A stretch of 64,000 nucleotides of DNA, taken from Kallipyga massiliensis ph2 (lineage in GTDB: Bacteria; Bacillota; Clostridia; Tissierellales; Peptoniphilaceae). Of the stretch, positions 1 to 64,000 are shown one piece after another. The position numbers and the translations under genes were made by a program. The DNA is taken from positions 235,335-299,334 of the forward strand of contig NZ_HE978586.1 in assembly GCF_000311985.1 (NCBI RefSeq), given 5' to 3'. The stretch's first letter is position 1; each line of letters opens with the position of its first letter. The notes beneath the pieces are model-generated. The model was not told the origin of the DNA. It did no database searches and saw only the letters and a list, made by a program, of their open reading frames with translations.

Positions 1-457
1 TCAGGATGTATTCATCTCCGTCCTTGACGGCTACGGTCTGCTGACCGGAAGCGTCAGTCCCGGCATTGGGCTCGGTCAAACCGAAAGCACCCAGTTTTTC
101 ACCGGAAGCCAGGGGACGTAAGTATTTTTCTTTCTGCTCCTCATTGGCGAAGCGCATTAACGCACCACCACAGAGAGAGGTATGTGCCGATACGATGACG
201 GATGTCGAGGCGCAAACCCGGGCCAGTTCTTCCACCAGGATGGCATAAAGAAGTTCGGATCCACCTTCTCCGCCTAATTCCTCAGGGAAAGGAATACCGA
301 AATAGCCAAGCTTCTGCATCTTCTTGACGTTCTCCATGGGAAATTCATGGGTCTCATCAATTTCCACGGCCAGAGGTTCCACTTCAGTTTCCGCGAACTT
401 GCGGAACATCTGACGCATCTCCTCCATCTCTTTCATCACATTCAGATCAAATTCCAT
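1..457 (-). CDS. bcd: Butyryl-CoA dehydrogenase, N-terminal part
   Basis: Acyl-CoA dehydrogenase that reduces crotonyl-CoA to butyryl-CoA, normally with electron-transferring flavoprotein in the cytoplasm. Only the first 152 codons are present; the gene runs off the left edge. The helical N-terminal domain is visible, followed at residues 123-135 by the family signature GAFGLTEPNAGTD, which contacts FAD and substrate. The ATG follows a good GGAGG site. It is the last visible gene of a thiolase-crotonase-dehydrogenase series on the minus strand, which supports butyryl-CoA rather than longer acyl substrates. Substrate range is inferred from the neighbours. Confidence 0.9.
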   Translation of the reverse strand, partial: MEFDLNVMKEMEEMRQMFRKFAETEVEPLAVEIDETHEFPMENVKKMQKLGYFGIPFPEELGGEGGSELLYAILVEELARVCASTSVIVSAHTSLCGGALMRFANEEQKEKYLRPLASGEKLGAFGLTEPNAGTDASGQQTVAVKDGDEYIL

Positions 458-492
458 AGATTCCTCCTATTAGTCATGGACCTACATAATCA

Positions 493-524
493 AGGATAAA
501 GGGCATAGTTATGCCCTTTATCCT
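493..524. other. Perfect 14-bp hairpin between hbd and bcd
   Basis: AGGATAAAGGGCAT is followed by a 4-nt loop and its exact reverse complement. On the coding (minus) strand no clear T-tract follows, so it is more likely an mRNA stability or attenuation hairpin inside the operon than a full terminator. This is an inference from the fold alone. Confidence 0.6.
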
Positions 525-543
525 CATTTACTATCATAGACCT

Positions 544-1380
544 TTATTTGCTATAGTCAAAGAAACCTTGACCGGTCTTCCGACCCAGGCGTCCGCCGCG
601 GACCATCTTTCTCAGGAGAGGGGCGGGGCGGTACTTGGAGTCGCCGAATTCATTGTAGAGGACTTCCATGATGGCCAGGACGACGTCCAAACCGATGAGG
701 TCACCGAGTTCCAGGGGGCCCATGGGATGGTTGGCACCGAGCTTCATGGCGGTGTCAATGTCTTCCGGCTTAGCCAGTCCGTCTTCCAGGATAGAAATAC
801 CTTCGTTGATATAGGGAACCAGGATCCGGTTAACCACGAATCCGGGACCTTCCTTAACCACAACAGGGGTCTTGCCCAATTCTTCAGAAATGGAGACGAT
901 CTTGTCTACCGTTTCCTGGGGAGTATTGATTCCGGGGATAACCTCAATTAACTTCATGACCGGGGCGGGGTTGAAGAAGTGCATCCCGATCAAGGGACGA
1001 GACAGGCCGGCGCCGATCTCGGTCACGGAAAGAGAAGAGGTGTTGGAAGCAAAGATGCAGTCCTTTTTGACGGTCTCATCTAACTTCTTGAAGGTCTCTT
1101 TTTTGATGGCCATGTTTTCGATGGCAGCTTCAACGATGAGGTCGCAGTCATCCAACTGGTCGTTCAGGCAAGGGGTGATCCGGTTGACGATGGCATCGGC
1201 ATCTGCCTGGTCCATCTTTCCCTTTTGAACCCGACGGTCCAAACCCTTTTTAATCTTTGCCTTTCCTCCCTCGGAAAATTCAATCTTGATATCCGAGAGC
1301 ATGATTTCGTGTCCTTTTTGTGCGAAGGCCTGGGCAATTCCAGATCCCATGGTCCCGGCACCGATTACTCCAACTTTCAT
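544..1380 (-). CDS. hbd: 3-hydroxybutyryl-CoA dehydrogenase
   Basis: NAD(P)-dependent enzyme interconverting acetoacetyl-CoA and 3-hydroxybutyryl-CoA in butyrate synthesis. The 278-residue protein has the usual family length. It opens with the Rossmann motif [13 protein letters not shown] (residues 4-16), has the ASNTSS segment near residue 112 and the [17 protein letters not shown] signature around residues 132-148, which holds the catalytic His. The C-terminal domain ends in [10 protein letters not shown], typical of the family. It lies 66 bp downstream of crt and upstream of bcd, in the order thl-crt-hbd-bcd. Confidence 0.95.
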
Positions 1381-1446
1381 TCTTCCTCCTTTATTGGCTG
1401 AAAGCCATATTTCTCCTTCAAGCAGATCCCCTGCCCTTAAGAAGAT

Positions 1447-2226
1447 TTACTTGTTTTGGAAATTCTTTTCTTTCCGCTTTTCCAGGAAGGCGGACATACC
1501 TTCTACCTGGTCCTCCGAATCGAAGCAGTTGCCGAAATAACCGGCTTCCGTTTCCATGGCTTTGTCCATGGGTTCTTCGATTCCTTGCAGGAGGGCGGCT
1601 TTGGTATTGCGGACGGCAATGGGGGCATTGCCGGCGATCCGCTGGGCGGTCTTCATGGCTTGGGCCATGAGGTCCTCTTGAGCAAAAACTTCAGAGACCA
1701 GGCCGATCTCCTTGGCTTCCTCGGCCTTGATGTTCTTGGCGGTATAGAGGAGTTCCTTGGCCTTGGACATGGACCCGATCACCCGAGCCAGTCGCTGGGT
1801 TCCGCCGAAGCCTGCTGTGATGCCCAAGCCCACTTCCGGCTGACCGAAGAGGGCGTTCTCTGAGCAGTAGCGGATGTCGCAGGACATGGCCAGCTCATTT
1901 CCCCCGCCCAGGGCGAAACCGTTGATGGCGGCGATGACGGGGATGGGGAAGGTTTCGATCTTCCGGAAAATCTTATTTCCAAGGAGTCCGAAGGCCTTGC
2001 CCTCGTCTTCGTTAAAGTCCTTCATCTGGGCGATGTCTGCTCCCGCCACGAAGGACTTGTCCCCTGAACCGGTGATGATCAGGCAACGAACCTGACCCTG
2101 GTCCACCTGGTCCATGGTCTGGTCCAGTTCCTTAAGGACCTGGTCATTCAAGGCGTTGAGGGCCTTAGGCCGGTCAATCGTAATGACCCCGACCTGGCCC
2201 TGGACATCATATTTTACAAATTCCAT
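1447..2226 (-). CDS. crt: 3-hydroxybutyryl-CoA dehydratase (crotonase)
   Basis: Enoyl-CoA hydratase/isomerase family member of 259 residues, expected to dehydrate 3-hydroxybutyryl-CoA to crotonyl-CoA. The oxyanion-hole segment SFVAGADIAQM (about residues 59-69) and the INGFALGGGNELAMSCD signature (about 101-117) are intact, and the catalytic glutamates lie in the PEVGLG region near residue 130. The ATG follows an AGGAGG site. The position between thiolase and hbd genes fits the butyryl-CoA pathway. The exact substrate is inferred from context. Confidence 0.94.
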   Translation of the reverse strand: MEFVKYDVQGQVGVITIDRPKALNALNDQVLKELDQTMDQVDQGQVRCLIITGSGDKSFVAGADIAQMKDFNEDEGKAFGLLGNKIFRKIETFPIPVIAAINGFALGGGNELAMSCDIRYCSENALFGQPEVGLGITAGFGGTQRLARVIGSMSKAKELLYTAKNIKAEEAKEIGLVSEVFAQEDLMAQAMKTAQRIAGNAPIAVRNTKAALLQGIEEPMDKAMETEAGYFGNCFDSEDQVEGMSAFLEKRKEKNFQNK

Positions 2227-2245
2227 GCTGCCTCCTTACAGGAAT

Positions 2246-2272
2246 GAGGGGAGTGAAGGCTTCACTCCCCTC
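2246..2272. other. GC-rich hairpin between thiolase and crotonase genes
   Basis: GAGGGGAGTGA pairs with TCACTCCCCTC around a 5-nt loop just after the thiolase stop. There is no strong T-tract on the coding strand. As with the hairpin after hbd, it probably separates or stabilises segments of a polycistronic mRNA. Confidence 0.55.
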
Positions 2273-2284
2273 TTGCTTTCTCAA

Positions 2285-3475
2285 TTAGTCTTCAACCTTC
2301 TTGATGGCTGTGGCAACGCCCATCCCACCACCGACGCAGAGGGTGGCCAGGGCTTGCTTGGCATCCTTCCGGCGGAGGAATTCATAAATCAGGGTAACCA
2401 GGATCCGAGCACCGGAGCATCCAACGGGGTGACCGATGGCGATAGCGCCACCATTAACGTTGGTCTTTTCCGGGTCGAGTCCAAGTTCTTCCATGCAGAC
2501 CACGGACTGGGCGGCAAAGGCTTCATTGGCTTCCACCAGGTCGAAGGCATTGATGTCGCAATCCAGCTTCTTCATCAGTCTCTTGGTCGCTTCGATTGGG
2601 CCGGTTCCCATGATGGCAGGATCAACACCGCCAACGGTTCCGTCAACATATTCCACCTGGGGCTTGACACCCAGTTCCTTCATCTTGGATTCAGAGATCA
2701 GGATGACGCAGGCTGCTCCGTCATTGATTCCGGAGGAGTTTCCAGCAGTCACCACGCCACCTTCCTTGAAAGCGGGTCTCAGTCTGGCGACGGATTCCAT
2801 GGTCTGACCATAGCGGATTCCCTCATCCTTATTGAAGGTGATGGTTTCCTTTCTCTTCTTTACTTCAACAGGAACGATCTCTTCCTGGAAGACGTCGGCC
2901 TTTTGTGCCTTTTCTGCCCGGTTCTGGGACATAACAGCATATTCATCCAACTTCTCACGGGAATAGCCCCACTTCTCAGCAATGTTTTCAGCGGTAATGC
3001 CCATATGGTAGTTGTTGAAGGCATCCGTTAACGCATCATGGGTCATGGAGTCGATGATCTTGGCATCGCCCATCCGGTATCCATAGCGGCCATTGGTCAG
3101 GAGGTAGGGAGCCATGGACATGTTTTCGGTTCCGCCGCAGACAACGATATCCGCATCGCCGGTTTTGATCATTCGGGCACCGGTGTTGACGGTCTCAAGG
3201 CCGGATCCGCAGAGGATGTTCATGGTCACGGCCGGGGTGGTTACGGGGATACCGGCGTTGACGGAAGCCTGACGAGCCACGTTCTGTCCGGCACCGGCCT
3301 GGAGGACGTTGCCCATGTAGACAAAGTCCACATCTTCCGGCTTGATCCCTGCGCGATTTAAAGATTCTTTAATAACAATTTCAGCTAACTTCTTTGCGGG
3401 TACGGTAGAAAGTGCCCCACCCATCGTTCCGACTGCTGTTCTGACAGCTCCAGTGATAAAGATTCTTTCAGACAT
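2285..3475 (-). CDS. thlA: Acetyl-CoA acetyltransferase (thiolase)
   Basis: Condenses two acetyl-CoA to acetoacetyl-CoA, the first step of butyrate formation. The 396-residue protein has the normal thiolase length. The nucleophilic Cys sits in NILCGSGLETV (about residues 85-95), the NEAFAAQ motif is near residue 314, the GGAIAIGHPVGCSG motif with the catalytic His is near residues 340-353, and the second Cys lies in TLCVGGGMG near the C terminus. It is the promoter-proximal gene of the butyrate cluster, with a GGGAGT ribosome binding site. Confidence 0.95.
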   Translation of the reverse strand: MSERIFITGAVRTAVGTMGGALSTVPAKKLAEIVIKESLNRAGIKPEDVDFVYMGNVLQAGAGQNVARQASVNAGIPVTTPAVTMNILCGSGLETVNTGARMIKTGDADIVVCGGTENMSMAPYLLTNGRYGYRMGDAKIIDSMTHDALTDAFNNYHMGITAENIAEKWGYSREKLDEYAVMSQNRAEKAQKADVFQEEIVPVEVKKRKETITFNKDEGIRYGQTMESVARLRPAFKEGGVVTAGNSSGINDGAACVILISESKMKELGVKPQVEYVDGTVGGVDPAIMGTGPIEATKRLMKKLDCDINAFDLVEANEAFAAQSVVCMEELGLDPEKTNVNGGAIAIGHPVGCSGARILVTLIYEFLRRKDAKQALATLCVGGGMGVATAIKKVED

Positions 3476-3601
3476 TTTTTACTCCCTTTCCGGACCTTGT
3501 GGTCCCTGTCCAACATACCCTTTCCGATCTTTCCCCGTGTCCCCCGGCCTGTATTTTCCAGGCTTCTGAAATGGGGTTTCGCAAGGAATTCTCTTGATAA
3601 A

Positions 3602-3629
3602 TATTTAACTTAGTCTTATTCTACTACAA
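3602..3629 (-). promoter_or_regulatory. Candidate promoter of the butyrate operon
   Basis: On the minus strand TTGTAG is separated by 16 bp from TAAATA, about 130 bp upstream of thlA. Both hexamers are imperfect, so this is a tentative call based on position and AT-rich context. Confidence 0.35.
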
Positions 3630-3745
3630 TTAGCCGGTCCTGTAAAGGAGGAAATGGATTATATTTAGGAGGCCGAAAGAGAACTTTTCTGATACCATTT
3701 AATGAGACAAAAAATCTTACCGGGCCTAAAAAAACGGACTGCACA

Positions 3746-3785
3746 TAAAAAAATGCCCAATCCCTTGGAGTGAAGGGAAGGGCAT
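3746..3785 (-). terminator. Terminator downstream of tRNA-Val
   Basis: On the minus strand ATGCCC and CCCTT arms pair with AAGGG and GGGCAT, followed by a run of seven T. It lies directly after the tRNA-Val gene. Confidence 0.85.
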
Positions 3786-3793
3786 CTACCACA

Positions 3794-3867
3794 TGGAAAA
3801 TCAGGGACTCGAACCCTGGACCCCCACGATGTGAACGTGGTGCTCTAACCAACTGAGCTAATTTTCC
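3794..3867 (-). tRNA. tRNA-Val (anticodon CAC)
   Basis: A full cloverleaf can be drawn: acceptor GGAAAAT/ATTTTCC, D-arm GCTC/GAGC, anticodon stem CCACG/CGTGG with loop TTCACAT (anticodon CAC, reading GUG), and T-arm CAGGG/CCCTG with GTTCGAGTC. The discriminator is A and the CCA end is not encoded. Confidence 0.95.
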
Positions 3868-3882
3868 AAAGAGAACAGAACT

Positions 3883-3911
3883 ATTATATGCAAAAACCCC
3901 ATGCCCTTCAA
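3883..3911 (-). promoter_or_regulatory. Promoter of tRNA-Val
   Basis: TTGAAG, 17 bp, then TATAAT, about 15 bp upstream of the tRNA. It overlaps the upstream end of the divergent hydrolase reading frame, which supports the later start chosen for that gene. Confidence 0.8.
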
Positions 3912-3992
3912 GTGCTTTCCCTTCTTTTCCCCCGGAAAGCCTCCCGGGTGGCCATTGACGGTAGCAGAACCGATGAAAGAAAGGAATTCAAG

Positions 3993-4922
3993 ATGACTGA
4001 AGACTTTACCATCCAATCCCTCCACGACCAAATCCCCATCCACCTGACAAAATTCCAGCCCGAGGAGGGGCCCGTCCGGGCCCGGGTCCTGATCCTCCAC
4101 GGAATGTGCGAGCACCGGGGCCGCTACCGGGAGTTTGCCCAATTTCTGGCTGACCAGGGATTGGAGGTCTATACCATGGACTGGCGAGGACATGGAGAGA
4201 CCTTGGTGGATGGACACTTGGGCTATTTCGCCTCCGAGTCGGGCTACCTGGTCCAAACCGGGGACCTAATCCATGTGATCGAGACCATCGACCGGGGAGA
4301 CCTGCCATTTTTGGTCTTCGCCCATTCCATGGGGACCCTCTATGCCCGCTTTCTCCTCCAGTCCCGGCCCCACTTCTGTGACCTCCTCCTCCTTTCCGGC
4401 CCGCCCGCCAATAATTCCAAAATCGGGGGCGCCATCCTCATGGCCCGCCTTCTCTCCGCCATTCGTCCTGAGGCCCCCTCCTCCTTCCTTCAAAAAATCA
4501 CCTTTGCGGACTATGCCAAGTCAATCCCGGACCGGAAGACCGACCTGGACTGGCTTTCCTGTGATCCGGAGAATGTGGCGACCTATATTGCCGACCCCCT
4601 TTGCGGTTTCCCTTTCACCAACCGGGGCTTCCTGGACCTCTACCTCCTGACCAAGGCCTGTTTTGAAAGGCCCTCATCCGAAGAAAAGCCCTCCTATGAC
4701 CTCCCCATCCACCTCTTCCGGGGAAAGGGCGACCCCTGTCCCCGGCCTAATGATGGAGGGCCTGAGGAGATCAAGGAAACCCTCCAAGATTGGGGCTTCT
4801 CCCGGATTTCAGAGAAGGTCTATGCCCATTCCCGCCATGAGCTCCTTTTTGATCGGGATAAGAATCAAGTCTATCAGGACCTTCTTGCAACGATCAACAA
4901 CCATCTTCCCGCAGTCCTCTAA
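3993..4922 (+). CDS. Alpha/beta hydrolase, monoacylglycerol lipase-like
   Basis: Cytosolic serine hydrolase of 309 residues. Visible features are the strand and oxyanion motif HGMCEHRGRY (about residues 36-45), DWRGHG near 65, and the nucleophile elbow FAHSMGT (about 105-111), which corresponds to GxSxG with Ala replacing the first Gly. A late His is in HSRHELL near the C terminus. The family hydrolyses lysophospholipids or monoacylglycerols; the actual substrate is unknown. The ATG at 3993 is preferred over one at 3888 because it has an AAAGGA site and the upstream part overlaps the tRNA-Val promoter. Confidence 0.85.
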   Translation: MTEDFTIQSLHDQIPIHLTKFQPEEGPVRARVLILHGMCEHRGRYREFAQFLADQGLEVYTMDWRGHGETLVDGHLGYFASESGYLVQTGDLIHVIETIDRGDLPFLVFAHSMGTLYARFLLQSRPHFCDLLLLSGPPANNSKIGGAILMARLLSAIRPEAPSSFLQKITFADYAKSIPDRKTDLDWLSCDPENVATYIADPLCGFPFTNRGFLDLYLLTKACFERPSSEEKPSYDLPIHLFRGKGDPCPRPNDGGPEEIKETLQDWGFSRISEKVYAHSRHELLFDRDKNQVYQDLLATINNHLPAVL

Positions 4923-4958
4923 GCCCCCGAGTTTTCAACGGTTTTACCAAAGCGAATG

Positions 4959-4991
4959 AAAAGCCCCCTTCACTGGAGAAGGGGGCTTTTT
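4959..4991. terminator. Bidirectional terminator, hydrolase/trkA
   Basis: AAAAGCCCCCTTC pairs with GAAGGGGGCTTTT around a 6-nt loop, with T-runs on both strands. It lies between the convergent ends of the hydrolase (plus) and trkA (minus). Confidence 0.9.
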
Positions 4992-4992
4992 G

Positions 4993-6357
4993 TTATTTTT
5001 CTTCCTGGACAAATTGGATGATATCCTTGATGTTTTTGTGGGTGGTGATGACGGAAACGTCGTCCCCCACTTCGATGGAATCCGATCCGTTGGGGATGAT
5101 ATAGTCGTCTCCCCGGTGGATGCCGATGATTAAGGTGGAGGAAATGAGCTTGATGTCCCTGAGTGGCTTGCCGGTGATGGAGGACTCGTTCAGGATATGG
5201 AATTCCATGGCCTCCACCTGGTCATCCACCATCTGGTAGAGGCGGATCATGGAGGAATGGGAAGTCGCCTTCAAGGACCGGGAGAGTCGGATCATTTTTT
5301 CCGCCAGGAGTTGCTTGGGGGTGATGATGGTGTCCAAGCCCAGGTGGGTCAGGTGCTTGAGGATGATGGGCCTGTCCACCCGGGTGATGATCTTAGGCAC
5401 AGCCCGGTCCTGGGCGAATGAGGAAAGGATGATGTTCTCCTCATCGTTATTTTGGAGGGCGGCTACAGCATCGAAGGACTCCAGTCCCTCCGCATCCAAG
5501 AGGAGGGGATCCTTGGCCTCCCCATAGACCACATCCACCATGGGAAAGTCCAGGGCCAGCTTCTTGCCGACTTCCACATCTTCTTCAATCACCTTGATAT
5601 ACATGGAAGTCTGCTTGGTCAGCCGCTCAACCAGATAGTAGGTCAGATCGCCACCGCCCAGGATCATGAGGGAGCGGACGGTCATGGGATCCCGGGTCAT
5701 GTCCTGGTAAACCAGCTTCAGGTCTTCCCTCTTGCCGGTGACGTGGATCTTGTCCCCGGCATGGATCTCGAAGTTGCCATTGGGGATAAAGACGTAGTCC
5801 CCCCGCTGGACCGCACAGATCAGCATTCGACCTTCAAATAGCTTGGTGAATTCCATGAGGGTCTTGTTGCAGGCGGAGGATTCTTCCGTGACCGTCAGCT
5901 CGATAATCCGGATCTGGTTGTTGGAAAAGGACTCCATGGACTCAGCCGCCGGGAAGGCTAGGATTTTGGAGATGAGGACTGCCGCATCCATCTCCGGATT
6001 GACGATCCGGGAGACGCCCAGGGCGTCCTGCATAAAATCCATGTCCTCCAGGTATTCGGTGGACCGGACCCGGCCATAAACGTGGCCGACACCCAACTCC
6101 GAAGCCAGAATGGAGGCGATGATATTCGTTTCATCCGATGAGGTAACGGCCAGGAAGACATCTTCTTCACTGAGGTCGATTTCCCGGAGGATGTTGATCG
6201 AGGTGGCTGATCCCACAATAGCCTGGATGTCATAGGTTGAATAGAGGTCATTGACCCGGTCCTCATCGGTATCGATCAGGACAAGGTCATTGGATTCCCA
6301 AAGGGATTCACAGATGGCACGGCCGACTTCGCCGGCTCCACAAACGACAATTTTCAA
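4993..6357 (-). CDS. trkA: Trk potassium uptake system regulatory subunit TrkA
   Basis: Peripheral cytoplasmic NAD(H)-binding subunit that gates the TrkH potassium channel. The 454 residues hold two RCK halves: the first begins IVVCGAGEVGRAI (residues 3-15) and the second has ILGGGDLTYYLVERL near residue 233. Each is followed by a TrkA-C type domain; the last ends near IIPNGSDSIEVGDDV. The start is TTG, with GGAGG about 8 bp upstream, because no ATG fits the conserved N terminus. It lies 12 bp after trkH, so the two are co-transcribed. Confidence 0.93.
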   Translation of the reverse strand: MKIVVCGAGEVGRAICESLWESNDLVLIDTDEDRVNDLYSTYDIQAIVGSATSINILREIDLSEEDVFLAVTSSDETNIIASILASELGVGHVYGRVRSTEYLEDMDFMQDALGVSRIVNPEMDAAVLISKILAFPAAESMESFSNNQIRIIELTVTEESSACNKTLMEFTKLFEGRMLICAVQRGDYVFIPNGNFEIHAGDKIHVTGKREDLKLVYQDMTRDPMTVRSLMILGGGDLTYYLVERLTKQTSMYIKVIEEDVEVGKKLALDFPMVDVVYGEAKDPLLLDAEGLESFDAVAALQNNDEENIILSSFAQDRAVPKIITRVDRPIILKHLTHLGLDTIITPKQLLAEKMIRLSRSLKATSHSSMIRLYQMVDDQVEAMEFHILNESSITGKPLRDIKLISSTLIIGIHRGDDYIIPNGSDSIEVGDDVSVITTHKNIKDIIQFVQEEK

Positions 6358-6369
6358 TGGAATTCCCTC

Positions 6370-7818
6370 CTATTTTTTCTTCCAGACCCTGGGCAAAAAG
6401 AGGATCATCACCGGGAAGATTTCCAGACGCCCGGCTATCATGAGGACAGTGAGCACGGCCTTCGAAAAGGGAGAGAAGGCTGCAAAGGAAGCCCGGGGAC
6501 CGACGGCGGCCATTCCCGGACCGATATTGTTGAAGGTGGCCGCCACAGCGGAGAAGGCGGTCATGAAATCCTGCTCGGAAAAGGAGACCAGGAGGAGACC
6601 GGTTGTAAAAACCATGGCGTAGATGGCCAGGTAGACGAAGACCGACCGGACATATTCATCGCCTGGCCTCTTCCCGTCAATGGTGATGGGCTTTAGGAGG
6701 CGGGGATGGACCGCATGGCGGACTTCCCTTTTCATGGATTTCAGATAAATGAGAACTCGGGAAACCTTGATCCCGCCCGCCGTGGACCCGGCCATGGACC
6801 CGGTAAACATGAGGATGAGGAGGATGATGTGGGCGAAAAGGGGCCAGAGGGCAAAGTTGGCGGTTCCGAAGCCCGAGGTGGAGATGATGGTGGACACGGT
6901 GAAGAAGCTGTCCCGGAAGAGGGCTTCCATGCTTCGATAGGAAGGGGCGATGCAGACCATGATGGCGAGGGTGGAAAGGATGATCAGGGTCCAATAGAGG
7001 CGGAGCTCCTCATTGGCAAAGAAGCGCTTGAAGCGTTTCCGGAAAAGGAGGAAGTAGAGGTTAAAGTTGGTGCCGAAGGCGATCATACCGATGGCCAGGA
7101 TGTACTCCACCAGAGGGTTTTGGAAATGGCCTACGCTCAAAGCCTTGTTGGAAAAACCGCCGGTTCCTGCTGTCCCGAAAGCATGAATCATGGCGTCAAA
7201 GAGGTTCATGCCGGCCAGGCAGAGGAGACCGATCAAAACGGCGGTCATGATCAAATAGAGCTTGTAGAGCATAAAGGCCGAAGACTTGTTTTTGGAGGCC
7301 AGCTTGCCGAATTCCGGACCCGGCACTTCCGCCTTCATGATGTTGACTGCCCCCTCCCCCATCTCCGGGGCAAAGGCAAAGGCGAAGACCAGGATCCCCA
7401 TCCCCCCAATCAAGTGGGAGAATGACCGCCAGAAAAGCATAGATTGGGACAGGGCCTCGACATCCGTCAGGATGGAGGAGCCTGTGGTGGTAAAACCCGA
7501 TGCCATCTCAAAAACCGCATCCAGGAGGGAAGGAATTTCCCGGGCAAAGTAAAAGGGCAAGGCCCCGAAAAATGACAGGAGAAACCAGGACAGGCTGGTG
7601 ATGGCAAAGCCGTCGACAAGGGTATACTTCATTCCCCTCGGTCCGACCTTCATCATGGCCAAGCCGAGGGCGGACAAAATCCCCATGGTGGCCAAAAAGG
7701 CCAGGAGGGTCCGACCGGATTCCCGATAGATGAGCCCCACCAGGAGGGGGGCCAACATCATGGCCGCCTCGATGAGGCAGACCTTGCCTAAAAATCGAAT
7801 GACAACGCGTTTATTCAC
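6370..7818 (-). CDS. trkH: Potassium uptake protein TrkH
   Basis: Integral membrane potassium-translocating subunit of 482 residues with about ten to twelve hydrophobic segments. The four pore-loop filters are recognisable, for example ASGFTTTGSSIL (about residues 104-115), GTAGTGGFSNKA near 215, STSGFGTANFALW near 314, and ATFNNIGPGM near 425. The start is GTG with a GAGG site. With trkA downstream it forms a two-gene potassium uptake operon. TrkH and KtrB are related; pairing with a full-length TrkA supports TrkH. Confidence 0.93.
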   Translation of the reverse strand: MNKRVVIRFLGKVCLIEAAMMLAPLLVGLIYRESGRTLLAFLATMGILSALGLAMMKVGPRGMKYTLVDGFAITSLSWFLLSFFGALPFYFAREIPSLLDAVFEMASGFTTTGSSILTDVEALSQSMLFWRSFSHLIGGMGILVFAFAFAPEMGEGAVNIMKAEVPGPEFGKLASKNKSSAFMLYKLYLIMTAVLIGLLCLAGMNLFDAMIHAFGTAGTGGFSNKALSVGHFQNPLVEYILAIGMIAFGTNFNLYFLLFRKRFKRFFANEELRLYWTLIILSTLAIMVCIAPSYRSMEALFRDSFFTVSTIISTSGFGTANFALWPLFAHIILLILMFTGSMAGSTAGGIKVSRVLIYLKSMKREVRHAVHPRLLKPITIDGKRPGDEYVRSVFVYLAIYAMVFTTGLLLVSFSEQDFMTAFSAVAATFNNIGPGMAAVGPRASFAAFSPFSKAVLTVLMIAGRLEIFPVMILFLPRVWKKK

Positions 7819-7912
7819 AGAAAAACCTCAACTTTTTTACTCCGTCAAAAAAGGATAGGATTTGGATCGAACCATGGATGAACAGGTCCCCCAAATATAT
7901 AGATTATACCAC

Positions 7913-7921
7913 TTTCCGTCC
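7913..7921 (-). promoter_or_regulatory. Extended -10 promoter of trkHA
   Basis: TGGTATAAT on the minus strand, about 95 bp upstream of trkH. No good -35 is seen, which is compatible with an extended -10 promoter. Confidence 0.5.
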
Positions 7922-8028
7922 TGACCGACCCGGTAGGCCCCGGCCTTTTTATTTCCTCTTTTTCAAAAGGCGGTATCTTGGGTAAAAATCAAGCAAATCT
8001 TGGTTTTATGGAGAAGAAAGGAGACCCT

Positions 8029-8655
8029 ATGGACGTTTCTATTTTTATGGCGGACGGTTTGGAAGAATGTGAAGCCCTCCTGGTCGTCGACCTCATGCGC
8101 CGGGCCGGCATTGCCATCCAGACAGTGGCGGTCCACCAGCCGGATTGGGAAGGCCGGGAAGAGGACCGGAAGCGGATCCGTTCCTGCCACGATATTGAAA
8201 TTACCTGCGACACCACTATCAAAGACTATGAGCCGGGCGCGGAAGTGGCCCTCATCATCCCCGGCGGACTTCCCGGCGTGGACTACCTGAAGGCCAACGA
8301 GAAGCTCCGGGCCATCCTCATGGATTTCCATGAGAAAAAGGTGAAAAAGGATGAGGGCTGGATTGGAGCCATCTGTGCCGGGCCCACCCTCCTGGCTGAC
8401 CTGGGCATCCTTGACGGAAAGGCCGCTACGGTCTATCCCGGCCGAAAGGATGACTTGGGAGACAAGATCAATTATGTCAACCAGGATGTGGTCATGGCCC
8501 CCGGCATCATCACCGGAAAGGCCCTTGGCCTGGCCATCCCCTTCGCCCTGGTCCTCATCTCCACCCTCAAGGGTGAGGAGACGGCCAACCGGGTAGCGGA
8601 GGAAATCTATTATAGCTCCTGGTCCCAGGCCCAAAGAAAGACATCCGGTCAATAG
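8029..8655 (+). CDS. DJ-1/PfpI family protein
   Basis: Protein of 208 residues from the class I glutamine amidotransferase-like fold. The nucleophile-elbow Cys is in IGAICAGPTLL (about residues 113-123), and the acidic partner is in ADGLEECEA (residues 8-16). This matches DJ-1/YajL proteins linked to protein deglycation, chaperone or oxidative-stress roles; the exact activity cannot be read from sequence. The start at 8029 has AAAGGAG 6 bp upstream, whereas an in-frame TTG 51 bp earlier lacks one. It is monocistronic, with a strong terminator just downstream. Confidence 0.88.
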   Translation: MDVSIFMADGLEECEALLVVDLMRRAGIAIQTVAVHQPDWEGREEDRKRIRSCHDIEITCDTTIKDYEPGAEVALIIPGGLPGVDYLKANEKLRAILMDFHEKKVKKDEGWIGAICAGPTLLADLGILDGKAATVYPGRKDDLGDKINYVNQDVVMAPGIITGKALGLAIPFALVLISTLKGEETANRVAEEIYYSSWSQAQRKTSGQ

Positions 8656-8662
8656 ACGGAAA

Positions 8663-8695
8663 AAAAACAAGGACCCCAAAAGGGTCCTTGTTTTT
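8663..8695. terminator. Bidirectional terminator, DJ-1 gene/rplL
   Basis: AAAAACAAGGACCC pairs with GGGTCCTTGTTTTT around CAAAA, with T-runs on both sides, between convergent genes. Confidence 0.92.
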
Positions 8696-8714
8696 ATTTG
8701 GCTTGGTCTTAAAA

Positions 8715-9101
8715 CTACTTGACCTCGACAGTAGCACCGGCTTCTTCAAGCTGGTTCTTAATGTCTTCGGCTTCGTCCTTGGAGACCTTCTCTTTAACGG
8801 CCTTCGGAGCTTCGTCAACGAGAGCCTTGGCTTCTTTCAAGCCCAGGCCGGTGATGGTCTTGACGACCTTGATGACGTTGATCTTGGAAGAACCGGCAGA
8901 AGCCAGGATAACATCGAATTCGGTTTGTTCAGCTTCAGCAGCACCACCGGCAGCGGCAGCGGCAACAGGAGCGGCAGCAGCAACGGGAGCAGCAGCGGAT
9001 ACGCCGAATTCCTCTTCCAGAGCGGAAACGAGGTCGGAGAGTTCAAGAACGGTGAGTTCTTTAATTTGATCAATTAACTGAGTGACTTTTTCAGATGCCA
9101 T
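8715..9101 (-). CDS. rplL: 50S ribosomal protein L7/L12
   Basis: Stalk protein that recruits translation GTPases. The 128-residue product has the helical dimerisation N terminus ([20 protein letters not shown]), an Ala-rich hinge at about residues 37-55, and the conserved C-terminal domain with [17 protein letters not shown] and [10 protein letters not shown]. The start at 9101 is chosen over one 42 bp upstream because AAGGAGG is correctly placed and the family begins MA/MS. It follows rplJ by about 90 bp in the usual order. Confidence 0.97.
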
Positions 9102-9189
9102 TGGTAAATCCTCCTTAAGGATATTTTTGCTAGGATGGTTCAATCATCCGGTAACGCCTGCTCTCATGCGACAGAGGTTCCACAAAAGC

Positions 9190-9732
9190 TTAGGCTGCTT
9201 CTTCTTGTTCTTTCTTTTCCTTGACAGCGTTCAGGCCATAGACCAGGCTGGACAGGATGGCGTTGGAAACCTGAGCCATGCCGGCAACAGGGCCTTGGAG
9301 CCCGCGCAGGAGCATGGAGAGCAGGATCTCCTTGCTGGGTAGCTTGGAAAGAGCGATGACCTTTTCCTTATCGATGGCCTTGCCTTCGATAAAGCCGGCT
9401 TTAATGATGAGCTTTTCCTCATTATCCTTAGCGTATTCTTCCGCAATTTTGGGACCGGACACCATATCTTCATCGGAGAAGATAAAGGCATTGGGGCCCT
9501 GGAGGAGTTCATCAAATTCATCGTGTCCCAGCTCATTGAATGCCCGACGGACCATGGTGTTCTTGTAAACCCGGTAGTTGACACCGGCTTCACGGAACTT
9601 GGCACGCAGGTCAGTGATCTCTTGAACATCAATGCCGGAGTATTCCGCAATGACGATGGACTGCGCCGCTTCAATCTGTTGACGGATCTCGTCCACCACC
9701 GCCTTTTTCTTATTTAATGTTGCTTCCTTCAA
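9190..9732 (-). CDS. rplJ: 50S ribosomal protein L10
   Basis: Binds 23S rRNA and anchors L7/L12 dimers; with L12 it also autoregulates by binding its leader. The 180 residues include AAQSIVIAEYSGIDVQEITDLR (about residues 22-43, quoted in part), the NTMVRRAF segment and the C-terminal helix that holds L12 dimers. The start is an unusual TTG 9 bp after GGAGG; no ATG fits the conserved N terminus. It follows a recognisable leader and promoter. Confidence 0.95.
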   Translation of the reverse strand: MKEATLNKKKAVVDEIRQQIEAAQSIVIAEYSGIDVQEITDLRAKFREAGVNYRVYKNTMVRRAFNELGHDEFDELLQGPNAFIFSDEDMVSGPKIAEEYAKDNEEKLIIKAGFIEGKAIDKEKVIALSKLPSKEILLSMLLRGLQGPVAGMAQVSNAILSSLVYGLNAVKEKKEQEEAA

Positions 9733-9744
9733 ATTCTTTCACCT

Positions 9745-9861
9745 CCCTCGGCTACTTAAATTAAAAATCTCCCCACGCGAAGACGCATGGAGAGACGGAA
9801 ATCCGTATCATCCACCTCGACGGGAAATTAAGCTTTCGCACCCGTGGTCTTCGGTAGCCAG
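9745..9861 (-). ncRNA. Ribosomal protein L10 leader
   Basis: The 5' UTR of rplJ is over 100 nt long and contains, in order, CCGAAGACCACGGGTG, a GCGAAAGC-like loop, TTAAT...CCGTCGAGGTG, and a GAAGACGC hairpin before the ribosome binding site. This is the arrangement of the L10(L12)4-binding autoregulatory leader of Bacillota. Excess L10-L12 binding would repress rplJL. The call rests on position and conserved motifs, without a covariance-model search. Confidence 0.75.
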
Positions 9862-9867
9862 TTATGT

Positions 9868-9896
9868 ATTATAGCAGAGAAAATCGGACTCGGCAA
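9868..9896 (-). promoter_or_regulatory. Promoter of rplJL
   Basis: TTGCCG, 17 bp, then consensus TATAAT, starting the L10 leader about 8 bp downstream. Confidence 0.88.
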
Positions 9897-9930
9897 GGCC
9901 TCCCTGTCAAAAACCAGCTCCTTTCTCCCC

Positions 9931-9959
9931 TTGATTTCTTGACCACATAAGCATATGAT
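9931..9959 (+). promoter_or_regulatory. Promoter of tRNA-Ala
   Basis: TTGATT, 17 bp, TATGAT, placing the start of transcription about 10 bp before the tRNA. Confidence 0.82.
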
Positions 9960-9975
9960 TAAAGGGATCTTATTC

Positions 9976-10048
9976 GGGTTCGTAGCTCAGTTGGGAGAGC
10001 GCTGCGTTCGCAACGCAGAGGTCGTGGGTTCGACTCCCATCGGATCCA
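9976..10048 (+). tRNA. tRNA-Ala (anticodon CGC)
   Basis: The acceptor GGGTTCG/CGGATCC includes the G3:U70 wobble pair that identifies alanine tRNAs. The D-arm is GCTC/GAGC, the anticodon stem CTGCG/CGCAG with loop TTCGCAA, and the T-arm GTGGG/CCCAT. No CCA is encoded. Confidence 0.95.
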
Positions 10049-10056
10049 TAAAAGAG

Positions 10057-10095
10057 GAGATCACCAGTGATCACTGGTGATCTCTTCTTTTTTCC
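10057..10095. terminator. Terminator shared by tRNA-Ala and surface protein gene
   Basis: GAGATCACCAG pairs with CTGGTGATCTC around TGATCA, followed by TCTTCTTTTTT on the plus strand. The opposing surface protein gene ends 18 bp away. Confidence 0.85.
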
Positions 10096-10112
10096 ATCGA
10101 TTGTCCAGTTCG

Positions 10113-13100
10113 TTAATAACGGATCTCTTCTTTTTTCTTCATAATTATTAGGGCACAACCGGCAAGAAGACCAACTCCTACGAAAGCAAAAACTGCAAAA
10201 TCACCGGTGGAAGGCGAAATAGAGTTCGATTTCTTTTTGATCTCGCTCTGATTCTCTACCTTTGTCCCCTTGGCACTCTCCTCCACTCTATTTTTCCCCG
10301 GTAGACTTTCTTTTTCGCCGGGCTTTGCTTCCGGTTCCTTTGCAGGATCCTTGCTATCCTCCGTCTCCGGATTTACCGGCTGAACTTTTCCAGGCTCCGC
10401 ACCGGGATTGTCCATATTCCCTGCGTCCGTTCCCGGAGTAGAGGCATTATCCGAATTTCCCGGGTCCGTTCCCGGATTGTTAGGATTGGACGGATCGTTT
10501 CCATGATCACTCCCATCAGGGACCAAGTCAAACATGGCCCAGATAGCGGACATTGATCCCTTATTCTCCTCATTCACGATAAGGTGAAATGTGTCCTTCA
10601 ATCCAGTAATTTCTTTTGCCATATTGTTCGGAGAGCTCTGAACTACTAATTTCTTTCCTTCAGGAACTCCCAGCGCTTTCAGCCGGTACTCACCTTCAAG
10701 CAGAGGATTTTCAAATTCGCCCTGCTTATTGTCATTGTAACTGAAGGGATTTTCCACCTCTGTCCAGACACCATTCACCTTTGCCTGAACTTGGAAGCTG
10801 ACGCTGTCCACGCGCTTTCCGTCTTCACGAACTTCAACACGAACAGGAATTGATGCAAGATCCTTCTTTTGAATACGAACTTCCAAGGCCTGAGTCCAGG
10901 TATCATTCAAAGCCTCTTGACCCGGCACAGAAATGACATCCTTCTCGAGATCAAAGGGCTTCTCCTCAAAGAGGGCTTCTTTCACCTCATAATCGCTCTT
11001 GGAATCATCGACGATAATCTTGTAGTCTCCTCGGATGAAGTAGTAGCGACCATCAGCATCCTTGAAGAAGGTCACCGTGTCCAAAGAAGATTTAATCTCC
11101 CAAGGATCATGGGCGACTCCGTCGGAACCAACCACCTTAAAGGCCAGGCCCAGGTCTTCAATCTCTTTATCCGTGATTCTTTCCCCATTGGCATAGCGGA
11201 GGTTCAGGACGATCTTCCAGTAGTTCTTCCCCCAAACGCCCACGAAGTTAGTGGTCTCCTTCACTTCCACTTCCGCTCCAGGCTGGTACTTGTTTCCTGC
11301 AGGATCTTTCCAGAAGAGGAAGGACTTGGCCGGATCGCTACTGGCTTCCGGCTCAGGCAGGATGACCTTGCCGTTTTCAGGGGTCATGTCGGCGGGAGCC
11401 TCCATCCCCTCCGGTGCATTTTCATAAGAGAAGGTCGCCTTGACTTCCTTCTTCTGAATCCGGATTTCCAAAACTTGGCTTGAAGTATCCGTTAAAGAAT
11501 CTTTTCCAGGAACGGAGATAAGATCTTTCTTCAGATCAAAGGGCTTCTCTTCAAAGAGGGCTTCTTTCACCTCATAATCGCTCTTGGAATCATCGACGAT
11601 AATCTTGTAGTCTCCACGGATGAAGTAGTAGCGACCATCAGCATCCTTAAAGAAGGTCACCGTATCCAAAGAAGATTTAATCTCCCAAGGATCATGGGCG
11701 ACTCCGTCGGAACCAACCACCTTAAAGGCCAGGCCCAGGTCTTCAATCTCTTTATCCGTGATTCTTTCCCCATTGGCATAGCGGAGGTTCAGGACGATCT
11801 TCCAGTAGTTCTTCCCCCAAACGCCCACGAAGTTAGTGGTCTCCTTCACTTCCACTTCCGCTCCAGGCTGGTACTTGTTTCCGGCAGGATCTTTCCAGAA
11901 GAGGAAGGACTTGGCCGGATCGCTACTGGCTTCCGGCTCAGGCAGGATGACCTTGCCGTTTTCAGGGGTCATGTCGGCGGGAGCCTTCATCCCCTCCGGT
12001 GCATTTTCATAAGAGAAGGTCGCCTTGACTTCCTTCTTCTGAATACGAACTTCCAAGGCCTGAGTCCAGGTATCATTCAAAGCCTCTTGACCCGGCACAG
12101 AAATGACATCTTTCTTCAGATCAAAGGGCTTCTCTTCAAAGAGGGCTTCTTTCACCTCATAATCGCTCTTGGAATCATCGACGATAATCTTGTAGTCTCC
12201 TCGGATGAAGTAGTAGCGACCATCAGCATCCTTGAAGAAGGTCACCGTGTCCAAAGAAGATTTAATCTCCCAAGGATCATGGGCGACTCCGTCGGAACCA
12301 ACCACCTTAAAGGCCAGGCCCAGGTCTTCAATCTTCTGATCCGTGATTCTTTCCCCATTGGCATAGCGGAGGTTCAGGACGATCTTCCAGTAGTTCTTCC
12401 CCCAAACGCCCACAAAGTTAGTGGTCTCCTTCACTTCCACTTCCGCTCCCGGCTGGTACTTGTTTCCTGCAGGATCTTTCCAGAAGAGGAAGGACTTGGC
12501 CGGATCGCTACTGGCTTCCGGCTCAGGCAGGATGACCTTGCCGTTTTCAGGGGTCATGTCGGCGGGAGCCTTCATCCCCTCCGGAGCATTTTCGTAAGAG
12601 AAGGTCGCCATCGTTTGACCGGCATGGATCAAGCGCACACTTGGCGCTTGCTGGTAGGCTAAAGCACCGCTCACGTCGATGGTGACCGATTCATTTTGAG
12701 CGAACGAATAACCCGCCGGAGCTTTTGTTTCGGTTAAGGTGTACTCTCCATTGGGATACTTCTTTTGAGTCGTCATTGACCCATTGGTGATTTCAAGGGT
12801 ATCAATCAGCTTATCCCCTTGGCGAATTTCCACAGTAGCTTGATCATGGATGACCTTCTTGTCCTCATCGACCAAGTCAATTCTGATATTATTCCCTAAA
12901 ATCTCTTTTTTTTGGAGATCTCGGAATTCTTGTACCAAGGCATTAACTTGCGCTTGGGTCATGGTCGTGGAATTTAATGCACTCAAGACCCGTGGAGCAA
13001 ATCCTTCATAAATTTCCGGATTCACCAACCCCGTATACTGGGCCATTCCACTGCGGAAATAGGATTGATTGATAACACGAAGCTCATCCTTATTGACAGT

Positions 13101-13811
13101 TTCAGCAACAAAAACAGTATCCTGGTTGATCACGGTTTGAGCAGGATCCACTTTCTCATTACTGCCTTCCACATGCCAACCTACGATCGTCGACCATGTG
13201 GATTGAGTAACCTTATGCGGATTCTTCGCGGCAGGAACAGAGGTCGGCTTGGATCCTTTCTCCACATCTTCCATTGTTGTCTGTTCCCAATACTTAAACG
13301 TCACCTTCTTCTTGCTATTGTCCGGAGCTGGATCATTGACAAACTCGTAGGCTGTAATCAAAATTAAGCCCGGTTGTTGAAAATAAGGCTGGCGCTTTCC
13401 TGTTAACTTGATTCGTTTTCCCAGGTTTTCGGGATGATCTTTTACATTCAGGATCTTCATAAAGTCTGAATCCGCCAGGTAAATGGGCATGATTTTATCC
13501 GGATTCTTTTCATTTCTGGCATCTGCCAAGGCAAAATTGAAAGGCGATTGGCTAGCTGAGGGATCAATCAAATTGCCGGACTTCAGGCTCCCAACGATAT
13601 ATCCCTCTACCGTGCACTCTTTGTTGTTTTCAATTTTCTTCGCCTCTACAACGCTTAAGGACTTGTTGGCAACTTCCTCCACCGATGAGCTTTCTTTTTC
13701 TGCTGGATCACTGGCATAGATTCTTCCATCGACCGAAGTCAAAAGAAGGGCGAAAGCGCAGAATAAAGCAAGCAGACGTCGGCTAAACTTCAGGACCTTT
13801 GAACCGTTCAT
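10113..13811 (-). CDS. Large repeat-containing cell-wall surface protein
   Basis: Secreted, probably sortase-anchored protein of 1232 residues. It has an N-terminal signal peptide (residues 1-34, hydrophobic core [14 protein letters not shown]), an OB-fold-like region at about 45-165, and a prealbumin-like (SpaA/Cna-B type) domain near 310-385 with [12 protein letters not shown]. Three almost identical 195-residue repeats follow from residue 402, then a Pro/Gly/Asn/Asp-rich wall-spanning region. A C-terminal sorting signal has the variant motif SPSTGD, a hydrophobic helix and a KKKEEIRY tail. The start at 13811 is preferred because GAGGAGG precedes it and the signal peptide begins there. It is likely an adhesin or pilin-like protein; the ligand is unknown. 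It sits between rplA and rplJ. Confidence 0.85.
10854..12608 (-). repeat. Three tandem 585-bp repeats in the surface protein gene
   Basis: The units begin near 12608, 12023 and 11438 with an exact 585-bp period (195 codons). Each starts [12 protein letters not shown] and ends near IQKK. They are nearly identical at the DNA level, differing in short stretches such as residues after ITD and the LEVRIQ/LEIRIQ end. Such identity favours copy-number change by recombination. Confidence 0.93.
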
Positions 13812-13924
13812 GCTCTCCTCCTCAATCTTTTCTCTTTCCTCATTCCATTCATAAACATACAAGGAAAGCATATCGAAGAGTTTTAAGGGCAATTTTAACA
13901 GAAAGTAAAAAGAAGGTTAAAGAT

Positions 13925-13960
13925 AAAAAAAGAGGTCCCGGCGTAGATCCGAGACCTTCT
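13925..13960 (-). terminator. Terminator after rplA
   Basis: AGGTCTCGG pairs with CCGGGACCT around ATCTACG, followed by seven T on the minus strand. It ends the rpmG-secE-nusG-rplK-rplA transcript before the surface protein gene. Confidence 0.85.
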
Positions 13961-13980
13961 CTTGAATATTTGATATGTTG

Positions 13981-14688
13981 TTATTTCTTGCCTAACTCCA
14001 TGAGGGGAGCAGTTTCAAGCGGGATTCCGGGGCCCATAGTGCAGGCGACGGTAACCGACTTGAGATATCTTCCTTTGGAAGAAGCCGGTTTGGCTTTGAC
14101 TAAGGCAGCCATCAGGGCTTCGATGTTTCCGGCAATGGCTTCTTCACTAAAGGAAGCCTTACCCACCAAGACGTGGACAATGTTCTGCTTGTCGGTCCGG
14201 TATTCGACCTTACCGGCCTTGGCGTCTTTGACAGCCTGGGCCACATCCATGGTCACCGTGCCGGCTTTGGGATTGGGCATGAGGCCACGGGGACCTAAAA
14301 CACGACCCATCTTACCGACTACGCCCATCATGTCGGGGGTGGCGATGGCGACGTCGAAGTCCAGCCAGTTTTCATTCTGGACCTTGTCAGCCAGTTCCTC
14401 ACCGGCAAAATCAGCACCGGCATCCAGGGCTTCCTGGGCTTTTGCACCCTTGGCAAAGACGGCAACCCGGACGTTCTGACCGGTTCCGTTGGGGAGGATG
14501 ACGGTCCCACGGACCTGCTGGTCCGCATGACGGGAGTCAACACCCAGACGGGCATGGAGCTCGATAGTCTCATCAAACTTGGCTGTGGCGGTTTTCTTTA
14601 ATAAAGAAGCGGCCTCGGTCAGGTTATAGGTCTGGTTCTTATCCACCAGCTTGGCAACTTCCTGGTATTTTTTTCCTCTTTTAGGCAT
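13981..14688 (-). CDS. rplA: 50S ribosomal protein L1
   Basis: Stalk-base rRNA-binding protein of 235 residues, the normal length. It begins [26 protein letters not shown] (quoted in part) and contains [22 protein letters not shown] (quoted in part) and [21 protein letters not shown] (quoted in part), the classic L1 signatures, at about residues 40-60 and 120-140. It may autoregulate its operon, as L1 does elsewhere. It follows rplK by about 40 bp with an AGGAGG site. Confidence 0.97.
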
Positions 14689-14729
14689 AGATTCCTCCTT
14701 GTGGTACGAGCGGAAATTCCTCCCACTGG

Positions 14730-15155
14730 TTATTCTTCGACAGTAATGCCCATGGAACGTGCGGTTCCAGCAATCATACTCATGGCAGCTTCCAAGGAGC
14801 CGGCGTTGATGTCAGGCTTCTTGATTTCTGCAATCTTCTTCACTTGTTCCTTGGTCAGCTGGCCAACCTTGGTCTTGTTCGGTTCGCCGGATGCTTTGTC
14901 CAGGCCCAATTCTTTTTTAATAAGAACCGGAGCCGGAGGAGTCTTCGTAATAAAGGTGAAAGACCGGTCCTGGAAGATGGTCATCTCAACAGGGATGATC
15001 ATTCCGTTCTGGTCTGCTGTTTTCGCATTAAATGCCTTGACAAATTCCATGATGTTTACGCCATGGGGGCCTAAAGCCGTACCCACTGGGGGTGCTGGCG
15101 AAGCCTGGCCGGCAGGAATTTGCAGCTTAACAATTGCACTTACTTTTTTAGCCAT
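14730..15155 (-). CDS. rplK: 50S ribosomal protein L11
   Basis: Binds the GTPase-associated centre of 23S rRNA. The 141 residues begin [18 protein letters not shown], with [17 protein letters not shown] (about residues 21-37) and the C-terminal segment [13 protein letters not shown]. Two ATG codons stand side by side; the second is chosen because it is better spaced from AGGAGG. The 156-bp gap to nusG contains small hairpins but no clear terminator. Confidence 0.97.
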
Positions 15156-15311
15156 CATATCCTCCTAAGGATTGTGGTCGTGGTTAGTACGGGGTAAGCG
15201 CCCCCCTTCCACGCCATCTCTCGTTTCTTGCGAGAACCATGTTCTCTAATTGTACTTCCGTTTTTTCTCACCCGCCCCTCATTCGACGGGTCGGATGCTT
15301 GGCAAGTCTGC

Positions 15312-15920
15312 TTACTCGACTTCCACATCGTCAAAGGAAAGTTCGACCGAGGTCTCCCGACCAAACATGTTGATCAGGCCCCTGACCACTTCCTTTTCCT
15401 GGTTGACCTCTTCCACTTCAGCGATAAAACCGGCGAAGGGTCCGTAGATGATCTGGACCTTATCTCCTGCCTTCACTTCAAGGGTCCGGTGGCGGACCTG
15501 TTCGCGGACGCCAAATTGGGCAATCTCAGCAGGGGTAAGGGGAACCGGGGTATTGGCCGAGCCGACAAAGCCCGTCACCCCCTGGGTGTTTCGAACCAGG
15601 TACCAGGATTGTGGGGTGATGATCATCTTGACAATCACGTAGCCGGGGAGGATTTTCCTCTCCTTGACGACCCTTTCCCCGTTCTTATTTTCCACCACCT
15701 TCTCGGTGGGAACACGGACATCAAAGATCGTCTCCTTGGTCTGGTTTTCAATGATCATCTGAATTTTGGTCTGGACCTTATTCTCATAGCCGGAATAGGT
15801 ATGGATCACATACCATTTGGCTTCTTTTTCGGCCTCAGACACGGTTTCCTGGTCGTCTTGATCTTGGGGATCTTCGATGATCTCTACATCTTCCGGTAAG
15901 TTGTTTTTGGACTGTGTCAT
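15312..15920 (-). CDS. nusG: Transcription termination/antitermination protein NusG
   Basis: RNA polymerase-associated elongation factor of 202 residues. An acidic N-terminal extension of about 30 residues precedes the NGN domain beginning KWYVIHTYSGYENKVQ, with KILPGYVIVKM and VRNTQGVTGFVG. The C-terminal KOW domain has AGDKVQIIYGPFAGFIAEV near residues 150-168. The Gln/Asp/Glu-rich N-terminal tail is longer than in E. coli, as in several Clostridia. It follows secE by 18 bp. Confidence 0.96.
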   Translation of the reverse strand: MTQSKNNLPEDVEIIEDPQDQDDQETVSEAEKEAKWYVIHTYSGYENKVQTKIQMIIENQTKETIFDVRVPTEKVVENKNGERVVKERKILPGYVIVKMIITPQSWYLVRNTQGVTGFVGSANTPVPLTPAEIAQFGVREQVRHRTLEVKAGDKVQIIYGPFAGFIAEVEEVNQEKEVVRGLINMFGRETSVELSFDDVEVE

Positions 15921-15938
15921 TCCATTCCCTCCATCGGA

Positions 15939-16124
15939 TTAGAGAACAAGACCGATAATCCCTCCAAAGGCCATGTCGAGGATCCAGCAGAATAGTGCCA
16001 CGGCGAGTGCGATAACCAAGGACACTGTGGTGTACTGGATAGTCTCCTGTTTGCTGGGCCACTGAATCTTGCGATATTCTGCCTTTGCTGCTTGTAATCT
16101 TGAGCTTTGCTTCTTGGCTGCCAT
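15939..16124 (-). CDS. secE: Preprotein translocase subunit SecE
   Basis: Small single-span membrane subunit of the SecYEG channel, 61 residues. A charged N terminus with KAEYRKIQWPSKQET, the conserved SecE motif, precedes one hydrophobic helix (about residues 35-58). The start at 16124 has GGAG about 9 bp upstream; an in-frame start 57 bp earlier would run into rpmG. It lies between rpmG and nusG as in most bacteria. Confidence 0.95.
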   Translation of the reverse strand: MAAKKQSSRLQAAKAEYRKIQWPSKQETIQYTTVSLVIALAVALFCWILDMAFGGIIGLVL

Positions 16125-16135
16125 TGAAAAACTCC

Positions 16136-16285
16136 TTACTTGGTTTCCCGATGCAAGGTGTGTTTTTTGCAAACCGGGCAATACTTACGCAGTTCGAGGC
16201 GGTCCGTCGTGTTCTTCTTATTTTTGGTGGTATCGTAGTTTCTGTTCTTGCATTCAGTACAAGCTAATTTAACCTTGTCTGCCAT
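16136..16285 (-). CDS. rpmG: 50S ribosomal protein L33
   Basis: Small protein of 49 residues with the zinc-ribbon pattern [11 protein letters not shown] (CxxC at about residues 9-12) and [10 protein letters not shown] (CxxC near 36-39), so this is a Cys-containing, zinc-binding L33. It is the first gene of the rpmG-secE-nusG-rplK-rplA transcript, 11 bp before secE, and has an AGGGAG site. Confidence 0.95.
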
Positions 16286-16370
16286 ATATACTCCCTCCTA
16301 CTCCCAAAAGTTATCGGCAGCCTTTTTTCGCACACTAAAGAAAGGCCTATGTAGACCGATACATCAAGGT

Positions 16371-16399
16371 ATAATATCACAAGTCCTAAGCAATTGCAA
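16371..16399 (-). promoter_or_regulatory. Promoter of the rpmG-secE-nusG-rplKA operon
   Basis: TTGCAA, 17 bp, TATTAT on the minus strand, about 85 bp upstream of rpmG. Confidence 0.8.
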
Positions 16400-16474
16400 A
16401 ATTCTAAAAGATTGGGTATCATTACCCTTTGTATATTGTATTTTATTCATCATCTTATCGAGTAAGGAGGTCCT

Positions 16475-17866
16475 ATGATTCGTCTTTCACGCCCAAAAGC
16501 CAAACCCGCTTTACCCACGGAGAAGAAAGAAATTGCCAAAAAGCTTTGGACCCTCTCCTATCCCACCATGATCTCCTTCGGTCTGGAATCCTTCTATGAT
16601 ATTGTCGACATGGCCTGGGTGGGGCAGATTTCCCCGGAATCCCTCTCAGGGGTCACTATTTTTTCCACCATCTATATGCTCTTCACCGTCCTCAATGAGG
16701 TAGCGGGTGATGCTTCCATCTCCCTGATCTCCCAATACTATGGGCGAGGAGATGAGGAAACCACCCAGCGGGTCGCCGAGCAGACCATCTCTTTCAAGAT
16801 CGTCCTTGCCTTTATCTCCATGGCCCTCTTGCTGATTTTCATCCGCCCCGTCATGGAATTTTATACCGATGATTCCAAGGTCATCTCGGAAGCCCTGTCC
16901 TACGGCTACATCCGGATCTTCTTCATTCCGGTCCTCTTCGCCCTCTATTCGGTGAACACCATCTTCCGCTGCACCCAGGATTCCATCACCCCCATGAAGA
17001 TCATGCTGATTTCTGCCATCCTCAACCTCATCCTGGACCCTATCCTCATGTTTGATACCGTCCCCTTCCTGGGCATCCCGGGAGCCGGTCTGGGCGTCCT
17101 GGGCGCCGCATGGGCCACCATCCTGGCTTCCGCCGCCGCCTTCATCTACGGCTTCACCATCCTGGCGACAGGCCGCCGAAAGGTCCGGATCTCCATCCCC
17201 GGCCTCTTCCGCCTGGACAAGACCATCGACAAGAAGCTCCTTTTCATTGGAATCCCCTCCGGTGTCCAGTTCTTTATCCGCCAGCTCTTCAACGCCGCCA
17301 TGGTCAAGTTTGTGGCGGTCTATGGGACCACAGCCATCGCCCTGGCCGGGATCAACGGCAAGCTCAACGGCTTTGCCCTCATGCCCATCTTCGGCCTGAC
17401 CATGGCGGGGTCCACCCTGGTCGGGGCCGCATTGGGTGAGAACCGGATCAAGGAGGCCGAGCTGGTCACCAAGGTGGGGGCCCTGGTCAACCTGATCATC
17501 GTCGGCTCCCTCTCCCTCCTCATCGCCATCTTTGCCCGGCCCATCATGTCCCTCTTCTCCCAAGATCCCATGATCGTAGATAACGGCATTCCCATGCTCT
17601 GGATCATGGCCGTTGACCTCCCCCTCCTGGCCTACTGCTTCGGCCACAAGGTAGTCTTCTCCGGGTCCGGCTACAACCGACCCAAGCTCATCGCCACCCT
17701 GGGTTCCACCTGGCTGGTCCACCTCCCCGTGGTCCTGGTCATGATTTACGTCCTCCAGGTCCCCATCCTCATCTTCTGGACCTCCTACCTCTTTGCGGAC
17801 ACGGCGGACCTCCTCATTACCCTGTATTATTACAACCAGCCCACCTGGCGGTTCAACCGCGTCTGA
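16475..17866 (+). CDS. MATE family efflux transporter
   Basis: Inner-membrane multidrug/toxin exporter of the MATE (MatE) superfamily, 463 residues with about twelve hydrophobic helices in two similar halves. It begins with a Lys-rich cytoplasmic stretch, then LWTLSYPTMISFGLESFYDIVDMAWVG (quoted in part) at about residues 25-45, the typical first MATE helix. The second half begins near residue 250 with LLFIGIPSGVQFF. Exchange of cationic drugs for Na+ or H+ is the family function; the substrate is unknown. An AAGGAGG site precedes the ATG. The gene stands alone and ends at a terminator. Confidence 0.9.
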   Translation: MIRLSRPKAKPALPTEKKEIAKKLWTLSYPTMISFGLESFYDIVDMAWVGQISPESLSGVTIFSTIYMLFTVLNEVAGDASISLISQYYGRGDEETTQRVAEQTISFKIVLAFISMALLLIFIRPVMEFYTDDSKVISEALSYGYIRIFFIPVLFALYSVNTIFRCTQDSITPMKIMLISAILNLILDPILMFDTVPFLGIPGAGLGVLGAAWATILASAAAFIYGFTILATGRRKVRISIPGLFRLDKTIDKKLLFIGIPSGVQFFIRQLFNAAMVKFVAVYGTTAIALAGINGKLNGFALMPIFGLTMAGSTLVGAALGENRIKEAELVTKVGALVNLIIVGSLSLLIAIFARPIMSLFSQDPMIVDNGIPMLWIMAVDLPLLAYCFGHKVVFSGSGYNRPKLIATLGSTWLVHLPVVLVMIYVLQVPILIFWTSYLFADTADLLITLYYYNQPTWRFNRV

Positions 17867-17878
17867 TCCCGTCTTCCC

Positions 17879-17907
17879 AATCCCCGGTCCTCCGGGGATT
17901 TATTTTT
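17879..17907 (+). terminator. Terminator after the MATE gene
   Basis: AATCCCCGG pairs with CCGGGGATT around TCCT, followed by TATTTTT. Confidence 0.85.
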
Positions 17908-18331
17908 CCCTTTCTTCCCAGCCTTCCGGCAGCATGGGCCGTCCCAAGCGGTAGTAGGTGGCGGTGGAAATCCCCAGGATCTTCTCCCCATCGCTCACCT
18001 CGGCTTTCAGGGTCACAATCTTCTTCCCCTCATTGGCCACCTCCGCCCGGCAATAAGCGGTCCCTCCTTCTTTGATGGAATCCATGAAGTGGTAAGAGAT
18101 GTCGATCGTGGTCACCGCCTCATCCAAATACACCAGGGCCAGGGCCATGGTGGCATCTGCCAAAGACACCAGGGACCCTCCCTGGGCAATTCGATAGGGA
18201 TTGGTCAGGTCCTCCCCGATCTTCATGGAGGCCTCGGCATAGCCCTCACCCACCTCCTCGCACTCAACCCCGATGTGAAGTCCGAAGTTGTTATGGTTGA
18301 TCCGGAAACGCAAGTTTTCTTCTTTGATCAT
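17900..18331 (-). CDS. Hotdog-fold thioesterase, PaaI-like
   Basis: Protein of 143 residues from the PaaI/YdiI hotdog thioesterase family, which hydrolyse acyl-CoA thioesters. The segment RIAQGGSLVSLADATMALAL (about residues 47-66) corresponds to the family's N/H-GG-x(4)-DxA catalytic helix, with Gln in place of the usual His. A C-terminal strand carries TLKAEVSDGEKILGISTATYY. The start at 18331 follows AAAGGA; an in-frame upstream start lacks a site. It may act in acyl-CoA housekeeping. Substrate unknown. Confidence 0.82.
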   Translation of the reverse strand: MIKEENLRFRINHNNFGLHIGVECEEVGEGYAEASMKIGEDLTNPYRIAQGGSLVSLADATMALALVYLDEAVTTIDISYHFMDSIKEGGTAYCRAEVANEGKKIVTLKAEVSDGEKILGISTATYYRLGRPMLPEGWEEREK

Positions 18332-18438
18332 AAGATGTCCTTTCTGAATTGAAATGGGAAATGAACAATATGAATATACCCTTGCTCGCAAAGGAAAGAT
18401 TTTTCGATCTTCCTAATAATACTTCCCAAACAAAAAAA

Positions 18439-18603
18439 CTACTCTTCGTTTTCTAAAATTTTAAAATTCTCTGGATCATATAAATAATCTTCCCCAGTAT
18501 CATCAATGATTCTAATAAATCCACACTCATAACCAAGGGCTTCATAAATTTTATTGTTTGTCAGAGAGATCCCCTCGTCTTTACCTGTGTATTTTACTTT
18601 CAT
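18439..18603 (-). CDS. Small protein, possible prophage immunity factor
   Basis: ORF of 54 residues beginning MKVKYTGKDEGISLTNNKIY, with IRIIDDTGEDYLYDPENF near the C terminus. It is acidic, beta-rich in appearance, and lacks signal or membrane segments. Short proteins of this type often sit downstream of phage-encoded toxin domains, and this one is the last gene of a decayed prophage head module. The immunity role is inferred from position only. A weak GAGGG site precedes the ATG. The AT-rich composition contrasts with the flanking host genes. Confidence 0.5.
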   Translation of the reverse strand: MKVKYTGKDEGISLTNNKIYEALGYECGFIRIIDDTGEDYLYDPENFKILENEE

Positions 18604-18605
18604 CT

Positions 18606-18761
18606 TTAAATACCCTCTTCATCTTGATTTCTTCGTGTTTCCATTAGCCTCTTACCAGTAACCTTCGACTTTTGTTTGTCTTTCTTAAAGTAGAAAAAAG
18701 TTCCTCTTGCCATTTTCTCATGCTTCAGGGGTACCCCCGTATGTAAGAGAGAGAATATCAT
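18606..18761 (-). pseudogene. Fragment of an unrecognised prophage gene
   Basis: A 51-codon frame reading ...KMARGTFFYFKKDKQ...GKRLMETRRN ends 3 bp before the next small ORF. It lacks a convincing ribosome binding site and begins at the stop of the scaffold fragment, so it is probably the C-terminal end of a longer, deleted gene. The Lys/Arg-rich tail would suit a nucleic-acid-active domain, but nothing firmer can be said. Confidence 0.35.
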
Positions 18762-18762
18762 C

Positions 18763-18978
18763 CTAATAATATAAATTCATAATACAAGGGATCGTCTTTG
18801 CTTGTGGGGAAAAGACTTCGATTTTTTCTCCAGCTACGATGGCATTGACTTCCTCTTGTGTGAAAGTCTTCTCCGCAGTCTTCTCGTCTTTAGTACTTTT
18901 ACCATTCGACTGAGAATCGTCTTGAGTGGGGTCTATCTCCTGTTCCAGTACTTCTTTTGAATTCTTGTCATCTGCCAT
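18763..18978 (-). pseudogene. Truncated phage scaffolding protein (DUF4355-like) N terminus
   Basis: The frame begins MADDKNSKEVLEQEIDPTQD and reaches KTFTQEEVNAIVAG, which is how phage scaffolding proteins of this class begin before a long coiled coil. After VAG the reading frame becomes unrelated sequence and stops at 71 codons, so the gene is a deletion fusion. An excellent GGAGG site remains. The capsid and tail genes expected next are absent. Confidence 0.65.
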
Positions 18979-19083
18979 TTGTACTCCTCCATTTTTACGC
19001 CTGTCGGCTTATTCCCGTAGTGTTTACCGTCTTCCACGTCTAGACAACACCGTAGCTTTTTAAGCCTTCCACGTCTGGGCAAT

Positions 19084-19115
19084 AAAAAAGCAGCGGGCTT
19101 TTGCCTACTGCTTTG
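19084..19115 (-). terminator. Terminator in the prophage head module
   Basis: On the minus strand AAGCAGTAGGC pairs with GCCCGCTGCTT around AAAA, followed by a T-run. It lies between the toxin/immunity pair and the scaffold fragment. Two copies of CTTCCACGTCT (plus strand, near 19030 and 19065) lie just below it and may form a leader structure. Confidence 0.7.
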
Positions 19116-19141
19116 GTAACTTTATTGTTGTTGTTATTCTT

Positions 19142-19333
19142 CTAAAGAATCTCTAATACCTTTACCTCAGATGGGACAACTGCTATTTCTCCAAATAGCA
19201 ACATGGGTTCTTCATCCTCATCTTCTTTTGGATAATACTCATAACTCGTAACATTTTCCCATTTTGAGCCATCTTCAAATACAATATTTACTCTTCTTCC
19301 AGTCGCCTTTTCCAGCAATTCGTTACTTATCAT
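19142..19333 (-). CDS. Small protein downstream of MuF-toxin, probable immunity protein
   Basis: Protein of 63 residues starting MISNELLEKATGRRVNIVFED and rich in Asp/Glu; a short beta-barrel (LSm-like) fold is plausible from the alternating hydrophobic strands. The chosen start at 19333 has GGGAGG upstream and overlaps the end of the MuF-toxin gene by 11 bp, the tight coupling typical of toxin-immunity pairs. A gene of similar size and layout follows the second MuF-toxin at 37489-37689. Function is inferred from context. Confidence 0.6.
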   Translation of the reverse strand: MISNELLEKATGRRVNIVFEDGSKWENVTSYEYYPKEDEDEEPMLLFGEIAVVPSEVKVLEIL

Positions 19334-20339
19334 GTTTCCTCCCATCGTCAAAAGCAGCATAGCCATGAACATATTTTTTATTTTTGAAAGATATTAGTGC
19401 TTTATGACTATTAGCAATCTCTAATGTTTGCCCTCGATATGTGCCAACTACTTCTTCTGACTGCACAATAACCTTCTTCGTCCATTTCCCACTATGCGTT
19501 CTGATTATTTCCCCACTTGATGCCTTTTCAGAAATTAAATTTTGAAAAGCATCATAACTCATCTCAACGCTACTTTTTGAGGAATCATAATTAGGTGATC
19601 CCGGATGGTGTTCCCTAAATTTTTCTTCATTCAAAATCTTGTCGTGATCGTTTATCCATGACCTTATCGCCTCATCTGATTGATCCTCTACAGGCTCTTC
19701 TTCATTATACCCCTTATCCACCACCGCCGCGATGCTGCACCGACAAAAAGGATGTAAGGGCGGCAAGTTCCCGCCAATGGCACTTTTTTCGACATCAAAG
19801 ACTCGGCCATCCATCGCTTCACATATCGGGCACGTCCTGTGATCGATCTCCGCAATCCATTCGTACTTGCTATATCCTCCTCTACGAAAGGAATCCAGCT
19901 GAACTTCCGTTATCACTCTCGCAGATTCCGTAATCGCCAGTCGATGGGCCTTGAAAAGTGCCCCTCCGCCTTTTACTCCCGTTTCTTTATCGACCAGATC
20001 CGCTAAGCGATTAGCCCATTGGTAAGGATGTTCTCCAAAAAGTAGAGATCGTTCCAAGCCAACCTGCAAGCGGCTCACCAGTTCTTCCTTGTTTGCCCAT
20101 ATCCGTGATGAAAATGGAGCTCCCTGAAAGTCACCCAGGATAATTTTATCCACGTTTCGAAGGAGTGCTTTCCGAGTAGGTTCACTCAATCCCAGAATCC
20201 CGGCTTGTCGTTCAATCTCCTTTATTGAGTCCTGTGATAATCGGGTAGCGAGTAGTTGGTATTCTTCATCGTATAGTTTAAGTCCGTGAAGCTCAATCTC
20301 CCGTTTCATCAGTTCGATCCGGCTGGTTCGCATCTTCAT
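19323..20339 (-). CDS. Phage minor head protein (MuF) with C-terminal toxin domain, 5'-truncated
   Basis: The frame encodes 338 residues. The central part (about 90-215) is the MuF/SPP1 gp7 minor head domain with its Cys/His cluster: HRTCPICEAMDGRVFD and LPPLHPFCRCS. From about residue 240, HHPGSPNYD, an SGKWTKKVIV segment and an NSHKALI-FKNKKYVHGYAAF end resemble polymorphic toxin type 50 (a BECR-fold nuclease). Such toxins ride on phage heads or act in phage competition. The N terminus is lost: homologous sequence continues upstream in another frame after a frameshift near 20390. Whether a functional protein is made is doubtful, but the toxin part is intact. Confidence 0.65.
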   Translation of the reverse strand: MKMRTSRIELMKREIELHGLKLYDEEYQLLATRLSQDSIKEIERQAGILGLSEPTRKALLRNVDKIILGDFQGAPFSSRIWANKEELVSRLQVGLERSLLFGEHPYQWANRLADLVDKETGVKGGGALFKAHRLAITESARVITEVQLDSFRRGGYSKYEWIAEIDHRTCPICEAMDGRVFDVEKSAIGGNLPPLHPFCRCSIAAVVDKGYNEEEPVEDQSDEAIRSWINDHDKILNEEKFREHHPGSPNYDSSKSSVEMSYDAFQNLISEKASSGEIIRTHSGKWTKKVIVQSEEVVGTYRGQTLEIANSHKALISFKNKKYVHGYAAFDDGRKHDK

Positions 20340-20373
20340 ATTATACAGCCTGAGTTCTGCATTCGCCTTATCA

Positions 20374-20580
20374 CTAACGGCTCGAGCCGGCTCTCTTCCT
20401 CAATGCGGGCCAGTTCTTGCTTAATACAGAAATATTTTCTAAAATGGTCTCATTTGATGTGATAACTTGAAGGCTGCGTGCCGTCTCGGTTTCTTCTTTG
20501 ATGTTTGTTGGTAGGTTTCGAGTAACCTTATAGTCTATTCCTACGAGGTCATTTTGACTGATCGTAGAATCATGAAATCA
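20374..20580 (-). pseudogene. C-terminal remnant of phage portal protein
   Basis: On the minus strand a frame reads HDSTISQNDLVGIDYKVTRN, then LPTNIKEETETARSLQVITS, matching the end of SPP1-type portal proteins (TRNLP-N-KEE-DTA-SL). The expected following KQELARIEEES segment is in another frame, so there is at least one frameshift. The rest of the gene is missing. Confidence 0.65.
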
Positions 20581-20741
20581 ACGACCAGCAGACCATCGTC
20601 ACCGGTCTTCTCCAGATTGAGAAACCGGTGATCTCGTATAAAGATCACAGGTCTTGGCAACTCTAATGAGGGTATAGTTAATTGTAATGGGGTTAAAACA
20701 AAACTTAAATCCTGTATCTTTTTGACAATGTGAAATTAAGA

Positions 20742-20882
20742 AACAATTATGCGGAGGCTATGGCTAAAGCATAAGCAGGTGAATTTGTCAGTAAGGATGA
20801 GGCCAATTCCATGTCAAAAGCAATTATTGATGAAAATAGTGATTTATTTTCCATATATGGACAAGGGGAGGAACGACAATGA
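20742..20882 (+). pseudogene. Decayed small antitoxin-like ORF
   Basis: A frame reads NNYAEAMAKA, a TAA stop, then AGEFVSKDEANSMSKAIIDE and a further 13 residues. The sense either side of the stop and an ATGA overlap with the next ORF suggest a former two-gene cassette such as a toxin-antitoxin. No start codon is found at the 5' end. Confidence 0.4.
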
Positions 20883-21055
20883 TGGAGCCAAAATTTATTC
20901 CGTTTCTGACAGATAAAACACGAAAAACAGAACACGGATATGAATATATTGAACTAACAAAAGACACGCCACAAGCTCTAATAGATGAGTATATGACATT
21001 TGTACAAGAGCAAGATGAGCGTTGCAAAAATAGCGAATGCATTGTCATGCTATGA
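20879..21055 (+). CDS. Small hypothetical protein paired with decayed upstream ORF
   Basis: ORF of 58 residues beginning MMEPKFIPFLTDKTRKTEHG, with a GGGGAGG site and a 4-bp stop/start overlap with the preceding pseudogene. No family is recognised. It may be the truncated second member of a toxin-antitoxin-like pair stranded between the prophage remnant and the CRISPR array. Confidence 0.4.
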   Translation: MMEPKFIPFLTDKTRKTEHGYEYIELTKDTPQALIDEYMTFVQEQDERCKNSECIVML

Positions 21056-21085
21056 ATAGCCGAAAATTTAGGTGGTTATAAATTA

Positions 21086-21295
21086 TCAAACCAGATAAAC
21101 AATGGTTTCAATATCATCGATTATAATCCCGTATGGTCCATCCGTGGTTCCTATGAAGAAGGTATCGAATCTTTCATCCTCATCTTCAAAATCAGAAGCC
21201 AATGCCAAACCGTTTCCGCAACCAATAAACACCTGTCCATTTTTTAATTGAACTCGGATTTTGTCTGCGTATTCAGCTTTTTTCCAGTCGATCAA
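21086..21295 (-). CDS. Small acidic protein, LSm-like
   Basis: Protein of 69 residues: MIDWKKAEYADKIRVQLKNG, then VFIGCGNGLALASDFEDEDE and a beta-rich end. A TTG start at 21295 is chosen because AAGGAGG lies 6 bp upstream; an ATG 27 bp earlier has no site. The KIRVQLKNGQVFIG strand pair looks like an SH3/LSm-type small barrel, seen in several phage immunity-like proteins. It lies between the decayed prophage and the distal end of the CRISPR array. Function not known. Confidence 0.5.
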   Translation of the reverse strand: MIDWKKAEYADKIRVQLKNGQVFIGCGNGLALASDFEDEDERFDTFFIGTTDGPYGIIIDDIETIVYLV

Positions 21296-21443
21296 AACAG
21301 CCTCCTTCTTCAAGAATAACATGAGCGCCGTATTTCATATATTATATTATAACTTGATGATTATTAATATCCTCTTTTTTTGGCGGGGTTCTGATTTTTG
21401 CGTGAAAGTCATTAAAGTTTTATCAGATGAACGCTATCTCAAG

Positions 21444-22876
21444 GTATCACCCTCGCTCACGCGGGAAAGACTAAGGTGGCGGAAGCCCTTGTCCGCTCTC
21501 GCACGGGATCACCCCCGCTTACGCGGGAAAGACTTGAACTCGGATGTCCTCCACCGGTCGACGTTAGGATCACCCCCCGCTTACGCGGGAAAGACTGGCT
21601 GGTGTCGTGGTTGATTAAGGCCCTTACGGGATCACCCCCGCTTACGCGGGAAAGACCGGACTTGGCGTTCCGGTAAGACCCACCATGCGGGATCACCCTC
21701 GCTTACTCGGGAAAGACGTCAATGCTTTTGACCTGGTCCGGGTCCACCTCGGATCACCCCCGCTTACGCGGGAAAGACCCGCCCGAGATGGTTGTAATGA
21801 GTGGGGACTCAGGATCACCCCCGCTCGCGCGGGAAAGACTTTCGCACGATTTTCACACTATCCCGCCAGGCAGGATCACCCCCGCTCGCGCGGGAAAGAC
21901 TAATTCATTTTCCCTTCATAAAATGTTGGCGGAGGATCACCCCCGCTCGCGCGGGAAAGACTAGAGGCATGCCGGACTGCATAATGACCAAGGGGGATCA
22001 CCCCCGCTCGCGCGGGAAAGACTCAAAAAGTTCCTCCACCGTCTGCTCCAATTTGGGATCACCCCCGCTCGCGCGGGAAAGACGTGAAGGGGTCAAGGCC
22101 TGGGGCGGCGATAACGGGATCACCCCCGCTCGCGCGGGAAAGACTTCGCTGGTAACCCCATATCCCGGATGGAGCGAGGATCACCCCCGCTCGCGCGGGA
22201 AAGACAACGAATTATATTCGTAGCGACGAAATGGCAGAGGATCACCCCCGCTCGCGCGGGAAAGACAGGAGAAGCAAAGCACGGAGAAAGATGGATCAGG
22301 GATCACCCCCGCTCGCGCGGGAAAGACTTGGACGAGGACCCGGCTTCCCTTCCCGGTATAGGATCACCCCCGCTCGCGCGGGAAAGACTAGAGGCATGCC
22401 GGACTGCATAATGACCAAGGGGGATCACCCCCGCTCGCGCGGGAAAGACTCAAAAAGTTCCGCCACCGTCTGCTCCAATTTGGGATCACCCCCGCTCGCG
22501 CGGGAAAGACTTCCCCGGCTTGCCCCGGCCCCGGTTGCCCCGGGGATCACCCCCGCTCGCGCGGGAAAGACGTTCCCGACCGTGTTGGAGGTCTTGTTCC
22601 AGGGGGATCACCCCCGCTCGCGCGGGAAAGACTCCACGGCATCCAAAGTGTTGACGATGGTCACGGGATCACCCCCGCTCGCGCGGGAAAGACACGCTAA
22701 CATTCAGCGCTTCAATAAGAGTATAGGGATCACCCCCGCTCGCGCGGGAAAGACGGCCTACCTTGGTTGGGCCATTATGGACGGAAAGGATCACCCCCGC
22801 TCGCGCGGGAAAGACGCTTGCAATAATTCGCTTATCGGGACTGCTGTAGGATCACCCCCGCTCGCGCGGGAAAGAC
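21444..22876 (-). CRISPR. Type I-E CRISPR array, 24 repeats and 23 spacers
   Basis: Repeats are 28 bp with a CCCGCGCGAGCGGG palindrome, separated by 33-bp spacers (61-bp period). The sense orientation is the minus strand, repeat ending GTGATCC. The repeats nearest the cas genes (from about 21812 up) are identical; the five or six at the low-coordinate end have TAA or TGA in the loop and other changes, marking the old trailer end. Spacers 9 and 10 recur as 16 and 17. Spacers mostly begin (minus strand) with C or T, consistent with a PAM-derived base. Cas6e would process the transcript. Confidence 0.98.
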
Positions 22877-22895
22877 ACTAAAAAGATCCCTTAAA

Positions 22896-25370
<2,475 letters not shown>

Positions 25371-25384
<14 letters not shown>

Positions 25385-26096
25385 TTTCACCCCCTATAGC
25401 ACGAAAAGCATCATGGTCATCCTCTGTGTCCGCTTCTTCTTTTGGCAGCAAAATTTCTAAGCGATTTTCTTCACGAAAAAGATAGGACCGGTTCCGACTT
25501 GAAAAAGATACTGCTTCATCTTTCCGCATTCTCCCCCCAACCCCTTCACCAAGAGCAACATCAAAGTAAATTGGCAAGAAGGTGGGTGATTTGACGAAAT
25601 GTGACTTATTTTTTTGCCAGGAATAGGTCTTTAAGAGGTCCAAGGGAGATCCATCAAAAACACCAAGAAGAAAGTCATAGGTTGGCGGGACAGATCGACG
25701 ACCTAAAAAAGGTTGGAAATAGGGCTGCTGTAAAGCTTTCACGATCTCCTCAATTTGACCCGCCTTCTCACTTCCTAGGGCGACAAGAAAAACCCCATCC
25801 TCGATATAGTAACGGTTAGTCACATAGTTCCGGTCGAAGTCACCATTTTTCTTCAATTTATGAACGGTCTGATAGTCTTTCAAGAGTCGTCCCGGTTGGT
25901 CTACCCGAACGGCAAAATGAAGATCATTCAGACTCCTGATCTTATCATCCTCATCCCGACGATAGCCTAAACAAGCCGCAATCAGACCGACAACCCCACT
26001 CTTTGAAGGATAAAAATCCGTATGTCTACTTTCAAAGTGAGAGGAGGTTCCCCAAGACTGGAGAGGGCCGGCGAATTTTAAGAGTATGGTCCGCAT
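25371..26096 (-). CDS. cas5e: Cascade subunit Cas5e
   Basis: Caps the 5' handle of crRNA in Cascade; about 241 residues. It begins MRTILLKFAGPLQSWGTSSH, the hallmark N terminus of CasD/Cas5e, followed by HTDFYPSKSGVVGLIAACLG (residues about 26-45). The start at 26096 is favoured for this conserved N terminus and a GAGG site; an ATG 9 bp earlier overlaps the cas7 stop. It is tightly packed between cas7e and cas6e. Confidence 0.94.
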
Positions 26097-26097
26097 T

Positions 26098-27195
26098 TTA
26101 AGCATCCTCGCGTAAATTCACCATCGCTTCTTTTAAAATCGTTCCGAGCTGATCTTTCAAGTTTTCTAAAGAATGGCAATCCTGACCGAATTCTCCCTGG
26201 AGGGCTTCGGATACTTCCTCTGTGGTCACATACAATTTGGCTAAGGGCTCTCTGACAAAGCGCTGGGTCTTTTCTAATTCCTTTCCTAACCTCTTCATGG
26301 ACTCCTCGACATAGCCCTCTCCATCCTTTACCGGCTTTTCAAAAGCGGAAACGAGATTGACAGGACGGTCCTCCCGCAAAACGATCAAAAGGAGCTGGGG
26401 AAGGGTCGTATTGGCATAGCTATTGATTTTTCCTGTTGGTAAAGAATTGGCAAAAGCTTCTGCAAAAAGTTCCATGCTTGAAGCCGCACTTTCGACATTG
26501 CCCACCTGTCTCATGAATTCATGTAAGGAAACATTGGCATAACGATATAGGGTGGATGAGTTAAACTCAATGGTTCCCAACATCCCGGCTCCTGCTGAAT
26601 CTTTTTCCGAAAGATCATCCATGGCGGTATAAAAATCAAACTCTGTATCCACTCCATGAGTAGAGATGGCATGGGCGACTTGGCTTGAAGCGTCTTCATT
26701 CAGTGATGGATCATCGGCTACCATACGACCGAAAAGAGCAATATCTACCGCCGGATTACTTTTTAAGATCGCTTGAAGAGCTTGCTTGTCACTTATCCCT
26801 TCGATAGCCGCCTTGGCAAGATTTTTTGCCTGCAAGTCTCCCATAAAAAAGAGGGCTTTTGCTTTTTGATCCTTAGTTGATATTTTTGCTGCATTTAATG
26901 TTTTCTCTGCGAGATCCATCGCCTCCTTGTCAGAAATGGCAGGATCCTCTTCTTGAATCTTATCCGCAACATAGCGGACAATCCGGAGAGTGCGAATCCC
27001 TACATTATTTTGCTCTCCAAAATCATTGAAATACTTCCGAATAGCCCGTTTCCAAGCTTGTGAGGAAACTCGAGCCCGGCGAACACCACCATATAGGGCC
27101 GTTTTTGGACTTCCCGTATCATCGCGGTTGATATTCGAAGGGGGTAGGGTTTGAATTGCATGGATATCGAGATATAAACGTTTATTGGATGTCAT
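26098..27195 (-). CDS. cas7e: Cascade backbone subunit Cas7e
   Basis: CasC/Cse4 RNA-binding backbone protein present in about six copies per Cascade; 365 residues. The N terminus YLDIHAIQTLPPSNINRDDT and VRRARVSSQAWKRAIR (about residues 38-53) are the family signatures; NSSTLYRYANVSLHEF near 220 and SYANTTLPQLLLIVLREDRP (about 260) follow. A GGAGG site lies 7 bp upstream. It overlaps cse2 by 14 bp. Confidence 0.96.
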   Translation of the reverse strand: MTSNKRLYLDIHAIQTLPPSNINRDDTGSPKTALYGGVRRARVSSQAWKRAIRKYFNDFGEQNNVGIRTLRIVRYVADKIQEEDPAISDKEAMDLAEKTLNAAKISTKDQKAKALFFMGDLQAKNLAKAAIEGISDKQALQAILKSNPAVDIALFGRMVADDPSLNEDASSQVAHAISTHGVDTEFDFYTAMDDLSEKDSAGAGMLGTIEFNSSTLYRYANVSLHEFMRQVGNVESAASSMELFAEAFANSLPTGKINSYANTTLPQLLLIVLREDRPVNLVSAFEKPVKDGEGYVEESMKRLGKELEKTQRFVREPLAKLYVTTEEVSEALQGEFGQDCHSLENLKDQLGTILKEAMVNLREDA

Positions 27196-27787
27196 TGGAA
27201 TCCTCCTCTTTTTGGGGTTGATAGGAATAATAGGCCCTCGCCCAATTCAGGCGAACTTTTTCTTTCTGTCCTCGGATGAACCAGTAAAAATCTTCTGCTA
27301 GCTTTGCGTAGTTTACGCCCCGCTTGCTTTTACTTGCTTTTAGGAGCTTAATCAGTTGCCGAATGTGATAAGAAAGCTCATCAAAGCTATCGGAGGCAAT
27401 CATACCGTTGAATCGTTGATCGGTTGACCGGCTATCTCGGTCACGAATCGGTTGTAGGGAATAACCGAGGTTATTCCATATTCCCTCCTGGTCCCAGAGG
27501 AGAACACTATCTTCATTCCCTTGTTGGTGGATGGCATAGAGTTGTAGGGCATTCAAGATGGCTTTTTCCTCAGCAGTAGGCTCATCCTGATCCGTTAAAA
27601 AAGACTCCGGAAGCTCTTCATAAAGCAGGGACCAGATTTCAATGGATTGACTAAGAGGTCGTCCCAAAGACCTTCTTAGGTTAGACAAGATGGCCTTTGT
27701 GGCTGATGTTGACCTCGTCTTGTCCAACTTGAGCAAAATACGAGAGGTAACCTCGTAAATGCTATCCTTCTTCCTTTGTTGGGTCAC
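27182..27787 (-). CDS. cse2: Cascade small subunit Cse2 (Cas11e)
   Basis: All-helical CasB subunit that stabilises target and non-target strands; 201 residues. SNLRRSLGRPLSQSIEIWSL (about residues 36-55) and a basic C-terminal half with KRGVNYAKLAEDFYWFIRG fit the family. The start is a GTG at 27787 with AAAAGGAGG 6 bp upstream, overlapping the end of cse1; an ATG 30 bp further up lacks a site. Confidence 0.9.
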   Translation of the reverse strand: MTQQRKKDSIYEVTSRILLKLDKTRSTSATKAILSNLRRSLGRPLSQSIEIWSLLYEELPESFLTDQDEPTAEEKAILNALQLYAIHQQGNEDSVLLWDQEGIWNNLGYSLQPIRDRDSRSTDQRFNGMIASDSFDELSYHIRQLIKLLKASKSKRGVNYAKLAEDFYWFIRGQKEKVRLNWARAYYSYQPQKEEDSNDIQ

Positions 27788-29480
27788 GATTCTCCTCCTT
27801 TTCCGGCAATGCTTCATTCAAAAAATACATGAAGGAATTAAATGCTGTAGCAATGTTTTTCATGCCCTCATTGACTACAATTCCCCGGTAGTCTCTCTCC
27901 CCTGAGTGGGCCGCCAGGTCTTCCGCCTCCCTCCTGACCAGTCTCTTTAGCTCGCTATACCACCTGGAAATGGTCTCTTCCTTATCATCGTCCTTTCGGA
28001 TACCGCCCAGCCAATCTCTAAATGGCTGATCGACCAAGTAATACAGCTCCTCTACTTTTTGGCTGATATAATCTGCCGAGGAGATATTTCGAATCTCCTT
28101 CACATCCCGGATATAAAGGCCATATACCGTAGAAATAACCTTCTTTGTTTTTTCAACCGTGGCATAAATCCGCCCTATCCAACCGGATTCCTGCATGTCA
28201 GCCAGCACTTGGCTATTGATGAGTAGATAGTCATAGATTTCATCAACCGGCACCCATGAGGTGGCGTTCCCATCACTCTCCATAGAAATAGCCACTAGAT
28301 AGAGGTCCCTATCTCCGACCTCCTCTTGGATTGTCCGATACCATTGCATAATCCCGGGTTGATGATTTTCTTCTTTTTCGTCAAAATAATCTTCAACCAG
28401 GAGGCCAAATGACCGCCACAAAGACCGGTTTACCTGGTGTTTACGGGGGGTAAATTGTCCCTTATTTTCTCCCGATTGATTAAAACGCCAAAGGGTCATG
28501 GGCTCCAAGAACTGGTTAACGTGGTCAATATCCGGAAGCTTGACGACATCAAAAGAAAAGGGATCCGTCATTTTTGTTTCAGGATCAATATAGATCGCCC
28601 GGCTCCAAGCGGTATAAAGCTCTGACAGATTGTTCATCCGGTCAGCTGAAAAGCTTCTTCGGACCACTTCTTGGGGCGAATACTCCCAACATGGCCTTTC
28701 TAAGATGGCCGGCTCTCTCTCAGGGTGTTGGAGAATTAGATTCAGAAGAAGGGTGTCATAGAGATTGCTTCCCTGAAAATATAAGCCTCCGATATCGAAG
28801 AGCCAGCCCTTGGACGCCTTATATTTATCTTTCCCGAATATCGTCTTATCTGATAAGCCCGTGTAGAATTGAAAGGTAATCAACCATCGGGTTAACTCGC
28901 CTTCATCCAGTAGGTCCTTATTGTTCATTGACTCATGCTTGGGAGAAAATAGGGCTGTTTTGTTTCCGCTTTCCGAAATGAGTCGGTTGATATTTTTCCC
29001 GGAAATCGAGCCGGCTTTTGATTTGTTCAACTTCTCCGAGGCAACGTCTTCTTCCCTGACCTGAAAAAACGGAAATTCCTCATCGAATAGATAAAAATGC
29101 TCTTCCCAAACTTCCAGGTATTCATATAAGATAGCCGGAAATTCCTTTTTTCTCCATAGAGTTTTCCAACAATCCAACAAGTCTTGAGAATACATCCTAT
29201 CTTCTAAAATCTCATCCCTCTCTTCCGTTGAAGGTTGGTGGAGGTCATTCAGTTCAAGATCCTCATACACCTTCCCTTCCCCGTCATAACGAGTGAAGAC
29301 CGTTTGAAGAACCGCTTCTAAAATCCGTAAGACTGCAAAGCTTTGCGTGGGCATATCACCGGAAAGGGACTTTATCCGGTTGGCTTGGCGGAAGACATCT
29401 AAAAGAGAATACTCTTTATTTTCTCCGTTTTCTGTAATAACGGGAATCCAAGCCTCCCTTAACAAGTTAAATCTTCCCAT
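27762..29480 (-). CDS. cse1: Cascade large subunit Cse1 (Cas8e)
   Basis: CasA large subunit that recognises the PAM and recruits Cas3; 572 residues, slightly longer than the E. coli protein. It opens MGRFNLLREAWIPVITENGE, the usual Cse1 start (W-I-P-V), has AVLRILEAVLQTVF, and a four-helix C-terminal bundle (about residues 380-560). Its L1 loop region near LNKSKAGSISGKNINRLIS is Ser/Gly-rich. It overlaps cas3 by 14 bp and cse2 by 26 bp. Confidence 0.94.
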   Translation of the reverse strand: MGRFNLLREAWIPVITENGENKEYSLLDVFRQANRIKSLSGDMPTQSFAVLRILEAVLQTVFTRYDGEGKVYEDLELNDLHQPSTEERDEILEDRMYSQDLLDCWKTLWRKKEFPAILYEYLEVWEEHFYLFDEEFPFFQVREEDVASEKLNKSKAGSISGKNINRLISESGNKTALFSPKHESMNNKDLLDEGELTRWLITFQFYTGLSDKTIFGKDKYKASKGWLFDIGGLYFQGSNLYDTLLLNLILQHPEREPAILERPCWEYSPQEVVRRSFSADRMNNLSELYTAWSRAIYIDPETKMTDPFSFDVVKLPDIDHVNQFLEPMTLWRFNQSGENKGQFTPRKHQVNRSLWRSFGLLVEDYFDEKEENHQPGIMQWYRTIQEEVGDRDLYLVAISMESDGNATSWVPVDEIYDYLLINSQVLADMQESGWIGRIYATVEKTKKVISTVYGLYIRDVKEIRNISSADYISQKVEELYYLVDQPFRDWLGGIRKDDDKEETISRWYSELKRLVRREAEDLAAHSGERDYRGIVVNEGMKNIATAFNSFMYFLNEALPEKEENRDPTKEEG

Positions 29481-32196
29481 CCTCCATCCTTTCTAGGGTT
29501 AAGCCAAATGTTGAATCATAGTGCAAGCGGAAGTTAAATAGTTCAAACCACCCCCCTTCATCAAAGATAATTCCCAGTGCTCCCTTTAACCAAGAGGACT
29601 CCTGCCAATCCGGCAGATTCTCCAAGGTAAACTGCTCCAATTCATCAATCGTTCGGTCAATGATATAGGGTCTTGATAGGGCATTTGGCAAAGTGATGGT
29701 GTGTTTGGCAATGTCTTGAGCCACCTTGTTATCTCCGATTTGTCCGGAAAGATCCTCTTCCCCTTCAAAAAATCCGTAGCCTCCCTGCTTTCTTTGGAGG
29801 GCGATCACCTCAACTCTTTCATCGCTATCCCTGACCTGGGCATAGCCCCTTTCCTCGGAATCAATAGCCGGCGAATTGGCCAACCATCCTTCGATGGTCT
29901 TCATTCTTTGGGGCCTTCCCAACAGAAAATTCTCCGCCCTGGCCTTCTTTTGATTTTTCTTTTCCTCATAACGGGTCCGGGCCTCTTTGTGCTTTTCCTG
30001 CCTTTCTTCGTCCGTAAAAAGGGCTATTTCCCCATACACCTTTTGGACAAGAGGGGATATATCCTCCGGCATGCTTAGCTGGTCCGGTAAATAATACAGG
30101 GTCTGACCCAGGAGATAATCTCCGTAAACCGCGGATGATCCCGGTTCAAAATCCAATTGGTCATTACTGCCCATGACATAACAGATAGCTTTTTCATACT
30201 TTTTCGGACGCTTGGTCTCTTTATGCCTGTGTAAGCGTCCAATCCGTTGAATCAGGAGGTCCATGGGTGCGAGATCGGTAAACAGCGAGTCAAGATCTAT
30301 GTCAAGAGATTGCTCAATCACTTGGCTCCCAATAACAATCATCCCCTTAGGTCGGTCCCCTCCCCTTTGTAACATGGATAAGAGTTGATTTTCTTTCTTG
30401 GCCCGGTCGCTGGCGATAAAGGCAGAATGGAGGAGAAGAACTTGATCTGAAGAAAAACGCTCGATGCATTCTTGAGCGAATTGCTGAGCACGCTTGACCG
30501 TATTAACGACCACGCCGGCTACGCCCTCTGTTGCAAGGCAGTCCTCTAAGAGTTCCATAAGATCCTCTTCGTCCAATTTTCGCATGTCCACTCGTTTATT
30601 GTTGGCAGTGTCCGGAGAGAAGTCTGCAAAATAGTGAAGCTCTTTTCCATCGCTATAGGTGAGGAGGGGATAGGCCTCCTCCAAATCCGGGCGGAACATT
30701 CCCTTGATTTCTCTTCGCCGACAACCCTTCCCTGAAAGATATGCCGCTAATAGTTGATTCCGGGTCTCAATAGGAAGAGTGGCTGAAAGTAAGATCACCG
30801 GAATCCCATAAAAAGCCAACCATCGCAAGGCTGTGGCTAAATACTGGTTCATATAAGCATCATAGGCATGAACCTCATCAACGATGACCACCTTTTTACT
30901 CATCCCGAGGTGACGCAAGGCCAGGTGTTTCTGTTTCAAAGCCAGTAGGAGGAGTTGGTCCACCGTTCCGATAACAAAGGAATCCAGGGAAGCTGTTTTA
31001 CGACCGGAGAACCATTGGTTGGTCGGAATGGATCCTTCCCCATCGATATCGATGCCATGAGAAACCCGGTCGTAAAGCGGGTTTAAAGCTGCCTTCCCAT
31101 GTTGAAGTCGAGGGAAAAATTGATTATCCGGATCCAACTTGTCCATCCAAGCTTTAATCCTGGGATAAATCCCATTGCTGGTTGCTTGGGTGGGAAGGCC
31201 AAAAAACAAACCGCTGGCATGCGTTTTCGCTGCAATCTGTTCGCAGGCAATGAGGGAAGCTTCAGTTTTTCCCATCCCCATGGGTGCTTCAAAAATAAGA
31301 ATTCCCGGTTCCTGGATTTGGTCAATCACCCGGTTCATCTCTTCCTGAGCCTTTCGTGGGGCGAATCCAAAGCGGGACTGGTAGAGAGAAACGAGATCCC
31401 CAAACTTCTCCGCCCTCCATCGGGACTGGTTGCTCGCCCACTTTTCAAAGCCTCGGGAACGGCGAGTCTCACCATCAGGAGCTTCTTTGTCATCAAAGGG
31501 ATATAAAGGAAAATATTCCTCATTAGAAGCGATCCAGTCTGCCATAATAACCAGACCTGAAAGCAAAACCTGACCCCTGACATCCACCGTCGGAAGATCC
31601 TGAATAGAAGAAAAGCCGGAAGTCCTAAGTGCCTCCTCAATAATCTTTTCCTGGGCCCTCTTCCATCTTTGGTGAATGACTGACTTTTCGTTCTCTTCCT
31701 GATAAAAGTTAGCTGAGTAACTATTAATCAATGAGGGTTCGATATGATTGCTGGGGCGGCCATGATGACCACCGACAATTAATGCCAGATCCTCCCCTAT
31801 GCCCATCTCTAAGAGAAGGACCTGCCCCGCTTCAGAGTGGTGGACCTTATGGGGCTCTGATAGGTAGAGATGGCTCAGATCAATGTAACCCTCACGTTCC
31901 AATCTATCCACAAGAGCCTGGTCTATATCGCTGGGGCGGTGGAAAAATCCCATGGCCTGGAAGGCAGGACTGGCCTTGCCCTCGTCGTGCGTTGCAGCGA
32001 GAAAGATGAGGGTGGCCCTTGCTAGCTCTTCTGAAGAAGGAGATATTGAACGGATGATCATGGCCCGCTGACCCTCATCCAACCATAAATCCCAGAGCTT
32101 TTTGGCTACCTCGCAAGTATCTTTCAAATGGTCGCTGAGGCTGATCCATTTCAGTTGGCCACTTTTATCATCTTTTTTTGCCCAGAAAGAATCCAT
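29467..32196 (-). CDS. cas3: CRISPR helicase-nuclease Cas3
   Basis: Degrades DNA recognised by Cascade; 909 residues. The N-terminal HD nuclease has HLKDTCEVA (about residue 23), ATHDEGKASPAFQ (about 89) and GGHHGRPSN (about 140). The SF2 helicase follows: Walker A FEAPMGMGKTEAS (about 300), Walker B VIVDEVHAYD (about 430), motif III LLSATLP, and a C-terminal helicase half with VIGSQVIEQSLDIDLD and QRIGRLHRH. It is the first gene of the cas operon and has an AGGAG site. Confidence 0.96.
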   Translation of the reverse strand: MDSFWAKKDDKSGQLKWISLSDHLKDTCEVAKKLWDLWLDEGQRAMIIRSISPSSEELARATLIFLAATHDEGKASPAFQAMGFFHRPSDIDQALVDRLEREGYIDLSHLYLSEPHKVHHSEAGQVLLLEMGIGEDLALIVGGHHGRPSNHIEPSLINSYSANFYQEENEKSVIHQRWKRAQEKIIEEALRTSGFSSIQDLPTVDVRGQVLLSGLVIMADWIASNEEYFPLYPFDDKEAPDGETRRSRGFEKWASNQSRWRAEKFGDLVSLYQSRFGFAPRKAQEEMNRVIDQIQEPGILIFEAPMGMGKTEASLIACEQIAAKTHASGLFFGLPTQATSNGIYPRIKAWMDKLDPDNQFFPRLQHGKAALNPLYDRVSHGIDIDGEGSIPTNQWFSGRKTASLDSFVIGTVDQLLLLALKQKHLALRHLGMSKKVVIVDEVHAYDAYMNQYLATALRWLAFYGIPVILLSATLPIETRNQLLAAYLSGKGCRRREIKGMFRPDLEEAYPLLTYSDGKELHYFADFSPDTANNKRVDMRKLDEEDLMELLEDCLATEGVAGVVVNTVKRAQQFAQECIERFSSDQVLLLHSAFIASDRAKKENQLLSMLQRGGDRPKGMIVIGSQVIEQSLDIDLDSLFTDLAPMDLLIQRIGRLHRHKETKRPKKYEKAICYVMGSNDQLDFEPGSSAVYGDYLLGQTLYYLPDQLSMPEDISPLVQKVYGEIALFTDEERQEKHKEARTRYEEKKNQKKARAENFLLGRPQRMKTIEGWLANSPAIDSEERGYAQVRDSDERVEVIALQRKQGGYGFFEGEEDLSGQIGDNKVAQDIAKHTITLPNALSRPYIIDRTIDELEQFTLENLPDWQESSWLKGALGIIFDEGGWFELFNFRLHYDSTFGLTLERMEDGKI

Positions 32197-32250
32197 AGAA
32201 TGCTCCTAGAAATAAATATTTAGGAAATCGTTTTGTTTCATTTGATATTA

Positions 32251-32279
32251 ATTATAATACTCTTAAAAGTAATAGTCAA
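32251..32279 (-). promoter_or_regulatory. Promoter of the cas operon
   Basis: TTGACT, 17 bp, consensus TATAAT on the minus strand, predicting a start near 32244 and a 48-nt leader before cas3. It is a strong promoter for a cas operon, which makes a dedicated repressor plausible. Confidence 0.88.
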
Positions 32280-32289
32280 CAAAAATAAA

Positions 32290-32306
32290 CTTAGTTTACA
32301 AAAACC
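32290..32306 (+). promoter_or_regulatory. Predicted Cascade binding site upstream of the cas promoter
   Basis: The plus strand reads AA then CTTAGTTTACAAAAACC. The pseudo-spacer of the adjacent mini-CRISPR reads TTTAGTGTACAATAACC. Leaving aside the first pyrimidine, 14 of 16 bases match and the two mismatches are at spacer positions 6 and 12, which do not pair in type I-E Cascade. AA is the PAM inferred from the main array. The site starts 8 bp upstream of the cas3 -35 element. Confidence 0.7.
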
Positions 32307-32324
32307 AGTCCAATATTGGACTGG
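32300..32324 (-). terminator. Terminator of the mini-CRISPR RNA
   Basis: On the minus strand CCAGTCC pairs with GGACTGG around AATATT, followed by TTTTTG. It separates the small RNA gene from the cas promoter. Confidence 0.85.
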
Positions 32325-32335
32325 CCTTTGTATAA

Positions 32336-32424
32336 TTTAAGAACCCGCTAACGCGGGCAAAAAATAATCCTTACTGTACGGTTATTGTACACTAAAGGAT
32401 CACCCCCGCTTACGCGGGAATTAC
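32336..32424 (-). CRISPR. Mini-CRISPR: repeat, pseudo-spacer, degenerate repeat
   Basis: Repeat 1 (32397-32424) keeps the CCCGCGTAAGCGGG stem and the 3' GTGATCC handle but has GTAATT in place of GTCTTT at its 5' end. The spacer is 32364-32396 (33 nt). The second repeat (32336-32363) is in exact register and keeps CCCGCGT, A and GCGGG but has lost the handle. The TAA loop matches the old repeats at the trailer end of the main array. Confidence 0.85.
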
Positions 32425-32435
32425 TCTACATCGAT

Positions 32436-32444
32436 AGTATATCA
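32436..32444 (-). promoter_or_regulatory. Extended -10 promoter of the mini-CRISPR RNA
   Basis: TGATATACT on the minus strand fits TGnTATAAT. Transcription would start near 32429, immediately before the repeat. No clear -35 is present. Confidence 0.65.
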
Positions 32445-32569
32445 AATCTTAATTCCGGGATTATTCCACTTCTTCACCTGAAATAAAATATAATAAATAT
32501 AACATGGAAAACTGACAAAGCGTACAAAGTGACAATTAATTATTCATCCCCTATTTGAAAGGAGATTAT

Positions 32570-32911
32570 ATGACCATCTTTCGTCATTTTTTAAAGAAGA
32601 GTACAAATGATTTTAGCCTCATGGAGGCCGCTCAAATTCTCCATGACCAGCCCGATTCCGCCATCCTCCTCGATGTCCGCAGTGATGAGGAATGGAAGGA
32701 GGGCCACCTTTCCTGTGCCCATCATATTCCCCACGACCAAATCCGGCAAAGGGCCAAAGAGGAGCTTCCTCTAGATAAGCCCCTCTTTGTTTATTGTCGG
32801 TCGGGCCACCGAGCCGGACTCGCCAAGAAGGACCTGGAAGAGCTTGGCTTTACTGAGGTCCATAATGTGGGTGGGATTTTGGATTATAAGGGGGACTTGG
32901 AAGTTTTTTAA
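32570..32911 (+). CDS. Rhodanese-like sulfurtransferase
   Basis: Single-domain rhodanese of 113 residues. The active-site loop is VYCRSGHRAG (about residues 72-81) with the persulfide-forming Cys, and the domain has ILLDVRSDEEWKEGHL near the start and NVGGILDYKGD at the end. These proteins carry sulfane sulfur in the cytosol. The ATG at 32570 follows AAAGGAG. It is divergent from the CRISPR locus and appears to be a host gene marking the left border of the integrative element. Confidence 0.88.
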   Translation: MTIFRHFLKKSTNDFSLMEAAQILHDQPDSAILLDVRSDEEWKEGHLSCAHHIPHDQIRQRAKEELPLDKPLFVYCRSGHRAGLAKKDLEELGFTEVHNVGGILDYKGDLEVF

Positions 32912-32993
32912 AACTCCCCTGGAACAGAATCAACAATAGGGAATAAATAAGATCGCCAAAGTATAAAAAGGAACTTTATCGCCCAAGAAGATA

Positions 32994-33027
32994 AGATGCT
33001 AATGAAAAGATGGCTGAAATAATTTAG
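32994..33027 (+). pseudogene. 3' remnant of an integrase gene
   Basis: The last codons resemble the end of the integrase at 45569 (CTAATG...ATGGC-GAAATAATTTAG), with a 4-bp insertion that breaks the frame. It is followed, as at 45570, by a CCAAAAAG segment, a hairpin and tRNA-Pro-like sequence. It marks an older, mostly deleted element. Confidence 0.55.
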
Positions 33028-33087
33028 ATAAATTTTGGTTCCAAAATTGGCTCCAAAAAGTTTTTTCTGGTCAATCACAAAAAACCA

Positions 33088-33122
33088 AAAACGGCCTGAA
33101 AGCCTTGCTTTCAAGCCGTTTC
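33088..33122. terminator. Hairpin before the att-like tRNA fragment
   Basis: AAAACGGCCTGAAAGC pairs with GCTTTCAAGCCGTTT. Nearly the same hairpin follows both tRNA-Pro genes (45611-45650 and 53136-53168), so it belongs to the shared integration-site cassette. Confidence 0.7.
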
Positions 33123-33129
33123 TTTATTA

Positions 33130-33170
33130 TCGGGATGAAAGGCTTCGAACCTTCGGCCACCTGCTCCCGA
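33130..33170 (-). other. tRNA-Pro fragment, putative attachment site
   Basis: Forty-one bases match the 3' half of tRNA-Pro(CGG) at 45659-45699 at 37 positions (discriminator, acceptor 3' strand, T-arm, variable loop and anticodon 3' side). The 5' half is missing, so it is not a working tRNA. It is the expected left junction of an element inserted in the tRNA. Confidence 0.75.
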
Positions 33171-33319
33171 ATCACAAATGGGAAGAAAGCCCTGTTGGGC
33201 TAAATCCTCCACAATCATTGATTATACTAGCTTTCAGAGCGTCCTAGACAAAAAAATATAAGGCTGAAATAAACGAGGTTTAAACCCGATTGGGGGCAAA
33301 TTGGGGGCAAAAAAAAGAT

Positions 33320-33358
33320 TTAAAAAAAAGGAAAAAGAGGGGTTACTCCCCCTCTTTT
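33320..33358 (-). terminator. Terminator of micro-cassette 1
   Basis: AAAGAGGGG pairs with CCCCTCTTT across the stop codon of the 64-residue protein, followed by a T-rich tract on the minus strand. Confidence 0.75.
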
Positions 33359-33537
33359 AGCTTCTCCCTCTTCTCCGCAATCAGCGACTCTATCTCCTCA
33401 AGGTCTTCAAGCGTTGCCCGATTCCGGATAAAAGAACGTGCCGCCGATTTAGCGGAATTATACCGCCTTCTTTCAGGATTCTGAGCATTCCACTTTTTGC
33501 TTGCACGGATTTGAGCTTCACTCGTTTTCTTTTCCAT
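33343..33537 (-). CDS. Micro-cassette 1, protein C (64 aa)
   Basis: Small, highly charged protein: MEKKTSEAQIRASKKWNAQN, then a basic middle with SARSFIRNRATLEDLEEIES-like helix and an acidic EKLKEGE end. Paralogues lie at 34008-34202 and 41095-41283; all share SEAQ-A, an N-[PRK]E[RK] segment, an AR-FIR helix and E(D/N)L-E(L/I). No membrane segment. Its start overlaps the stop of hydrophobic peptide B (TAATG). No known family is assigned; a small DNA- or RNA-binding antitoxin or regulator is one possibility. Confidence 0.7.
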   Translation of the reverse strand: MEKKTSEAQIRASKKWNAQNPERRRYNSAKSAARSFIRNRATLEDLEEIESLIAEKREKLKEGE

Positions 33538-33623
33538 TACTTCCTCCTTCCTTTGACTTGAACATACAGATTCGCTAAGCTTACTACAAGGTTCAAGATC
33601 AATAATACTCTTAGTGTTGTCAT
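33537..33623 (-). CDS. Micro-cassette 1, hydrophobic peptide B (28 aa)
   Basis: Peptide MTTLRVLLILNLVVSLANLY followed by VQVKGRRK: one membrane span and a basic tail. It overlaps the start of protein C by one base in TAATG, so the two are translationally coupled. Equivalent peptides precede protein C in the other two cassettes. It resembles small holin-like or type I toxin peptides in size and shape only. Confidence 0.6.
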   Translation of the reverse strand: MTTLRVLLILNLVVSLANLYVQVKGRRK

Positions 33624-33695
33624 AGCTCTTTTCTGGGTATAAGATAGGTACACCCCCTGACGGGGGGAGGGGCTTTCGCCCCTCTTTTCTGGGCT

Positions 33696-33776
33696 CTAGT
33701 CCCTCCTGATCGTTACAATCAGTGTCGCCACACTGATGATCAGCTGGGCTAGAGCTATTATTGTATCTATCTCCAT
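33696..33776 (-). CDS. Micro-cassette 1, hydrophobic peptide A (26 aa)
   Basis: Peptide MEIDTIIALAQLIISVATLI followed by VTIRRD, with a strong AAAGGAGG site. It is a single membrane span with a basic C terminus, like holin-like toxins (Hol-Tox) of type I systems. Two GC-rich hairpins follow it before peptide B. Confidence 0.65.
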   Translation of the reverse strand: MEIDTIIALAQLIISVATLIVTIRRD

Positions 33777-33829
33777 TCCCTTTTCCTCCTTTCTTAAGTT
33801 CGTGCTTCCTATTCCCTTAGCACATTTAT

Positions 33830-33858
33830 ATTATAAACCATAGTTTATATAGAGTCAA
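33830..33858 (-). promoter_or_regulatory. Promoter and operator of micro-cassette 1
   Basis: TTGACT, 17 bp, TATAAT. The spacer holds the palindrome TATAAAC-N4-GTTTATA, overlapping the -10, as expected for a repressor site. Confidence 0.8.
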
Positions 33859-33994
33859 GTGTTTTGAGGAGATTTTTATCAGAAATTTACTACCTGAAAC
33901 TGCAGATTTACTACCTAAAACCGCAAAATTTTTTTGAACCCATTGCAATCACTAGGCTACAGAGGGGCAAAACTCCTAAGAGTCTTTAAGGGAC

Positions 33995-34022
33995 TAAAAA
34001 AGGGGGGTTATTCCCCCTCTTT
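33995..34022 (-). terminator. Terminator of micro-cassette 2
   Basis: AAAAGAGGGGG pairs with CCCCCCTTTT across the stop of protein C, then T-rich sequence on the minus strand. Confidence 0.75.
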
Positions 34023-34202
34023 TAGCTTCTCCCTTCGCTCTTTAATGAGCGCCTCCAGCTCCTGAAGGTTTTCTTCCTGGGCATGGTTTCGGATATAAGA
34101 CCTTGCCGTTCTTAAGTAGCCCTGAACGGTGGCTTTCTTCCGGTTCCTTTGCTCCCATGTCCGGCTGGCCCTCTTCTGGGCTTCGCTTGTTTTATCCGCC
34201 AT
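34008..34202 (-). CDS. Micro-cassette 2, protein C (64 aa)
   Basis: Paralogue of the 33343 protein: MADKTSEAQKRASRTWEQRN, an ARSYIRNHA helix and a REKLKEGE end identical in its last residues to cassette 1. It starts in a TAATG overlap with peptide B. The gene is more like copy 1 than copy 3, suggesting tandem duplication of copies 1 and 2. Confidence 0.7.
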   Translation of the reverse strand: MADKTSEAQKRASRTWEQRNRKKATVQGYLRTARSYIRNHAQEENLQELEALIKERREKLKEGE

Positions 34203-34285
34203 TACTTCCTCCTGTTCTTCATTTGACTGATGAGGTTCCCTACAGCAAATACCGCAAATAATAAGCTCGCTATCAGTTTAACCAT
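34202..34285 (-). CDS. Micro-cassette 2, hydrophobic peptide B (27 aa)
   Basis: Peptide MVKLIASLLFAVFAVGNLIS followed by QMKNRRK: one membrane span and a basic tail. Its stop overlaps the start of protein C. The ribosome binding site is weak, so translation may depend on the preceding hairpins or on peptide A. Confidence 0.6.
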   Translation of the reverse strand: MVKLIASLLFAVFAVGNLISQMKNRRK

Positions 34286-34332
34286 GGTCTTTTCGTGGTA
34301 TACTAATAACACTCCCCCGAAGGGGAGGGGGC

Positions 34333-34428
34333 TTATTTGCCCCCGTTGTTTTTGATGGCGATTATCATCGATATGAAGCTTGCTATGGCTCCGATGATAG
34401 TCGCTATCATTGTTATTAGGTCTACCAT
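34333..34428 (-). CDS. Micro-cassette 2, hydrophobic peptide A (31 aa)
   Basis: Peptide MVDLITMIATIIGAIASFIS followed by MIIAIKNNGGK, with AAAGGAGG upstream. It aligns with peptide A of cassette 3 (MIATII-T/GA-AS-I-MI). A GGGGGC/GCCCCC hairpin spans its stop codon and a CTCCCC-TTC-GGGGGAG hairpin follows. Confidence 0.65.
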   Translation of the reverse strand: MVDLITMIATIIGAIASFISMIIAIKNNGGK

Positions 34429-34479
34429 TTACTTTCCTCCTTTCTTTTTTATTTGAGGTTTCTCTCAACTTCTGAATAT

Positions 34480-34508
34480 ATTATAACGCCACCGTTATAT
34501 ATTGTCAA
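34480..34508 (-). promoter_or_regulatory. Promoter and operator of micro-cassette 2
   Basis: Consensus TTGACA, 17 bp, TATAAT, with the palindrome TATAACG-N4-CGTTATA inside the spacer and -10. Confidence 0.85.
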
Positions 34509-34529
34509 CACTTTTTTCGGTTTTTACAT

Positions 34530-34569
34530 AAAAAAAAGCCGTGCCTCTCCAATAATTAGAGGCACGGCT
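34530..34569 (-). terminator. Terminator of prophage late genes
   Basis: AGCCGTGCCTCT pairs with AGAGGCACGGCT, followed by eight T on the minus strand. It insulates micro-cassette 2 from the holin remnant upstream. Confidence 0.88.
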
Positions 34570-34616
34570 CGCGCGATTCACTCACGATTAAAGCTAGGTA
34601 AATACAGGCTTTCCCC

Positions 34617-34871
34617 CTATTTTCGCACGATTGTCGCACGATTCTTCCTATCGTCCGAAGGGATCGTGATGTGGCGTTTTTGGTGCTGTACACTGGAGCT
34701 CATAAACATGGCCCCAAGGAAGGTCGTGACCGCTGTGAGAATCGTAACCACCAGGGCAGTCGGTCCCCAGGATAGGCTCTCCCCTACTGTCTGAACAAGG
34801 GTAGCGGTAGCGGGTAGGACCAGAGTGATGATCCACTTCTAAAGATCATAGGTGTCATTAGATAATTTCAT
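34617..34871 (-). pseudogene. Phage holin with in-frame amber codon
   Basis: The 85-codon frame reads MKLSNDTYDL, TAG, then KWIITLVLPATATLVQTVGE and a second membrane span (LVVTILTAVTTFLGAMF) with a basic tail. This is the LL-H/phage_holin_1 type, two spans, normally about 80-90 residues. The only defect is a TAG at codon 11. Either the gene is dead or the codon is read through. Confidence 0.7.
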
Positions 34872-34884
34872 AGTATTTTCTCCT

Positions 34885-35301
34885 TTACTCTTTTTCCTTC
34901 TTCCAGATATAGGCTTCAATTTCCTTGATATTTGATGTGATCGTGTGATTAATCCCCTGTCGCTCAAGTGACCGCAAGACGGCTAGAAGAGCCTTCAGGA
35001 TCATCCGCATATCCGTGTCCTGCCGGTCATCGTGGGCCTGCTCCTATTTAATCATCTTGGCGTGGTCTTGAAGGGTTTTGTCGTGACAAGTGAGAACGTC
35101 TAAGTCCTGGGCGAATTTCTGGTCTTTCCAGTCTACCTTTCCCAGGATCTCCCTGATCGAGAGGATTTCCCCCTTATGCACCACGATCTCTTCCAGGTTT
35201 TTGGTCTTGATGTACTTCTTACCGACCGCCTTCTAGGCCTCAGTAAATTCCCTGTATATTTTATTAAAAGAGCCCAGGATAGTCCTAATGACGCTGATTA
35301 T
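34885..35301 (-). pseudogene. Prophage membrane-anchored coiled-coil protein with two ambers
   Basis: A frame open apart from two TAG codons reads LLFVLGIISVIRTILGSFNK (membrane anchor), then YREFTEA-TAG-KAVGKKY, a long helical region, DHAKMIK-TAG-EQAHDD, and ends IEAYIWKKEKE. It has no recognised family. Its 5' end is fused to the scaffold fragment at about 35300, so an internal deletion removed its start together with the capsid and tail genes. Confidence 0.5.
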
Positions 35302-35510
35302 CCCAAGGACAAAAAGAAGGCTTCGCTTTTCCCGCTCAGGGCATCCTTGGCGTTTTGTAGTTCGTCTTGCAGTTTCTTCATCCCGGATTTTAACTGGTCA
35401 TAGTCCTTATACTTCTCTTCCAGAGTCTCCTTCTGCCTTTTCAGGCGTTCGGATATAGCCTTGTCAAAGGCTTCCTGGGTTTCGATGGGCTGGAACGCAT
35501 TGTCTGTCAT
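35298..35510 (-). pseudogene. N-terminal fragment of phage scaffolding protein
   Basis: Seventy codons from MTDNAFQPIETQEAFDKAIS through a coiled coil KDYDQLKSGMKKLQDELQNA, then a short unrelated tail into the deletion junction. This is how phage scaffolding proteins start; full-length ones are about 180-200 residues. A GAAAGGA site precedes the ATG. Confidence 0.65.
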
Positions 35511-35561
35511 TGTGATTTCCTTTCTCCCGCTTACCCGGCGGTATCGGTAAATTTTTGTATT

Positions 35562-35590
35562 AAAAAGACGACCCCACGAAGGGATCGTCT
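35562..35590 (-). terminator. Terminator after terminase gene
   Basis: AGACGATCCC pairs with GGGGTCGTCT around TTCGT, followed by TTTTTAATAC on the minus strand; it begins at the terminase stop codon. Confidence 0.8.
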
Positions 35591-36990
35591 TAATACCAAA
35601 CTCGTTGTTTTTTCTTGGTTTTTTTATTCTGCTGGCCCCAGTAGGCCAGGACCACACTCTCAAGCATTGCCGCTTCCAGATCGTCAAAAAGTGATTTGAA
35701 ACCGAAGCCCCCGCCAGACCCAATGGGACGCTTGTCGCAGTTTGAAGCGATCGCCCGAAGACTTGGCTGGCCGGCATGGCATATCTTTTTCTTATAGATC
35801 CCCTCCATGAAAAGGGATCCCGACTCAATGACATCGGAAACCCTTGGAAGGACCGGGCGGATGAGCTTTCTTGTCTTCATGGCTTTCTTTAGCAAGGCCT
35901 GGCCACTTTGACCGTCGATCGTCACGCTTTCAACGTCGGCCTTTTCAATGAAGTCTAAAATCCAGCGGTTACCTTTCCGGACATTTTCGCATCCGATCGA
36001 CTCAACGAAGACGTGGCCACTTAAGGTCTCAACGGCGACGCTCATGGCGACTTTCCCGCCATCCGGGGCATACTTGATGCCCACATGAAGCTTTCCCGTA
36101 AGCGTTGGGGTAGCCTTTACTTGAAGACCGTCCCACTCCTCTTCACTGATAAAGGACTTCTGATTGTACTTTACCCAGAGCCCCAAACGCTGGATATTAA
36201 AATCCAAAACGTCCTGGCCGATTTCCGACCGGACCGCGCGCTCGCTCAAGATGGTCCCAAGAGAGGGATTCGTCTCGTACCAGAGGTCGACATCATAAGG
36301 GTCGGACTCTTCCTCCACGGACCATTCTGCCCAGCCCCCGTCAAAGGTGTCTCCGGCTAGGGTGCTTTTTCTAAAGTCGGTAAAGACTGTACCCCCGGAG
36401 ACCATGGTGGGTGGTGTTCCACAGAAGATGGTTTGGGGGTTCTGGCTGTCGGTTACGACGTATTTGAGGGCCGTCTCCTGGTCGATCGTGTACTCCTGGG
36501 CCTCGTCGATAATAAGAAGGTCAAAGCCCTCACCAAGTCCGCCGGTGGTGGTCCTGGTCCGGAAGTCTACCCGGCCCCCGCTATTCAGGAATTCCACTTT
36601 CTCCCGGCCCGTAGCCCTGAGGATGATATAGTCTTCATCTTTTTTGTAGCCCGCCTCTTCTAAAACGCGGACCAAGCGCTCCCAGGAGGCGTGAGAAGTC
36701 GATGTTCGGTGGGCGGTGTGCATGATGTTTTCTCCCTGGTGAAGTCCCCAGAGTTCCCGCATGACGACAATTTCGTTCTTCCCGTTACGCCTTGGGACGG
36801 CATAGCCGAACTTCGAATGGGTCCATAGTCCGTCAGGGCGTACCGCCATTATATCGTCCAGGAGGCGCCTCTGCCACTCCAGGGCCTTTCTTTTGGACTT
36901 GTCATAGATCGCTACAGCCTCCGCACCTTTCGAAGCGCTGTGGTCGATAATAACGGCTCTGGTGGGGTCTTGGTTCCCCTTTTTATCCAT
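35590..36990 (-). CDS. Phage terminase large subunit
   Basis: DNA-packaging ATPase/nuclease of 466 residues, apparently complete. The ATPase half has a deviant Walker A VPRRNGKNEI (about residues 69-78) and Walker B LLIIDEAQEY (about 158-167); the nuclease half has VGIKYAPDGGKVAM (about 297-310) and SVTIDGQSGQ. Its place downstream of portal and MuF genes is unusual, since terminase normally precedes portal. It is one of few intact genes in the element. Confidence 0.85.
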   Translation of the reverse strand: MDKKGNQDPTRAVIIDHSASKGAEAVAIYDKSKRKALEWQRRLLDDIMAVRPDGLWTHSKFGYAVPRRNGKNEIVVMRELWGLHQGENIMHTAHRTSTSHASWERLVRVLEEAGYKKDEDYIILRATGREKVEFLNSGGRVDFRTRTTTGGLGEGFDLLIIDEAQEYTIDQETALKYVVTDSQNPQTIFCGTPPTMVSGGTVFTDFRKSTLAGDTFDGGWAEWSVEEESDPYDVDLWYETNPSLGTILSERAVRSEIGQDVLDFNIQRLGLWVKYNQKSFISEEEWDGLQVKATPTLTGKLHVGIKYAPDGGKVAMSVAVETLSGHVFVESIGCENVRKGNRWILDFIEKADVESVTIDGQSGQALLKKAMKTRKLIRPVLPRVSDVIESGSLFMEGIYKKKICHAGQPSLRAIASNCDKRPIGSGGGFGFKSLFDDLEAAMLESVVLAYWGQQNKKTKKKQRVWY

Positions 36991-37052
36991 TCATATCAAA
37001 CCCTCTTCCCTTCTGGCAAGAACCCTATCTCTTTTCAAACGATTCCTCAATT

Positions 37053-37388
37053 TCATAAAGACATGATGGCCCTCGCCTCTTTCACAGCGTTAATGACTTT
37101 TCTCATCTTGGAATTATCCCTAAGATAAACCACCCCATCCCCAGTAATCTTTAGTTGAGATAGATCATAACTTATCACTTCTCCGCCCCAAGCCTTGACA
37201 AGCCTTAGATTTTTGATGAACTTCTTATCCTCCAAGTCCTCTAAAATAGATAGAAAGTATTCTTCTTTGATTGGAAAATCATTCGTTAGGGGATAGAGAT
37301 AGGTATCATCAATATATCCATCTTTAAGATTGTGATACAGATAGGTCAATATTTTAAATACAATAACGTCATAGTCATCTCTTGCCAT
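37053..37388 (-). CDS. YjcQ-family phage protein
   Basis: Protein of 111 residues: MARDDYDVIVFKILTYLYHN, a winged-helix-like N-terminal half, RLVKAWGGEVI near residue 73, and KITGDGVVYLRDNSKMRKV near the end, the YjcQ pattern. The role in phages is unknown; a small DNA-binding protein is likely. The start at 37388 has AAAGGAGG. Spacer 11 of the CRISPR array encodes a similar VKAWGG segment. Confidence 0.7.
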   Translation of the reverse strand: MARDDYDVIVFKILTYLYHNLKDGYIDDTYLYPLTNDFPIKEEYFLSILEDLEDKKFIKNLRLVKAWGGEVISYDLSQLKITGDGVVYLRDNSKMRKVINAVKEARAIMSL

Positions 37389-37488
37389 TAGGACCTCCTT
37401 TTCAGGCAATAAAAAACCAACTCATTGAGTTGGTTGGTAGATATATATTCATAAAAAAAAGCACATTCTAATTTTCATTAGTTTGTAC

Positions 37489-37689
37489 TTAATTTGTAAT
37501 TTCTATTGACTTGATTTCTGATTCGTTAAATCCGACAAATCTGTGTTCCTTTGTTTTTATTGTAATTTCATCATGATTCTCATCCTCTGTATCCAGTTTC
37601 CCTGTGAACGAATTACAATACCCTCTAAGCACTTGCCCATCAATAAAAATCACTTTTACGTTTTTACCTAAATATTTTTCTAAATCCAT
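37489..37689 (-). CDS. Small LSm-like protein, probable immunity to MuF-toxin
   Basis: Protein of 66 residues: MDLEKYLGKNVKVIFIDGQV, a CNSFTG turn, and strands ending EIKSIEITN, suggesting a small Sm/SH3-like barrel. Its ATG overlaps the stop of the MuF-toxin gene (TAATG), the arrangement of a cognate immunity gene. The protein resembles in plan, not closely in sequence, the small genes at 19142 and 21086. Confidence 0.6.
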   Translation of the reverse strand: MDLEKYLGKNVKVIFIDGQVLRGYCNSFTGKLDTEDENHDEITIKTKEHRFVGFNESEIKSIEITN

Positions 37690-38903
37690 TACACATCCCC
37701 CTTTTTAGGAATAATATGAGTTCTATCCTTCGAATGATGAATCTTAATAGCTGTAGCTATTGATTCATCAGATGCGTTAATTCCAACCGGGTATCCCAAA
37801 TCAACAATCTCTTTATTTGTCCGTCTTCCGTATCTATCTCTTTCTAAGATACCCGTTCCAGCATATTTATCAAATAAAAGTTGAGCATCAACGTCCTTAA
37901 ATAAATAACTTTTTCCATCTTCTTTGGTTAGCTCATTGTGAGTAGCTTGATTTTCTGGATTAATAACTTTCCCCCACTTTCCTGTATTAATTTTTTCTTT
38001 AATATACGCTTTATCCAGCAATCTTTCATATTTTTCAGGCTTATTATACTTCAATTCCTGAAACAGGTTTAATGATATGGGTGCCTCTTTTTCTCCCAAA
38101 GTCTCAATTATCTTGAAATACTGCTTCCTGTCTTCTTTGCGATTCAGGTAGGAAAGGTCCTTTTGTCGTTCCGCCTTCAGCACCCGCTCATCCCGTGCAT
38201 CATACTCTCTTTTTGTCCAAACATTCTGCCTCTTCCCCTTAGTAGGTATATACTCGACAACACACCTACAATAGGGATGACGTGAATAGAAGTTTTTTGG
38301 AACCTCATCGGGATACTGAAACTCCCCAGCAAGTGGATGACAGTAGGAGCAAGCTTTCCCGTGCTCTTTTCTGACAATTTTAGGGTGAAGACCCAGGTCA
38401 TAATGGAGTTTTGTGTTTGCCTTCACGAAGTCATCGACTACCGCCATACTGAAATACGTGACGGGTTCATCCAGCATCCACTTGACTTTATCGTAGTCCT
38501 CCTCTTCGGCGATACGCTCCACCAAGTTGTCGATCCGGCTCTGATTGATTTCTGGAACTGCTGGCTTTACGCTAATCCCCGCCTTTTCGTTAAGCACTCT
38601 TTGTGTATCTTTGGTGTAAGAGGAGATCAAGTCATAGTTTTTTCCCAAGGCGTTGTTCAGGAGGCGGTCAGCGATATTGTAGTACATTCTACCGTCCGGG
38701 AGATTATCTTTTCCGATCTCTTCCTGAAAGGTTTTGGCTAAAAGGTCACCTACTTTCTCGGCAAAGGTACTGGCGTTTTTATAGGTCGCCTCGCCCTTAT
38801 TGATCACATCAAGCTCCCCTTTGATCTTCGGGCTTGACTGGTACTTTTTGGTGAAAGCCTTCTGCACCTTTTCGATGAGCTCAGGGGCGATGTCTTTAGC
38901 CAT
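37689..38903 (-). CDS. Phage minor head protein with C-terminal polymorphic toxin domain
   Basis: MuF-type protein of 404 residues. The minor head domain has HGKACSYCHPLAGEF and SRHPYCRCVVEY (about residues 185-215), a Cys/His cluster. After a basic linker the last 110 residues carry SYLFKDVDAQLLFDKYAGTG, an ERDRYGRRTNKEIVDLGYPVG-like stretch and IHHSKDRTHIIPKKG, the marks of polymorphic toxin type 50, a predicted ribonuclease. It overlaps the portal gene upstream and a small gene downstream. It looks intact. Confidence 0.78.
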   Translation of the reverse strand: MAKDIAPELIEKVQKAFTKKYQSSPKIKGELDVINKGEATYKNASTFAEKVGDLLAKTFQEEIGKDNLPDGRMYYNIADRLLNNALGKNYDLISSYTKDTQRVLNEKAGISVKPAVPEINQSRIDNLVERIAEEEDYDKVKWMLDEPVTYFSMAVVDDFVKANTKLHYDLGLHPKIVRKEHGKACSYCHPLAGEFQYPDEVPKNFYSRHPYCRCVVEYIPTKGKRQNVWTKREYDARDERVLKAERQKDLSYLNRKEDRKQYFKIIETLGEKEAPISLNLFQELKYNKPEKYERLLDKAYIKEKINTGKWGKVINPENQATHNELTKEDGKSYLFKDVDAQLLFDKYAGTGILERDRYGRRTNKEIVDLGYPVGINASDESIATAIKIHHSKDRTHIIPKKGDV

Positions 38904-40125
38904 TGCGACTCTCCATCCCTAACATATCCCGGGCATCCTCTTCATCAACAATCCCTGGAATAGCCTGGTTTAGCTTGATAAATCCGTCCCCGATATAGGA
39001 CATGGTGGAAGCGTCGGGCTCGAAGACCGGGTACCACTTCACCTTCGTTTCATAAATCCGGTTACGGAGATAAGGATATTTATCCCGAAGGCAAGCCGCC
39101 ACATAGCCGACATTGATAATCCCACTTGAGAAGCACCGTTGGGCCTTTCTCGCGGAAAGCCGGAGGGTCTCATGGCTCGCCTTGATTGCCTCTGAGCTTG
39201 AGGGATTGTCCGAAATAAAGCCAAGGTCGTCCAGGGTTAAGCCGGTCTCTCCGGCAAAGACGGAAGCCGCCATCCGGAACTGCTCCACGAAGGGGGACAT
39301 GGAAGCGGACGTAAATTGGCCAAGTTTCGGAGTGTCGCCGTTTTCGTTGGTATCAATCCGAAGCATCGAGGCGATGGTGGCTTTCCACTCATCCCATTGC
39401 TCGGCATCGCTATCCATCCCTAAAATATATTTTTGAGGGAAAGAGTAAAATTCTGCTGTCACGTCCGCCCGCTCCAAGGTACGCTTGGCAAGCTTCTGAC
39501 AGTACATGGCCGCCCTTGTAATCCTTGAGCGTCCAAAAGGCCGCACGGCATCCGGGCGGTGGATAATGGGAACCAGAAGGGGGTGGCCCGCGGTATGTTT
39601 GTATACGCTTTTGACCTTTTCCTTCTCGTAGATGATGGTCTGATCCGGGAGGAAGTAAGCCTCCACTAAAGGCCGCTCGAAGTTGTCACGCTTGAGGACC
39701 GCATAGCCTTCCTTGAGAAGTCCCGTGATGGGATCGATGACTCCGGTGGCGTTGGATGCCTCAATGACCTGAAGCCTTGGAAAGGCCTCATCCCCCTCTG
39801 AGATGTAGACAAAGGCACAGGAGGCAATGAGGGCCGAAAGAATGGCAGAGTCAAAGAAAATGTCCGGGTTATTCATCTGGAAGATCTCAGAAAAGCCAAA
39901 ATTATCGTTTTGAAACCCCTTGAAGACAATCCGGTCCGCCATGGCATCCACGGCAGTGGCACACCACCCCAGCGTGGATCGGTAGAGGCCCCTGAGCTTC
40001 TCCGGGATGACAATCCCCGCCTGGCGGTCCTGATACTTCATGTCATACTGCTTATAGCGCAGATCGACCCGCCTCTGGTAGTGAGCGAGGGAGCTTCGCA
40101 AAAAATTGATGCCTTTTGTCTCCAT
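38896..40125 (-). CDS. Phage portal protein
   Basis: SPP1 gp6-like portal of 409 residues through which DNA enters the capsid. Visible segments include LRGLYRSTLGWCATAVDAMA (about residues 45-64), RPFGRSRITRAAMYCQKLAKRT-like region near 195, and GLTLDDLGFISDNPSSSEAI (about 300). The start at 40125 is chosen for an AAGGAG site 8 bp upstream. The next gene overlaps by 8 bp. Confidence 0.85.
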   Translation of the reverse strand: METKGINFLRSSLAHYQRRVDLRYKQYDMKYQDRQAGIVIPEKLRGLYRSTLGWCATAVDAMADRIVFKGFQNDNFGFSEIFQMNNPDIFFDSAILSALIASCAFVYISEGDEAFPRLQVIEASNATGVIDPITGLLKEGYAVLKRDNFERPLVEAYFLPDQTIIYEKEKVKSVYKHTAGHPLLVPIIHRPDAVRPFGRSRITRAAMYCQKLAKRTLERADVTAEFYSFPQKYILGMDSDAEQWDEWKATIASMLRIDTNENGDTPKLGQFTSASMSPFVEQFRMAASVFAGETGLTLDDLGFISDNPSSSEAIKASHETLRLSARKAQRCFSSGIINVGYVAACLRDKYPYLRNRIYETKVKWYPVFEPDASTMSYIGDGFIKLNQAIPGIVDEEDARDMLGMESRNG

Positions 40126-40234
40126 GGAAATCTCCTTCATGATAAAAAATGTACAATAGACGGCGGGGAAGGTCGGGAGAGGCCAGGGGAGGTGGGTATC
40201 CCCCCCCTATCTCTTAACGTCCCTTGCCTTGTAC

Positions 40235-40453
40235 CTAATCCAGTCGATGGATAGTGGCAGTGATGTGTCTGTGGCCTCCCTTGTTGACCGGAATGATGTG
40301 GTCGATACAAGCGGACATCGGATCCGGATACTTCAAAGACTTATCCACAGGCCGTCCGCATATCCCGCAAACACTTTGCGTCTTAAGAATTTTTTGTTTG
40401 TTACTTTCAAACACGGTCCGGTGTGGCCCGGACTTGTCTGGCCTGAATACCAT
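40235..40453 (-). CDS. HNH endonuclease, possibly continuing past an amber
   Basis: Seventy-two codons with the HNH signature: CGICGRPVD (first CxxC), DPMSACIDHIIPVNKGGH (HNH core) and IHRLD before a TAG. The frame then continues VQGKGR to a TAA at 40214-40216, matching how such proteins end, so the TAG may interrupt the natural C terminus. Small HNH enzymes next to head genes aid terminase cleavage. The second CxxC pair expected after the core is not seen. Confidence 0.65.
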   Translation of the reverse strand: MVFRPDKSGPHRTVFESNKQKILKTQSVCGICGRPVDKSLKYPDPMSACIDHIIPVNKGGHRHITATIHRLD

Positions 40454-40601
40454 GGGAGTCATCTCCTTCCCCCGTCTCTCCACTGAGGAAGAGTGGCTCA
40501 TCCCTTCCCCGGCAGTTATGAAAGCGGGGTCCTAAGGTGGCGGAAGCCCTTGTCGACTTCCACACGTTTTGCCTGGAAAAAGGAGGGGCGGAAAAGGAGG
40601 T

Positions 40602-40630
40602 GCCCGGCCTGAAAGAAACCGGGCTTTTTT
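40602..40630 (+). terminator. Terminator, plus strand
   Basis: GCCCGG pairs with CCGGGC around an 11-nt loop, followed by six T. The gene it ends is a short degraded plus-strand frame reading VAEALVDFHTFCLEKGG. Confidence 0.7.
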
Positions 40631-40779
40631 AATGGCCCCTTAAAGCCTTTTATCCCAAGCAAAAAGGAGGCCCCGGATTTCTCCGGTCCTCCTCACCTAC
40701 ACTATACCATGGTTTGAGTGTGCATTTTGTGCAAACTCACTATTTCACTAAAAATAATAGTATTTTCTGTAGAAAAAGC

Positions 40780-40808
40780 TTGACAGTATATAGCGTATAC
40801 TCTATAAT
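40780..40808 (+). promoter_or_regulatory. Promoter and operator of micro-cassette 3
   Basis: Consensus TTGACA, 17 bp, TATAAT, with the palindrome AGTATA-N5-TATACT within the spacer. Confidence 0.87.
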
Positions 40809-40832
40809 ATAATTAGAAAGGAGGTGATGAGA

Positions 40833-40940
40833 ATGGTTGCAGAAATAACAATGATCGCTACAATCATCAGCACCGTAGCAAGTGTTATCACGATGATTGT
40901 AACGATCAAAATGCACAAGAACCAAAAGGGAGGGCATTAG
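40833..40940 (+). CDS. Micro-cassette 3, hydrophobic peptide A (35 aa)
   Basis: Peptide MVAEITMIATIISTVASVIT followed by MIVTIKMHKNQKGGH. One membrane span, basic tail, AAAGGAGG site 8 bp upstream. An AGGGC/GCCCT hairpin spans the stop codon and a CTCCCC-TTC-GGGGGAG hairpin follows, as in cassette 2. Confidence 0.68.
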   Translation: MVAEITMIATIISTVASVITMIVTIKMHKNQKGGH

Positions 40941-40999
40941 CCCTCCTCCCCTTCGGGGGAGTCCCTGTCTACTGTCACTATACCACAAAGGAGGAAGCA

Positions 41000-41098
41000 A
41001 TGGATAAACTTCAGCTTGTTTTAAGTCTCGTACAATGCATAGCATCCCTGGCCACTTTAGCTGTTGTTCTCGGATTAAGAAAGGACCGTAAGCAATGA
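41000..41098 (+). CDS. Micro-cassette 3, hydrophobic peptide B (32 aa)
   Basis: Peptide MDKLQLVLSLVQCIASLATL followed by AVVLGLRKDRKQ, with an AAAGGAGG site. One membrane span and basic tail. Its stop overlaps the start of protein C (ATGA). Confidence 0.65.
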   Translation: MDKLQLVLSLVQCIASLATLAVVLGLRKDRKQ

Positions 41099-41283
41099 CG
41101 AAAGTATCAGAAGCCCAGAAGAAAGCCATAAAGGCCTATCGGGAGAGGAACAAGGAAAAGACGAGAGTGGATAATTACCGGAGAACTGCTCGGCTTTTTA
41201 TCCGCTCACACGCTACGATGGAGGACCTGGAAGAATTGAAGACTCTCATTTCAGAGAGGGAAAAAGAGATCAGCGGTGAATAG
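41095..41283 (+). CDS. Micro-cassette 3, protein C (62 aa)
   Basis: Third paralogue: MTKVSEAQKKAIKAYRERNK, then EKTRVDNYRRTARLFIRSHA and an acidic helical end. It is more diverged than copies 1 and 2 but keeps every conserved block. Coupled to peptide B by an ATGA overlap. Function unknown. Confidence 0.7.
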   Translation: MTKVSEAQKKAIKAYRERNKEKTRVDNYRRTARLFIRSHATMEDLEELKTLISEREKEISGE

Positions 41284-41296
41284 ACTGTCTCTGCAA

Positions 41297-41333
41297 GGCC
41301 CGGCTGATCATTCACCGGGTCTTTCTCTTTCTA
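41297..41333 (+). terminator. Possible terminator of micro-cassette 3
   Basis: GCCCGG pairs with CCGGGT, followed by CTTTCTCTTT. The loop is long (11 nt) and the tail interrupted, so it is a modest candidate. Confidence 0.5.
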
Positions 41334-41589
41334 TCTCGTTTAGGACTTTTCTGTAGCAGGTTGTCCGGTGCATATGAACGACATCACCGACTTCTTCCCA
41401 TGTCAGTCCGTCAATATACTTTATCCGGATAATTGTTCTAGTCTCCGGATCCTTGACCCCTTCCAGAAATGCTTCTATCTCAAGAATTATTTTCTGCCCC
41501 TCAGCAACCTTATCCCAATACTTCTGGTAGAGCTTCTTCCTCCGAATAATGATAGGATCGAGCCCCTCTGTACTTGATATGTGGGAAGG
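41308..41589 (-). pseudogene. Phage sigma-70-like regulator, 5'-truncated
   Basis: A minus-strand frame reads LDPIIIRRKKLYQKYWDKVA, then DPETRTIIRIKYIDGLTWEE and VGDVVHMHRTTCYRKVLNEI. This is the helix-turn-helix end (sigma region 4/ArpU-like) of phage late-gene activators. No start codon is found before the frame closes near 41650, and the region overlaps the divergent repressor gene, so the N terminus has been lost. Confidence 0.6.
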
Positions 41590-41621
41590 ATTATCAGAAA
41601 GCCTCGGGCGGGGGAGTGCGA

Positions 41622-42131
41622 ATGAAAACCGGGGATATTATAAAGCTATTTAGAGAGCATGAGGGGATGTGTCAGACAAGATTGGTGGAAATCCTAAATC
41701 TTTCACGGAGTGCCGTTTCAATGTACGAATCAAATAACAGAGTTCCCAGTACATACGTACTCCAAGATTTATCGGATATCTTTAATGTTGACATCGATTA
41801 TTTGCTTGGTAAAACAACTAAGACTGCAGTTCTTCCGGAACGAATTGGATATGAAAATAAGCAAATTCTATTCAAAGATGAGAACTTTACCTTAATCTCC
41901 CCCACCCGAGTGATGAAGCCCAATGCGGAGGGCTTCCTGTCCTCCTCCTTATACATTATGACCGATGAGCGTGAAGCCGGCGAAGAACGCCCCTCCCGTG
42001 AGGAGATCCTGATCTGGCTCAGAGACCACGTCCGGATGGCGGCCTTTGATGGGCAAAATTACGAGGACCGGGATGATGAAAGCCTCTATAGGCTCTATAA
42101 GGAGCTGAAAGCGGAAGCAGAAAGAGATTAG
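41622..42131 (+). CDS. XRE-family phage repressor
   Basis: Transcriptional regulator of 169 residues. The N-terminal helix-turn-helix is MKTGDIIKLFREHEGMCQTR, then LVEILNLSRSAVSMYESNNR (residues about 21-40) and DIFNVDIDYLLGKT. The C-terminal half is unrelated to CI proteases and may mediate dimerisation. A GGGGGAG stretch serves as ribosome binding site. It is a candidate for the repressor that binds one of the operator palindromes in the micro-cassettes. Confidence 0.75.
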   Translation: MKTGDIIKLFREHEGMCQTRLVEILNLSRSAVSMYESNNRVPSTYVLQDLSDIFNVDIDYLLGKTTKTAVLPERIGYENKQILFKDENFTLISPTRVMKPNAEGFLSSSLYIMTDEREAGEERPSREEILIWLRDHVRMAAFDGQNYEDRDDESLYRLYKELKAEAERD

Positions 42132-42142
42132 GGAGGCTAGCA

Positions 42143-42460
42143 ATGAATGACAAGATTGTTTTATATCAAGACGATGATCGAAACGTCGTTGTTGATGTCA
42201 TGTTCTAGGATGAAACGTTCTGGCTGACACAAAAGATGATGGCACAACTTTTTGATGTGACAAAACAATCCATCAGTTACCATCTGAATAATAATTTTAT
42301 AGAGAATGTGTTGGATCAAGATTCAGTTGTCAAAGAAATTTTGACAACTGCCTCCGATGGAAAGAAATACCCAACGTCGTTCTACAATCTAGATGCCATC
42401 ATCGCTGTAGGCCACCGGGTAAACTCCAAGCAGGCAACGCGCTTCCGCCAACGGGGATAG
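42143..42460 (+). pseudogene. RhuM-family protein, interrupted and truncated
   Basis: Starts MNDKIVLYQDDDRNVVVDVM, has TAG at codon 22, then continues ETFWLTQKMMAQLFDVTKQS and DAIIAVGHRVNSKQATRF, the first third of virulence protein RhuM. It then leaves the family and stops at 106 codons; full-length proteins are about 340 residues. A GGGAGG site precedes the ATG. The function of RhuM is unclear. Confidence 0.7.
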
Positions 42461-42665
42461 TTTGTATAGCTAATAAACTCGGCACCATATCTAGTACTTG
42501 AACCACTTCCAATGGATTGAAATTACATACCTAAGCTAAACAAAGCGTTTAGCGTTATATTATTTCAATCCTTGGAAGTAAGTCTCCCACGATACGGGAA
42601 CGGCTGAAACTAAGGATTTATTTTTTCTGGAGGAATTATAAAAACAAAATTCCTTTCTTTTTCTC

Positions 42666-42694
42666 TTGACTTTATACGTATATGTGTATATGCT
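42666..42694 (+). promoter_or_regulatory. Promoter of hicAB
   Basis: TTGACT, 17 bp, TATGCT, 19 bp before hicA. The spacer has alternating GTATATGTGTATA sequence that could be a HicB operator. Confidence 0.75.
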
Positions 42695-42712
42695 GAAATC
42701 AGGAGGTGGGAA

Positions 42713-42889
42713 ATGAAAGACCATGAACTGCTAAAACTACTCATAAAAAATGGATGGACCGTTCAGCGAACTAGAGGAAGCCACTACCACCTGAAGAAAG
42801 ATGGAAAGAGAGAAACTATCGCAGTTCACCACAAGGAAATGAATCCACATCTAGTAAAACGAATCATAGAAAAGCACGGCCTGAAATAG
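42713..42889 (+). CDS. hicA: HicA mRNA interferase toxin
   Basis: Double-stranded RNA-binding-fold toxin of 58 residues. It begins MKDHELLKLLIKNGWTVQRT and has the catalytic-His motif RGSHYHLKKDG (about residues 21-31), then HHKEMNPHLVKRIIEKHGL. This is the complete HicA length. An AGGAGG site precedes it. HicB follows 41 bp downstream; the pair forms a type II toxin-antitoxin stabilising the element. Confidence 0.9.
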   Translation: MKDHELLKLLIKNGWTVQRTRGSHYHLKKDGKRETIAVHHKEMNPHLVKRIIEKHGLK

Positions 42890-42930
42890 GGCCGTGTGGC
42901 TCGATGAACTGATATAAAAGGAGAAGAAGT

Positions 42931-43308
42931 ATGAGATTTAATTATCCGTTGATCATTCATAATGAGGATGGTTACTGGGGGGAATTTCCTGACCTGGAGG
43001 GTTGTAATGCACAGGGGGAAACGATTAACGATATTGTGGATGATGCGCAGAAGGCATTGGAACTACATCTACTATCCATGTTAATGGATGAAGAAGTCCC
43101 CAATCCCCCTTCTAATCCAACAAAACTTTCAGTGGATAAAAATAGCTTTGTTGCCTTAATTGGTACGGAAGTGAACCCTTCTCAAGAATCAAAGTCCACG
43201 AGAAAGAACGTTACTCTCCCAGTTTGGATGAACCGTCTTGCCGAAGAAAAGAACATCAACTTCTCCCAAACCCTACAGGAAGCTCTCATTGAAAAACTAG
43301 GCTTGTAA
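42931..43308 (+). CDS. hicB: HicB antitoxin
   Basis: Antitoxin of 125 residues. The N-terminal partial RNase H-like domain has IIHNEDGYWGEFPDLEGCNA and GETINDIVDDAQKALELHL (about residues 8-45). The C-terminal DNA-binding part has VTLPVWMNRLAEEKNINFSQ, a ribbon-helix-helix type segment that would autoregulate hicAB. An AAAGGAG site precedes the ATG. Confidence 0.9.
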   Translation: MRFNYPLIIHNEDGYWGEFPDLEGCNAQGETINDIVDDAQKALELHLLSMLMDEEVPNPPSNPTKLSVDKNSFVALIGTEVNPSQESKSTRKNVTLPVWMNRLAEEKNINFSQTLQEALIEKLGL

Positions 43309-43370
43309 ATAAGCTGAAACGCTGAAAAATGTTGAAATTTTGATTTTTTCCGATGTCAGAAAAATAGGAC

Positions 43371-43437
43371 AAAAAAATCCCCTCCGGATGGCCGTCCGAA
43401 GGGGATAATTCCAAGGCTGTGGTACACGCCCCACTAC
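43371..43437 (-). ncRNA. Candidate small RNA 1 (paired element)
   Basis: On the minus strand an extended -10 TGGTATAAT (43444-43452) is followed by about 65 nt ending in a strong terminator (CCCC-TTCGGACGGCC-TCC-GGAGGGG and seven T). A copy with the same plan lies at 44344-44410; the two flank the BRO gene. No target is evident. Confidence 0.45.
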
Positions 43438-43487
43438 CTTTTTATTATACCATAGTCCTCCCTATAGCGGATAGAAAGAGGTCGTGT

Positions 43488-44339
43488 ATGGATCTAAATC
43501 AAATTAAATTATTTGAAGGTAAAGGTGTCCGGTCTATATGGGATCGAGACAAAGAAGAATGGTTTTTTAGCGTTGTCGATGTCATAGGGGTATTGACCGA
43601 AAGTAATAATCCTCGAGATTATTGGTATAGAGTAAAAAAAAGAATGACAGAGGAAGAGAAAAGTGAGTTGTCGACAATTTGTCGACAACTGAAACTGGAA
43701 TCTTCCGATGGGAAAAAATACAATACCGATGTTGCCGATATGCAGGGCATTTTTCGTATTATCCAATCTATCCCATCCCCAAAAGCTGAACCATTTAAGG
43801 TGTGGTTGGCTAAGGTTGGTAAGGAAAGAATTGACGAGACGATAGATCCGGAACTCGCCATTGAAAGAGCCAGAAGCACCTATCGCAAGAAAGGTTATGA
43901 CGAAAAATGGATTCAGCAGCGTATGATGACCATACGTGCTAGAAATGAGTTAACGGATGAATGGAAGGCTCATGGAGTAAAACAGGGTTGGGAGTATGCC
44001 AGCCTCACTGATGCTTTAACGTTAGAATGGGCCGGCATGACCACTAGAGATTATAAAGATCTTAAGAACCTGAAAAAAGAGAATCTGAGAGATAACATGT
44101 CCACCCTAGAATTGGCCCTAAACATGGTAGCGGAAGCGACAACCACCGAACTCACCCGAGCAAAGAACCCACAGGGCTATGAAGAGAATAAAAAAGTTGC
44201 GAAAGAGGGTGGACGGATAGCCGGGAATACACGCAAGGAAATTGAGGCTAAAACAGGCCGACCAGTAGTAACCAGCAAAAATGCAAAAGATTTTCAGCTT
44301 GAGTCTCCTAGAAGCCTTGAGATCGAAGGGGATGAATAA
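43488..44339 (+). CDS. BRO/DinD-like protein
   Basis: Protein of 283 residues. The N-terminal BRO-type domain begins MDLNQIKLFEGKGVRSIWDR with DVIGVLTESNNPRDYW (about residues 28-43) and the GI-RIIQSIPSPKAEPFKVWLA segment near 95-115. The rest (ELTDEWKAHGVKQGWEYASL, GGRIAGNTRKEIE) matches DinD-type DNA damage-inducible proteins. Its role is probably DNA binding during phage or element growth. The start at 43488 is chosen for the conserved N terminus. Confidence 0.8.
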   Translation: MDLNQIKLFEGKGVRSIWDRDKEEWFFSVVDVIGVLTESNNPRDYWYRVKKRMTEEEKSELSTICRQLKLESSDGKKYNTDVADMQGIFRIIQSIPSPKAEPFKVWLAKVGKERIDETIDPELAIERARSTYRKKGYDEKWIQQRMMTIRARNELTDEWKAHGVKQGWEYASLTDALTLEWAGMTTRDYKDLKNLKKENLRDNMSTLELALNMVAEATTTELTRAKNPQGYEENKKVAKEGGRIAGNTRKEIEAKTGRPVVTSKNAKDFQLESPRSLEIEGDE

Positions 44340-44343
44340 CAAT

Positions 44344-44410
44344 AAAAAAATCCCCTCCGAATGGCCGTCCGGAAGGGATCATGCTGAGGCTATGATATGC
44401 CATCAACTAC
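44344..44410 (-). ncRNA. Candidate small RNA 2 (paired element)
   Basis: Same plan as 43371-43437: extended -10 TGATATACT (44417-44425), a GGC-ATATCATAGCC arm and a terminator of the same sequence class with seven T. An inverted repeat GGCTATGATAT/ATATCATAGCC spans the promoter and early RNA. Confidence 0.45.
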
Positions 44411-44452
44411 ACAATTAGTATATCATAGCCTCCTTATTTAAGGAGGTTTTTT

Positions 44453-45569
44453 ATGCCCAAAAATCCCATACGGAAGAAACCTGACGGCCGATATCGCTAC
44501 CGGATAACGGTTAAATCAGGAAAAATGGTAGAGATCGCTAGCCGAGCAGGAGAGTTACGCAAGGATTTTTCTATCCGCTGTGATGATTTAGACAAGAAAG
44601 TGGAGGGGGAAAGCTTTGATAAAGACTTTGACGGCCTCTTTTATCTATGGCTTACCTCCTATGTGGAGGTGTCCTGTTCAAAATCCTACTATATCGTCAT
44701 GGAGGGTGTATATAAAAAGCACGTGAAGCCCTGGATCGGAAGAAGAAGGCTTGAAGAAGTCAAGAAAAAAAGATGTCTATCAAATGATGGCCCGGGCCGA
44801 TAAAGCAGGACTATCCTCTTCTGTGATCAAGAAAATCCGGATGTGTGTCTCTGCCCCATATGCTTGGGCGGAGAGGTCACTTGGGCTTGCAGTGGTATCA
44901 CCTACCCTGGGCCTGGTTTACAAGGTCAAAGAGAAAAAGACCACAAAAAGGGATAGGGTGATCAAGGATGAGGACCTGGCCCGCTTTTTGGAGGCATCCG
45001 ACCGGACAAAGTATAGAGTCTATTTCAGGCTTTTAGCGACTACTGGTCTCAGACCTTCCGAGGGGCTGGGGATTCAGGCCAAGGACCTGGAAGGGGGAAC
45101 TCTCCATATCCGCCGGGCAATCACAAGGCAGGAGTTTTCAGACCTAAAGCCAAGTACCGCAAGACGAGATATCCCGCTTACACCAGAGATGGCTAGTCTG
45201 CTTTATGAGCAAAGAAGAATGACTCTTTTTCAGACCAAAAAAGGCTTGCTCTTTCCTTCCGGCGGTGGAGCCCCATACATGAAGTCTGTGGAGTCGTGCT
45301 TTAAGAGATGCCTAAAGGCTACTACGGTCTATAAAAGGGGCGGGCATAATCACCTGAAAAAACTTTCCGTCATCACTCCCCCGGTCCGCTTTTCCCTTTA
45401 CGACTTCCGGCACACCTTCGCCACCAAGATGGCAGAAAAAGGTATGGGGGCCAAAATCCTCCAGTATCTCATGGGCCACGCCGACATAGCGACAACTCTG
45501 TCTTATTACGTGGGTATTACTCCTACCATGAAAGAAGAGGCGGCACTAATGATGGCCGAAATAATTTAG
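44453..45569 (+). pseudogene. int: Tyrosine integrase with single-base frameshift
   Basis: Site-specific recombinase of about 370 residues if the frame is restored. The N-terminal arm/SAM-like part (44453 to about 44765) runs into a tract of seven A near 44765; skipping one A joins it to DVYQMMARADKAGLSSSVIK. The catalytic domain has Arg in LLATTGLRPSEGL, the box LYDFRHTFATKMAEKGMGAK, GH in LMGHADIATTLSYYVG and the final Tyr. It abuts tRNA-Pro, its presumed target. A sequencing error or recent mutation is equally possible. Confidence 0.8.
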
Positions 45570-45610
45570 AAAAAGATTGGCCCCAAAAAGATTTTTCAGG
45601 CCAGTCATAA

Positions 45611-45650
45611 AAAATAAAAACGGCCTGAAATCATTGATTTCAAGCCGTTT
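45611..45650 (-). terminator. Terminator of tRNA-Pro(CGG)
   Basis: AAACGGCTTGAAATCA pairs with TGATTTCAGGCCGTTT, followed by TTTATTTTTT on the minus strand. Confidence 0.82.
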
Positions 45651-45658
45651 CTGCTTTA

Positions 45659-45732
45659 TCGGAGTGAAAGGATTCGAACCTTCGGCCTCCTGCTCCCGAA
45701 GCAGGCGCGCTACCGAGCTGCGCTACACCCCG
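45659..45732 (-). tRNA. tRNA-Pro (anticodon CGG)
   Basis: Acceptor CGGGGTG/CACTCCG, D-arm GCGC/GCGC, anticodon stem CCTGC/GCAGG with loop TTCGGGA, T-arm GAAGG/CCTTT. Discriminator A, no encoded CCA. It is the insertion site of the adjacent element. Confidence 0.95.
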
Positions 45733-45796
45733 AAAAGTCACCGGATAGAATTAGTGACTTTAAAATTATACCACAGGAATGGCCTTCCATCAAAAT

Positions 45797-46822
45797 TTAG
45801 CCCTTATACTTTCGCTCTTTCGGGATCCAGGTCCGCTCGGAGATGATGTAGCGAGGACGGTGCTTGGACTCCAGATAGATCTTTCCAATGTAGGTCCCGA
45901 TGACCCCCAGGGAAAAGAGTTGGATGCCGGCCAGGAAAGAGAGGATGCAGATGACGGAAGCCCAGCCGGATACGGTGGAACCGGAAAGGCCCTTGAAAAA
46001 GGCCCAGAGGCAGGCCAGGAAGCCGAAAAAGGACATGATAAAACCCAGGATGGTGATCCAGCGGATGGGCTGGACAGAAAGGGAGGTGATCCCGTTGAAG
46101 GCCAGGCCCAACATCTTGGACAGAGGGTAGTGGGACTCCCCAGCCATCCGCTCCTCCCGCTTGTAGAAGACCTTGTCAGAGGGAAAGCCCACCAGGGGGA
46201 TCATCCCCCGGAGAAAAAGATTGACTTCCTTGAAGTCGGCAAACTCCTGGAGGACCCGGTCGGAGATGAGCCGGTAGTCCGCGTGGTTGTATACCGCCTC
46301 CACCCCCATGGAAGCCAGGAGCTTATAAAAGGATTCAGCGGAGAAGCGCTTGAAGAAGGAGTCGCTGGCTCGGTCCGACCGGACGCCATAGACCACCTCC
46401 ACACCGGCCAGGTACTTGTCCACCATGGCATCCATAGCCGTGATGTCGTCCTGGCCATCGCAGTCAATGGAGATGGTGATGTCCACCTTGCCCTTGGCCT
46501 CCATGAGGCCGGCCAGGACGGCGTTTTGGTGGCCTCGGTTGCGAGACTGGCTCATGCCGATGAATACCTCATCCTCTTCGGCCAGTTCCTTGATGATTTC
46601 CCAGGTCCTGTCCTTGGACCCGTCATTCACAAAAAGGATCCGGGATCGGGATGAGATTTTTCCGGCCTCCACCATAGACCGAACCTGGTCTCGAAAGAGC
46701 GGAGCCGTCAGAGGGAGGACCTCTTCCTCGTTGTAGCAGGGGATGACCACCCAAAGGATGGGCCGTCCCTCCCCTTGGCCCTCCGGAATCCGGGGGGTCC
46801 GGTCTTGGTCAATGGGGTCCAT
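45797..46822 (-). CDS. Family 2 glycosyltransferase, GtrB/DPM1-like
   Basis: Membrane-bound polyprenyl-phosphate glycosyltransferase of 341 residues. The GT-A domain has VVIPCYNEEEVLP (about residues 26-38), RILFVNDGSKDRTW, and the DxD-like ISIDCDGQDD (about 116-125). Two C-terminal membrane spans (WITILGFIMSFFGFLACLWA; VICILSFLAGIQLFSLGVIG) anchor it. Such enzymes load sugars on undecaprenyl phosphate for wall or teichoic acid modification. The start at 46822 follows AAAGGAAG. Confidence 0.88.
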   Translation of the reverse strand: MDPIDQDRTPRIPEGQGEGRPILWVVIPCYNEEEVLPLTAPLFRDQVRSMVEAGKISSRSRILFVNDGSKDRTWEIIKELAEEDEVFIGMSQSRNRGHQNAVLAGLMEAKGKVDITISIDCDGQDDITAMDAMVDKYLAGVEVVYGVRSDRASDSFFKRFSAESFYKLLASMGVEAVYNHADYRLISDRVLQEFADFKEVNLFLRGMIPLVGFPSDKVFYKREERMAGESHYPLSKMLGLAFNGITSLSVQPIRWITILGFIMSFFGFLACLWAFFKGLSGSTVSGWASVICILSFLAGIQLFSLGVIGTYIGKIYLESKHRPRYIISERTWIPKERKYKG

Positions 46823-46842
46823 GAGCACTTCCTTTCTGCCAA

Positions 46843-49221
46843 TTAGCGGAAGAGGTCGAGGAACTTATCCCAAAGGGATTTTTCTTCCTGGACCGGGGCC
46901 GGGGTGACCTCTTCTTCTTTTTGAATGCCATCCGACATGTAGACAAACTGAACCAGGCCCAGCTGGGTGTTCTTCTCGGAGGTGAAGGATTCGGCATGGA
47001 AGCCTTCCTGGGTGAACTTTCCTAAGGCCTCATCCATCCGGTCCTGGGCCTCTTGCGCCATTCCGCCGGTTTCCTGGGCCATCTGACCGGTTCCGCCGGC
47101 AAGCTGGTCGATCCCGCCCAGATAGCGGGCCAAACCCTCCTGATAGCCGGCCATCCCCTCCAGGGCGGATCCCAGGCCGCCGGAAAGAGTCTCCAGTCCC
47201 GCTGCCAGTTCCTTTTGGCCGCCCAGGAGCCGGTTATGGTTGACCAGGATGGTGTCAATTCCGGCCTTGAGCTCTTGGATCCGGCCCATCTGGCTGAGGT
47301 CCAGGCCCGACCCGGCTGAGGCAAACTTCTTGATTCCACCGATGAGTTGGTCCTGGCCGTCTTTAATTTGGCCAAAGCCGGACACCAGCTTCCCGCCCTC
47401 CTGGTTCAGCTGACCCAGGCCTGTTTGAATGTCCTGGGCGCCCGGATAGACCTGGTCAACCAGGGCATCAAGGAGGGCATGATTTCCCCCCACATACTGG
47501 CTCAGCCCCTCATGGAAGGACCGGAGGCCCTGGTTGAATTCGCCCATCTTCCCCATGGCTGCAAGCATTTTCTCCAGGTTTTCATCCTCTAAAAGGGCCT
47601 GAACCTGGCCCATAGATTCCTCCATGGAGGAGAGGTTGGCCTTCAGGTCCTCCATGTCCTTTTGGGATTCCTGGATCTTTTCCTGGTAGTCCGCCAGGCC
47701 TTGGCCCAAGGATTGGTTGATTCCCCCGACTTGACTTTGGACCTGGCCCAGGGTTCCCAGAAGCTTTTGAACCGCAGGATTGGCCAGGTCTTCCTGGCCC
47801 AGGCCCAGCTGGCTGATTAGGGTCTCTTGGTTGAGGGAGGATTCCAGCTTGACCAGCCCTTGTCCCAGGGTTTTCATCTGGTCTATCATGGGCGTGGGGT
47901 CCATTTTCTTCACTTGGTCTTGGAGGGACTGGAGTCCCTGGGCCAGGACCTGAAAGTCCTGCTTGAGACCGGCAAGCTTGGCCGGATCCAGGGAGGGTTG
48001 TCCTTCCGGAAGCGGGTTGGATAAAGCATCCACCATGCTCTGTGAAGCCTGGAGGAGGTCCTCCCCGCCCTTCTTCAGGGCAGAGGATTGGTCGACGAGG
48101 GCGCCCAATCCCTGGGTGAATTCATCCTGACCCCGGGCCAGCTGACCCACCCCCCCGGTATAGGCGGATAGGCCCTGGCTGAAGGCGGTCATGCCCTCTT
48201 CCAATTCCTTTGATCCTTCCTCCAGCTTACCTACACCCTGGGTTAGGTCACCCAGGTTACCCCCAAGGGCTTCCACCTGGTCGACCAGGCTACCGATCGC
48301 TCCGGCATACTGGCTCAGGCCCTCCTGGAGCCGGGTCTGTCCCTGGATAATGGTATTTTGCCCTTCGGCAGCCTTGCTTGCCCCTGTCCGAAGGGCTTCC
48401 ATCCCGGCATAGAGGTCTTTTGTCCCTTGGCTAAGGGCTCCGCCCTGGGAGGCCAGGGTCTTTGTCCCGGTATCAAGGTCACGGATGCCGGTCTCCAGCT
48501 TGCTTAGGCCGGAGAAGACTTCCTCCGTATCCGGCAAATCCACATCCATGGAAAAGGGGATACCGGCCATGGTGATGGCCTCCATGGCAAAGTCACGGGC
48601 CTTTAGTTTAACGGTAAAATCCAGATCCTCGCCGGGAAGGGCCAGGAAAGTCAGGGACTGCTTGGACCCTTGGTAGGCGACCTGGGCCTTGCCCCCATCC
48701 AGGACCTCCACCTTGTTGGTGTCAAAGCTGAGGGTCAGCTGGGCCATATAATAGTCCGTATAGGCAGCCTTGGCCTTGTGGTTGGGGCGGACCTTCCCCA
48801 GCAATTCCACCTCCCCCTTCTGCCCGGCTAGTTCCTTGGGCTCCAGGGTCTTCCCATCCAGCTTGTATTCTAAAGAAAGGAGCCAGGGAAGTTCCTCCTT
48901 TGGTGCATTCCCCTGGTAGAAGAATTGACCGGCCTTGACGGGGACCCGGATCTTATCCCCCTGCCGGCTGATCTCCTGGTCGTTGGTCAGGTTGACCAGG
49001 CTCTCATAATTCCCGTAATCCAAGATTGTCGTATCTTCCTCCGGACGGAAAGCGTTGACCACATGGACCGACTTGGTCTTGCCCCTATTGTCCATGGAGA
49101 CATAAACCACCTCGTCCTTGGGGGTGTTTTTCGCCGTCTCTGAGGCAGCCATGACCGGCAGGGAGCCCCCAACCAGGACCATGGCCAAAAGAACCGCCAG
49201 GAAGCGCTTTGTCAATTTCAT
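46843..49221 (-). CDS. Secreted heptad-repeat protein of YhgE/Pip-like type
   Basis: Secreted protein of 792 residues. Signal peptide MKLTKRFLAVLLAMVLVGGS...VMAA (about 1-27); a beta-rich domain to about 240; then more than 400 residues of Leu-x-x-Gly heptads (LETGIRDLDTGTKTLASQGG, GLSAYTGGVGQLARGQDEFT), as in YhgE/Pip-like proteins; and a C-terminal segment ending EKSLWDKFLDLFR. It is 40 bp downstream of the MMPL transporter and probably works with it at the envelope. The start has AAAGGAG. Confidence 0.8.
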   Translation of the reverse strand: MKLTKRFLAVLLAMVLVGGSLPVMAASETAKNTPKDEVVYVSMDNRGKTKSVHVVNAFRPEEDTTILDYGNYESLVNLTNDQEISRQGDKIRVPVKAGQFFYQGNAPKEELPWLLSLEYKLDGKTLEPKELAGQKGEVELLGKVRPNHKAKAAYTDYYMAQLTLSFDTNKVEVLDGGKAQVAYQGSKQSLTFLALPGEDLDFTVKLKARDFAMEAITMAGIPFSMDVDLPDTEEVFSGLSKLETGIRDLDTGTKTLASQGGALSQGTKDLYAGMEALRTGASKAAEGQNTIIQGQTRLQEGLSQYAGAIGSLVDQVEALGGNLGDLTQGVGKLEEGSKELEEGMTAFSQGLSAYTGGVGQLARGQDEFTQGLGALVDQSSALKKGGEDLLQASQSMVDALSNPLPEGQPSLDPAKLAGLKQDFQVLAQGLQSLQDQVKKMDPTPMIDQMKTLGQGLVKLESSLNQETLISQLGLGQEDLANPAVQKLLGTLGQVQSQVGGINQSLGQGLADYQEKIQESQKDMEDLKANLSSMEESMGQVQALLEDENLEKMLAAMGKMGEFNQGLRSFHEGLSQYVGGNHALLDALVDQVYPGAQDIQTGLGQLNQEGGKLVSGFGQIKDGQDQLIGGIKKFASAGSGLDLSQMGRIQELKAGIDTILVNHNRLLGGQKELAAGLETLSGGLGSALEGMAGYQEGLARYLGGIDQLAGGTGQMAQETGGMAQEAQDRMDEALGKFTQEGFHAESFTSEKNTQLGLVQFVYMSDGIQKEEEVTPAPVQEEKSLWDKFLDLFR

Positions 49222-49261
49222 GCCCAGACTCCTTTCAAAAAAAGCGTATTTACCGCCGTCA

Positions 49262-51391
49262 TTATTCCTTGATTTCCGGTCCATGACCCGCCTCCTTTAT
49301 GTCCGCTAGGCCCTTCCCGGGGAAGAAGTGGATGCCCCGGGTGGCCTTTTCCACCAACCCATCGAAGAAATAGAGGAGGGCCGGAAGGAGGAAGATGACC
49401 ATAAAGAGGGAGAGGAGGGCGCCCCGTCCCAAAACTGTTCCGATCTCTGAGACCACCTCCAAAGAAGAGAACTTATAGAGGAGGAAACCGGCCAGGGCCA
49501 GGATGAAGGCGGGCGGGATGATGGACCCATAGGTCTTCATGCCGGACTGAACCAGGGCCTGATCCTTAGGCATGTCCTCCCGGAAGTGGAGGTAGTGGTT
49601 GGTGTAAAGGATGGCGTAGTCCACCGTGGCCCCCAACTGGATAGACGAGATGATGAGGTAGCCGATGAAGGTGAGCTCGGTGTTGGTAAAGTAGGGGAAG
49701 GAGAGGTTGATCCAGATGGAGAGCTCGATGGTCAGGACCAGGAGAATGGGGAGGATGAGGGACTTAAAGTTGATGGCAATGACCATGGCGATGGAGAGGA
49801 TGGCCAGGAGGTTAACCAGACGGTTGTCCTCCTGGATGATGTCCTTCATGTCCTTGAGGGTGACTGAATGGCCCAGGATATGAGCCTGGTCCCCATAAGC
49901 CTCATTCGCCAGGGAACGGACTTGGTCGACCAGGGCGAAGGCCTCTTCCCCCTCCTTGGGGGAGGTGGTGTTGACGATGATCCGGTCATAATTCTCGCTC
50001 ATGAGCTCTTTGATCGCCTGGCCCGGGAGAACTTCCACAGGGATCCCCTCCCCTACCATCTCCGTATAGGAAAGGATGGAGGTTACCATGGGGAGGTCTT
50101 GAAGGTCATTCACCAGGCCTCTTTCCCGCCCCATATCCCCCTTGGGAACCAAGAGGACGATTTGGGTATTGGGCTTAAATTTTGAGTTGATAAAGTCCGC
50201 ATCCTTTTGTATCTGTGAATTCTCAGGGAATCCCCCCATCCCATAGGTGAATCGGTTGGACCGGGAGGCCAGGAAGGCCACCGGAACCAAAATGACCAGG
50301 AGGATGAGGATGAAGCGCTTTTTATAGACAAAGGTCGATAGTCCCTTAAAGCTGGGCAGAAAGGACCGATGGCTCAGTTTTTCTTCCCACTTTCCGAAAA
50401 GAATGAGGAGGGTGGGGAGGAAGAAGATGACGCAGAAAAGGGAGAAGGCCACCCCCTTAGCTAAAACTAGGCCCAGGTCCATGCCCAGGCGGTAGCGCAT
50501 GAAGATGAGGGCCAGGAAGCCGAAGACCGTGGTCAGGGCCGAAGAAACGATGGAGGAGGACGATTCGCAGATGGCTTCCACCAGGGCTTGGTCCCGGTCC
50601 ATCCCGGCTTCCTTATTCCGCGCCCAGGCGTGGAGGAGGAAAAGGACGTAGTCCATGGAGACCGCCAGCTGGAGGATGGAGGTCACCGCCATGGTGATGA
50701 AGGACACTTCGCCGAAGAAGATGTTGGTCCCCAGGTTGAGGACGATGGCTACGGCCAAGGTCAGCAGGAGGAGGAAGGGATCCAGCCAGGACTGGGTGGA
50801 AAAGAGGAGGATGAGGACGCCTAGCGGGATCATCAATGAGGTGATTAGGAGGACCTCCGAGGAAGTCGCCTCCTGGCTCATGGTCTGGTCTACCAGGTCC
50901 CCATCATAATAGGCCTGGATCCCCTTGGCGTTGGCCAAATCCTTGATCTTGGCCAGGCTATCCTTGGCATTCTTTGTCTCTACCGTCACCTGGAGGAGGG
51001 CCGTCCCCGTCTTTCCATCCGCATTCGGTTGGTAATATTGGTCCAAGAGGGTCGGATCCACCAAGTCCAGAGGCTGGTTCAAAGACACATAGGTATCCAA
51101 CCACATGACTCGGGAAACCTCATCCAGTCCGCCCAGGTCTTCCTTTATGCCGGCGGCCTGAGGCAGGGATACGCCTTCCATGACCATCCGCAGATTGGGT
51201 ACCGACTCATGGAACTCCCCGTCCATCACCTCCAAGGCCCTCGATGACGCCGCCTCCTTGGGCAGGTATTTGGCCAAAGAATAATTCGTCTTCACCTGAC
51301 CCGCCAAAAAACCACAAAGCAAAACTGCCACAAGAAAAGCAATGAAGATCGGCCGATAATGCTTGACAATAAATTTTGCTACTTTTCTCAT
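49262..51391 (-). CDS. MMPL/RND-family transporter
   Basis: Membrane transporter of 709 residues with the RND/MMPL duplicated topology: an N-terminal span (YRPIFIAFLVAVLLCGFLAG), a large extracellular loop, six spans including SMDYVLFLLHAWARNKEAGM (about 240-260, the MMPL DY motif), then a second loop and six more spans with ATVDYAILYTNHYLHFRED. In actinobacteria such proteins export lipids; in Bacillota they often pair with YhgE-like proteins, as here. The substrate is unknown. Confidence 0.85.
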   Translation of the reverse strand: MRKVAKFIVKHYRPIFIAFLVAVLLCGFLAGQVKTNYSLAKYLPKEAASSRALEVMDGEFHESVPNLRMVMEGVSLPQAAGIKEDLGGLDEVSRVMWLDTYVSLNQPLDLVDPTLLDQYYQPNADGKTGTALLQVTVETKNAKDSLAKIKDLANAKGIQAYYDGDLVDQTMSQEATSSEVLLITSLMIPLGVLILLFSTQSWLDPFLLLLTLAVAIVLNLGTNIFFGEVSFITMAVTSILQLAVSMDYVLFLLHAWARNKEAGMDRDQALVEAICESSSSIVSSALTTVFGFLALIFMRYRLGMDLGLVLAKGVAFSLFCVIFFLPTLLILFGKWEEKLSHRSFLPSFKGLSTFVYKKRFILILLVILVPVAFLASRSNRFTYGMGGFPENSQIQKDADFINSKFKPNTQIVLLVPKGDMGRERGLVNDLQDLPMVTSILSYTEMVGEGIPVEVLPGQAIKELMSENYDRIIVNTTSPKEGEEAFALVDQVRSLANEAYGDQAHILGHSVTLKDMKDIIQEDNRLVNLLAILSIAMVIAINFKSLILPILLVLTIELSIWINLSFPYFTNTELTFIGYLIISSIQLGATVDYAILYTNHYLHFREDMPKDQALVQSGMKTYGSIIPPAFILALAGFLLYKFSSLEVVSEIGTVLGRGALLSLFMVIFLLPALLYFFDGLVEKATRGIHFFPGKGLADIKEAGHGPEIKE

Positions 51392-51607
51392 ATCCCATCC
51401 TCACTCTTCCGCCAAAACACCCCCATCCCTAACGTCGATAATAGCGGACAGGAATAAAAAGGGCTCAACTATCACTAGTATTATCACATATCTGAGCAAG
51501 ATGTGTGAGTCTTTTGTGGATGAGGGCGGGGGAATAATGGAAAGAGATGGTTAATTGAAATAGAATTCAAAATGCTCAGACTGATAAGATCCCTACATTA
51601 TTTTTAT

Positions 51608-52197
51608 CTAGCCATCAAGTTTTCCCCTGCATTTCCAAAGTGCCATTGGGTGCTGTTCGATACGCAGGAGTATCTCTTTGTCATGAAAAAGCAACTCCGG
51701 ACGATACTGTTGCTGACGAAATGAAGTCCAGAAAGAAAGCTCTTTTCCATCCGGTGTCAATAGTTCCTGAAGATAGACAATAACCTTCTCATACGCCTGC
51801 TGTGCATCAAACCAAGTGCCACGACGTAGTACAGGAATCAAGTCAGTTTTAACACGCTGTTGAGACACAGAAGCGATCTGCTTAAAATCAAAATGATCAG
51901 GAACACGGTCCGAACCAATAGCACTATAAAACATGACACACTTTTTTAGCATGGATTCCTTCGACTCATCAAACAGTTCATACTCTACCATTTTATAAAT
52001 ATCGTAAAGGTCGCGTGGGGCTGCTCGATTAAGAAGTGCAACAATTTTGGACCCATAAATTTCTATTGGATGAACACATAAAACACGAAGCTCCTGATCT
52101 AGCCACATCAGTTCAACCGCTCTCTTCGTGAGCGTTAATACATGACAAAGCCAAGCCTGCGAGCCTCCTTTCCCAAGGTCATTCTGTCAAATTGCAT
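51608..52197 (-). pseudogene. AbiEii toxin gene with internal deletion
   Basis: The start MQFDRMTLGKEARRLGFV overlaps the abiEi stop as in intact operons but hits a TAA after 20 codons. The frame at 51608-52108 encodes the AbiEii C-terminal half (VHPIEIYGSKIVALLNRAAP, RDLYDIYKMVEY). The nucleotidyltransferase core (GGT..S, DLD) is missing, so the toxin should be inactive. Confidence 0.75.
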
Positions 52198-52948
52198 CAT
52201 AATCTACCACCCCTTTATCTATCATTTGGATTAGGTTCTTTGGTGCATATAATTTCCATTCCCTATGTAAGACAAAGTCTTGGCCTTCTCTAAATAAATA
52301 GGATTTTCCTCCTGGGAGGTGAGATTTACACATGGTAAAAAAGCTCTTAGAGAGACCAAGGTCATGTGCAAAGACCGATAGAATATAGCCTGTCTTTTGA
52401 TAAAGAAATCCATTGTTATATTCTGTCAGATAGGACATGAGTGCTTTCTCATCAAGCATGGGAATCAGTACTAGACAGCGCAGAAACTCTTCCAGTCCAC
52501 CAATCTTGTTGAACATATTAATAGAATCAATCACTGTTCGCTCAAGCGTCGTAACGCGAACCTGGTTTCTCCTTGTCACTCCACCAGTAATCCGTGGAGC
52601 AACTCGTTGGTATGTAATACCATCATATTCAAAACTCCGGAATCGGCTATCACTTGTCACCAATGTCTCATAAAAGACCTGATTACTATAACCATAGAAT
52701 TCAAAAGCACTGTGATAAGAAACAGTGGCATCTTCACTGATATGAGAGGCAATGACATAACGGTTAGCAATGGGTTGACGGGTTTCCAAACTAATAGCGA
52801 CGTATAAATTCCTCTTTACTTGCTCAATATAGCCTTTCTTTTGATACTCCCGACAAATCCATTTTGCAGCCGCCTCACTACCAGTTACATGTTCCAAATC
52901 ATTTTTACTGAAGCAACCTAATTCCAGTAGCTTTTCATAATATTTCAT
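52187..52948 (-). CDS. abiEi: AbiEi antitoxin
   Basis: Type IV antitoxin/transcriptional repressor of 253 residues. The N-terminal winged helix starts MKYYEKLLELGCFSKNDLEH with KWICREYQKKGYIEQVKRNL (about residues 27-46); SHISEDATVSYHSAFEFYGY (about 68-87) is a conserved AbiEi block. It would repress its own operon. The start at 52948 has GAGGTG upstream and is preceded by AT-rich sequence containing AGTTATAATAACT. Its partner toxin is broken, so the antitoxin survives alone. Confidence 0.82.
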   Translation of the reverse strand: MKYYEKLLELGCFSKNDLEHVTGSEAAAKWICREYQKKGYIEQVKRNLYVAISLETRQPIANRYVIASHISEDATVSYHSAFEFYGYSNQVFYETLVTSDSRFRSFEYDGITYQRVAPRITGGVTRRNQVRVTTLERTVIDSINMFNKIGGLEEFLRCLVLIPMLDEKALMSYLTEYNNGFLYQKTGYILSVFAHDLGLSKSFFTMCKSHLPGGKSYLFREGQDFVLHREWKLYAPKNLIQMIDKGVVDYDAI

Positions 52949-53135
52949 AATAATCACCTCTCTAATTATATAGTTATTATAACTCACACAGATGGTTATT
53001 ACTCTCTTTTTGAGTAAAATTAAAAACATTTTGCGCGATATGGTCGAATGCTTATTACTTCGTTCATAAAATAGAAAAAAATTGGCTCCAAAATTGGCAC
53101 CAAAAAGATTTTTCAGGCCAAACATAAAATAACAG

Positions 53136-53168
53136 AAACGGCCTGAAAGCCTTGCTTTCAAGCCGTTT
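53136..53168 (-). terminator. Terminator of tRNA-Pro(UGG)
   Basis: AAACGGCTTGAAAGC pairs with GCTTTCAGGCCGTTT. The tail on the minus strand is CTGTTATTTTATG. It is nearly identical to the hairpin at 33088-33122. Confidence 0.7.
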
Positions 53169-53176
53169 CTTTATCA

Positions 53177-53250
53177 TCGGGGCGAAAGGATTTGAACCTC
53201 CGACATCTTGCTCCCAAAGCAAGCGCGCTACCGGACTGCGCCACGCCCCG
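53177..53250 (-). tRNA. tRNA-Pro (anticodon UGG)
   Basis: Acceptor CGGGGCG/CGCCCCG, D-arm GCGC/GCGC, anticodon stem CTTGC/GCAAG with loop TTTGGGA, T-arm GGAGG/CCTTT. Discriminator A, no encoded CCA. Flanking sequence on the 3' side matches that of the other tRNA-Pro, suggesting a second integration site. Confidence 0.95.
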
Positions 53251-53303
53251 TGAGAAATAAATATACCATAAGGGCGAAAGATTGACAAGACCCACCAAGA
53301 AAA

Positions 53304-53721
53304 AGGGGGTGTCGAATTCCCCCTTAAATGGCCATTTTGGCGGATAAGGGGGACAGACGATTCCCCCTTAAACGGGGATTTTCAAAGATGAGGGGGACAA
53401 GCGATTCCCCCTCAAATGGCCATTTTCACAGATAAGGGGGACAAATGATTCCCCCTTAAATGGCCAATTTGGCAGATGAGGGGGACAAACGACTCCCCCT
53501 TAAATGGACAATTTGGCAGATGAGGGGGCTTCGCTTGGCCCCCTTTTTCCATGATTTCGTCAGTTAAGGGGGCTTCCAATGGCCCCCTTTTCCCCCGGTT
53601 TTGCCAGATGAGGGGGCTCCGCTTGGCCCCCTTTTCCTCTGATTCCGACAGATGAGGGGGAAAAATGATTCCCCCTTAAATGGCTATTTGTCCAGATGAG
53701 GGGGATAAGCGACCATCAGCC
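53304..53721. repeat. Tandem array of ten 44-bp hairpin units
   Basis: Units begin AGGGGG at 53304, 53347, 53391, 53435, 53479, 53523, 53567, 53611, 53655 and 53699, with an exact 44-bp step after the first. Each holds AGGGGG-N10-CCCCCT, then a second small palindrome near AAATGGCCATTT. The base closing the loop is A:T in most units and C:G in three, a compensatory change. The period is not a multiple of three and no gene is present. The last unit is incomplete. Confidence 0.93.
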
Positions 53722-53810
53722 GTCAGCCACAGCGGGCCCTCGCCCTACCGCCGCGGACGGCGCTTCAAGGGCCCTCGCCCAGCCACAGCGGGCCCTGCAG
53801 CCCCCCTCCC

Positions 53811-54869
53811 CTACCTTCTCCTCAGCTCCTCCCGTTGGATGATCTGCTGGCGGGTGGATTCGGAAAAGAGTTCATCGGAGGGATTCCACTTCTTTAGCCA
53901 GTTGAGGGAGGACCCGGTTCCCCGGACAACGGCCGTGAGGGCGTGGTCGGGGTGGTGGAGGTCGATGGAAATCCGGTCATGGAGGAGGCGGTCCAGGCCC
54001 TTGATCAGGGAACCACCGCCGGTGAGGAGGATGCCTCGGTCGTAAAGGTCGGCGGCAAGCTCGGGCGGGGTGTTGGAGAGGAGGTCGTGGACGGCATCGA
54101 CAATGGTCATGAGGGAGGGCCTGAGGGCCTCCGCCATCTCGGTGGAGGAGATATAGATGGACTTGGGCAGGCCATCATCCAGGCTCCGGCCTTTAACTTC
54201 CATGGTCTCCTCCATCCCATCGGAAGCGCCGGAGCCCAGCTGGATCTTGAGCTCCTCGGCTGAGCTGTCGCCGATGATGAGGTTGTAGTGGTCACGGATG
54301 TAGCGGAGGATGGCCTGGTCAAAGGCGTTGCCGGCCACCCGGATGGACCGGGAGACCACAATTCCCCCCAGGGAGATGACGGCAATGTCCGTAGTCCCTC
54401 CACCGATATCGACGATCATGTGGCCACCGGGCTCGGAGATGTCCACGCCGGAGCCGATGGCCGCAGCCAGGGCCTCTTCGATGAGGTAAACCGAATGGAC
54501 CCCGGCAGCCTTAGCCGCCTGGACCACTGCCCGCTTCTGAACCTGAGTGGCCTCGGACGGAACACAGATGACCACATCCGGGCTCAGGAGGGACCGGCCC
54601 ATGGCCTTATGGATGAAGTAATCCAACATCTTGGCCGTGGAGGGGTAGTCCGCAATGACCCCGTCCTTGAGGGGCCGTCGGGCGATGATGTTTCCGGGGG
54701 TCTTGCCCAGCATCCTCTTGGCCTCTGCACCGACAGCCACAATCTCATTGGAGAAGCTATCAAAGGCAACCACAGAGGGCTCATTCAAAACCACGCCCTG
54801 GGACCGGGTGAAGCAGAGAACGGAGGTCGTCCCCAAGTCAATTGCCATGTTTTTCCGTAAATATGCCAT
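53811..54869 (-). CDS. mreB: Rod shape-determining protein MreB/Mbl
   Basis: Actin-like filament protein of 352 residues directing lateral wall synthesis. The phosphate-1 loop is MAIDLGTTSVLCF (about residues 8-20), phosphate-2 is VDIGGGTTDIAVISLGGIV (about 158-176), and the adenosine motif is GILLTGGGSLIKGLD (about 286-300). MIIARRPLKDGVIADYP-type sequence (NIIARRPLKDGVIADYP here) is the MreB family signature. It lies 23 bp after metK. The C-terminal extension after GTGSSLN is slightly longer than usual. Confidence 0.92.
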   Translation of the reverse strand: MAYLRKNMAIDLGTTSVLCFTRSQGVVLNEPSVVAFDSFSNEIVAVGAEAKRMLGKTPGNIIARRPLKDGVIADYPSTAKMLDYFIHKAMGRSLLSPDVVICVPSEATQVQKRAVVQAAKAAGVHSVYLIEEALAAAIGSGVDISEPGGHMIVDIGGGTTDIAVISLGGIVVSRSIRVAGNAFDQAILRYIRDHYNLIIGDSSAEELKIQLGSGASDGMEETMEVKGRSLDDGLPKSIYISSTEMAEALRPSLMTIVDAVHDLLSNTPPELAADLYDRGILLTGGGSLIKGLDRLLHDRISIDLHHPDHALTAVVRGTGSSLNWLKKWNPSDELFSESTRQQIIQREELRRR

Positions 54870-54892
54870 CGTTTGGCTCCCTTATCTTCGTT

Positions 54893-56098
54893 TTACACGC
54901 GTTCCTGGTATTTTTTTGCCACTTCCTGAAGGTCTTGGACACGGTCCAATCTCTCCCAGGGAAAGTCCTCATCCTGGCGGCCGAAGTGGCCGTAGGCCGC
55001 CGTCTTCCCATAGATGGGCCGACGGAGGTCCAGGGTCTGGATAATGGCCGCCGGACGGAAGTCGAAGACCTCCTGGATCATCGCCGTTAGGTCTTGGTCG
55101 CTGTATTTCCCGCTGCCGAAGGAATTGACGTCCATGGAGAAGGGGGTGGCCCGGCCGATGGCGTAAGCCAGCTCGATCTCCACCTCATCCGCCAGGCCGG
55201 CAGCCACCATGTTCTTGGCCACATAGCGGGCAAAGTAGGTGGCCGACCGGTCAACCTTGGAGGGGTCCTTCCCGGAGAAGGCTCCGCCGCCATGGTGGGC
55301 CCGGTCCCCATAGGTATCGATGATGATCTTCCGTCCGGTCAGGCCCGAATCGGCGGCCGGCCCACCTTTTTCAAAGCGGCCTGTGGGATTGACGAAGAAA
55401 CGGGTCTCGGAATCCAGCAATGAGGGGTCAATCGTGGGGACAACCACTTTGGTCCAGAGCTCCTCCTTGAGCTCCTTCATGGTGATTTCCGGGTCATGCT
55501 GGGCGGAGATCAGGATGGACCGGACCCGGTTGGGCTTGCCATTCATGTATTCCACGGAAACCTGGGTCTTCCCGTCCGGACGGAGGTGGTCAACAATTCC
55601 CTCCTTCCGAACCTGGGCCAGGCGGTAGGAAAGCTTGTGGGCCAGGTCTGTAGTCAGGGGCATGTAGTTCTCCGTCTCCTTGCAGGCGTAGCCGAACATG
55701 ATCCCCTGGTCCCCTGCCCCTGCCTGGAGCCTGGCATCCGAATCCCCTTCACGGGATTCCTCGGACTGGTTAACCCCCTGGGCAATATCGCTTGACTGCT
55801 CCTGGATCGAAGAGAGGACGGCACAGTGGTTGCCATCAAAACCCGACCGGGTATCAACGTAACCGATCCGGTTGAGGGTCTTCCGGGTCACAGCATCGAA
55901 ATCCACATAGCCGGTGGTGGTGATTTCCCCGGTAATAAAAATGATTCCATTCGTAGCCAAAACCTCACAGGCACAGCGTGCATTGGGGTCCTGGGCCAGG
56001 GTCTCATCTAAAATCGCATCCGCCACTTGGTCACAGACCTTGTCAGGATGGCCCTCCGTCACGGATTCTGCGCTTAAAACTCGTCTTTCTTCCTTCAT
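54893..56098 (-). CDS. metK: S-adenosylmethionine synthetase
   Basis: Forms SAM from methionine and ATP; 401 residues. Signatures are SVTEGHPDKVCDQVADAILD (about residues 11-30), GDQGIMFGYACKET (about 128-141), and GGGAFSGKDPSKVDRSATYF (about 271-290). It is a normal-length, intact enzyme with its own promoter. No SAM riboswitch fits in the roughly 65-nt leader. Confidence 0.97.
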   Translation of the reverse strand: MKEERRVLSAESVTEGHPDKVCDQVADAILDETLAQDPNARCACEVLATNGIIFITGEITTTGYVDFDAVTRKTLNRIGYVDTRSGFDGNHCAVLSSIQEQSSDIAQGVNQSEESREGDSDARLQAGAGDQGIMFGYACKETENYMPLTTDLAHKLSYRLAQVRKEGIVDHLRPDGKTQVSVEYMNGKPNRVRSILISAQHDPEITMKELKEELWTKVVVPTIDPSLLDSETRFFVNPTGRFEKGGPAADSGLTGRKIIIDTYGDRAHHGGGAFSGKDPSKVDRSATYFARYVAKNMVAAGLADEVEIELAYAIGRATPFSMDVNSFGSGKYSDQDLTAMIQEVFDFRPAAIIQTLDLRRPIYGKTAAYGHFGRQDEDFPWERLDRVQDLQEVAKKYQERV

Positions 56099-56167
56099 CT
56101 CTTGTTCAGAAGGCCCCTTCGGATGACCTTCCTGCTCCTTTCTTCCTTATAAAACCGTATCACTTCT

Positions 56168-56173
56168 ATTATA
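56168..56173 (-). promoter_or_regulatory. -10 element upstream of metK
   Basis: TATAAT on the minus strand within TTGTATATAATAG, 70 bp before metK. The -35 is poor. Confidence 0.5.
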
Positions 56174-56184
56174 TACAAAATCCG

Positions 56185-56223
56185 GAAAAGAAAATACCAA
56201 GCCCTCCCAAAGGCAGGCTTGGT
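56185..56223 (-). terminator. Terminator of the MEP-pathway operon
   Basis: ACCAAGCC pairs with GGCTTGGT with further G:C pairs inside, followed by ATTTTCTTTT on the minus strand, just after ispF. Confidence 0.82.
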
Positions 56224-56237
56224 CCTCTCATTTCCTC

Positions 56238-56732
56238 TTAGTTTTCCTCATCTTTTGATAACAAAAGGAGGCTGGCCATGGCAGCCATCCCTTCTTCTCG
56301 GCCGACAAAGCCCAGCCCCTCGGTCGTGGTCGCCTTGACAGAGACCTGGTCGACCCTGCAATCCATGACCTCGGCCAGTTTCTCCCTCATGGCATCGATG
56401 TGGGGGGCCAGTTTGGGCCTCTGGGCCATAACCACCACATCCACATTCCCGATGGCGTAACCCCGGTCTTCCACCCGGTCCATGATCCCCCGGAGAAGGA
56501 GGAGGGAAGAGATGTCCTTGTACTTGGGGTCCGTGTCCGGATAGAGCTTGCCGATATCCCCCAGGCAGAGGGCCCCGCAGAGGGCGTCCATGATGGCGTG
56601 GGTCAGGACGTCCGCATCCGAATGGCCCAGGAGACCTTTTTCAAAGGGAATCTCAATTCCCCCCAGGACGAGCTTCCGCCCCTCCACCAGCCGGTGGACG
56701 TCATAGCCCGTCCCCACTCGCATCTTACTCAT
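56238..56732 (-). CDS. ispF: 2-C-methyl-D-erythritol 2,4-cyclodiphosphate synthase
   Basis: MEP-pathway enzyme of 164 residues. RVGTGYDVHRLVEGRKLVLG (about residues 4-23) carries the metal-binding Asp and His, GHSDADVLTHAIMDALCGAL (about 39-58) the other ligand and signature. The end has VSVKATTTEGLGFVGREEG. The ATG overlaps the ispD stop by 8 bp. Confidence 0.96.
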   Translation of the reverse strand: MSKMRVGTGYDVHRLVEGRKLVLGGIEIPFEKGLLGHSDADVLTHAIMDALCGALCLGDIGKLYPDTDPKYKDISSLLLLRGIMDRVEDRGYAIGNVDVVVMAQRPKLAPHIDAMREKLAEVMDCRVDQVSVKATTTEGLGFVGREEGMAAMASLLLLSKDEEN

Positions 56733-57441
56733 CAACATCCTCCATAAGCAGGTAACGACCATAGGCCAGGTCCTCCGGCCGGGTCAGCTTGAAATTTTGT
56801 CCATGGCCCGGGTAGATGGCCACTTTCCTCCCGATCCGCTCCAGCATCTGGGCATCGTCGGTGACTCTTTCCCCCTCCTCGAGGGGCTTATTATAAGCAG
56901 CCAGGAGGGCTTCCTTCCGAAAGATCTGGGGGGTCTGGGCCCGGTAGAGCTGGGCCCGGTCCGGGGTCTCCACAATCTCCCCCCGGTCATTGACCCGCTT
57001 GATGGTGTCGGTGACGGGAACAGCAGCAATGCAACCATCCAAGTCTTCCGCCTCCATCCGGTCCAGGCCCCGATCGACCAAGCTCGGGTCCATGAAGGGG
57101 CGGGCCCCGTCTTGAACCAGGACCAGGTCCGTGTCCTCATCCAAGGCCTCCAGGCCTTTTTTTATGGTATCCGTCCGCTCCTCACCGCCCTGGACCGGGG
57201 TGAAGGTCTGGTCGGGAAAGTCCTCCCTTAGGCGGGGAAGAATGTCCCTTTCCACCCGGCCCATGTCCTCCGGACGTAAGAGGAGGATGTGGTGATGGAT
57301 CCGACCGGTTTGGGCCAGAGCCCGGACCGTCCGCTCGATGACAGGCATCCCGCCCAGGTCCACCATGATCTTGTTGACCTTCCCCATCCGCTGAGCCCGG
57401 CCGGCCCCGGCAATGAGGGCGGTGACCAGGGGCCTAGCCAT
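56725..57441 (-). CDS. ispD: 2-C-methyl-D-erythritol 4-phosphate cytidylyltransferase
   Basis: MEP-pathway enzyme of 238 residues. ALIAGAGRAQRMGKVNKIMV (about residues 8-27) is the nucleotide-binding loop, with Lys in the K-M position; VLVQDGARPFMDPSLVDRGL (about 108-127) and AAVPVTDTIKRV (about 144-155) are also conserved. The start at 57441 is chosen because it overlaps the end of the upstream gene and matches the family N terminus. Confidence 0.95.
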   Translation of the reverse strand: MARPLVTALIAGAGRAQRMGKVNKIMVDLGGMPVIERTVRALAQTGRIHHHILLLRPEDMGRVERDILPRLREDFPDQTFTPVQGGEERTDTIKKGLEALDEDTDLVLVQDGARPFMDPSLVDRGLDRMEAEDLDGCIAAVPVTDTIKRVNDRGEIVETPDRAQLYRAQTPQIFRKEALLAAYNKPLEEGERVTDDAQMLERIGRKVAIYPGHGQNFKLTRPEDLAYGRYLLMEDVDE

Positions 57442-58708
57442 TGATGTCCCCCGATTCCCGGGCAAAAGTAGCGTCCTGTTGGGCCCGGAGTTTGTAAATG
57501 GTCGTGGTGGTATCCAGGTCCACATCCTCCCTGGTCAGGACCTGGCCCGCCTTAACCGGACGGGCCATCTTGGTCTGCCCGGCAACGATACCCAAGGGAA
57601 CATGGTCCCCCTTAACCAGGTCCTTATGGCTCTCCAGGAGGCCCCGGAGGCAGAATCCACCAATCCCGTCCAGTTCTTCACCGGCTTCCAAGTCCTTCTT
57701 GGCCACGCAGACTGTTTCCGCCACCGGTCCACCCGGGAGGGGGGTGATGGCCATCTGGCCCTGGAGGAAGGCCTTGGCGATGGTGATGGGGGTTTCCAGG
57801 GAGCCCAGGTGGAAGGGGCGGTAAAAAAGGAAGTGGTCCCCGTCTTTTTTCATCATATAGCTGAGTTCCTCCCGGACCCAGGCGTTTTGGGGCTTGGCAA
57901 TGACGAAGACTCCGGGGGCAAGACCATCCACATAATCCACCACCCCATAGCGGCTGAGGATCCCCCCCTCATCCTTGGTCCGGAAGGTCTTGAGAGTTTC
58001 CTCTTCGCCCCCGGAAATCCCGTGCATGCCGGGGACATCCGGGAGGAAGCCGGTGGCATTAGCCAGGAGGTTCATTTCCGCCATGGTCTTGGTCCCATCC
58101 TTAAAGGAAGCCAGCATCCGGGGATTCATCCCCCTTGCCTCCGCCTCTTCCCTGCAGGTCTCCGGATTGGCCCCGAAGTCGATTTTATTGTTCTTCCCCT
58201 TTCCGGCCACCAGGACCTCCATCCCCATGGTCTTGGCAAACTCAAAGAGTTGGAAGGTTTCCGCCGGCTCGTCCCCATTGGACCCCGTGTAGATGAGGCC
58301 GGCTTCGTTAAAGAGCTTGTGCATAAGGGGGCCGATGGTGACGTCCACCTCCACGTTGAGGAGGACCAGGTGTTTGCCCTCCCGGAGGCATTCCTGGGCA
58401 ATCTCTGCCCCACCCTCCGTGGTTCCGGTGGCATCCACAACGACATCGACCTCATGGGACCGGCAGATGGTCCGGAAGTCGGTGTCCTGGACTATAGTCC
58501 GGTCCTTCCCCGATAGCTTATTGTAGTTTTCTACCGCCTTATCGATCCGGTCCTGGTTATGGTCACAGATGGCGGTCAGGACCATGCCGGGAACCGTCGA
58601 TAGCTGGGCAACCATGCCCTGGCCCATCTGTCCCGCCCCGATAATGCCCAGGCGAATGGGCCGATTCTCATTTTCCAATTTGAGGACTTCCTCATAAATT
58701 CGTGCCAT
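57434..58708 (-). CDS. SAF-domain oxidoreductase, probable DXR-II (DRL-type) reductoisomerase
   Basis: NAD(P)-dependent oxidoreductase of 424 residues related to homoserine dehydrogenases (COG4091 type). The Rossmann motif is RLGIIGAGQMGQGMVAQL (about residues 19-36), VVVDATGTTEGGAEIAQECL lies near 92-111, and the C-terminal SAF-like domain (VPLGIVAGQTKMARPVKAGQ) begins near 365. Proteins of this family in Brucella replace DXR in the MEP pathway. Here it overlaps ispD, which overlaps ispF, so it most likely supplies MEP. No classical dxr is in the window. The assignment is by family and operon context. Confidence 0.8.
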   Translation of the reverse strand: MARIYEEVLKLENENRPIRLGIIGAGQMGQGMVAQLSTVPGMVLTAICDHNQDRIDKAVENYNKLSGKDRTIVQDTDFRTICRSHEVDVVVDATGTTEGGAEIAQECLREGKHLVLLNVEVDVTIGPLMHKLFNEAGLIYTGSNGDEPAETFQLFEFAKTMGMEVLVAGKGKNNKIDFGANPETCREEAEARGMNPRMLASFKDGTKTMAEMNLLANATGFLPDVPGMHGISGGEEETLKTFRTKDEGGILSRYGVVDYVDGLAPGVFVIAKPQNAWVREELSYMMKKDGDHFLFYRPFHLGSLETPITIAKAFLQGQMAITPLPGGPVAETVCVAKKDLEAGEELDGIGGFCLRGLLESHKDLVKGDHVPLGIVAGQTKMARPVKAGQVLTREDVDLDTTTTIYKLRAQQDATFARESGDING

Positions 58709-58803
58709 GCTCAATCCCTTCCATAAGCCCCGGATTTTGGTCTGCCCAAGAGCTATCTCCTACATTTATTGATTTTGCTTTTTCTATTGATGGACCCCGC
58801 TGT

Positions 58804-59025
58804 CTAAGAACTAGGGGGATCGTCAGGATCGTAGACCAGGATATCGCCCGGTTGGCAATCCAGGTTCTGACAGATCGATTCCAGGGTGGAAAAGCGGATG
58901 GCCTTGGCTTTTCCGGTTTTTAGGATGGACAGGTTGGCCATGGTGATCCCGACCTTTTCCGAGAGTTCCGTCAGGGTCATCTTCCGCTTGGCCATAATGA
59001 CGTCTAGGTTGACTTTAATACTCAT
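58804..59025 (-). CDS. XRE-family small regulator (YozG-like)
   Basis: Helix-turn-helix protein of 73 residues: MSIKVNLDVIMAKRKMTLTE, then LSEKVGITMANLSILKTGKA (recognition helix about residues 21-40) and LDCQPGDILVYDPDD. This is the YozG-type partner found next to DUF2975 genes. It overlaps almost directly with the upstream DUF2975 gene (7-bp gap) and probably autoregulates the pair through the palindrome at 59553-59590. Confidence 0.9.
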   Translation of the reverse strand: MSIKVNLDVIMAKRKMTLTELSEKVGITMANLSILKTGKAKAIRFSTLESICQNLDCQPGDILVYDPDDPPSS

Positions 59026-59032
59026 CTTAAGC

Positions 59033-59512
59033 TCAGATCGTCAGTTCCAGGTCATCCTTCATGTCGGAGGCGTCTCGGACCACCTCGGCAAAAAGACGAA
59101 GGACTTGGCTGACCAGAAGAGAAACAAGGAGGCCAATAAAGAGGTAAAGGAGGACCATGGACCGGACACCGGCGATAAAAAGAAGGAGGTCCAGGAGACC
59201 CAGGGTCACTTGGCTCACTTCCAAACTCTTGGCCGCCCCCTTGAGAGAAACAAAGATGAAAAAGGAATAGAGTTTCTCTTTATTCCGAAAGACCCGGAAG
59301 AAGGCCAAGAAAAGAATGCCGGCCGAGGCCGCCATGGCCATGAGGATGATCCAGGCCATGCAAAGGATCCAGGGGCGGAAGACGGCCAAAGAGGGGTTGT
59401 CCAGGGCCATCCGGTGAGAGAGGTCCACTACCGGGCCTAGGGCAATATAAATAATAAATAGACAGATGGCAAGCAAGAGGGCTTGTATCGTAATCATGCG
59501 CCAACGTTTCAT
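59033..59512 (-). CDS. DUF2975 membrane protein
   Basis: Membrane protein of 159 residues with four hydrophobic helices (about 8-28, 45-68, 95-112, 118-140) and short charged loops. The KLYSFFIFVSLKGAAKSLEV region and layout with a downstream YozG-like regulator fit DUF2975. Function unknown. Confidence 0.82.
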   Translation of the reverse strand: MKRWRMITIQALLLAICLFIIYIALGPVVDLSHRMALDNPSLAVFRPWILCMAWIILMAMAASAGILFLAFFRVFRNKEKLYSFFIFVSLKGAAKSLEVSQVTLGLLDLLLFIAGVRSMVLLYLFIGLLVSLLVSQVLRLFAEVVRDASDMKDDLELTI

Positions 59513-59537
59513 GGTGTCCCCTTTCTAATTCTTTCCC

Positions 59538-59566
59538 AGTATAGATGATCTCTTATTGATAATCAA
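59538..59566 (-). promoter_or_regulatory. Promoter of the DUF2975-XRE operon
   Basis: TTGATT, 17 bp, TATACT on the minus strand. The -35 lies within a larger inverted repeat (TTATTGAT...ATCAATAA, 59553-59590), a likely operator for the XRE protein. Confidence 0.8.
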
Positions 59567-59695
59567 GAATATTTTATTGAATATCAATAAAAATCCGGGC
59601 CCGACTTGGACGGCAAGCCCCAAAAAAACTTCACCGTGGTAAAATAAGATGATGTTCTGTCTTGGAAAAAGCAAGGAATTCAGAAAGGAATGACG

Positions 59696-60871
59696 ATGAC
59701 AACGAGAAACCGCCTTGTGGTCAACCTCAGGGCTTTGAAAAATAACCTCATGGCCCTCAACAGTCGGAAGGAAGAGGGAAATCCGGACGCCAAGGTCTTC
59801 GGGGTCGTCAAGGCCAATGCCTACGGTCTCGGCGCCGTCCGGGTGGCCCGGGAAATTGAAGGAGAGGTGGACGGCTTCTGTGTCGCCCTCCCCGAGGAAG
59901 CCAAAGAATTGGTGGAGGCCGGCATCCAAAAGCCCATCCTCTCCCTGGGTTACCTTCCCGAGGAGTGGATGGCCTACTATGTGGACCATGGAATCCGCCC
60001 CACCCTCTACGACCTGGATTCCGCCAGGGCCTTCAACCGGGAGGCGGAAAAGCAAGGGGTCCGGGCCCCCTTCCACCTGGCCATCGATACGGGCCATTCC
60101 CGGATCGGGATCCTTTGGGACGATGAGGACCGGATGGAAAAAATCCGGGCCATGGCCGATCTGGACCATCTCGTTTTGGAAGGGGCCTTCAGCCACTTCG
60201 CCTCAGCCGATGAGGAGGATCCCGCCTTTACCGACCGGCAATTCAACCGCTTTCTGGCCGTATTGGGTGAAATGGACCAAGCCGGGATCCGGGTTCCCAT
60301 CCGCCATATCGCTAACGATGCCGCCCTGATCCGGGACCCCAAATACGTCCTGGACGGAGTCCGCCTGGGGATCTCCCTCTATGGGGAATTCCCCTCCCGG
60401 ACCATCCGGGACCTCTACCCCATCGACCTGGAGGAGGTGGTGGCCTGGAAGACCATCATTACCAACGTTAAGACCATCGCCCCCGGAACGCCCGTCTCCT
60501 ATAACCATAAGTGGAGGGCCCCGGCCCCCTCTCGGATTGCCACCCTCCAGGTGGGCTATGCCGACGGCTATGCCCGGAGCCTGACCAACCGAGCGGACGT
60601 CCTCATCCGCGGCCGCCGCTGTCCCCAGGTCGGGGCAGTCTGCATGGACCAGATGATGGTGGACGTGACCCGCTTGGAGGAGGAACTCCAAGCAAGGGGT
60701 CAGGACCCCCTCTCCGTGGGTGAGGAGGCCTACCTCATGGGTCATGACCCTGCTGAGTGGCCCCTGGATTCCCCGGTCACTCCCCTGGAGCTGGCCGATA
60801 CGGTCTATACCATCTCCTATGAGATCCTGACCTCCGTTTCCGGCCGCGTCACCCGGGAATACCTGGATTAG
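59696..60871 (+). CDS. alr: Alanine racemase
   Basis: PLP enzyme making D-alanine for peptidoglycan; 391 residues. The PLP-binding Lys is in VFGVVKANAYGLGAV (about residues 34-48). HLAIDTGHSRIGI (about 124-136) and the substrate segment RIATLQVGYADGYARSLTNR (about 277-296) are typical. VGAVCMDQMMVDVT (about 307-320) includes the conserved Cys-Met-Asp. The second of two close ATG codons is chosen for spacing from AAAGG. Confidence 0.95.
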   Translation: MTTRNRLVVNLRALKNNLMALNSRKEEGNPDAKVFGVVKANAYGLGAVRVAREIEGEVDGFCVALPEEAKELVEAGIQKPILSLGYLPEEWMAYYVDHGIRPTLYDLDSARAFNREAEKQGVRAPFHLAIDTGHSRIGILWDDEDRMEKIRAMADLDHLVLEGAFSHFASADEEDPAFTDRQFNRFLAVLGEMDQAGIRVPIRHIANDAALIRDPKYVLDGVRLGISLYGEFPSRTIRDLYPIDLEEVVAWKTIITNVKTIAPGTPVSYNHKWRAPAPSRIATLQVGYADGYARSLTNRADVLIRGRRCPQVGAVCMDQMMVDVTRLEEELQARGQDPLSVGEEAYLMGHDPAEWPLDSPVTPLELADTVYTISYEILTSVSGRVTREYLD

Positions 60872-60879
60872 GAGGCTCT

Positions 60880-61668
60880 ATGAAAATCACCCTCGTCCAG
60901 CTCTCCCCCGTCCAGGCTTCAGATAAAGTGACCGACCCCTACGAGCGAGCCGCCATGGCCATAGACCGGGCGGCCGACCAAGGCAGCCGGATCATGGTCC
61001 TGCCCGAGTATTGGAACCGCCCCCTGGGTGCCGACGACCCTGAACTCTATGCGGATGTGGACGGCAAAAAAAGCCGAGCCCTCCTCAAGGAAAAGGCCAT
61101 GGCCCACGGCTTAGCTATTGTGGGCGGCTCCTGTGCTGTCAAAGAAGATGGGCATTTTTACAACCGCTCCTATGTCTTTGGACCGGACGGCCACTTACTT
61201 GTCCAATATGACAAGGCCCATCTCTACTCATCGGATGGGCCCCGCCAGTTCACGCCCGGTTCCGAGCCCTGTCTTTTCACCATTGACGGCACCCTCTGTG
61301 GCCTCATCATCTGCTATGACCTGGATTTCGGCCCCTGGATCCGGATCCTAAGAGAGCGGGGCATTCGCCTTCTTTTCGTGGTCTCTTCCTGGCCCAGAGC
61401 CTGGCACCACCACCTCCGCCTCCTCCTCAGGGCCAGAGCCCTGGAAAACCAGATCTTTGTCGCCAACGTCAACATGACCACCCCAAGCCTAGACGACCCC
61501 GACATGGAAAAAGGCGGCCGGTCCTCCATCATCAATCCCCTGGCCGATGAAGTCCTGGTTATGGACCAGGACCCGGGGGCGGCAACCGTGGATATCGATC
61601 TTGCTTTGGTAGATAAGGTCCGTTCGACTTTTACCTTTGAAAACGACAAAAGAAATGACCTCTATTAA
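60880..61668 (+). CDS. Carbon-nitrogen hydrolase (nitrilase superfamily)
   Basis: Amidase of 262 residues with the Glu-Lys-Cys triad: Glu in MVLPEYWNR (about residue 43), Lys in LVQYDKAHLYS (about 112), and Cys in GLIICYDLDFGP (about 146). The plan is that of omega-amidase/NIT2-like enzymes. It follows alr by 8 bp with AGGAGG, so they are co-transcribed. The amide substrate is unknown. Confidence 0.88.
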   Translation: MKITLVQLSPVQASDKVTDPYERAAMAIDRAADQGSRIMVLPEYWNRPLGADDPELYADVDGKKSRALLKEKAMAHGLAIVGGSCAVKEDGHFYNRSYVFGPDGHLLVQYDKAHLYSSDGPRQFTPGSEPCLFTIDGTLCGLIICYDLDFGPWIRILRERGIRLLFVVSSWPRAWHHHLRLLLRARALENQIFVANVNMTTPSLDDPDMEKGGRSSIINPLADEVLVMDQDPGAATVDIDLALVDKVRSTFTFENDKRNDLY

Positions 61669-61695
61669 AAAACCTTCAGGAATGAGAGATCCCTA

Positions 61696-62889
61696 TTACC
61701 TACCGGATAACTCCTCGATCTCATCTTTGCTAAGGCCTAAGGCGCTCAAAACCTCCCGGCTATGGTAACCCTCCGGATAACCCGCATGGACATAGGCGGG
61801 CGGCGTCTTGGTCATCCGGATGGGGTTGCCCAGCTGGGTCACTTGGCCCTCTCCAATGGCCAGGGGGACCTGAGGAAAGACCCCTCGTTCCTGGTAATGA
61901 GGATCCTTAATGACCTCATCGATCGTTAAGACCGCTTCCACACAAGCATCGGTCTCCCGGAAAATAGCCGTCCACTCCTCCCGGGACTTGGTCCGGAAGG
62001 TCGCCCGAAAAGCCGCCTTGACCCCTTCCGGATCCTCCTTCAATATTTTTCCATCCTCCCACTCCGGATAGCCTAAGGCCCGGCAAAGGGCCCGGAAGAA
62101 CTTCCCCTCCAGGGAGCCCACGCTCATATACCCCCCGTCCTTGGTCTCATAGAAGTCATAGATTCCTCCGCCATTGAGTAAGCCTTCTTCCGGTCCCACC
62201 GGACCTTCTCCCGCCAAAAAGGCCGCCCCATCCATGGAAAGGAAGGGGACCAGGCCATCGGCCATGGCGATGTCGATATACTGGCCCTCCCCCGTATTCT
62301 GCCGGTGGATGACAGCGGCCAGGATGCCTACCAAGGCATTCATGGACCCGGAAGCCACGTCGGCAATCTGGAAATTGTATAGGGCAGGGCCTCCCTCCTT
62401 TCGACCGGAAGAAGACGCGATGCCCGACTGGGCCAGGTAGTTGATGTCGTGGCCCGCCCGGTCTTTTTTCGGTCCGATTTGACCATAGCCGGTAATGGAA
62501 CAATAAATGAGCCCCGGATTCACCCCAGCCAAGTCCTCATAGGCCAGGCCCAACTTAGCCATGACGCCCGGGCGAAACTGTTCAAGGATAATATCGTAGT
62601 CGGCAATTAGCTTCTTGACGACCTCTACAGCCCCCTCCTTCTTCAGGTTGAGGAAAAGGGATTTCTTGTTCCTTCCTAGCCAAGCCCCCACCCCACCGGT
62701 CCCCTGACCCGGAAGATCCGGTGACCAATGGGTGACCAGGTCATAGCGACCCGGACCAATCACATGAAGAACTTCCGCTCCTAAATCAGCCAGGACCATG
62801 CTGGCATAAGGACCGGGTAAAAGAGTGGTAAAATCCAACACTTTCAGCCCCTCCAGGGCCCTCGTCTTTTTATTGATTGTCTCTGTCAT
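61696..62889 (-). CDS. CaiB/BaiF family CoA-transferase
   Basis: Family III CoA-transferase of about 397 residues. The N-terminal block LEGLKVLDFTTLLPGPYASM, then DLGAEVLHV, and the Asp-containing GHDINYLAQSGIA (about 155-167, nucleophilic Asp) are present; QYIDIAMADGLVPFL follows. Members move CoA between carboxylic acids (racemase-like sequences included). Alpha-methylacyl-CoA racemase is an alternative annotation. The second of two adjacent ATG codons is chosen for spacing to GGAGG. Confidence 0.85.
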   Translation of the reverse strand: MTETINKKTRALEGLKVLDFTTLLPGPYASMVLADLGAEVLHVIGPGRYDLVTHWSPDLPGQGTGGVGAWLGRNKKSLFLNLKKEGAVEVVKKLIADYDIILEQFRPGVMAKLGLAYEDLAGVNPGLIYCSITGYGQIGPKKDRAGHDINYLAQSGIASSSGRKEGGPALYNFQIADVASGSMNALVGILAAVIHRQNTGEGQYIDIAMADGLVPFLSMDGAAFLAGEGPVGPEEGLLNGGGIYDFYETKDGGYMSVGSLEGKFFRALCRALGYPEWEDGKILKEDPEGVKAAFRATFRTKSREEWTAIFRETDACVEAVLTIDEVIKDPHYQERGVFPQVPLAIGEGQVTQLGNPIRMTKTPPAYVHAGYPEGYHSREVLSALGLSKDEIEELSGR

Positions 62890-62974
62890 CATATCCCTCC
62901 TTTCCTCTATTCTAACAAAGGGCAAAAAAAGAGGGCAATCCCTTAAAGGGAAGCCCTTAGATTTTTATAAGAGA

Positions 62975-63712
62975 TTAGGCATCCTGAAATGAAAGGACCC
63001 GACAAGCCTTAGCAACATCATTGGTGATAATATAGTCCGCCCCTTTTTCCTTCAAGAAAACCATGGCTTCTTCATCATCGACAGTATAGGGATTGAGGCC
63101 AATCCCATGAGCCATGAGATCTTCAAAATCCTCATCCTCCAAGGTCCGGTAGTTGGGATGGTAGAAGCGGACGCTTCTTTCCCGGCAATAAGCGCCCGGG
63201 CGTAAAAGACCCGAATCGGTCAGAAAACCACAGGGAATATCGCATATATCCTGGATCCGCTGGATGGAGTGGTGGTTGAAGGAGGAAAAGATTACCCGTT
63301 TCTCCAGAGAAAATCCCCTGACCATATCCACCAGCTTTTTCTCAATCCCCGGATAGGGAAAAATATTCGTCTTCAGCTCAATATTCACGATCAGTGATCC
63401 CTTTTGAAGCCAAGCCAGAAAGTCTTCCATTTTGGGGATTAAGAGGTCTTCCTTGGTTCTCTCTTCTCGGACCATCCCATTGGTAAAAAGATAGCCTCTG
63501 AGCTCGGCCAATGTCATGTCTTTAATAAAGCCTGAACCATTTGAAGTCCTTTTAATGTCCTCATCATGGCAAATGACCGGTACCCCGTCCTTGGTCAAGT
63601 GGACATCCAATTCAAAGCCGGCAATGGGATATTTTGCAGCTTCCTTAAAGGCCAACATGGTATTTTCCGGAAAAGCCTTCGCATACCCTCGATGGGCAAG
63701 TACTTGTGTCAT
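62975..63712 (-). CDS. Glycerophosphodiester phosphodiesterase
   Basis: TIM-barrel enzyme of 245 residues hydrolysing glycerophosphodiesters to glycerol 3-phosphate and alcohol. HRGYAKAFPENTMLAFKEA (about residues 7-25) has the catalytic His and Glu-Asn, AGFELDVHLTKDGVPVICHD (about 31-50) the metal-binding Glu/Asp and second His. No signal peptide, so a cytosolic UgpQ-like form. It lies downstream of the rRNA operon terminator. Confidence 0.92.
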   Translation of the reverse strand: MTQVLAHRGYAKAFPENTMLAFKEAAKYPIAGFELDVHLTKDGVPVICHDEDIKRTSNGSGFIKDMTLAELRGYLFTNGMVREERTKEDLLIPKMEDFLAWLQKGSLIVNIELKTNIFPYPGIEKKLVDMVRGFSLEKRVIFSSFNHHSIQRIQDICDIPCGFLTDSGLLRPGAYCRERSVRFYHPNYRTLEDEDFEDLMAHGIGLNPYTVDDEEAMVFLKEKGADYIITNDVAKACRVLSFQDA

Positions 63713-63741
63713 ATGTTATCTCCAATTTTTTAACCTAAAGC

Positions 63742-63770
63742 AAAACCCGAGAGCGATTGCTCTCGGGCTT
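63742..63770 (-). terminator. rRNA operon terminator
   Basis: GCCCGAGAGC pairs with GCTCTCGGG around AATC, followed by TTTTG on the minus strand, just after 5S rRNA. Confidence 0.85.
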
Positions 63771-63776
63771 CTTATT

Positions 63777-63888
<112 letters not shown>

Positions 63889-63953
63889 TATGAAGAATGA
63901 ACAATGTCATTCTTGTTTACCCTTGCACGCACAAATAGTAAAAGATATTTCTG

Positions 63954-64000
63954 GTCAAATTCACGAGTAATTAGTATCAGTCAGCTTCATACATTACTGC
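63954..64000 (-). rRNA. rrl: 23S ribosomal RNA, 3' end
   Basis: The minus strand reads AGCTGACTGATACTAATTAC close to the right edge, the near-universal 3' end of bacterial 23S rRNA. Only about 47 nt are in the window. About 65 bp separate it from 5S. Confidence 0.9.

Follow-up and report, generated by a model that had tools for sequence, protein, structure and literature searches.

A candidate CreR mini-CRISPR unit upstream of cas3 in Kallipyga massiliensis and guide-target pairs of the same kind at related cas3 loci

The cas locus and its mini-CRISPR unit

The window, the whole 64,000-nucleotide stretch of Kallipyga massiliensis ph2 DNA analysed here, comes from a draft genome of 1,770,670 bases in 3 contigs that is 90.79% complete. 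It carries a type I-E cas operon, a CRISPR array and, between cas3 and a divergent gene, a much smaller unit built from the same family of repeats. The larger features are these:

21444..22876, read on the minus strand: CRISPR array, with the repeat family of the mini-CRISPR unit
22896..29480, minus strand: cse1, cse2, cas7, cas5, cas6, cas1 and cas2, the remainder of the type I-E operon after cas3
29467..32196, minus strand: cas3, the first gene of the operon
32555..32911, divergent from cas3: rhodanese-like gene; the mini-CRISPR unit sits between the two

The cas2 gene (22896-23897, minus strand) is fused to a DnaQ-type (RNase_T) exonuclease domain. Elsewhere in the window, at 53316-53704, a 44-base unit occurs in imperfect tandem repeats. 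The region upstream of cas3 holds the features on which the rest of this report turns:

32251..32279, minus strand: cas3 promoter, TTGACT-17-TATAAT, 11/12 to consensus
32288..32290, plus strand: PAM-like AAC, directly before the target
32291..32306, plus strand: target (seed protospacer) TTAGTTTACAAAAACC, matched by the guide at 14/16
32298..32324, minus strand: palindrome 32324-32305, followed on this strand by TTTTTGT, the predicted creR terminator; its T-tract overlaps the target
32336..32363, minus strand: degenerate second repeat, with the hairpin CCCGC-GTTA-GCGGG retained and GTGATCC gone
32364..32396, minus strand: pseudo-spacer, 33 nt; guide position 1 is 32395 and positions 1-16 are 32395-32380
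32397..32424, minus strand: first repeat GTAATTCCCGCGTAAGCGGGGGTGATCC, 28 nt, ending with the handle GTGATCC (32403-32397)
32436..32444, minus strand: extended -10 TGATATACT, the creR promoter predicted from sequence

An earlier note on this DNA had described a repeat, a 33-nt pseudo-spacer, a degenerate repeat in register and a promoter-like -10, and all of them read as claimed. The three former elements stand on the minus strand in exact 61-nt register, and the 61 nt between the hairpin centres is also the spacing in 514 of the 547 handle-like pairs that lie 40-75 nt apart across all loci. The first repeat has the hairpin CCCGC-GTAA-GCGGG and shares a 22-base core with the array repeats at 21506, 21629 and 21751. 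The unit is crRNA-like, with a repeat-derived handle and degenerate repeats, and it adjoins the cas operon outside the array; it has one good and one degenerate repeat, not the several near-identical repeats of an ordinary array. A TTAC loop variant is common to the creR repeat (32397) and the three exact array repeats, which lie at the low-coordinate end of the array, and 18 array repeats from 21812 onward carry a TCGC loop; creR may be older than the array's current repeat version.

How would such a unit begin and end its transcript? The creR start is predicted near 32430-32429, with no good -35 in view, and the promoter scan did not report this promoter. In the stretch it covered, that scan found 3 promoter-like sites against 2.0 expected from shuffles, so that alone it is weak proof of any promoter. 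The intrinsic terminator of the earlier note survives in altered form: a terminator-like hairpin is present, but it is better placed at the palindrome 32324-32305 than at the second repeat, whose hairpin has no T-run behind it. Judged by its letters, the palindrome is the likely creR terminator; the terminator scan reported it on the plus strand only. A search of Rfam returned five matches (E 0.4 to 0.72), all far under gathering scores, and the guide with its handle, sought in viral_contigs, gave 0 matches.

The guide and its target

The guide matches the target at 14 of 16 positions, missing only positions 6 and 12, and the match then ends; this, too, was confirmed on re-reading, position 17 beyond the matched stretch being mismatched as well. 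The site was said to begin 8 bp upstream of the cas3 -35, and 8 bp do separate AAC from TTGACT. Target and core promoter are separate in the window; the target takes up the A/T-rich DNA immediately before the -35, the position expected of an UP element. The unit thereby shows the limited, seed-type complementarity to a cas promoter region, behind a PAM, that marks a CreR, and it lacks the near full-length match of an ordinary self-targeting spacer, the match stopping at position 16 of 32.

Besides the guide itself, the target is the sole place in the draft genome with at most 2 mismatches. Three further places have 3 mismatches, and a reversed control pattern has 4 places at 3 mismatches or fewer. 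The combination of AAY with positions 1-5 and 7-11 occurs at 1 place in this genome, and its reversed control at 0. In the genome's own array, 22 of the 23 handles have C or T as the 29th repeat base, which fits a PAM ending in a pyrimidine. In a lactobacillar type I-E system, according to excerpts of PMC11288051, the PAM AAT has been validated, and AAY stands at three self-target sites outside prophages.

Recurrence at other cas3 loci

Loci with cas3 were gathered by searches of the family, order and class to which the window's genome belongs, together with named genome contigs, and further loci were drawn from the families of one Levilactobacillus andaensis genome and of one MAG. From 191 loci one (L125) was dropped for want of an N-terminal match, and the remaining 190 were oriented by tblastn; after removal of 18 duplicates and of 4 loci with less than 150 bp upstream, 168 distinct cas3 upstream regions were left. 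L045 and L068 were kept despite stops flagged by the orientation check, and three cas3 matches were left out as unfetched or partial (the rows of G664 and G996 begin inside cas3). At least one handle-bearing spacer lies within 1,000 bp upstream in 66 of the 168 loci, for a total of 296 spacers. A seed match was defined as a core run of at least 10, with positions 6 and 12 ignored, inside the spacer's own cas3 upstream region.

Nineteen of the 296 spacers have such a match, 17 of them behind AAC or AAT; the remaining two (L126, L037) have a core run of 10 behind ATG, about chance level. Pairing spacers with the upstream regions of other loci gave core runs of at least 10 in 169 of 49,432 cases, with no PAM required, or about 1 expected among 296 spacers. 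At core runs of at least 12, the handle-bearing spacers yield 13 self matches in 296 versus 12 in 49,432 cross-locus pairings. A guide-target pair behind AAC or AAT is thus found in 17 of 168 regions, or 16 non-redundant units once L161 is excluded as a near-copy of L162, and the other 151 regions hold no such pair. The CreR-like reading that the earlier note had drawn from the letters is strengthened by the excess of self matches and by the recurrence of the exception at 6 and 12 across the 16 loci taken together.

In the window's family the pair is present in 4 of 36 distinct loci (the window's own, L009, and L015, L017 and L032), and this family includes named Anaerococcus genomes, with identical upstream regions. 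Eleven of the 16 units are lactobacillar, among them those of Lentilactobacillus rapi (L064) and Loigolactobacillus bifermentans (L088), and one, L042, comes from a MAG titled Clostridiaceae. Guide sequences vary from locus to locus, yet each guide matches its own cas3 upstream region. Covariation of guide and target, which the earlier note had proposed to look for in relatives, is found at this range; no close-range covariation is readable, because the two other genomes of the window's genus (G079, G080) have no cas3 match.

A handle-free search returned 19 rows in 17 loci and placed the guide directly behind GTGA[T/C]CC-N in 14 of these loci (13 non-redundant); the null was 4 in 503 locus pairs. 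Five of the 19 rows are not the expected guide units (L126, two of L185, L064 on the wrong strand, and a second L009 row by way of the terminator hairpin), and the search missed L159 and L199.

The start about 5 nt before the repeat, predicted in the earlier note, has a counterpart in the comparison. Five units, L009 (the window), L015, L032, L088 and L199, have a -10-like hexamer that starts exactly 38 nt upstream of the handle, and this spacing predicts just such a start; in other units (L017, L129, L168, L194) the distance is 32-41 nt or no hexamer stands out. Of the 16 targets, 10 overlap one of the three promoters predicted best, where random placement expects 4.8.

Two further units were observed outside the counted set. 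L038, in the window's family, has a two-repeat mini-CRISPR about 280 bp upstream of cas3, for which no matching site was found upstream of cas3; its first guide, the sole one sought genome-wide, has no exact seed site in its genome. In L054, a mini-CRISPR about 630 bp upstream of cas3 has a guide that matches, at 21/23 positions, a site preceded by AAC in the same cas3 upstream region. The mismatches are at positions 6 and 7, so that this is a longer match with a seed flaw, off the pattern; it fails the filter and is uncounted.

Pairing with a period of six

What reads these pairs? Selection used positions 1-5, 7-11 and afterwards AAY only, and the other positions are therefore informative. 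Over the 16 pairs, matches number 7 at position 6, 3 at position 12, 15 at position 13, 13 at position 14, 10 at position 15, 8 at position 16 and 3 at position 17. The contrast between position 12 (3/16) and position 13 (15/16) gives a Fisher p of 3.9e-5, or 1.2e-4 without the window's pair, in statistics that treat loci as independent and use no tree. Pooled, positions 6 and 12 match in 10 of 32 cases, which does not differ from an assumed 30% (p = 0.85), so these positions look neutral and not selected to mismatch. Positions 18 and 24 match in 9/16 and 8/16, above their neighbours 17, 19-23 and 25, which may be chance.

According to excerpts of PMC13122317, every sixth base of a type I-E crRNA is unpaired with DNA, and excerpts of PMC8501985 state that the type I-B CreA requires bases 1-5 and 7-11 and that 6 and 12 can be changed. 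The period-6 pattern, taken with this published geometry of Cascade, indicates that Cascade reads these pairs, or did so until not long ago. Pairing by Cascade geometry, as expected of a CreR, is what the 16 loci show.

Could the unit instead be a functionless remnant, a decayed self-targeting spacer or orphan array whose match is left over from a spacer taken from the locus? The degenerate repeats and the fading of the match after position 16 agree with decay, as does the L038 unit without a match, and excerpts of PMC11288051 describe self-targeting spacers as common in some lactobacilli. Such a remnant would lose its matches evenly, but position 12 is free and position 13 is kept; only the 10 seed positions are uninformative on this point, because they were used for pair selection. 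Moreover, the same type of pair recurs at other loci with different sequences. We regard decay as improbable, and a neutral remnant was rejected on the contrast between positions 12 and 13.

Still less credence attaches to a read-through attenuator between creR and cas3, in which guide and target would be the arms of an RNA (or DNA) stem with no part for Cascade. As an attenuator would have it, guide and target of the window are inverted copies within a single predicted transcript, and the terminator-like palindrome has the target as its T-tract. But 11 of the 16 pairs have both on one strand, where pairing within one RNA is impossible, and an RNA stem was rejected on this ground. Nor would a stem free positions 6 and 12 or put AAC or AAT before the site. 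The period-6 signature speaks for reading by Cascade; neither duplication nor an RNA stem would leave it.

Equally improbable is a CreTA-like antitoxin, with a guide that would silence not cas3 but some toxin RNA or small toxin gene concealed at this site: CreA units look alike, with two degenerate repeats and a seed of 1-5 plus 7-11 (excerpts of PMC8501985), but the promoter adjoining the target points into cas3, the six mechanical ORFs of at least 20 aa in 32197-32554, all with TTG or ATG starts, lie in unconvincing places, and none of at least 20 aa lies on the cas3 strand between the cas3 promoter and cas3, on which grounds a CreTA module was set aside, although a toxin RNA could escape a reading of the sequence.

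Guide length and folding

The guides of the 16 units fall into two length classes with none between, 33 nt in 8 and about 21-23 nt in 8. All four units of the window's family and four lactobacillar units have the longer guide; seven lactobacillar units (L064, L129, L159, L162, L171, L194, L199) and L042 have the shorter, about 10-12 nt below array spacers. For this measure L195 was given an alternative second hairpin at 61 nt, and the value of 32.5 for L015 was counted as 33. An engineered type I-B system at 24 bp lost interference and primed adaptation and retained repression, according to excerpts of PMC10989794, and short guides would accordingly suit a brake.

The full-length guides are unusually self-folded: their z averages -2.34 and that of 501 array spacers -0.07 (p = 4.1e-6, or 4.1e-5 once the window's guide is removed). 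The effect is driven by L009, L017, L165 and L088; L015, L168 and L032 are unremarkable singly, and the short guides are not unusually folded (p = 0.17). The fold was first noticed in the window and tested across guides afterwards. There it takes the following form:

32364..32403, minus strand: handle plus spacer, predicted single 40-nt hairpin burying the handle, -14.5 kcal/mol, z -5.73

None of 200 shuffles is as stable, and 1 of the 501 array spacers is as extreme by z; the window's own 23 array spacers have a mean z of -0.26. Across the 8 full-length guides, the seed is less accessible than in controls (p = 0.023, with 0.007 for low-GC controls and 0.020 once the window's guide is left out), and for the handle no difference from controls emerges (p = 0.15, or 0.13 with the 168 low-GC ones). 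All 4 guides of the window's family have a handle accessibility of 0.27 or less, as do 66 of the 501 array spacers and 3 of the 23 in the genome's own array, a comparison made post hoc. The idea that the 3' half of the guide is generally complementary to the handle was considered and rejected (p = 0.71 over the 8 full-length guides); three of the four guides of the window's family score -6.1 to -7.1 kcal/mol for it.

Why keep, fold or shed a half that does not match the target? One speculative answer, which we think unlikely, is that the target-unmatched half of a CreR guide is a built-in brake, folded in full-length guides and deleted in short ones, so that CreR would gauge free Cascade by losing the competition for it. 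The 3' half of a full-length guide would fold over handle and seed, so that by design Cascade would take the guide up poorly; the short guides, at about 21-23 nt, would fall roughly two Cas7 footprints below normal; and CreR would load only onto the Cascade left over by array crRNAs.

Discussion

The unit is a one-spacer mini-CRISPR with a guide that matches a site upstream of the cas3 promoter, and in relatives the match of a guide to its own cas3 region bears the period-6 signature. On these grounds we hold with good confidence that it encodes a CreR, an RNA predicted to be cut by Cas6, to be loaded onto Cascade and to repress its own operon. Transcription would start from TGATATACT, and Cas6 processing at the first hairpin would yield an RNA starting GUGAUCCU at 32403. 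Cascade bound through the seed only, over the A/T-rich stretch upstream of the -35, would hinder RNA polymerase; alternatively, in the window, bound Cascade would be a roadblock to read-through from creR. Such interference, from a site 8 bp upstream of the -35, is the weakest step at this locus. Since pairing ends at position 16, no attack by Cas3 would be expected to follow. By analogy with published CreR and CreA work, repression would be relieved once array crRNAs or anti-CRISPRs occupy Cascade, and the tight predicted fold of handle and guide could hamper loading. The earlier note spoke of a complete autorepression circuit, and as a reading of the sequence this is plausible.

What does the comparison add? 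A clean type I-E CreR candidate joins the class in the Anaerococcus family, and 16 guide-target pairs of differing sequence fit the rule established at the bench: positions 6 and 12 are free, position 13 is conserved, and pairing has ended by about position 16. A scattered class thereby becomes a natural data set and offers a sequence test for such brakes in other type I-E genomes. The pairs are also a natural measure of the shortest match that allows Cascade to bind without destruction of the chromosome. What stops a regulatory RNA from out-competing immune guides could be approached through the bimodal length and the folding of the guides, both of which can be tested.

Comparison with known systems

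Shmakov et al. 2023 (NAR) reportedly described standalone repeats, along with mini-arrays that lie close to cas genes and carry spacers in part complementary to cas promoters.

A further likeness is tracr-L of Streptococcus pyogenes Cas9, which in the excerpts of PMC8616872 uses an 11-nt match by which the effector represses its own cas promoter without cleavage; it differs in being type II, with Cas9 and a long tracrRNA and no mini-CRISPR in those excerpts. Another is CreA of the type I-B haloarchaeal CreTA (excerpts of PMC8501985 and PMC9458426), which has two degenerate repeats, a seed of 1-5 plus 7-11 and positions 6 and 12 free. CreA, as described there, represses a toxin RNA and not cas genes, and no toxin candidate is seen at the unit described here.

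The class to which the unit probably belongs is CreR (Liu et al. 2023, Cell Host Microbe, via excerpts of PMC13131331 and PMC12737573): a mini-CRISPR by cas genes, with no toxin gene seen, whose guide has limited complementarity to the cas promoter region. According to the same excerpts, CreRs are reported for types I-B, I-E and V-A and repress cas genes by way of partial matches to their promoters; they react to the supply of crRNA, and anti-CRISPR proteins lift the repression. Type I-E CreRs are thus already published (PMC13131331, in excerpt), and the unit here adds a candidate to a known class. It differs from those in the excerpts in its new locus, in the Anaerococcus family, in a target upstream of the core promoter and in a strongly folded guide; the length classes and the folded guides may be variants of CreR.
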